From positions 1-29,553 of the IMG/VR virus record IMGVR_UViG_3300021375_000115: DNA of 29,553 nt. One strand, written 5' to 3'. A program made the position numbers and the translations under genes. This document shows, piece after piece, positions 1 to 29,553 of the stretch. Numbering within the stretch: position 1 is the stretch's first letter; each line of letters opens with the position of its first letter. The DNA is from a virus. Below the pieces are notes generated by a model. The model did not search any database. It was not told the DNA's origin and saw only the letters and a list, made by a program, of their open reading frames with translations.

Positions 1-3000
1 TTGCTAAACCGCTTCCGCCTAATGTAAAATCTTGTCCTGAAATTTGTAGTACTGTTGTTTTACTACCAGCCGCCTCCATACTGCCTGTAGCATTTGAAAG
101 ATTTACTACTGAACCATTTACAGTTGATGACACAGTAAATGTTGTATAAAATTCTGATAGGTCTTCAGGTTGTATTACGTCTATGTCTTTAACGTAATAT
201 ATGGTATTTAAATTTAATCCACCTAACCCAGTACCAGAAAATATAATAGGCATTCCTGCTTCTAACGTTGTTGGAGAAGTAGTTGGTGTACTTACAGCAA
301 TCATGTTATTAGATGCTGTTGTATTTGATAGTGTCCAAGTGTCTGCGTTAAAAGATGTTACTGCTTGAGCAACAATATTGGCATTTGTTTCTATCTTACT
401 ATTAATTATTGTGGCTATGTTCGCCATTTCTGTTACACCAGATAAATCAATTGTATGTGCAGTATTGCTACTAAGGTGATCTGTAATAGTAATATTATTA
501 ATACCTGTAATATTTGCCGCAGGTATAAGGTCACTACTTGCAACTGTTACAGAATTAAATTTAATATTCGCACCCGTTACATTTACATTACCTAAAATAG
601 TTTGAACAGTTGCAAGTTCATTATATCCAGAACCTCCCTCCGTTATTTCTATACTGGATATAACACCGTCTATTAAATTTACTTTTCCTGTTGCTTGTTT
701 GCCACCTGATTCTGTGGGTGCAGATATCTCTATTTCTGGAACTGTGTCATAAGAACTTTTGTTTTCTGTTACTAGGATTTCTTTAATAAATCCTGTCGTA
801 TCTTCTGGAAACTCTAGTTTGAAAAGTTGTGGGTCTTGAACCATGTCTTTCTTAGTAAGTGAAAGTTCAATACTTTGTTCGTTATCTATATCACCGAACT
901 CACCTACTTTAAGAGCCCATTCGTCAAATACGGTTACATTACCTTGTACAATAGAATTACTTTTAGCAAGTTTTCCAATGCCTGTTAATGTACCTTTATT
1001 TTGTATCATACCCTTAAAGAATTCTACTTGCTGATCATCTAGAATATCTAAATCTGTTAAGTAAGATTTCTGATCAAATCCAAAAAGTCCTCTTGATGCT
1101 TGGTATACTTGTTTATCAACTGGTATGAATCCTAGATTATGATAGTCGCCCATTGTTGATGTAATATTGTCTAAGTTAGGCTGTAATTCTTCTCCATTAA
1201 TAATAAATCCTTCACTGCTTAACCTACCTTCCCAACCCAATGTTCTTTTTGCTTTTATAAAAAGTCTATCTTGTTTTTGGTTATATAATGTATTAAAAAT
1301 TGTATCAGCAAAGTCTGTTTTATTGTCGACAATCAAAGCATGTTCTGTTTGCTTAGTGTATAATATAGCAGAGTATATTTGTTTTCCTGCAGGAGGAGTT
1401 ATTTCTATATTATTTCCTTCCCTTACAATACCACAATTTTTAGGATTAATAGATACTCCATTTTCATCTAATAATGAAAATTGGTTTTGATCTATTACCT
1501 TGACTTCAGCAACAAACTCATTTGTTTTAGCAAAGGAAACTTTGTTGGACAATGGAGATAAATCTAATGTATTACCTATTTCCCATCCGCCTGTTTCCCA
1601 GAATAGGAATTGTTCTGCAGAATAGTTCCAATCTCTGACATCGTTTATGCTATTATCATATTCACCAAAATTAAATCCTAATGAAGCATGGTATCTACCT
1701 AAACTAATTAGGAAATCAAATACACTTTGTACTGTTAGGAACTCTTTATCGTAATCTATACGTTTAATTATTCCTGTAGAGTTCGTATAAACGACACCAG
1801 TTGCGCCTCCTGTTGTTGGCAATGCTGGTAGTAAAGTCCATTCAGCAGTTATAAAGCCTGTGTCTGCATCTATATCATTCTTTGCTTGATAATATTGATC
1901 TAAATATTTTACAATACTATTTTGAGGATATGCAACTGTGGATGACCAGTTTGCAAAACTTACAGGATCTCCGCCTCTTGTAATACTTTGGCTTGGGCCG
2001 GAAGTGTCTGATTCTAAGATATTAAAGTATGTATTATTTTTATCGTAACCTCTTACTTTATATCCGTTTGTAGATTTCTCAACTATTACACCGCTATAAG
2101 CATTCCTAGATTTATATGGAGAATTATGCAACTCCAGTTGTATGTTTTCATCTGGTATAATTAAACTTGTAGATGTCCCTGTTGTACTGTATTGGTCTGT
2201 TCTTATCGTAGCAGTATCTTTATCAATAAATCCTGCCATTCTATGTCCAAGTTTTACATTTAAGGATTTTAATTTATCATAAAAATCTGTTGTAATATCA
2301 AGTCCTTGGAAGTTAAGATAACTTTTAATAAATTGAGTATAACCAATATTAGTTAAGAAGTTTCCATTTGTATCCTTTGTGCCGTGAACAGTAAAGTTAT
2401 CTGCTGATTTGTAATCCCAAGACTTTCTAGATGTTTTGTCTACTAGTACCTTTTTATTCATAGGTGGTACAACAAGTCTTGTTGGGTCACCAAACATCGT
2501 TGCGAACATACCTGGTTTGGCTAATAACAATGCCTGTGAAATTGCAAATGGATATGCTTCAGAATATTTCCATGCATTTTCAACAGGAGCACCGTCGCCA
2601 AATCTCCAGTCTTCGTTAATTGCTACAGTATTAGATTTTGTTTCACTATAAGAACTAGTAATTGCTGATGTGGCTGTTGAACTGGTATATCCTGTTCCTA
2701 ATGTATTAAGTTCTTTGTTCTGTGGTTGTGCATAATATCTGTTACCATATGTTAATGCATTATGATTAGTTGTATCATTGTTTTCTCCACCGCCTACTGC
2801 GTAAGGAAACATTGGTTTACCACTGTCGTCTATGGTACAAACATAATATTTAATTTGTGCACCACTTGAATCAGGGGTTACACCAACTCGTTGATTCCAT
2901 CTACCTGCGTAACCGTTTTGACCTGCTAGGGAAGAGTTCCAAGTGTAGTCTTCTACAAATGCACCAGTATGGTCTCCACCTGGACCACTCCCTCTTATAC

Positions 3001-6000
3001 CTTCTTTAAGTACAAACGAACTTTTAATATTTGTTATATCACTTGTAGCATCTAAAGGATCTGAATATCCGTAAGGGCCGTAAATAGGCAAACCGTCAAA
3101 TGCCCAGCCTATAATGCCCGAATGTGTTGTTGTATTACCCCATGCAGATGTATTTGACATATCAACAGTTGGTACATAAGTTTTTGTTACACCGTTACTG
3201 TCAGTTTCTGCAATAGTATTACTTGATCTATTTCTATTTTTAAATTCGTTGTTATAATGCCAAACATCTTCACTGTTCCAACTATCATTATCTTTAATAT
3301 TATATAAAGGTAAACCATTTACTAGAACACCTATTGCATTGCTCTGTAAGGATATATTACTATTAGGAACAGCAACTAAGTCTACTCTAGGTATATTATA
3401 ATTACCACTTCCTTGTTTTACATTACTTAAGGTTGTATCAATTTTAGTAGTTGCATAGTTAGGAATGTTTTTTCCTGTTACATAAACATTACTACTATCA
3501 AACCCTACTGATAGTCCGTCTGTTAATAAGAAACTAGTTGTAAGGTATCCTAAAGAATTATCTACTGTAGCATTAGTGTATGCCTTATTAAGTGTTGTTG
3601 TTCCGGTAGTCTGTATATCATAAGGAGACTTTAAGGTTCCTGTTGAACTTACTGGTAATATATTTGATAAACCAATTCTTCTATATGGATTTGTTGTTAT
3701 GGATTTATATAAGCCTGATGTGAAGTTCTCTCTGTCTCCGTCTCTAATAATACCCTCTTCTAAATCATCCCACATAGGAACATTATTACTGCTATAATCT
3801 GTATATGTAGATGTAATATATAGAGTATCCCACCAATTAGGTTTTTCTGTGAATCCTAGCATTTCCCAAGGGTGTGTATGAGGTCTTACTGTGTCATAAT
3901 GATATTCAAAATATCCTCTCCAATGTCCTGGTAAATCAGTTGTTCCTCTATAGTTCCATGTGAACTCATCACTGGAATCATATATTTCATTTTTAATATA
4001 ATCTACGTTATTACTTTGTACCCAGTCTGCAAAACTATTCCTTAATAGATCAAACCATTCATTTTGCGATAAGTTGTCTGGTCTAAAATAACCTGATTTA
4101 ACATCAGTATAATTATATCCAGGTAAACTATTTGCACTTCTGAATTCTTTTTTAGCAGAGTTATAAATTCTTCTTTCAAATTCTAGTAATACGTCGTCTC
4201 TTGTATCACCTAATAACACCGACTTACTTCCGTCATGTCCTAATAATAATTGTACTGTAGTAGTAAAAGAATTATCTGTTATAATCATAGGTTCGTACAG
4301 AGGGAACAGTCCCATAGTACTAGGCGTAGGCGGTAACTCTGCACTATCTCTTTCTTTGTCATACAATCTTACTAGAAGTTTATCTCCTAGTTGATTATCA
4401 TATGTGCTGGATAAGTTTACTGTAATGGAGTTTGATGTATTTGTAATAGTGTAGTCATGGTCTACATCTAGAAGTACTTGAGCTGTTCCTCGTTGCCTAT
4501 ATACTAATAAAGAATTTTCAATTTTGCTAAGATCTAAATATTTTGCTATTTGATAATTTAAAACATCAATAGAGTTTATTGTAAACACTTCTTCAGTAAA
4601 GTTATCTCCAAATGGAATTACATATGACTGTTGGAATACATTATTGCCAACACTAAATGTTACAACATTTCTTAATACTTTCTCTAATATGAAATCTGTT
4701 TTTAAATCTGTTGTATCAAAGTCTGTAAAATATTTTGTAAGTTCTGATCTTAATCTACCTTTGTATCTAATATATTCTTGCTCTGAAAATCTTAATGCTT
4801 CTAGTAGGTTATGAGGTTGATCATTTAATAAGAATGATGCAAGTCTTAAATCTTCTTCTGCTTTAACAATATCTTTAGCATGTTTACTATTTTTACTAGT
4901 ATCTTTAAAATTATTATTTCCTAATGCATTACCAGTAAATCCGTCTTGGTTAGACATATAGTTTTTAAAATGCTGTAAATACTCTGGTTCGGAAATACTT
5001 ATTATATCTTCGTTATCAGAATTATGTGCCCAACTTAGTGGAGTCTCATATTTGCTAATTGATCTTTCATTTATCAATCCGTTTCTATCACTAATTGCTT
5101 TTATCTCAATGATATCATCTTTAACAAAGTTGTAAGTTGTAAATTCTATAATACCATTTGATGTATAGGTAAAATCTGTTCTTGGTGTACCATTTACTAA
5201 TACATTAATGTCGTATCCAGAAGCATTATCTGTATTAACTTTTGGATTACACCCTATGAAGAATTTGTTAAATGCATTTGTTACATCAAAGGAATTTACA
5301 TAATAAAATGTTTTAATCGCTTGTTCAAACTTATTGTCTGAGTTTTTCCAATAAGAATGGTACTCAGATGTTTGTTTTAATAGTTTATAATAATAGTATC
5401 CTGGAACATCTGTTTTTGTTACATTACCATAATTAACTACTTCGGTACCTAAAAAGTTTTCAAAATCTATTTCACTTGTACTTTTAAAAGGTTTGAAAGA
5501 TAATGGAAATCCTAGTACTGTATCATTTGTACCTGTTCCTATCTTATAGTTAAATATTTTATTACCGTTGAATGATGTATTTGGAAATATATCTTCGTCT
5601 GTGAAGTCTTGACCTTTATCATCATACATCTTCATTAAAGGTGCTTGATGTAGTTGTTCTTTAACCTGACAGAGTTCTAATTTATTGTTGTTCCACCAGT
5701 ATTCTTTACCATATCCAAATAGACCTGCTTTAATATTTACTTGGTCTCCTTGTATAAATGTAAGAGGAACAAATCCAGTTTCTCCTTCTTCAACTCCCGC
5801 AGGATTTAAATTAGGGTCTCCAACTTTAGATAAACTTATTAGTCCACTTACATGAGACACTTTATATACATGTTTTGAAACTATGGGTTCATCGTTAGGG
5901 AAAATAATGGTTGTACCAATACTTAGTGGGGCATCATCTATTAATGAGCCCGTTACCAATCCGTCTACTTCTACTTTAGAAAGAGTTCTACTTACAACTG

Positions 6001-8446
6001 ATATTTCTCCTACAAATTTATAACCAAAGTTATATAATTCTATGTCTTTATCAAATTCTAAAATAGGTCTTGTTGCTTGATATCTTTTATCAGGTACTGT
6101 GGCACCTGCATCTAAAAAGTTTTGTCTATGGTGCCAAAAATTAATTCTACTCCAAATATTTCTGTTAGCGGCTCCTCTTTGTAATACATTATAGTCTGGA
6201 CTTTCTTGTGCTGTCTTTCCTCCCCATATTGCATCACCGTCACCATCACCGTCGGCATCTCTATCCCAACCAAAATCTTCGTTTGTGTCAGGCGAACCAC
6301 CTAGGTAAAATTCTCCAGTAACTGGGTCTACGCCAGTCAATGCCATTGAGGATAATCCAGTAATAAATGTTCCATCTACATTTGATGTTAGTTGGAACAT
6401 GCTTGTTCTAATTTGGAATTCTGCACCTCTACCTACAAATGTTATTGTAGATTCTGAGTTTTGATCTAATATTACAGGATTATCTAATACTACTACATCT
6501 CCAATTCTAGCAATATCAAATCTAAGAGCGTTTCCACCACCGTTTCCTAAATCACTATCGCTAATTGTAATTAAATCATTTACTGCATGGCCAGTACCAC
6601 CGTTTAAAAGTTCTATATTAGTATCACCAAACGTAATTACGTCACTTACATTGAATGTTAATGTACCTGAATTATTACTTCCTAATAATCCGTCATTAAT
6701 TGTAATTGTTTCGCTATCAACGAAATCTATACCACCGTCAATAATTGTTACAACTGCATTGCCATTACCGTCTGCAACTATTTTAAAAATAGCATCTACA
6801 CCATTTGCACTTGTTGATATATTACCTATATGACCTAAGTTTGTCATGTCAACTATGTGTGTACCTGTTACATTACTATTGCTGAGTGTTGCACCTGCTA
6901 CTGCTGTTATACCTTGTGGTTTTTGTATTTCGTATACTTTAAATGTAATATCGGGCCCACCGACAGAATCTATACTACTACCGGCTAAAGTAATTGTGTC
7001 GTTTCTTCTGTAACCTGTTCCGCCACTATCAACTGATACTGCTACATGAGGACTATTACCACTAAAGTCATCATAAACAACTTTGAAAGTTGCTCCAGTA
7101 CCATTTCCTGATGTTGTACTTGCAACATTATTTTTAATAAGAGTTGTTCTTGCTGTTTTAATTGCTGTATTTGATGACCATGTTGAATAACCGTCATCTA
7201 CACTATGTATACTTAAAAGGTTTGTCTCACCTATTACCGTAACTCTAAATGATTGTCCTGTTCCTGTACCACTTGTTGTACCTGATACTGTATAAATACC
7301 GCCTGTTCTATTAGTATCATAACGAGCAACCACATTGTCTATAGACTGTATTGCAGATGAAGTAGTTGATTCTACTAAACTACTTTGTCCGTCTACGGTT
7401 GCTAGTTGTCCTTCTTTTACATTAGTGGTGCTATTAATTGCTAAAACTTTGTATGGTGTAGGAATGCTTTTAAGATCGTTATCGAAGAAGTCTATATAAG
7501 TGTCTGCTGTATTAATATTTGTAGAAACAGTATCACTATCTAAAACTAAGTTTATTTGACCACTGTAATTTGCACCTGAATTTGTAACCGTAACATCTGA
7601 TATAGATCCAATGGAATTAGCATTCGCTGTTGCTGTTGCAAGTGTGGTATTTGCTCCTGTAAAACTTACTGTTGGATTTACATAACCAATACCAGGATTA
7701 GATATAACAACTGATGATATATTTCCAGCGGTGTATTTTACATTGCTGTCTGTTTCTGTAAAATTAGTATTATCCCAACTATTTAAAATAGCAATGGCAT
7801 ATGGTGAACCAATATTTTGTTCTTTAGGAATTAATGTAATACTTTCGCCTACACCTTCTACATAAAAATCTTTATTAGTTTTATTTTCTGGTATAACATA
7901 TTGACCACCAAAGGTTACTACCATACCATTTTTAAATGTAATACCGTTAGGTGAGGTAAAATCCTTTTTGCCTAATACTTCTGTGTCTATGTCAATTGGA
8001 TTTGTTAATGTACCTGTAATTGTAATAGATGGTAAATCATTATTACTCCAATAGTATTCCTGATAGTTTACAAATTTATCTATGTCAATAGGAGGTAAGA
8101 AACTTTGATATTCTGTAGCAAATAATCTATTATGGTTTTTTGTGTTTACGCCTGAAATACTTAATGTGTCAACTAATTCATCATAAAAAATAAAGTTTTC
8201 ACTTGTACCTGTTGTTGTATTTAAATTATTAACTGCTGGAGATAAACTATAATGATGCCTTGTTGCTGTTGCTTCTCTAATATAAGAACCATCTGAATTG
8301 TAGTTTGCAGAATCCTGCTTTCCTAAAAATCCAGTAATAACTTCTATATTTGATGCACTGAATAATTGTTCTACAGTTGTTTCAAAAAAGTTCTTATTAG
8401 CCTCAGTCTGTAAAACTTCAGGTAATTGTTTATAAATTTTAGCCAT
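1..8446 (-). CDS. Giant tail/baseplate structural protein with YHYH-like domain (3' end outside window)
   Basis: The frame stays open from the ATG at 8446 to base 1, giving at least 2815 codons; the C-terminus lies outside the window. The N-terminus (MAKIYKQLPEVLQTEANKNF, then a region around FVNYQEYYW) has the look of the giant virion proteins encoded after gp6 in marine T4-like phages, where T4 has gp7 (about 1030 aa). Residues about 230-630 contain recurrent glycine-rich modules of the type GGTGY..NDTITI. An acidic DRDADGDGDGDA loop lies near residue 728. At about residues 1700-1790 an IGVLVNGLPLY segment followed by HSGIIGWAFDGLPIYG resembles the YHYH domain, although the YHYH tetrad itself is not visible. 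The start overlaps the gp6 stop as TAATG, so the gene is probably translated by coupling. A virion role is well supported; the gp7 equivalence is positional inference. Confidence 0.85.
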   Translation of the reverse strand, partial: MAKIYKQLPEVLQTEANKNFFETTVEQLFSASNIEVITGFLGKQDSANYNSDGSYIREATATRHHYSLSPAVNNLNTTTGTSENFIFYDELVDTLSISGVNTKNHNRLFATEYQSFLPPIDIDKFVNYQEYYWSNNDLPSITITGTLTNPIDIDTEVLGKKDFTSPNGITFKNGMVVTFGGQYVIPENKTNKDFYVEGVGESITLIPKEQNIGSPYAIAILNSWDNTNFTETDSNVKYTAGNISSVVISNPGIGYVNPTVSFTGANTTLATATANANSIGSISDVTVTNSGANYSGQINLVLDSDTVSTNINTADTYIDFFDNDLKSIPTPYKVLAINSTTNVKEGQLATVDGQSSLVESTTSSAIQSIDNVVARYDTNRTGGIYTVSGTTSGTGTGQSFRVTVIGETNLLSIHSVDDGYSTWSSNTAIKTARTTLIKNNVASTTSGNGTGATFKVVYDDFSGNSPHVAVSVDSGGTGYRRNDTITLAGSSIDSVGGPDITFKVYEIQKPQGITAVAGATLSNSNVTGTHIVDMTNLGHIGNISTSANGVDAIFKIVADGNGNAVVTIIDGGIDFVDSETITINDGLLGSNNSGTLTFNVSDVITFGDTNIELLNGGTGHAVNDLITISDSDLGNGGGNALRFDIARIGDVVVLDNPVILDQNSESTITFVGRGAEFQIRTSMFQLTSNVDGTFITGLSSMALTGVDPVTGEFYLGGSPDTNEDFGWDRDADGDGDGDAIWGGKTAQESPDYNVLQRGAANRNIWSRINFWHHRQNFLDAGATVPDKRYQATRPILEFDKDIELYNFGYKFVGEISVVSRTLSKVEVDGLVTGSLIDDAPLSIGTTIIFPNDEPIVSKHVYKVSHVSGLISLSKVGDPNLNPAGVEEGETGFVPLTFIQGDQVNIKAGLFGYGKEYWWNNNKLELCQVKEQLHQAPLMKMYDDKGQDFTDEDIFPNTSFNGNKIFNYKIGTGTNDTVLGFPLSFKPFKSTSEIDFENFLGTEVVNYGNVTKTDVPGYYYYKLLKQTSEYHSYWKNSDNKFEQAIKTFYYVNSFDVTNAFNKFFIGCNPKVNTDNASGYDINVLVNGTPRTDFTYTSNGIIEFTTYNFVKDDIIEIKAISDRNGLINERSISKYETPLSWAHNSDNEDIISISEPEYLQHFKNYMSNQDGFTGNALGNNNFKDTSKNSKHAKDIVKAEEDLRLASFLLNDQPHNLLEALRFSEQEYIRYKGRLRSELTKYFTDFDTTDLKTDFILEKVLRNVVTFSVGNNVFQQSYVIPFGDNFTEEVFTINSIDVLNYQIAKYLDLSKIENSLLVYRQRGTAQVLLDVDHDYTITNTSNSITVNLSSTYDNQLGDKLLVRLYDKERDSAELPPTPSTMGLFPLYEPMIITDNSFTTTVQLLLGHDGSKSVLLGDTRDDVLLEFERRIYNSAKKEFRSANSLPGYNYTDVKSGYFRPDNLSQNEWFDLLRNSFADWVQSNNVDYIKNEIYDSSDEFTWNYRGTTDLPGHWRGYFEYHYDTVRPHTHPWEMLGFTEKPNWWDTLYITSTYTDYSSNNVPMWDDLEEGIIRDGDRENFTSGLYKSITTNPYRRIGLSNILPVSSTGTLKSPYDIQTTGTTTLNKAYTNATVDNSLGYLTTSFLLTDGLSVGFDSSNVYVTGKNIPNYATTKIDTTLSNVKQGSGNYNIPRVDLVAVPNSNISLQSNAIGVLVNGLPLYNIKDNDSWNSEDVWHYNNEFKNRNRSSNTIAETDSNGVTKTYVPTVDMSNTSAWGNTTTHSGIIGWAFDGLPIYGPYGYSDPLDATSDITNIKSSFVLKEGIRGSGPGGDHTGAFVEDYTWNSSLAGQNGYAGRWNQRVGVTPDSSGAQIKYYVCTIDDSGKPMFPYAVGGGENNDTTNHNALTYGNRYYAQPQNKELNTLGTGYTSSTATSAITSSYSETKSNTVAINEDWRFGDGAPVENAWKYSEAYPFAISQALLLAKPGMFATMFGDPTRLVVPPMNKKVLVDKTSRKSWDYKSADNFTVHGTKDTNGNFLTNIGYTQFIKSYLNFQGLDITTDFYDKLKSLNVKLGHRMAGFIDKDTATIRTDQYSTTGTSTSLIIPDENIQLELHNSPYKSRNAYSGVIVEKSTNGYKVRGYDKNNTYFNILESDTSGPSQSITRGGDPVSFANWSSTVAYPQNSIVKYLDQYYQAKNDIDADTGFITAEWTLLPALPTTGGATGVVYTNSTGIIKRIDYDKEFLTVQSVFDFLISLGRYHASLGFNFGEYDNSINDVRDWNYSAEQFLFWETGGWEIGNTLDLSPLSNKVSFAKTNEFVAEVKVIDQNQFSLLDENGVSINPKNCGIVREGNNIEITPPAGKQIYSAILYTKQTEHALIVDNKTDFADTIFNTLYNQKQDRLFIKAKRTLGWEGRLSSEGFIINGEELQPNLDNITSTMGDYHNLGFIPVDKQVYQASRGLFGFDQKSYLTDLDILDDQQVEFFKGMIQNKGTLTGIGKLAKSNSIVQGNVTVFDEWALKVGEFGDIDNEQSIELSLTKKDMVQDPQLFKLEFPEDTTGFIKEILVTENKSSYDTVPEIEISAPTESGGKQATGKVNLIDGVISSIEITEGGSGYNELATVQTILGNVNVTGANIKFNSVTVASSDLIPAANITGINNITITDHLSSNTAHTIDLSGVTEMANIATIINSKIETNANIVAQAVTSFNADTWTLSNTTASNNMIAVSTPTTSPTTLEAGMPIIFSGTGLGGLNLNTIYYVKDIDVIQPEDLSEFYTTFTVSSTVNGSVVNLSNATGSMEAAGSKTTVLQISGQDFTLGGSGLA

Positions 8447-11400
8447 TAATAACCACTTCCGCTTGAACCAGAGCCGGACCCGCCACTGCTACTGGTTGTA
8501 TTAGTTGTTGTACTTGCATTTCCTGTATATGTACCATGGAACATTGTTGAGCCCATAACTAAACCGTTAGGCATGTAAAAAGTTGTTCCGTAAAATACAT
8601 GAGTATGACTTGTACCATTTCCTGCATTATTTGAATTTGTTTCGTTTGAATACAAAGGATAATACCCGTTAATTGCATATGGACCCGTACTTGCTGATGC
8701 ATTGTTTGTTGTATATACAGATCCTGATGTAGAACCTGATAATGTTGTTCTAGATATTTTATCTATAACTTCAATATCGGCAACTGTTGCCGTATTTAAG
8801 AACAACTCATCTGCTTCTGCCTTAACAGAGAACAAGTCTCCAAATTTACCTGTAGAATTTCTTGGTAATATAACTAAACTACCTAGCAATCCTGCTAGTT
8901 GAGAGTGTACATAACTAGATAATTCTGTAAAATAAAATGTTTCGCCGAAGTCCCAGTTTGTTGCATCAAAGTATTGATTGAATGCTGTAATTACTTTAGA
9001 CTTTAGTTCGTTATCACTTATACCTTCGTTCAATTTTACAATTCTAAACTTTGCTTGTAATTCAGGACTTGCATCACTACCAAATATCTTTTTAAATTTA
9101 CCACTTCTATATATAATAGTATCACTAGCACTCTTAAATTCTTCTAACTCAGCAAACTCAGTTGCTAATTCGTTTGAAGTTGGTGGTAGAGGATAAATTG
9201 TTCCTGGAACATTAATGTATTTTTTAATATCTTCATAATAGTTTTTTGTTAGTACTAGCATTTCTACTACATTACTAATACTAGGATCTATTCTTACGTC
9301 TTTATTGGCAACATGTTCCCATTTAAATATCATAGGTGTTACTTCAGGAAGTAAACTGTTTTGTGTCATGCCTCTTCCATTGTAAACTGCACAATCTGTT
9401 GTTTCAACTGCGTTTACATGTTCTGAGTTAGTACTACTTGGTGTCATTAGGTATATTTTATCAGTATTAGCAACATATACTTTTAAGCCTGATGCATAAC
9501 CATCAGTATTATTTAATTTTGATGTTACTATATTGTATGAGTCAACAACTAACCAACTAAGATTACTAAATGCTATATTGTTTGTATAAGTTTTAGGACT
9601 TATTGTAGCAGTTGTACCTGAACCTATAATGTCTACATCTATTTCTTCTCTAAGATCTAAAATTCCACCAGATACTGGACGTTCGTATGTATATCCATCA
9701 TAGTCTAAATAGTTTTCTAAAAATACTAAGTCTTCTTCTCCAACAAAATCCTTAAATTGTAATGGTTTATCAGGCACTAGATCGTTATCTGTATCAAAAG
9801 GTGCAACAATAACTTTTGAAGGATCAGTATATCCATCTGCTTCTTTGAATGTGTCAACAATATGCCAATCTATGTTTTCTTTAAGACGTTGCTTGTAATT
9901 TTCGTATCTAATTCTGATCTTATCTGTACTTGTAACAGCCGTAATATCAGTTGCATAAAGATAATTATTATCTTCTAAGTTTCCATATTGTACAGTACCT
10001 GTTTTTGCTGATGCATTTGCCTCAACTAGTTGCACATTGCCTCTATAATTGGTTCCACTGCCTCCGTGTGCTATAGGTACCGTTGTACCTGCTGTACCAT
10101 AAGAATATACATCACTGTTTGCGTTGCTAAATCCATTTACCATAGTATTACCATGGTAAATTTCTACCTGTGATGTTGTAGGGTTATATGCTTTATATGT
10201 AATATTACCATTACTATCAAAAATGTTATAACCAAATGTAGCATTTGTAAAACTTACATTAATTTTGCCTGGTATTCGACTTACTCTTCCCATATTGTTT
10301 GCTACGGTCATGTTTCCACTTATTTCAGGTGATACGCCATCATCAAAATATGTATTGAGCGTTACTGTTGCATCATTTACAAATAAATCTTTAGAAATCA
10401 CGTTTGCTTTTGCAGAACCTTCGCCCCTTAATATACCAAAATTACTTATCCAATCAATTTCGATATCAAACCAATTTGTATCTCTAGATCTTAATGGTAA
10501 TTCTAATTGATACTGGTTAGGGTCTGTAACAGTTCCTGTTTCTTCACTAAACCATTTGTTACCTGTATTTCCTGTACCGTCTAGGTACCATCTAAATGTT
10601 TCTGAACTACCAGGTTGGTTATTAAATGTTGTAATTGATATCTTATCTGTATTTGCTTTGTTATCACTATCTAAAACTTTAATATTTTTAACATTGTAAA
10701 ATTTAATATCTTCTTTACTATTAAAAACGTATTGTTCTCCACGAATAGTCACATTGTATCTGTAAGAATTTAAATCTACTGCTTCGTATTCAAATAATAT
10801 TAACCAACTAGCATCATTTGGAGTATTGTTTTTACTTCCTGCATTACTTACATCAAATTTACCAGTTTTATCAAGGTTTGCATTTTCAATTACATACCAT
10901 TGGTCTGCTAAAAGGCCGTCTGTTATGTTTGTTGGTGCAAATCCTATACCAAATGTTTTTTTGTTCTCCATTTGTGACTGAACGTCTGGTAATTCTGATC
11001 CCTGTAGTTTTTTTCTTAGTGTCACAATAACTTCTGTTACTCTCCATCCTGTAGGAATAGAGGAACTAAGTGTCCATGGACCTGTTGATGTACTAAGTCC
11101 AGAAGATAGTAACCCTGCATTGGATTCTTTAGTAATTCTAACCCATTTATACTCAGTCATATCACTTGGGTTTACTAATTTAAGGAAATTGTTTTCTTGG
11201 AACTGTTTAAATGATACAAATGTATTTGTTAATACCTTTTCTGTACCGGCCGCTCCTGCACTTGATGTTTCTGTAAAGTAACCTGTTGTTCCTGTTAGTT
11301 TTACGGGTAGAGGGTTCCATTTAACACCTAAACTCTCTATATCAAAACTATTAGTTTTGTATTTTTTCCATTTATCTCTGAAAGAGTCGTAAACATAGTT

Positions 11401-12969
11401 ATTAAGATTTTGATTTTTAAAATATAAAGGTAAAATATTCTCTACAACATTATTTGCTGTATTATTTCCACTTATAATTGTACTTACATTAGTAGTTTTA
11501 TCCATTTTGTAAAGGAAACCATCATCTGCAAACAAATCTATGTTCTGTAATGTTCCTGTTGGATCATTTATATCTATATACCTACTATGTCCAGCATGTG
11601 TTCTATTTACTGCTGATAATTTTTGTATGTTACTGCTCTTTGCAAAAGGAAAAACGTTATAATCCTGAGAACTTATCATTCTGTTTTGAGTGAAATAAGT
11701 TTGTGGTGCTCTTTGCTTAATACTTTCTAATGATTCTGTTGGTAAACTATTGTTTACAGCATTTTGTAATGCCATTGTTATAGTCATTGTATAAGCGGAA
11801 CCGTTTCTGTTTTCATACGGAACATTAATAGAAATATTTCTTGCATCGTCAGGTTGTAGAGAATAACTTACACCGTCACTAGTTCTATACCATGTTCTGT
11901 AAATTCCGTTAGGCATATTACCAAAGTTTCCGTCAGGGAACTTTAATCTTACACCATCGTTATCTAAATTTTCTGTTGCGTAAAGATTTCTTGTTCCAAA
12001 TGCTTGGCTATTATAGTTTAATGTTTGTCCTACTGTATTAGGTATTTTAATCCACTTACTAATTACAGCACCCGATGTATTAATTTCCTGCACCCAAACA
12101 TCTGTTTCATTTATGTTTGAGGAAGTAAGGTCTGCTACTCTATTTGGAATAGGTGTATTAAAATTAAAATCTGAAAAGGATAATGTACCCTGTTTGAACA
12201 TCATAAAGAAACCACTGTTACTACTATTAAGTCCTTTGCCGTCATTTCTATAAAACAATCCTAAATTGTTTAAAGGGTCTGGATGTCTTTCGTAAAAATA
12301 TTTTCCATTTAAAAAATCACCATCTACAATTTCAAAATTCCTACTTACGCCATTTACATTTAGTGTATAGGGGAAGGTTTGTGAAGCACTAATTTGTTTT
12401 GTAATTCTATATAGTTCTGTAGTTATACCTCCAACTACTCCCTTCTTAATTGGCGAAGTAAATCTATTTGTATTACTAAATGCACTATTTAATATTGTAA
12501 TAAACTGTTCATATGACTCTGGATTGTTTACGTCATTCCAGAATACTTGTTTGTTAGATAAGTTAGCACCTAAACTATCTACTAAAGGTTCCGTTGTTTT
12601 AATAGACGTAATTTTTACTAATCCACTTGCTGGAGTATTTCTTCTTGGGTTATATCCCAACATCCTCGCAAGTTTAAAGACACTTTCTCTTCTTTCAGCA
12701 GTTTCTAAAAAGTTTTCTCTACTGTTAAGGTCCATTCTAAATGCTAATGCTTGAGAAAGGAATGCAAGTAATTCTATAATTGCAATAAATTCAGAACTTT
12801 CAATATAATCATTAAAGTTTTCTGGAAAATTAGTTCGTATGTAATTTACCATTGCAAGTCGCAATGTATCGAAATCGTATGATGTAAAGTCTACATTATT
12901 AAATGCCTTATAGGCAATTTTCCAATCTTCTGCGGCAAATAAGTTAGTTTGTCTTTGTGATAATGCCAT
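8446..12969 (-). CDS. 6: Baseplate wedge protein gp6-like, greatly enlarged
   Basis: This 1507-aa protein is about 2.3 times the length of T4 gp6 (660 aa). In T4, gp6 dimers form the ring that joins baseplate wedges. The first about 200 residues (YDFDTLRLAMVNYIRTNFPE, SSEFIAIIELLAFLSQALAF, then LGYNPRR) match the gp6 N-terminal pattern, and residues about 1270-1400 contain the gp6 C-terminal pattern (FDATNWDFGETFYFTELSSY). The middle, roughly 350-1180, is beta-rich and looks like added domains. The C-terminus has a YYPLY segment, a SHTHVF motif (His1455 and His1457), FYMPNG and HGTY, then a Gly/Ser/Thr-rich tail ending in SGSGY; similar tails occur on marine phage tail proteins. It lies directly after gp25 with a TAATG junction at 12969 and before the giant gene with another at 8446. 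The family is confident; the role of the insertion is unknown. Confidence 0.9.
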   Translation of the reverse strand: MALSQRQTNLFAAEDWKIAYKAFNNVDFTSYDFDTLRLAMVNYIRTNFPENFNDYIESSEFIAIIELLAFLSQALAFRMDLNSRENFLETAERRESVFKLARMLGYNPRRNTPASGLVKITSIKTTEPLVDSLGANLSNKQVFWNDVNNPESYEQFITILNSAFSNTNRFTSPIKKGVVGGITTELYRITKQISASQTFPYTLNVNGVSRNFEIVDGDFLNGKYFYERHPDPLNNLGLFYRNDGKGLNSSNSGFFMMFKQGTLSFSDFNFNTPIPNRVADLTSSNINETDVWVQEINTSGAVISKWIKIPNTVGQTLNYNSQAFGTRNLYATENLDNDGVRLKFPDGNFGNMPNGIYRTWYRTSDGVSYSLQPDDARNISINVPYENRNGSAYTMTITMALQNAVNNSLPTESLESIKQRAPQTYFTQNRMISSQDYNVFPFAKSSNIQKLSAVNRTHAGHSRYIDINDPTGTLQNIDLFADDGFLYKMDKTTNVSTIISGNNTANNVVENILPLYFKNQNLNNYVYDSFRDKWKKYKTNSFDIESLGVKWNPLPVKLTGTTGYFTETSSAGAAGTEKVLTNTFVSFKQFQENNFLKLVNPSDMTEYKWVRITKESNAGLLSSGLSTSTGPWTLSSSIPTGWRVTEVIVTLRKKLQGSELPDVQSQMENKKTFGIGFAPTNITDGLLADQWYVIENANLDKTGKFDVSNAGSKNNTPNDASWLILFEYEAVDLNSYRYNVTIRGEQYVFNSKEDIKFYNVKNIKVLDSDNKANTDKISITTFNNQPGSSETFRWYLDGTGNTGNKWFSEETGTVTDPNQYQLELPLRSRDTNWFDIEIDWISNFGILRGEGSAKANVISKDLFVNDATVTLNTYFDDGVSPEISGNMTVANNMGRVSRIPGKINVSFTNATFGYNIFDSNGNITYKAYNPTTSQVEIYHGNTMVNGFSNANSDVYSYGTAGTTVPIAHGGSGTNYRGNVQLVEANASAKTGTVQYGNLEDNNYLYATDITAVTSTDKIRIRYENYKQRLKENIDWHIVDTFKEADGYTDPSKVIVAPFDTDNDLVPDKPLQFKDFVGEEDLVFLENYLDYDGYTYERPVSGGILDLREEIDVDIIGSGTTATISPKTYTNNIAFSNLSWLVVDSYNIVTSKLNNTDGYASGLKVYVANTDKIYLMTPSSTNSEHVNAVETTDCAVYNGRGMTQNSLLPEVTPMIFKWEHVANKDVRIDPSISNVVEMLVLTKNYYEDIKKYINVPGTIYPLPPTSNELATEFAELEEFKSASDTIIYRSGKFKKIFGSDASPELQAKFRIVKLNEGISDNELKSKVITAFNQYFDATNWDFGETFYFTELSSYVHSQLAGLLGSLVILPRNSTGKFGDLFSVKAEADELFLNTATVADIEVIDKISRTTLSGSTSGSVYTTNNASASTGPYAINGYYPLYSNETNSNNAGNGTSHTHVFYGTTFYMPNGLVMGSTMFHGTYTGNASTTTNTTSSSGGSGSGSSGSGY

Positions 12970-13340
12970 TATTCAAAACCCTCTGATTCATTTATAAATT
13001 CTAAATATAACACGTCTTCTTCTGAACCCGGATTAAATTTTAAGGCAACGTCCGCTCTTATTGTATGGTCCATCATATATAATGTGATATCTTTAAGTGT
13101 TACTCTAGGATCAGTATCAATAATTCTTCTTATATCGTCTTTAATTTCTTCTTCTGTTACCGTGTCTTCTGGTTCCATAAGTAAATCCCATATAATAGAG
13201 CCAAAGTTTGGTTTCATTAGTCGCTCACCTTTTTTAGTGTAAAAATGGTTGAGTAGATCTCTTTTAACTAGATCTATATCGGTTAAAGTATATGGTGCTC
13301 TAACCTTATCTATCGTACTAAATCCTTTAAATATTGCCAT
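12969..13340 (-). CDS. 25: Baseplate wedge protein gp25
   Basis: This 123-aa protein matches the gp25/GPW family, the small wedge protein that nucleates sheath contact with the baseplate. Visible signatures are FSTIDKVRAPYTLTDIDLVK near the start, a KKGERLMKPNFGSIIWDLL block and a DPRVTLKDITLYMM block. An upstream in-frame ATG at 13361 would add seven residues (MFLINTC), but those codons lie over the late promoter; the ATG at 13340 gives the usual start MAIFKGFS. No Shine-Dalgarno sequence precedes either start. A T4-type late promoter, GATAAATA, ends six bases before the ATG, so the predicted transcript begins at or next to the A of ATG. The stop overlaps the gp6 start as TAATG. Confidence 0.92.
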   Translation of the reverse strand: MAIFKGFSTIDKVRAPYTLTDIDLVKRDLLNHFYTKKGERLMKPNFGSIIWDLLMEPEDTVTEEEIKDDIRRIIDTDPRVTLKDITLYMMDHTIRADVALKFNPGSEEDVLYLEFINESEGFE

Positions 13341-13344
13341 ACAT

Positions 13345-13354
13345 GTATTTATCA
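13345..13354 (-). promoter_or_regulatory. Late promoter for gp25-gp6-giant gene operon
   Basis: On the minus strand TGATAAATA (core GATAAATA at 13353-13346) differs at one base from the T4 late promoter TATAAATA. If the final A is -6 as in T4, transcription begins at about 13340, exactly the gp25 start codon. The same 9-mer precedes three other structural units in this window. Confidence 0.75.
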
Positions 13355-13383
13355 AAAACATTATAACTAGTTTTAATTAGTAG

Positions 13384-13412
13384 TTGACTTTAGAAGATTT
13401 AGACTGTATAAT
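13384..13412 (+). promoter_or_regulatory. Host sigma70-type promoter for hydrolase gene
   Basis: TTGACT at 13384-13389 and TATAAT at 13407-13412 are separated by 17 bases, a near-perfect sigma70 promoter. A start seven bases after the -10 falls at about 13419, the A of the hydrolase ATG, so the mRNA would be leaderless. Confidence 0.8.
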
Positions 13413-13418
13413 ACAAAG

Positions 13419-14024
13419 ATGAAAAACATAATCTACCTACATGGTGCTAATGCAGACCCAGATAACTTTAATTACTACACTTTAAAGTTACCTGAGCATA
13501 ATTTTATAAGTCCTGCCTATGATATGGAGGATGACCCTTACGATTTGGTTGAATTGGTAAGAATGCGTAAGCAACGTGAGTTCGGCAAGCAGAAAATAAT
13601 ACTTGTAGGGCATAGTTTTGGTGGATTATTAGCAAGTTGGTATGCAAGTGTGTATCCAAAAAATGTAGAACATTTGGTAACAATAGCAACACCTTGGCAG
13701 GGAACACCTGTAGCAAGAATTTTAGGTATGATTTTTAGAAATAGAAAAGTATTTGAAAATACAAAACCAGGTGCAGAAGTACTAGCATTATTGCAAGAAA
13801 AGTCTTACAATGGATTGCATACAAATATTGTTTGTACAAGTGGTTCAAATCCTTTGGCTGGATTAGGGGGCAAAGCAAACGACGGTATGATATCTGTTGA
13901 CAGTCAATTAGCAACTCCACCTAAATTTAAAAACACTGAAAATGTTACCATACATGCAGGTCACAGTGGTGTTTTGTTAAATAACAATGTAACTAATATT
14001 TTAGAAAAAATAATTGAGAAATAA
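13419..14024 (+). CDS. Alpha/beta-hydrolase (lipase/esterase-like)
   Basis: This 201-aa protein has an early beta strand followed by HGA (His8-Gly9), a typical oxyanion region, then the nucleophile elbow GHSFGG with Ser66. Asp155 (in NDGMISVD) and His182 (in HAGHSGVL) are in the right order to complete a Ser-Asp-His triad. ATPWQGTP at about 90-97 resembles lipase/PGAP1-like hydrolases. There is no signal peptide or membrane segment, so it should act in the cytoplasm or be released at lysis. The gene lies on the plus strand between two minus-strand late baseplate blocks and has its own host-type promoter, with no Shine-Dalgarno sequence. It is therefore probably an early-expressed accessory gene. 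The substrate cannot be told; esterase, lipase or thioesterase are all possible. Confidence 0.85.
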   Translation: MKNIIYLHGANADPDNFNYYTLKLPEHNFISPAYDMEDDPYDLVELVRMRKQREFGKQKIILVGHSFGGLLASWYASVYPKNVEHLVTIATPWQGTPVARILGMIFRNRKVFENTKPGAEVLALLQEKSYNGLHTNIVCTSGSNPLAGLGGKANDGMISVDSQLATPPKFKNTENVTIHAGHSGVLLNNNVTNILEKIIEK

Positions 14025-14025
14025 T

Positions 14026-14217
14026 ATGTCTGACACAAAAACACTTAATAATACTTTAGAAGAAGAACTAAGGATTATGTTGGTTGAGAAGAACAACGAA
14101 AATCATAGTTTGAGAGCTCATATTGATTTGCTAGAAAAAGCAGTTGCTGACGAGCAAGAACAAAAGTATAGATTATTAGTTGAAAATGCAGATCTTAAAA
14201 AAGAACTAAAAAAGTAG
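14026..14217 (+). CDS. Small coiled-coil protein, function unknown
   Basis: This 63-aa protein starts at the ATG two bases past the hydrolase stop. A TTG at 14014 is in frame, but it overlaps the hydrolase end and the ATG is better placed. The sequence is charged and heptad-like (LEEELRIMLVEKNNEN, then LLEKAVADEQEQKYRLL and KKELKK), indicating one long coiled coil, and it has no cysteines or membrane segment. It is probably cotranscribed with the hydrolase. Its stop codon (14215-14217) directly abuts the stop of the convergent minus-strand gene at 14218. I do not recognise the family. Confidence 0.65.
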   Translation: MSDTKTLNNTLEEELRIMLVEKNNENHSLRAHIDLLEKAVADEQEQKYRLLVENADLKKELKK

Positions 14218-15504
14218 TTAACCTTTAGGATTGTATAAAGCAGTGGGGTCGTCCTTCTTCACTGGTTTACCTTCTAAATATTGCTCGCCAGTACTTGGGT
14301 CAATACCTTTATTTGTTAATTCTTCTATTGCGGCTTTCTTGGCTTCCTTTAATTCTGTTGTAAGTTGTGGCCATGTTAACGAAGCACCCTCTCCAGGTTT
14401 GTAATCAAAGTTTACCCAGTCTGGTGTAGTGAATAACTCCGCTTCAAAAAGTCTTCTATCTACATAGTCCTGTTTAACTACAGCACTTGCATTAGGCGAC
14501 AAAGCACCTGATCTCCATTTCATTATCATTTCTGGTACTCTGTGATAGTTCTCTTGATTTAATTGTCTTAATACAGAACTACCTGCAAAGTTTACAGGTC
14601 CAATATGATTTACAAAACTTACAAGAGCAACAAATTGAAAGTCGCTAATAGGGACTTTTACAAGAGCATGTATACTGTTTTCCGATTCTTTTGACAGAGA
14701 CATTGCTGTAAGATTTATTCCTATAGGACCTATGCCATTATTAAAATCTATAACCTTATTTCCCTGATCGTCTACAAGTATAATAGACGGTCCATCTATA
14801 ATTGGTGTAATTCCTTTTTCTTTTAATCCGGCAACAACTTTTACAAATAAGTCTCTGTTTGTAATACCGTCTCCGCTACCACTTTCTCCTACTGCCGCTC
14901 CGGGTGTGCTTTTAATTAAATCATTTAATGAACCCAATGTAAATTCGTTTTGTAAAGAATTTGCAAGATTAGAAAAGTCTGCCATTGAACCGCCTACTAA
15001 TCCTGCAGATGCATAGATGTCGTTAATTGTGGCATTGGCTAAAGCATTCATTTGTGCAGGTAAAGCCTTTACATCATCTACTAAAGTTTCTAAATTATTA
15101 ATATCTAATTGCACTTGTTTAATCATCGCCTGTGCTTCTTTTAATATTTTAGAAGGTCCAATAGTTTTATCACCAAATGCATTGGTCATCATTACTCTTA
15201 TTGGGGGCAATACTTTAAGTAGTAATGTTTGTACATCCATATAACTTTGTATTTCTTCTATCTGCTTAAATACCGGATCACTAAAATTACTAATTTTGTC
15301 TTTAATAGGTCCAAGTAAACTATTTCCAATACCTTTTAATTTGCCTAGTAATTTTTCCCTTTCTGCGGCTACCCTTGCACCTGAAACGGCACCAACTGCC
15401 TCGGTAAATGCTTTGGAAGTTTCTTCTATTTTTTTAGTTCTTGCATCAAGACCGTCACTAAAACTTTGTACAGGTGTTGGATTATGTCCTTTCTTTTCTG
15501 TCAT
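14218..15504 (-). CDS. Tail protein with degenerate GH24 (T4-lysozyme-like) domain
   Basis: The ATG at 15504 is chosen over the in-frame ATG at 15540 because it has a strong GGAGGT five bases upstream, formed by the last codons of the gp5 gene; it gives 428 aa. The first half is helical. Residues about 270-390 follow the C-terminal lobe of GH24 lysozymes: DFQFVALVSFVNHIGPVNF, then SSVLRQLNQENYHR, MIMKWR, and DRRLFEAELF at the position of the family's RRxxExxLF motif. The N-terminal catalytic part (Glu, Asp and Thr followed by TIGYGH) is not recognisable; only GIGPIGIN lies there. In T4 the lysozyme domain sits inside gp5; here it lies in the gene immediately downstream of a gp5-like spike. 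A structural or peptidoglycan-binding role is therefore more likely than enzymatic activity, but this is inference. Confidence 0.65.
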   Translation of the reverse strand: MTEKKGHNPTPVQSFSDGLDARTKKIEETSKAFTEAVGAVSGARVAAEREKLLGKLKGIGNSLLGPIKDKISNFSDPVFKQIEEIQSYMDVQTLLLKVLPPIRVMMTNAFGDKTIGPSKILKEAQAMIKQVQLDINNLETLVDDVKALPAQMNALANATINDIYASAGLVGGSMADFSNLANSLQNEFTLGSLNDLIKSTPGAAVGESGSGDGITNRDLFVKVVAGLKEKGITPIIDGPSIILVDDQGNKVIDFNNGIGPIGINLTAMSLSKESENSIHALVKVPISDFQFVALVSFVNHIGPVNFAGSSVLRQLNQENYHRVPEMIMKWRSGALSPNASAVVKQDYVDRRLFEAELFTTPDWVNFDYKPGEGASLTWPQLTTELKEAKKAAIEELTNKGIDPSTGEQYLEGKPVKKDDPTALYNPKG

Positions 15505-15505
15505 C

Positions 15506-17146
15506 TTAACCTCCCAAATATCCGTCTGGTGAATCAGCATCGTTAGGTCCTAATTCATCATCATAATCTTCTTCTGTCATAGAAGATTGTTGGTGGGCCA
15601 TTGCATCAGATTTAAAATGATTCAAGTAAGGTTCTGCTGTAGGCATAGTTGTTACTATAGACTTAACAGTAGGACCTTTTTTTCTACCTGAGGCATTTTC
15701 TGTTGTAGTGTCTGGCATTAAATTGTCTACATCTCCAAAATCAGGATTTTTACTAGACCAGTCGTCATGTTTGTTTGTTGATATCGCACTACCTGATACG
15801 GCTGGTAATGCCGGCATGCCTGGTATGCCCCCAGGAGAATTTAGTAAGACTGGAAGTCCTGCCAAACTAATAGGTGCCGTACTAGTTAAATTTATTCCTA
15901 GTGAAGAATTTAAATGTATACCACCTAATGCAGACATCATTTTTATCCCACCTGCACCTGCAAATATATCTACGCCTGTTGTTCCACCTGTAATTGCTGA
16001 TCTACCTGCGGCACTTATATCAACATCTCCTCCTACTGATGTAAGTTGGGCACTCTGCCCAGAGTATATAGATGTTTGTGCAACACTTTCAAATCTTAAG
16101 TTACCACCATAACCTAATGATGGAAGACCGGGAATAGGCTGTAAGCCAACATACTGATCACCATCGCCAGTTGCTGTGTCTCCTGCGGCTTTGATATTTA
16201 CATCACCACCGGCTTCTATATTTACATTTCTGTCTGCTCTTAAATTAAAATTTCCTTTAGAACGAATATCTACTGATCCTTCTCCAAATATTGTTATTCC
16301 GCCTGCTTGATCTAATTCCATCCAGGCTTTACCGTTCTTGTTAATAAAGTAAATTATTCCTTCATTATCATCTAGTAGAATTTGATTACCACCACCTGTT
16401 CTTAATCTTATATTTTTGCTGGCACCGTTTTTATCACCGTCGTCCATTACAAATTGGTGTCCTGCACCTCTATTGCCAGGCAATGATGGACCGTCGCCTG
16501 TGGGTGGTTTTATATTACCCGGTGTTATTATTCCAAACACACTACTAGGAGATTCTCTTCTAGAGGTACTTGAAGATGCTCCTCTTATGTTGTCTCCTAA
16601 TAATCCTTGTTCGTAAATAGGTTTTGCATGATCTAAGTGTGCCGGCCTTAATACGTTTGTTCCTTTACCAGGATTTTCATTATCAAATTTATTCTTTTCA
16701 CTTACTGGTAATTTATACCCTAGTTTAGAATAATTAAAAGGAGAACCCGCCGCACCCGGCACCATATATGCACGGTCTTCAGGAAATAAACAACTTACTA
16801 TAACTCCGTATTTTAAATTTCCTTGTCCAAATGCTACCACAACCTGTGTTCCTGCATCAGGCGGAACCATCCACATACCATAAGATTTTCCAGACCCTCT
16901 GTAGTCATCTTTCATATTTACATTTTCATTTGCATAGTTTGTACCACCTGCAAATGGAGAGGTCCAGATACAATTAAATGTTGCCATTTCTTTATCATTG
17001 GAACCTTTAGGAGTTTTTCTTCTTTTATGTAGTGCTGGAATATATACTTTAAGTCTACCGTTCATATCTGGGTCTTGTGCAGATACAACTTCACCGAAAT
17101 AAATTCCGTCTGTTGGAGTTTGGTCTCTTGTATATGTTTGTGCCAT
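15506..17146 (-). CDS. 5: Baseplate hub/spike protein gp5-like (VgrG-like, no lysozyme domain)
   Basis: This 546-aa protein has an N-terminal OB-fold region (DGIYFGEVVSAQDPDMNGRL, KVYIPAL, MWMVPPDAGTQVVVAFGQGN, YGVIVSCLF) like the gp5/VgrG hub. A Ser/Gly/Pro-rich linker follows at about 190-230, and from about residue 240 there are spike-type repeats (RTGGGNQILLDD, FNLRADRNVNIEAGGDVNIK) predicting a triple-stranded beta helix. T4 gp5 (575 aa) carries a lysozyme between these parts; here it is absent. The C-terminal tail is acidic and lacks an obvious HxH metal-binding tip. It acts as the membrane-piercing needle under the tail tube. The gene lies between the hub candidate (6-bp gap) and the GH24-like gene, whose ribosome site lies in its final codons. 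Confidence 0.88.
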   Translation of the reverse strand: MAQTYTRDQTPTDGIYFGEVVSAQDPDMNGRLKVYIPALHKRRKTPKGSNDKEMATFNCIWTSPFAGGTNYANENVNMKDDYRGSGKSYGMWMVPPDAGTQVVVAFGQGNLKYGVIVSCLFPEDRAYMVPGAAGSPFNYSKLGYKLPVSEKNKFDNENPGKGTNVLRPAHLDHAKPIYEQGLLGDNIRGASSSTSRRESPSSVFGIITPGNIKPPTGDGPSLPGNRGAGHQFVMDDGDKNGASKNIRLRTGGGNQILLDDNEGIIYFINKNGKAWMELDQAGGITIFGEGSVDIRSKGNFNLRADRNVNIEAGGDVNIKAAGDTATGDGDQYVGLQPIPGLPSLGYGGNLRFESVAQTSIYSGQSAQLTSVGGDVDISAAGRSAITGGTTGVDIFAGAGGIKMMSALGGIHLNSSLGINLTSTAPISLAGLPVLLNSPGGIPGMPALPAVSGSAISTNKHDDWSSKNPDFGDVDNLMPDTTTENASGRKKGPTVKSIVTTMPTAEPYLNHFKSDAMAHQQSSMTEEDYDDELGPNDADSPDGYLGG

Positions 17147-17152
17147 TTTACT

Positions 17153-20100
17153 TTACTCTGTTGGTGTCCCTGAGCGTTGTTCTTCTAGTGCTTTATATTT
17201 TTCTGCATTACTTTCGTTCCATGCCTTTTGTGCTTTATAATTTTCTATATCTTCAAGATTCTGTGTTCCAGTTTTTTTAATAGTTTCTATTTTAGAAAAT
17301 TCATATAATTTGTTCTGTGCCATATTTAACTCTTGTGTAAACAATCCTCCGCTGAAATTGGATGTACATCTATACACCAGATAAACCCCACTTAGTGTGT
17401 AATTTATACTGCCATAATCAAATAAACCGGTATTATTATCTTCGTCCTCTATATCAAAATCTAGTTTTCTAGGTGCTTCCATTACAAAGAAAATGTCCTG
17501 TGTCTTTTTTGTAAAATCAGGCTGTCCGTCGCTTTCTTTATTAATGTCATAAAACACATCGTTACCTAACCAATAAGGGTCTCCCCTAACAGACAGATCC
17601 ATCATTTGTAGAGACGCCGCATTTGTATATTGTCTCATTAAATGACTCATTGTTGTTGACCTAATGGAGTTTCTTTCTTCCGGTGCGGATTCAACAATAT
17701 TAGATACTTCAACTGTTTCTAATTTAGGCTTAATTACATTTTGAAATTCCTCTCCAAGTTGCTCATTATCAAGGGATTTGTAAAATTCCGCCGCCATGTC
17801 ATTTCCTTCTAGTCCCATAACTAATGCTGAGGCATATATGTAGGGTGAAACTACAGTTAAATCATTACTTAAATCTGCTATTAACTCTGTGGTTTCTGTT
17901 GGTACCGGGTCTTCACTGTTTGCTGTGGTTCTAGTATATCCAGATAATACTGCGTCTCCTATATCATCCATAGCCAAACCACTGGCAAATTCTTTTAGGT
18001 ATTCTTGGTCTTCTATATTAGTTGTTCCCCTTACACTTCCAAATTCATTTACATAATTTTTTTCTTGCACTAATCTAGAAATGTCTTCTGAAGAGTATCC
18101 GGCAAATTCTGCAAATTTTTCAAATTCTACATCACTGAGTCCTTTAAGAGTCTCAAAAATACCACCTGCTTTTTTATCTTTATTAATGATATCGTTTACA
18201 CCTTCACTGTCATTAGTGTTTTGTGCATTTTCTTCTTCTTTTAATGCAGATGCTGTGGCTACACCAGACTGTTGTGCATAGTCTCCAAATCCGAATGCTG
18301 GTATATTTAATGCATACGCCTCATCAAATGTTAAGGATAAATCTAATATTTGTGTGTTAAGTCCTGTATAACTATAGTAGTATTCTTTTTGTATGGACAT
18401 TGAATCTAATAGTGTTGAAATTTCTTTTAATGTTGGATTTTTAATTTTCTCATATTCTTCTTCAAATACAATCATATTTGGATTACTAGTATAAGATAAT
18501 ACTGGTCTTACGTGGAAGTATTCATCGTAAGAACCTTTTTTCTCGTCCCAACTTTGATCTGAGAAATCTACATAGTGATCTGTATCTAACGTAAGCCATC
18601 TTGAGTATGCACTATCAACAGTTTTAACATCTTCCTTGCCATAACCACCAGGTTTAACTCTAATTGCTCTATTAACAAAATCTTCACTGAGAGATAAAAC
18701 CAAGTATATACAGTCTTTGATATGAGTAGAAGGAGGAATTGTAATTGAAATTAGAGGGTCTGAATAAACGGCTTTACCATCAATAGTTTTTTCTACTTCT
18801 TCAGTAATTGTTATGTCGCCCCTAGCACCATTAACACTAATACTGTCGTTTATTTCTCTACTAACGTCATACTCAATAATTTTTGGCCCCCTTCTGGCAT
18901 CATCTTCAACTGACTGCTGTACTGTATTGGCTTGCCAATTCAACACTAATTCTCCATCAACTTCTTTTGTAATTGATCCTGATTTTGCAAATGTTTCTAA
19001 TAAAGTAAAATCTTTTAATAATGCATCAGAAATTGTATCTGACGTCATTTTAACCGGATCGCCTTCTTTAACAGCATAATTTGATATAAATCCGTCTAAA
19101 AATAATTTAAACTCTTCGTCTGTCTTTTTGTCAATATCGTCGCTTAAATCTTCAAAATCTTTATTAAAGGCATATTCCAATCCATACCATTCCTCGGCTG
19201 GTGCTGTTGCATCACTACCAGAGTCAGTAACTTCATCTCCTGCAGACCCGGAATCAGGATCTTGTGCGTTATCAGGCGTGTTATCTTTAGAACTGCCTGG
19301 TTGTACCGGATGTAGCCCACCTAACAGTTCTGATAAGTTTCTGCCCTTTATGGTGTGAGCTGTCCTTGTATGTAATCTATCTCTACCGCCTGTTTTTTGT
19401 CTATATGCACTAAAATTATAAGTGGCTCCTTCTGCATTTATTTCCATATCATATGTTACACCGCCTAATTCAAAATACATTTCTGTAGGAACCTTGGATG
19501 CATTTCCTTCTGCATCTGAAGGAAATCCAAGAGGTATTCTTTCAGGCTTGCCATCTACTTCAGAATCGATTGGAACACCGTCATGTGCGGATGCATCTGG
19601 ATACCCAGCAAATTCCAATTGTAAAAATAATCCAGGTATAGTTGATATTGGTTTGTTGTATCCGCAATATCGCTTCGCTTCTGCTATTCTATCTAAAAGA
19701 GATATAGATCCGGGCTCTGTAAGTTTAAAGTCTATTTTTAATGGTATAACGTCAGAGTCTAGACCATTAAATGTTTGTATAGTAACGTCGTCTATTCCTA
19801 TATCAGTAGTGCCAGTTTGTGCTATTATTACATAATCTTGAGGATTAGGTTTTATAAGTGTTCTGTTTTTTACAAACGTGCTTTCATTAGGTGTATCTTC
19901 TCTTGCTTCGTCGGAGTCACCTGTATCTTTACCTGCGCCGTCCCTTGATCCAGTCTGTTGTTGATATTCGGCTAATTTATTTCTTTTTAACATATACAAG
20001 GTAAAAACATACTGTGGAGTATAGTAACCATCTAATATATTTCCTCGTACTTGATTTCTTAGGAATTTAGAGTACACATTTTTTTGATCATTTATAGTTT

Positions 20101-20395
20101 CATTATTTTGTTTGTCGTCCTTGTGATTGTCCAATTCTGCTAAGCCGGCCATGGCTCTGAAATGGTTTAAGTCGTCAAGTTCCTCTTGACTAAATTGATC
20201 AGTTGTTTGATTACTATATGCTTCTATTCGTCTTTCTATATCTTCAAAGGATGGACCTGCTTCTCCGTAGAGACTGAAATCGTCAAAAAATTCTTTACCC
20301 CAATGTGATTTAATTCTATATTCACTGTTTGGCACGTCACTTTTATAAATGCCGTAATCTTTGTCACCTGCTTGATTTTCGTTTACTGAAGACAT
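17153..20395 (-). CDS. Large baseplate hub candidate (gp27 position)
   Basis: This 1080-aa protein lies between gp53-like and gp5-like genes, where a hub protein that seats the gp5 spike is expected. Visible segments are PLKIDFKLTEPGSISLLDRI at about 220 and a membrane-free beta-rich core. Near the end, NYTLSGVYLVYRCTSNFSGG followed by FTQEL resembles the C-terminal domain of hub and tail-tube-related proteins. T4 gp27 is only 391 aa, so this would be a much expanded version with acidic, Asp/Glu-rich linkers (for example near 360-400). A GAGGTAA ribosome site precedes the ATG at 20395. The structural role is confident from context; the gp27 equivalence is a positional inference. Confidence 0.6.
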   Translation of the reverse strand: MSSVNENQAGDKDYGIYKSDVPNSEYRIKSHWGKEFFDDFSLYGEAGPSFEDIERRIEAYSNQTTDQFSQEELDDLNHFRAMAGLAELDNHKDDKQNNETINDQKNVYSKFLRNQVRGNILDGYYTPQYVFTLYMLKRNKLAEYQQQTGSRDGAGKDTGDSDEAREDTPNESTFVKNRTLIKPNPQDYVIIAQTGTTDIGIDDVTIQTFNGLDSDVIPLKIDFKLTEPGSISLLDRIAEAKRYCGYNKPISTIPGLFLQLEFAGYPDASAHDGVPIDSEVDGKPERIPLGFPSDAEGNASKVPTEMYFELGGVTYDMEINAEGATYNFSAYRQKTGGRDRLHTRTAHTIKGRNLSELLGGLHPVQPGSSKDNTPDNAQDPDSGSAGDEVTDSGSDATAPAEEWYGLEYAFNKDFEDLSDDIDKKTDEEFKLFLDGFISNYAVKEGDPVKMTSDTISDALLKDFTLLETFAKSGSITKEVDGELVLNWQANTVQQSVEDDARRGPKIIEYDVSREINDSISVNGARGDITITEEVEKTIDGKAVYSDPLISITIPPSTHIKDCIYLVLSLSEDFVNRAIRVKPGGYGKEDVKTVDSAYSRWLTLDTDHYVDFSDQSWDEKKGSYDEYFHVRPVLSYTSNPNMIVFEEEYEKIKNPTLKEISTLLDSMSIQKEYYYSYTGLNTQILDLSLTFDEAYALNIPAFGFGDYAQQSGVATASALKEEENAQNTNDSEGVNDIINKDKKAGGIFETLKGLSDVEFEKFAEFAGYSSEDISRLVQEKNYVNEFGSVRGTTNIEDQEYLKEFASGLAMDDIGDAVLSGYTRTTANSEDPVPTETTELIADLSNDLTVVSPYIYASALVMGLEGNDMAAEFYKSLDNEQLGEEFQNVIKPKLETVEVSNIVESAPEERNSIRSTTMSHLMRQYTNAASLQMMDLSVRGDPYWLGNDVFYDINKESDGQPDFTKKTQDIFFVMEAPRKLDFDIEDEDNNTGLFDYGSINYTLSGVYLVYRCTSNFSGGLFTQELNMAQNKLYEFSKIETIKKTGTQNLEDIENYKAQKAWNESNAEKYKALEEQRSGTPTE

Positions 20396-20398
20396 AAA

Positions 20399-20701
20399 TT
20401 ACCTCGAAAATATATCTTTAATAGAATCCGATGAAGGCAATTTAATTTTAGTTCCTGCTTTAAAGTCTCTGATTGGGTCTTTTAATTTATCTAAATTTCT
20501 CATAGAAAATACCCACCATAATCTGGATGATTCATATAATTTGTATGCAAGTAAATCTGGCCTTTGATCAAACTCTTGTGTAATTACAAAATCTTCATCG
20601 TAAATTGATGTGGGAATATTAGGGATAGTATTTACATCTAAAAACTTGTTTCCTATTAATTGGCTTGTTGTTATAAAGGACTGCTTGTTATATCTAGCCA
20701 T
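20399..20701 (-). CDS. 53: Baseplate wedge protein gp53-like
   Basis: This 100-aa protein carries the gp53 signature RPDLLAYKLYESSRLWWVFS, followed by DPIRDFKAGTKIKLPS, a LysM-like module. In T4, gp53 (196 aa) clamps neighbouring wedges in the baseplate inner ring; this shorter form keeps mainly the conserved module. The start codon overlaps the upstream stop as TAATG at 20701, and the next gene begins four bases after the stop. Family assignment is by motif and position. Confidence 0.8.
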   Translation of the reverse strand: MARYNKQSFITTSQLIGNKFLDVNTIPNIPTSIYDEDFVITQEFDQRPDLLAYKLYESSRLWWVFSMRNLDKLKDPIRDFKAGTKIKLPSSDSIKDIFSR

Positions 20702-21612
20702 TAAACAAATCCTCCTTTATATCCCTTTCCAGATCTTAAATTATCCAAGTCAAATTTCTTTCTTGTTTTCTTAGGTGTATAGTTAGGTGTTAAGTTTACC
20801 ATAACGTTCATTCTTGTAGGCACATAAGTTGTTTCTGTTCCTTCACCACCGCCAACATTTGTAACAACTGGAACATAATCACAATCTTCAGGTAACTGTA
20901 TAGAGTAGTCGTTAATAATAACTGGTACTTTGTTAAATCCGTGTTCTCCTAAATATTCAAATATCAATGTGGGAGGAGGTGTACCATAAGTTTGTTGGAC
21001 AACCGACTTCTCACCAAAATAACTCTTTGTTGCTGTCTTTAAAAAATGCATCATTGCTAATAAGTAATGGCCATCAAACATATCATTAGCATAAAAATCT
21101 GCCTGTACAGGCAGTGAAGGAGGAGTACTATTCATATATGTATATATAGGATAGTTAGAACCATGCAGTTGTTGTGCGTTATAGTTTGCAACACCTGATA
21201 AAAATATCTGTGGTGTAACTTGCCAAACCAAACCACCTGTTGCTTTAAGTGGTGCTAGTAAAGAACTTTTAGAATCTCCGTCCTCGCCAGACATACCGTA
21301 TACTTGATTCATCCCACCATTTTTAGGACGAAGTCTTGCTCGCCAATCAAAGTTTGAAATGTCACCGTTTGTTTCTGAGCCACTATCATTTATTTGTATT
21401 TGTCCAGAGGCTGATGTTGCCGCCGCCAGTTCTTGTGCCTTTTTAATTCTTTCTTCTACATGAACTTTACTGGTTCCAGTGTCGTAAGGACCAAACCCTT
21501 CTTTACCCATTAAATTCCAAAATATAGATTGTACCCTAGGATCTAACCCCGATACTTTTTCACTAATTTTGTTATTTAAAAAACTGTTTACACTCTTTTG
21601 AAAGAACGACAT
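20701..21612 (-). CDS. 48: Baseplate tail-tube cap/initiator protein (gp48/gp54-like)
   Basis: This 303-aa protein is the first gene of the minus-strand operon. Characteristic segments are WRARLRPKNGGM, PLKATGGLVWQVTPQIFLSG, ANDMFDGHYLLAMMHFLKTA and INDYSIQLPEDCDYVPV, a pattern seen in the T4 gp48/gp54 family, which caps the baseplate and starts tube polymerisation. T4 gp48 is 364 aa and gp54 about 320 aa; the sequence alone does not decide between them. The C-terminus is basic (PKKTRKKF). The ATG has a good AGGAG site (CAGGAGATTAATATG) and a late promoter 19 bases upstream. Confidence 0.72.
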   Translation of the reverse strand: MSFFQKSVNSFLNNKISEKVSGLDPRVQSIFWNLMGKEGFGPYDTGTSKVHVEERIKKAQELAAATSASGQIQINDSGSETNGDISNFDWRARLRPKNGGMNQVYGMSGEDGDSKSSLLAPLKATGGLVWQVTPQIFLSGVANYNAQQLHGSNYPIYTYMNSTPPSLPVQADFYANDMFDGHYLLAMMHFLKTATKSYFGEKSVVQQTYGTPPPTLIFEYLGEHGFNKVPVIINDYSIQLPEDCDYVPVVTNVGGGEGTETTYVPTRMNVMVNLTPNYTPKKTRKKFDLDNLRSGKGYKGGFV

Positions 21613-21629
21613 ATTAATCTCCTGTGTAT

Positions 21630-21639
21630 ATATTTATCA
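21630..21639 (-). promoter_or_regulatory. Late promoter for the gp48-gp53-hub-gp5-GH24 operon
   Basis: TGATAAATA (core GATAAATA at 21638-21631, minus strand) matches the T4 late promoter at seven of eight core positions. The predicted start is about 21625, giving a 13-base leader that carries AGGAG. Confidence 0.8.
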
Positions 21640-21685
21640 CATTCATTAAAACTATTGTTAATTAATAAAAGTGGCTAAATATACA

Positions 21686-21713
21686 TTGACAATACGCAAT
21701 AGTTGTGTATAAT
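21686..21713 (+). promoter_or_regulatory. Consensus sigma70 promoter for the gp55-gp47-gp46 operon
   Basis: Perfect TTGACA (21686-21691) and TATAAT (21708-21713) boxes with a 16-base spacer. The expected start is about 21720, leaving a leader of roughly 33 bases ending in GAGGAGAGTTA before the gp55 ATG. It is arranged divergently from the late promoter at 21630-21639. Confidence 0.88.
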
Positions 21714-21752
21714 ACTAACAATATAAATGAATTATAATTTTGAGGAGAGTTA

Positions 21753-22622
21753 ATGGCACAGCCTAAAAAAGTAAATTATCTTAATAATAAAGATATCCTA
21801 AAAGAAATCCATAAAAGTAAAATGACATACTGTTATGTTACAGATGAAATGTATGCAAACTATGATGTTATTTTGCAAGATGTGGATAAAATTAATAGAA
21901 ACAGTATTAAATTAGCAAGAGAAAATCGTGCTTCTTTAATGCAGTCGATTGGTTATCAGGCCGCAATGGCTGAACATGATCCTAAGGATTATAAAAATAA
22001 ACCAAAACAGAAAGAGTTTGCAGTTGACCCAAAAAGCATTCCACAGGAAGAATTAGTATTCCGTGTAATGACCATGGAGCATATTCCAGATGAACCAGGA
22101 AGGAAAAGAATTCCTAAAAATGAAGCAGAAACTAAGGCAAAAGTAAACTTTCCTTCTTTTAAACATTATGCTTATGTAAATGGTGAAGTAACTGAAGTTG
22201 CAAGAAGTCACTGGCAGGGAAGTTTAAGCAATGGTCACTTTAGTGTTGACCATGGTAAGATCACTAACAAGTTAGGCACAATGTTTTTAAAACTAGTTGA
22301 AAGATACAGTCACAGAGCAAACTGGAGAGGTTATACTTATGTAGACGAAATGCGTGGACAAGCATTGGTTCAACTTAGCCAAATAGGCCTACAGTTTAAT
22401 GAAGCAAAATCTGATAACCCGTTTGCATATTATACTGCGGCAGTTAATAACAGTTTTACTAGAATTTTAAATTTAGAGAAACGAAACCAAATGATTAGAG
22501 ATGACATTTTAATAGAACAAGGTCATTTACCTAGTTATGGCAGACAAATAAAACACGAAGAAGAAATGAGACAAATTCGTGAAGCGGCAGAGACATCTGC
22601 ACAAAGTGATATAAACGATTAA
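21753..22622 (+). CDS. 55: Late-transcription sigma factor gp55-like
   Basis: This 289-aa protein has a C-terminal half matching T4-type gp55: GYTYVDEMRGQALVQLSQIG followed by DNPFAYYTAAVNNSFTRILN and EKRNQMIRDDIL, the sigma region-2-like core that reads the late -10 box. It is about 100 residues longer than T4 gp55 (185 aa), with a charged N-terminal extension. The C-terminus (SAQSDIND) lacks an evident hydrophobic clamp-binding tail. It directs host RNA polymerase to late promoters; four TGATAAATA sites in this window are the likely targets. It is followed by gp47 after two bases and driven by a consensus host promoter, consistent with expression before the late genes. Confidence 0.9.
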   Translation: MAQPKKVNYLNNKDILKEIHKSKMTYCYVTDEMYANYDVILQDVDKINRNSIKLARENRASLMQSIGYQAAMAEHDPKDYKNKPKQKEFAVDPKSIPQEELVFRVMTMEHIPDEPGRKRIPKNEAETKAKVNFPSFKHYAYVNGEVTEVARSHWQGSLSNGHFSVDHGKITNKLGTMFLKLVERYSHRANWRGYTYVDEMRGQALVQLSQIGLQFNEAKSDNPFAYYTAAVNNSFTRILNLEKRNQMIRDDILIEQGHLPSYGRQIKHEEEMRQIREAAETSAQSDIND

Positions 22623-22624
22623 TT

Positions 22625-23641
22625 ATGGCTCAACTGTTTAAGACAGCGGCCTGCTTTACGGATATACATTACGGATTAAAGCAAAACAGTCGCTTACATT
22701 TAGAAGACTGCCACAGATATGTGGACTGGTTTATAGCAGAAGCAAAAGCCAGAAATGCAGAAACTTGTATATTTCTAGGTGACTGGAGTCACCATAGAGC
22801 AAGTATTAGTGTTGCAACAATGAATGCTTCAATTAAAGATCTTAAAAAACTTAATGATGCATTTGAAACTGTTTACTTTATAACTGGTAATCACGATCTT
22901 TATTATAAAGATAAACGAGATATGAATAGTATAGAATATGCTCGTGACCTATCAAATTTTGTAATGGTTGACGATATGTTTGAGCAAGACGATGTTGCAA
23001 TTATTCCATGGCTTGTTGGAGATGATTACAAAACAGTTTCCAAAATGAAATGCAAATATATGTTTGGACACTTTGAACTACCATATTTTAAAATGAATGC
23101 AATGGTAGAAATGCCTGATCACGGTGGCATTAATGATAAGATGTTAAGTGGACCTGAATATGTGTTTAGTGGACATTTCCATAAACGACAATACAAAAAT
23201 AATATTCATTATATAGGAAATGCGTTTCCACACAATTACGCAGATGTTAGAGATGACGAACGTGGTGCTATGTTCTTAACATGGGGAGAAGAACCACAAT
23301 ATGTTAATTGGACAGAATGTCCAAAATACAGAGTATTTTCTTTAAAAGAATTATTAGATGATCACCAAAACTTATTGGATGAATACACTTATGCTAGAGT
23401 AAAACTTGATATCAGCATCAGTTACGAAGAAGCAAACTTTATTAGAGAGAAGTTTGCTGAACAATATAATGTAAGAGAACTTCAACTTATTCCTGTAAAA
23501 GAAGAGGAAGAGTTTGAAGGAGGAGAAGTACTGTTTGAAAGTGTAAATCAAATTGTACTTGCACAATTAGACACAATAGAATCAAATACAATCGATAAAG
23601 AAACATTGGTTGATATTTATAACAGCATAGACACCGAATAA
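22625..23641 (+). CDS. 47: Recombination endonuclease subunit gp47 (Mre11/SbcD-like)
   Basis: This 338-aa protein is almost the same length as T4 gp47 (339 aa). Metallophosphoesterase motifs are in order: Asp13-x-His15 (FTDIHYG), GDW at 52-54 followed by HHR, GNHD at 88-91, FGHFELP and SGHFHKR. These residues bind two metals for nuclease action. With gp46 it forms the complex that resects DNA ends in recombination-dependent replication. The stop overlaps the gp46 start as TAATG at 23641, suggesting coupled, stoichiometric synthesis. Confidence 0.95.
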   Translation: MAQLFKTAACFTDIHYGLKQNSRLHLEDCHRYVDWFIAEAKARNAETCIFLGDWSHHRASISVATMNASIKDLKKLNDAFETVYFITGNHDLYYKDKRDMNSIEYARDLSNFVMVDDMFEQDDVAIIPWLVGDDYKTVSKMKCKYMFGHFELPYFKMNAMVEMPDHGGINDKMLSGPEYVFSGHFHKRQYKNNIHYIGNAFPHNYADVRDDERGAMFLTWGEEPQYVNWTECPKYRVFSLKELLDDHQNLLDEYTYARVKLDISISYEEANFIREKFAEQYNVRELQLIPVKEEEEFEGGEVLFESVNQIVLAQLDTIESNTIDKETLVDIYNSIDTE

Positions 23642-25407
23642 TGTTAAAAATTAAAAACGTATCAGCAAAAAACTTTATGAGTGTTGGCAACAACACACAG
23701 GCAGTTAATTTTGACAACTGTCAACTTACACTTGTACTAGGTCACAACTTAGATATGGGTGGAGATGGTAGCAGAAATGGTACTGGTAAAACTACTATAA
23801 TAAATGCATTAAGTTACGCATTATATGGAGACGCCTTAACAAACATTCGTAAAGACAATCTCATAAACAAAACAAACGGTAAAGGTATGATTGTTACTGT
23901 TGAGTTTGAAATAGAAGGACGTGCATATAGAATAGAACGTGGAAGACGTCCTAATGTGTTAAGACTACTTGTAAACGGAGAAGATGCATTTACAGAAGAA
24001 CAACAAGGCGACAGTAGGGAAACACAAAAAGAGATAGAAAAAATTATTGGTTTCCCTCACAATATGTTCAAACATTTAATTGCATTGAACACATACACAG
24101 AACCTTTTCTTAGTATGAGGGCAAACGATCAAAGAGATATGATCGAACAACTATTAGGTATTACTGAACTTAGTTTAAAAGCAGAAATACTTAAAGAAAG
24201 AATGAAGTTTACAAAAGAAGCAATTAAGGAAGAAGAAATTACTATTAATGCGATTAATACCAGCAATGAGCGTATAGAAAAGAATATACAAGAAATAGAA
24301 AGCAGAAGTAGAGCATGGGAAAAGAATAAGGAAGATAAAATTATATCTTTGGGAGAAGAAATAGTTGCCCTGGAAACTATTGATATTGACAAAGAGTTAG
24401 ACAATCATAAACTACTCAGTGACCTTAAAGAACAACGTACAAATTTACAAGTATTAACGTCAGAAGAAAAACGTATTGCAACCAGTTTAAAAAGAAGTAC
24501 AGAGAAACTAGAAAATTTAAAATCATCTTTGGAGAGTGCAAAAGCAGGAATATGTCCAACATGTGAACAAGAAACTGCCCATTTAGATACACATGAACAG
24601 TACACTAAAGATCTTATAGATGATATAGACAAAGAGGAAATATACTTTTCTGAACTAGAAGAAAGGAATAGCGAAATAAATGAAGGTCTAAGTGACTTCG
24701 AAAATATAGAAGAAGATCCGGTTGTATTTTACAATACATTAGAAAAGGCGTTACAACATAAACATAATGTTGAAACTATGAAAACCCAATTAGAGGAAAA
24801 AGCCTTAGAAGAAAACCCATATACAGACCAAATAGATTCGTTACAAAAAACAGGAATACAAGAAGTTAATTTTGATAAAATGAACGAACTTACATTTTTG
24901 CAGGAACATCAAGACTTCCTACATAAACTTTTAACAAGCAAAGACAGTTTTATTCGTAAAAAAATTATAGATCAAAATATTGCATATCTGAATCATAGAC
25001 TTGCATATTATTTAGATAAGTTAGGATTACCACATGATGTGAAATTTGCAAGTGATTTAGGTGTGGAAATTACAGAATATGGCAGAGATTTAGACTTTGA
25101 TAATTTAAGTAGGGGAGAACGTAATAGACTTATACTAGGATTAAGTTGGGCATTTAGAGATATGTATGAAAGTTTAAATAGGCCAATGAATCTTATGTGT
25201 GTAGATGAACTTATTGATAGTGGAATGGATAGCATGGGTGTTGAAAATGCATTGGGTATTTTAAAGAAAATGCATAGAGAACAAGGTAAAAATATTATGC
25301 TTATCTCACACAAAGAAGAACTAGTAGGACGTGTTAATAATGTATTAACTGTTGTCAAAGAAGGCGGATTTACAGCATATAACACCGATACAGAATATAT
25401 AAATTAA
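23641..25407 (+). CDS. 46: Recombination endonuclease subunit gp46 (Rad50/SbcC-like ATPase)
   Basis: This 588-aa protein (T4 gp46: 560 aa) has the SMC-type layout. The Walker A is SRNGTGKTT with Lys50, followed by a coiled coil. The zinc hook CPTC is at Cys305 and Cys308, followed by a returning coiled coil. The ABC signature LSRGERNRL begins at residue 489, and the Walker B region is LMCVDELIDSGMD near 520. It pairs with gp47 to process double-strand ends. It is the last gene of the gp55 unit before a new promoter at 25429. Confidence 0.95.
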   Translation: MLKIKNVSAKNFMSVGNNTQAVNFDNCQLTLVLGHNLDMGGDGSRNGTGKTTIINALSYALYGDALTNIRKDNLINKTNGKGMIVTVEFEIEGRAYRIERGRRPNVLRLLVNGEDAFTEEQQGDSRETQKEIEKIIGFPHNMFKHLIALNTYTEPFLSMRANDQRDMIEQLLGITELSLKAEILKERMKFTKEAIKEEEITINAINTSNERIEKNIQEIESRSRAWEKNKEDKIISLGEEIVALETIDIDKELDNHKLLSDLKEQRTNLQVLTSEEKRIATSLKRSTEKLENLKSSLESAKAGICPTCEQETAHLDTHEQYTKDLIDDIDKEEIYFSELEERNSEINEGLSDFENIEEDPVVFYNTLEKALQHKHNVETMKTQLEEKALEENPYTDQIDSLQKTGIQEVNFDKMNELTFLQEHQDFLHKLLTSKDSFIRKKIIDQNIAYLNHRLAYYLDKLGLPHDVKFASDLGVEITEYGRDLDFDNLSRGERNRLILGLSWAFRDMYESLNRPMNLMCVDELIDSGMDSMGVENALGILKKMHREQGKNIMLISHKEELVGRVNNVLTVVKEGGFTAYNTDTEYIN

Positions 25408-25428
25408 CCTTTTAGAACATAAAAACGG

Positions 25429-25456
25429 TTGACATATTGTGCTTTTGTGCTATACT
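25429..25456 (+). promoter_or_regulatory. Sigma70-type promoter for the small-gene cluster
   Basis: TTGACA at 25429-25434 and TATACT at 25451-25456 with a 16-base spacer; TGC precedes the -10 (extended -10). The expected start is about 25463, 27 bases before the ATG at 25490, with GGGAG as ribosome site. Confidence 0.82.
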
Positions 25457-25489
25457 AATAGCATATTAAATAAAACTAAGGGAGTTAAT

Positions 25490-25747
25490 ATGTCATTAAA
25501 TGAAATAAAACAAGAAATTCTTAGAGGTAATTTTACTACATCTGAGTTGCAATCACTTATCAGTTATACAAGAACTGTAATGGAAACACAAACTAAAGCC
25601 ACATTAAATGTTGGTGACAATGTTTATGTTGTGCAGAAAACAAAAAGAACGCCTGGTGTTATTAAGAAAGTAAACATCAAACGTTGTGTTGTTGATATGC
25701 TGGGTAGCAGTTACAATGTACCACTTTCAATGATAGAGGTTGCTTAA
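25490..25747 (+). CDS. Small protein with KOW/SH3-like C-terminus, function unknown
   Basis: This 85-aa protein starts at ATG 25490 behind AAGGGAG. An open frame extends upstream to 25439, but it overlaps the promoter and is not used. The N-terminal 35 residues are helical and polar. The C-terminal part (LNVGDNVYVVQKTKRTPGVI, then KKVNIKRCVVDMLG and VPLSMIEV) looks like a small beta-barrel of the KOW/SH3 type found on many T4-like phage small proteins. It is the first gene of an early three-gene operon and overlaps the next start as TAATG. The molecular role is unknown. Confidence 0.75.
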   Translation: MSLNEIKQEILRGNFTTSELQSLISYTRTVMETQTKATLNVGDNVYVVQKTKRTPGVIKKVNIKRCVVDMLGSSYNVPLSMIEVA

Positions 25748-25914
25748 TGACTTCTACTGTATTATTCATAGCATTATTTGTTTGGATCATATCTTACATG
25801 AGATTACCTAAGTGGACTTTCCCTCAGGTAAATGTTGTGCAAAGAAGTAATTTTGCAACACTTAATGCTATAGGTGTTCTAATGGTTTACTTGATTTTTC
25901 TTTTATCCCAATGA
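25747..25914 (+). CDS. Small two-helix membrane protein
   Basis: This 55-aa protein was found by reading the frame between its neighbours. The ATG at 25747 shares its A with the upstream stop (TAATG), and its TGA (25912-25914) overlaps the next ATG (ATGA). It has hydrophobic segments at about residues 4-18 (TVLFIALFVWIISYM) and 39-54 (LNAIGVLMVYLIFLLS), joined by a polar loop with LPKWTFPQ. Tight coupling on both sides supports a real gene. A holin- or inner-membrane-type role is possible, but nothing in the sequence decides it. Confidence 0.6.
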   Translation: MTSTVLFIALFVWIISYMRLPKWTFPQVNVVQRSNFATLNAIGVLMVYLIFLLSQ

Positions 25915-26225
25915 TAGAGATATTACAAGAAATAACTGATTGGGGTAAATATCCTGTTGCAAATGGCGTGTATCATATTAATAGTGCAGGCTATTTAGTG
26001 CAACATAACGATACTGTTTTTAAGACCCCAATTAAACAATTCTCAAAGTCCAGAAGGAAGTTTACTAAGATAGGTGAACGTCCTGAAAAATTTGAGGAAG
26101 ATGTGGTTGTTATAAAAAGTTCTAGCGGTAAAACTTATACCATTACTGATAATAAATGTAGTTGTCCTGGATATACTTTTAGAGGCAACTGCAAACATAT
26201 TAAAGAACACTTACAAACAGTTTAG
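25911..26225 (+). CDS. SWIM zinc-finger protein
   Basis: This 104-aa protein has a C-terminal SWIM motif CxC...CxH: Cys83, Cys85, Cys94 and His96 in KCSCPGYTFRGNCKH. It is preceded by a beta hairpin (VVVIKSSSGKTYTITD), as in SWIM domains. The N-terminal part is a small beta-rich region with YHINSAGYLVQHND and a basic stretch KSRRKFTK. SWIM domains bind zinc and act in nucleic-acid or protein contacts. It is the last gene of the early operon and is followed directly by a terminator hairpin. Confidence 0.8.
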   Translation: MIEILQEITDWGKYPVANGVYHINSAGYLVQHNDTVFKTPIKQFSKSRRKFTKIGERPEKFEEDVVVIKSSSGKTYTITDNKCSCPGYTFRGNCKHIKEHLQTV

Positions 26226-26241
26226 GTCCTACGGACCTTTT
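26224..26241 (+). terminator. Intrinsic terminator after the SWIM gene
   Basis: AGGTCC, a TAC loop and GGACCT form a six-pair stem followed by a T run. It begins at the stop codon of the SWIM gene and should end the early operon. Confidence 0.7.
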
Positions 26242-26299
26242 CAAACTACATTCAATCGTTTCGTTTCACTCAACTCATTCATTTGTTTGAAAGTTTTTT
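26239..26299 (+). terminator. Second hairpin with T run, possible back-up terminator
   Basis: TTTCAAAC (26239-26246) is complementary to GTTTGAAA (26285-26292), which is followed by G and six T. The 38-base interior is rich in CATTCA/GTTTC-type short repeats. It may be a back-up terminator or an RNA end-protection structure. Confidence 0.4.
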
Positions 26300-26332
26300 A
26301 AAGACCGTTATCATGTATGTTGGAGCCATAAC

Positions 26333-26711
26333 TCACCTATAAAAGGTGAGAAAGGTGTCATCATGTGATGTCATCGCCTTCTTAACTTCGGGTGCTATTA
26401 GGAACCGGTGAGCCTTCTGTCCCCATACACTACCGTCACGAATCTCACGGAAGCCACATAACCTTAGTAAGTTTAGTTACATAACTTGTAGGTTGCTTTT
26501 TCTCATTGCCTACATCCTTTTAATACTGTTTAACGTGTGTTTGTATCTTTGCCGCTATACATCTCCAGAATCTCGCACCGGGTGTTTCCATTGCCGGATT
26601 GTCAAAGAGCCCGATATTCAATGCCTCGGTAGAGCCGGTGTATAGTCCTATGTGTGCCTTGTTTGACTTAACGTCTGTGATGTGCCATGATGTGTTCTTA
26701 TCAGCAAATAG
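26333..26711 (-). pseudogene. GC-richer stretch with broken reading frames: possible gene remnant or structured RNA
   Basis: No intact gene is found between the terminators and the GIY-YIG stop. GC is about 44% for 26341-26700 by count, visibly above the surrounding AT-rich genes. On the minus strand, after the tandem stops TGA TAA that end the GIY-YIG gene, the same frame stays open for 63 codons without any usable start (26711-26523; contains WHITDVKSNKAHIGLYTGS and ARFWRCIAAKIQTHVKQY). It resumes after one TAA for a further stretch, and another frame reads FREIRDGSVWGQKAHRFL to a stop at 26333. This could be a decayed gene with lost start, one stop and one frameshift, or a non-coding RNA; paired segments such as CACCGG/CCGGTG and TGTAGG/CCTACA are present. 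Confidence 0.3.
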
Positions 26712-26714
26712 TTA

Positions 26715-27134
26715 TCAACTTCTTAATGCTTCCTTAAGGATTTCTGAACCGCCTACCCTTACATTGATTATTCCGTTATAATAATCGTCAGTAAGTAATA
26801 CCTTTCTTTCAAATTGTTCTTGTGCTTCTAAATAACTTGCAACACCTCTACTAGGACAAAAGTGTAATATTTCTCTTGTAAAAGAGTCTTCTCCTAATTC
26901 TATCACATCTGCTTTTAAATGATCGTTACTCCCCCAGTATGTTTTCCAGTCGCTTTCTTTTGTGCCACGGCGTTTATTTTTTCTGCCCTTTAATGGTGGT
27001 TTAGTTGTTTTAAATTTTGCTAACTTTTTACCAACATACTTTCTGTTGTTTGTTAGGTTAGTAATAATATATACGAAGGCTTCGCATTCCTCTGGAAGTT
27101 CTGTAATTTCTTTGTTATTATATAACCAAGACAT
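26715..27134 (-). CDS. GIY-YIG endonuclease
   Basis: This 139-aa protein has the GIY-YIG core near the N-terminus: FVYIITN (about 20-26) followed by RKYVGKK (31-37). A conserved Glu lies in YLEAQEQFE near residue 105. The basic region PPLKGRKNKRRGTKESDWK and the block WGSNDHLKADVIELGEDSFT are typical of the single-domain GIY-YIG proteins common in marine T4-like phages. It may be a free-standing homing nuclease or a repair-type nuclease; no DNA-binding extension is present. Its start overlaps the upstream stop (TAATG at 27134), and the stop is followed immediately by a second stop, TAA. Confidence 0.8.
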   Translation of the reverse strand: MSWLYNNKEITELPEECEAFVYIITNLTNNRKYVGKKLAKFKTTKPPLKGRKNKRRGTKESDWKTYWGSNDHLKADVIELGEDSFTREILHFCPSRGVASYLEAQEQFERKVLLTDDYYNGIINVRVGGSEILKEALRS

Positions 27135-27331
27135 TAGAGATCATCTGTTACAGTTTTACCTGCTTTTTGTTTAAGCATATTTTCTAGTGTTTTACCTAAT
27201 AAGGTTCTTTGAGGAGTTGACATATACCAAACATCGTTCCATGCAATTGAGCCTCCGCTATAAATCACAAGTTCACAAATATTTTTTTCTAGGGCGTCTG
27301 TTTCTTTTTTCAGCCTCCCAAGATATGCCAC
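27134..27331 (-). CDS. Short ORF after gp26 (gp51 position), probably expressed as a -1 frameshift extension
   Basis: Taken alone this is a 65-aa protein from a GTG at 27331. It is helical (LGRLKKETDALEKNICELVI, then WNDVWYMSTPQRTLLGKTLE). The GTG has no well-spaced ribosome site, and the frame is open upstream with plausible coding (HRFLAQSEPEEI) to a stop at 27383-27385, just before a T TTT TTC heptamer in the gp26 frame. The more likely product is therefore gp26 residues 1-288 plus 12 plus 65 residues, about 365 aa. In position it corresponds to T4 gp51 (hub assembly) and to the T part of G-GT tail chaperones. The family itself is not recognised with certainty. Confidence 0.7.
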   Translation of the reverse strand: MAYLGRLKKETDALEKNICELVIYSGGSIAWNDVWYMSTPQRTLLGKTLENMLKQKAGKTVTDDL

Positions 27332-27354
27332 AATCTCTTCTGGCTCTGATTGAG

Positions 27355-28230
27355 CTAGGAAGCGGTGAAAAAATTTACAGGATTAAAGTTTACCTCAGAT
27401 TCAAATATGTATGGTTCTTCTGGTGAGCCTCCACATTCTTCTTTCTCACACCCTACTTCCATTCTTTTGTTAATACCAACATTAGAAATTTCTTCTATAA
27501 ATGTTTGTATTTCACTTCCAACTGCTCTATCACAGTTTTCTAAAAATTCTTTAATTTGTTTTTTATCTGAAACAACTATAGTATCTTTGCCTTCTTTAAT
27601 AGTTACATCTTTAACACTATCAACCATGAGCTCAAAGTTTAAACTTGCTAATTCCACAAAGTTATCGTTAAAGGCACGAATTCTATCTACTTCGTCTGGA
27701 ATGTCTGCAATTGACTGTAAACTTCTAGAAGTTCTAAAATTAGCAATACCTGCCTTTACAGCAGATTTATAACTAAAAGGTTGTACACTAATCAATAATC
27801 CTGATTCAGTTGTGAACTGATAAGTTTCTTTTAAATTAGTCATTGTGGTTAAAACACCCTCAACACTCAATACAGTTGTAATTTGTTCTTCACATTTATC
27901 ACATACTGCTTGGACCTCAATATCATCTCCAAAGGTTGCCCCTTGTATTGCAACCAATAGAGCATCTACATCGTTGCTAAAGAGTGCCATTGCATTTTTA
28001 ATGCTTGGAACACAACTTTCTATTACTTGTATCACAGCATCACCGTTTAAAAGTGCGTCTGGATTTTTCATAATCAATTCGTCTTTTGCTGTCATTGGAA
28101 GGACTGCATGTTCTTCAACAGATGTATCTAAAACATCATCTGAATAATAATCTCCGCCACTTGGTAATCCTGTATATAATTTTGGCGTTCTAAAGTGTCC
28201 TGCTAACGGATTACTTGTTTGATTTGCCAT
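27355..28230 (-). CDS. 26: Baseplate hub subunit gp26-like (T4_baseplate family)
   Basis: This 291-aa protein begins MANQTSNPLAGHFRTPKLYT followed by LPSGGDYY, the pattern of gp26-type proteins in marine T4-like phages; T4 gp26 is 208 aa. The segments VLPMTAKDELIMKNPDALLN and FGDDIEVQAVCDKCEE follow. CDKC and a later CEKEEC motif could bind a metal. In T4, gp26 is required for baseplate hub assembly. It has a CAGGAG site before ATG 28230 and its own late promoter. The 3' end holds a slippery heptamer (27367-27373) that would divert some ribosomes into the next ORF. The tape-measure candidate begins divergently 102 bases away. Confidence 0.82.
   Translation of the reverse strand: MANQTSNPLAGHFRTPKLYTGLPSGGDYYSDDVLDTSVEEHAVLPMTAKDELIMKNPDALLNGDAVIQVIESCVPSIKNAMALFSNDVDALLVAIQGATFGDDIEVQAVCDKCEEQITTVLSVEGVLTTMTNLKETYQFTTESGLLISVQPFSYKSAVKAGIANFRTSRSLQSIADIPDEVDRIRAFNDNFVELASLNFELMVDSVKDVTIKEGKDTIVVSDKKQIKEFLENCDRAVGSEIQTFIEEISNVGINKRMEVGCEKEECGGSPEEPYIFESEVNFNPVNFFTAS
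27367..27373 (-). promoter_or_regulatory. Probable -1 programmed ribosomal frameshift site
   Basis: On the minus strand the gp26 frame reads AAT TTT TTC ACC GCT TCC TAG, containing the X XXY YYZ heptamer T TTT TTC. A -1 slip continues as CAC CGC TTC CTA into the downstream ORF, passing the gp26 stop three codons later. The -1 frame opens only three codons upstream of the heptamer. Confidence 0.65.
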
Positions 28231-28254
28231 AGTTAAAACTCCTGTTAATTACTC

Positions 28255-28263
28255 TGATAAATA
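28255..28263 (+). promoter_or_regulatory. Late promoter for the tape-measure candidate
   Basis: TGATAAATA on the plus strand, one base from the T4 late consensus core. The predicted start is about 28269, giving a leader of about 64 bases before ATG 28333. Confidence 0.7.
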
Positions 28264-28288
28264 TACTAGAGTAGTATTGTACTACAAG

Positions 28289-28297
28289 TATTTATCA
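28289..28297 (-). promoter_or_regulatory. Late promoter for the gp26 operon
   Basis: TGATAAATA on the minus strand (28297-28289), preceded by TG as at the gp48 promoter. The predicted start is about 28283, and the leader contains AGGAG before ATG 28230. It faces the plus-strand late promoter. Confidence 0.75.
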
Positions 28298-28332
28298 CAG
28301 TTAAATACGCATATAATATAAGTTGGTAATTT

Positions 28333-29553
28333 ATGGTAGACAAAGCATCAGGACAGAACTTTACAGCATCGATTAATTCTCTAGATGGATCAGGGGGTTC
28401 GTATTCTGCCAATTTGCCTCCCTATGTGTTAGATAAAACAGTTAGAGATGTCATGGAGGGTCTTGTAACAGCGATATCTGATTCTGATACTGAAAACACA
28501 AAAGGTTTAAAAGATCTAGCCAAACTGTATAAACAATCACTGGACACCCAAAAAGAAAGCAAAGAGTCCAATGAAAAGGGTTTAGAAGATCTTAACGAAA
28601 CGATGACTGAGGCGGAAAGACTCGCAAAACAAAGGCAAGAAGAATTAATTAAATCTTTAAACCAACAAAAGGCAGACAGAGAAAAGTACGAACAAAAGAT
28701 TGGTGAAGAATTTGCCAGAGGTGCCACAAAGGGCGGACGATTTGCTGGAGATTTAATTGTTAGTGCAATTAAAGGAATTGCAGTAGTATTTGGTACATCA
28801 GTTGGTATTGTGGGAAGTGCATTTTCTAATTTAGGTAATAGTTTAAGAACACTCACTGATACCGGTCAGGCATTTGGAGATCAATTAGGCACAGGAAATA
28901 ATGCTACAGAGCAAAATATTATATTATTAAATAGAATGGGTTTGACAACAGAACAAGCAGTAGCATCACTGGAAACATATTCAAGGGCAATGAGTACGTT
29001 GGGACAAACAAACCTTGCACAACTTAGCAGAAGTTTTTTAGAACTTACACGAGGTGGTACCGATTTAGGTGTAACCTTAGAAGAAGCAACTGAACTATTC
29101 TTACAAGATCAAGAATTTAGAGCTCGTACATTAAACAAAGACAAAATAGATACAAGCATTACAGCTCAACTTACTCAACAAAGTATAGAAAATTTAAGGG
29201 GATTCTCTGCCATACTTGGACAAAGTACAGATGCATTAAGGCAAACAGCGGCAAGTGTAATGGAATCTAATAAGTCCTTTATAGCATTTACGAATTCCTT
29301 AAATACTCCTAATGCTACAACAATGAATACAGTAGCAAAAGATTTAGTTGCAGGACTAATTGCGGTTTTCCCTGAAAGTGGTGAAGCATTAGGTGATGCA
29401 TTACTATTAGTATCTGGTACAGGTATTAGTGCAATTAGTGATTTTGCTAACATGCTAATACCTTTAGGTGGTAATTTAAATGGTGCATTTCAAGATCTAG
29501 CAAGGGATTTAAGATCAGGTAGTATAGGTGTAAAAGATGTTCCAAATGCAATA
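28333..29553 (+). CDS. Probable tape-measure/tail hub protein (3' end outside window)
   Basis: The frame is open for 407 codons from ATG 28333 to the window edge. After a polar N-terminus, residues about 50-120 are a charged coiled coil (TEAERLAKQRQEELIKSLNQ). A hydrophobic stretch follows near 133-160 (DLIVSAIKGIAVVFGTSVGI), then helical, Ala/Thr/Leu-rich sequence with RMGLTTEQAVASLETYSRAM. This mix is typical of tape-measure proteins, which set tail length inside the tube; T4's is gp29 (590 aa). Its position next to gp26 and its late promoter support a tail role. Another long internal virion protein is the main alternative. Confidence 0.55.
   Translation, partial: MVDKASGQNFTASINSLDGSGGSYSANLPPYVLDKTVRDVMEGLVTAISDSDTENTKGLKDLAKLYKQSLDTQKESKESNEKGLEDLNETMTEAERLAKQRQEELIKSLNQQKADREKYEQKIGEEFARGATKGGRFAGDLIVSAIKGIAVVFGTSVGIVGSAFSNLGNSLRTLTDTGQAFGDQLGTGNNATEQNIILLNRMGLTTEQAVASLETYSRAMSTLGQTNLAQLSRSFLELTRGGTDLGVTLEEATELFLQDQEFRARTLNKDKIDTSITAQLTQQSIENLRGFSAILGQSTDALRQTAASVMESNKSFIAFTNSLNTPNATTMNTVAKDLVAGLIAVFPESGEALGDALLLVSGTGISAISDFANMLIPLGGNLNGAFQDLARDLRSGSIGVKDVPNAI

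Follow-up and report, generated by a model that had tools for sequence, protein, structure and literature searches.

Fixed promoter-to-start-codon spacing predicts leaderless early and late mRNAs in a group of uncultivated T4-like phages

Leaderless mRNA is already known, also from phages, lambda cI and phiYS40 being the examples. The cI mRNA transcribed from the lambda PRM promoter is leaderless, and its elements, TAGATT-TAACGT-ATG, place the -10 box 6 nt before the ATG. This promoter served as our positive control and has the same geometry as the hydrolase promoter described below; the difference is that cI is a single regulated gene, whereas in the phage group studied here the arrangement is predicted for several early and many late genes. 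Late transcription in T4 is the textbook system in which mRNA leaders carry a Shine-Dalgarno sequence, although such a leader is the usual companion of the T4 late promoter and not part of its definition. The T4 system (gp55/gp33/gp45, box TATAAATA) combines an octamer box with a phage late sigma factor, as the window does, but the T4 late genes that we surveyed are all leadered, with 0/27 boxes at a spacing of 5 nt from the start codon and a Shine-Dalgarno sequence in 25/27. Transcription from T4 late promoters starts about one helical turn downstream of the octamer (PMC2988020).

In the Thermus phage phiYS40 most middle and late mRNAs have no leaders, and an increase of IF2 and a decrease of IF3 during infection have been proposed to favour their translation (PMC3594737). 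This is a large phage with leaderless middle and late mRNAs, like the group considered here, for which leaderlessness is predicted from sequence; it differs in having a thermophilic host, while our group uses T4-type late promoters of the gp55 class and would have leaderless mRNAs for only part of its genes. Extensive leaderless transcriptomes have been described in cellular genomes (PMC3898074, PMC4633059), and in Deinococcus-Thermus the -10 motif adjoins the ORF at a specific spacing (PMC12340547). The leaderless genes of Deinococcus-Thermus and mycobacteria resemble those predicted here in these respects, but belong to cellular genomes with many leaderless genes. Phage AR9 was considered as a further precedent and rejected, its leaders being 26-491 nt long. 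Our literature search found no report of leaderless mRNA from T4-type late promoters, which is weak evidence since subscription papers lay mostly outside the search.

The divergent gap and its two promoters

The window, by which we mean the whole stretch of 29,553 nt that was analysed, represents part of the genome of an uncultivated T4-like phage. Its genes include those for the baseplate proteins gp25 and gp6, a tail lysozyme, virion structural proteins and a gp55-like late sigma factor. The features relevant here are the following.

8446-12969: gp6-like baseplate wedge protein, the next gene after gp25; long (1507 aa), PHROG match over about 1400 residues
12969..13340, minus strand: gp25-like baseplate wedge gene (Pfam GPW_gp25, 3.7e-11; PHROG baseplate wedge)
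13341-13418: divergent gap of 78 bp between gp25 (minus) and the hydrolase (plus)
13353-13346, minus strand: T4-type late promoter box GATAAATA, predicted transcription start 13340
13384..13412, plus strand: sigma70 promoter TTGACT-17-TATAAT, predicted transcription start 13419
13419..14024, plus strand: alpha/beta hydrolase gene (Pfam Abhydrolase_1, 8.4e-12), start codon at the predicted +1
21638-21631, minus strand: late box GATAAATA for contrast, with a leader and Shine-Dalgarno AGGAG at 21623-21619; structural gene start 21612
21753..22622, plus strand: gp55-like late sigma factor (PHROG 'sigma factor for late transcription', 1.1e-96)
28296-28289, minus strand: late box GATAAATA for contrast, with a longer leader and AGGAG at 28243-28239; baseplate gene start 28230

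On the minus strand the box GATAAATA is followed by CATGT and then by the gp25 ATG at 13340-13338. On the plus strand TTGACT (13384-13389), a 17-nt spacer and TATAAT (13407-13412) are followed by ACAAAG and the hydrolase ATG at 13419; this promoter matches the consensus at 11/12 positions and is clearly the top site in the region. The initial annotation had proposed both motifs and their distances from the start codons, and they were confirmed base by base; its statement that neither gene has a Shine-Dalgarno sequence also agrees with the gap sequence, in which none was found before either ATG. The two elements of a T4-type late promoter, a box NATAAATA and a phage sigma factor of the gp55 class, are both present in the window, and the gp55-like protein is the expected reader of the late boxes. 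The gene for this factor has a sigma70 promoter of its own (TTGACA 21686-21691, TATAAT 21708-21713) and a leader with GAGGAG at 21742-21747. Within the same window, the late genes starting at 21612 and 28230 have the leader with a Shine-Dalgarno sequence that is absent at gp25.

The closest matches of the window gp25 among named phages are jumbo myoviruses such as PA5oct (47% identity). No recognisable homologue of the hydrolase was found in named phages, while many were found in IMG/VR. A divergent gp25 is present in 77 of 80 hydrolase relatives, whose gaps comprise 44 distinct sequences. Neither the gap nor its promoter is found in L079-L081, the three hydrolase loci that are most distant. 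The initial annotation had asked whether the promoter-to-ATG distance is fixed in relatives, and it is: in all 77 (44 distinct gaps) exactly 5 nt separate the late box GATAAATA from the gp25 ATG, and the -10 box lies exactly 6 nt before the hydrolase start in 43 of the 44 distinct gaps and 7 nt before it in the remaining one. The letters in between vary, with nine different 5-mers on the late side and 37 different 6-mers on the sigma70 side, so that a constraint on distance can be told apart from mere sequence similarity. The gp25 N-terminus itself alternates between MAIFKG and MATLFK types at constant spacing. Gap length ranges from 73 to 78 bp, and nearly all of the change falls between the two promoters (late box to -35, 26-30 nt) or in the -35/-10 spacer (16 or 17 nt). 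The number of GATAAATA boxes is not significant in itself, as the AT-rich window contains 4 against 3.3 expected; what exceeds chance is their position. With the distance fixed while the intervening letters change, leaderless mRNAs in both directions, as first suggested for this gap, are the best-supported reading of the sequence.

Leaderless mRNAs strongly prefer AUG as start codon, and the hydrolase relatives agree with this, 69 of them starting with ATG and eight with GTG. The GTG starts (L046, L058-L063, L071) count against the leaderless reading; they stand at the same 6-nt spacing, where they would amount to leaderless GUG initiation. Leaderless GUG starts are poorly used in E. coli and efficient in some actinobacteria (PMC9031893).

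Could the promoters be real and the mRNAs nevertheless carry a short leader? Transcription might begin a few bases further up, or gp25 might be translated from an upstream in-frame ATG or TTG overlapping the late box, acquiring a short N-terminal extension. The mechanical gp25 ORF can indeed extend to an in-frame ATG at 13361, and an in-frame ATG occurs at most 24 nt upstream of the gp25 ATG in 34 of the 44 distinct gaps, often overlapping the late box (ATGATAAATA). We give this possibility only a slim chance: the upstream codon is variable (ATG, TTG or none), it likewise has no Shine-Dalgarno sequence, the conserved gp25 N-terminus starts at 13340, and the ATG that follows the box at 5 nt is also where distant gp25 proteins begin. 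Moreover, a late transcript cannot include the upstream codon, which overlaps the promoter box or precedes it. The start at 13361 was rejected, being unconserved and located before the late box. If transcription came from further upstream, a slightly longer gp25 could result.

A genome-wide class of predicted leaderless genes

Four relatives provided a genome-wide view: G001, a 250-kb genome that shares with the window roughly 66% identity in gp25 and 73% in the hydrolase, the shorter G002 and G003, and the distant G004. Gene starts were taken from a simple gene caller with a codon model. In G001 the spacing between NATAAATA and the next in-frame ATG has a bimodal distribution, with 26/66 at exactly 5 nt, none at 0-4 or 6, and nearly all others at 16 or more; dropping the hit at 128678, where an in-frame ATG falls by chance within the hydrolase promoter, leaves 25/65. 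About one box at spacing 5 would be expected by chance (binomial p ~1e-27). When ATGs are tallied regardless of frame, offset 5 has 27 of them and offsets 8-60 have a mean of 2, and the 21 distinct permutations of ATAAATA, the motif itself aside, have 0-3 at offset 5. The spacing-5 site carries 25 ATG and 1 GTG start codons. A Shine-Dalgarno tetramer precedes only 1/26 of the spacing-5 genes, as opposed to 31/38 of those at a box distance of at least 15 nt (Fisher 3.6e-10). The late genes of the spacing-5 class include those for the terminase large subunit, a head-tail adaptor, a virion protein, a PAAR protein and a thioredoxin-domain protein. Among the early sigma70 promoters of G001, 6/26 have the -10 box at exactly 6 nt and none at 5, 7 or 8; primase-like, phosphoribosyltransferase-like and DnaJ-like chaperone genes are in this set, named by reading the sequences and not by family search.

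Where transcription begins is suggested by the leadered late genes, which favour T at offset 4 from the box and A at offset 5 (T 26/38, A 25/38 in G001). Leadered late genes of T4 show the same preference (T 15/24, A 16/24), and those of Atu_ph07 are alike. This T(-1)/A(+1) step would place the transcription start of leadered genes where the A of the ATG stands in the leaderless class, and it agrees with a start some 6 nt downstream of the box, as expected of a T4-type late promoter.

The promoter boxes, their fixed spacing, the missing Shine-Dalgarno sequences, the conservation and the genome-wide bimodality are best explained if the group follows a simple rule, late box + 5 nt + ATG and -10 box + 6 nt + ATG, by which at least a third of the late promoters and some of the early promoters would give leaderless mRNAs, the other genes being leadered. 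We therefore regard it as very probable that the gap holds two functional diverging promoters, both starting on the A of an ATG, and that it exemplifies a class of early and late leaderless genes which occur throughout the genome beside leadered, mostly Shine-Dalgarno genes. The initial annotation had called the arrangement unusual, which holds in comparison with T4 or the cyanophage P-SSM2 and fails within the phage group itself, where it is routine genome-wide, the spacing being repeated before dozens of other genes.

In the mechanism suggested by the promoter sequences, host sigma70 polymerase would read the right-hand promoter early to express the hydrolase, and the gp55-type polymerase would read the left-hand promoter late to express gp25 and gp6. 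Judging from the spacing and the T/A signature, both polymerases would take the A of the start codon as +1, and translation would start at that ATG, probably on 70S ribosomes. If both mRNAs are leaderless, their translation must use recognition of the 5'-terminal AUG and not Shine-Dalgarno pairing; by analogy with the leaderless literature, binding through this AUG would be mostly by 70S ribosomes (PMC9031893). Genes for bS21 or an S1-domain protein that might steer leaderless initiation were found in none of the four relative records.

A different origin of the spacing is genome compaction: leaders would have been eroded without any leaderless role, the proteins being made mainly from read-through transcripts or by translational coupling. 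It is true that the intergenic gaps before genes of the leaderless class are shorter (G001 median 36.5 nt vs 64 nt). Erosion, however, would spread short leaders over a range, and what is seen is a single sharp peak, 0-4 and 6 being empty; gp25 and the hydrolase diverge and so have no same-strand upstream gene for read-through; and T4, whose gaps are short too, has no such class. We hold this explanation to be improbable. It is more improbable still that the spacing reflects a constraint of the promoter and initially transcribed region, with ATG favoured at +1 by RNA polymerase rather than for translation: leadered sites share the preference for T and A at -1/+1, but the leadered late sites of the same genome as a rule have no ATG at +1, T4 late promoters never carry one (0/27), and 26 of the 27 any-frame ATGs at offset 5 in G001 belong to the reading frame of a called gene.

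Spread of the arrangement across loci and lineages

The predicted arrangement is kept across distant relatives by the terminase, gp25, an uncharacterised 214-aa late protein and an early DnaJ gene, which is independent support for the leaderless class. Among 45 distinct regions upstream of the terminase, 32 have the box at 5 nt and 8 at 6 nt; among 58 upstream of the 214-aa protein, 32 have it at 5, 7 at 6 and 5 at 8. The early DnaJ gene has TTGAC-TATAAT 5-9 nt before the ATG in 32 of the 33 upstream regions with a strong promoter (41 distinct in all). Orthologue spacings of 6-8, which would correspond to leaders of 1-3 nt, count against a strictly leaderless reading.

Among gp25 lineages at 44-45% identity, several still have the box at 5 nt, amid flanking sequence that is unrelated. 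Not every lineage shows the trait, because gp25 has a leader in the distant lineages L127 and L130/L131 and also in PA5oct, Atu_ph07 and Melnitz. Outside the group, the spacing-5 late class is found in the Pelagibacter phages HTVC008M (9/23, including gp25 itself, at 31132) and Mosig (5/30), which share it with the window group and differ from it in their Kyanoviridae lineage and smaller genomes. In the control phages the corresponding counts are 0/27 (T4), 1/35 (P-SSM2), 2/34 (PA5oct), 0/48 (Atu_ph07) and 2/27 (Melnitz). Upstream of the terminase of PA5oct (58% identical) there is no clear late box from which a leader could be measured. In one genome of Pelagibacterales, a candidate host only, 400 kb gave no clear -10 spike, with 11 at 6 nt vs 12 at 5 nt and 2 at 7 nt.

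In a large, mostly marine group of uncultivated T4-like phages, many genes thus have promoters predicting that the mRNA starts exactly at the start codon, which implies that part of the proteins of these phages may be made without the usual ribosome-binding leader. Such a group would offer a large natural collection of leaderless genes controlled by a phage sigma factor of known type, and the leadered genes of the same genome would serve as internal controls. Late promoters of pelagimyophages have been reported not to be predictable with the cyanophage method (PMC7029224); the spacing rule offers a simple way to find them and also corrects start-codon annotation. The handling of leaderless mRNA by ribosomes during infection becomes testable in cultured HTVC008M on Pelagibacter HTCC1062. 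More speculatively, the two sets might form a two-channel translation programme, leaderless early and late genes on one side and Shine-Dalgarno-led genes on the other, in which a shift of ribosomes or initiation factors during infection, as proposed for phiYS40, would move output between the sets, the trait having evolved or been kept in unrelated T4-like lineages of marine bacteria; we consider this possible and rather doubtful.

Additional observations

In some orthologues (L490, L502, L535; L408, L425, L436) 6 or 8 nt separate the late box from the ATG, predicting leaders of 1-3 nt; they may mark the tolerance of leaderless initiation. In the P-SSM2 record (L210-L222) the late genes are leadered, yet by the same measure only 5/33 have a Shine-Dalgarno sequence, so that lacking a leader and lacking a Shine-Dalgarno sequence are separate traits.

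The window also contains two GATAAATA boxes that face each other in a 41-bp inverted repeat at 28256-28296, between the baseplate gene on the minus strand (start 28230) and a gene on the plus strand at 28333. Their predicted transcript starts are 28269 and 28283, and the 5' ends of the two transcripts would overlap antisense by about 15 nt.
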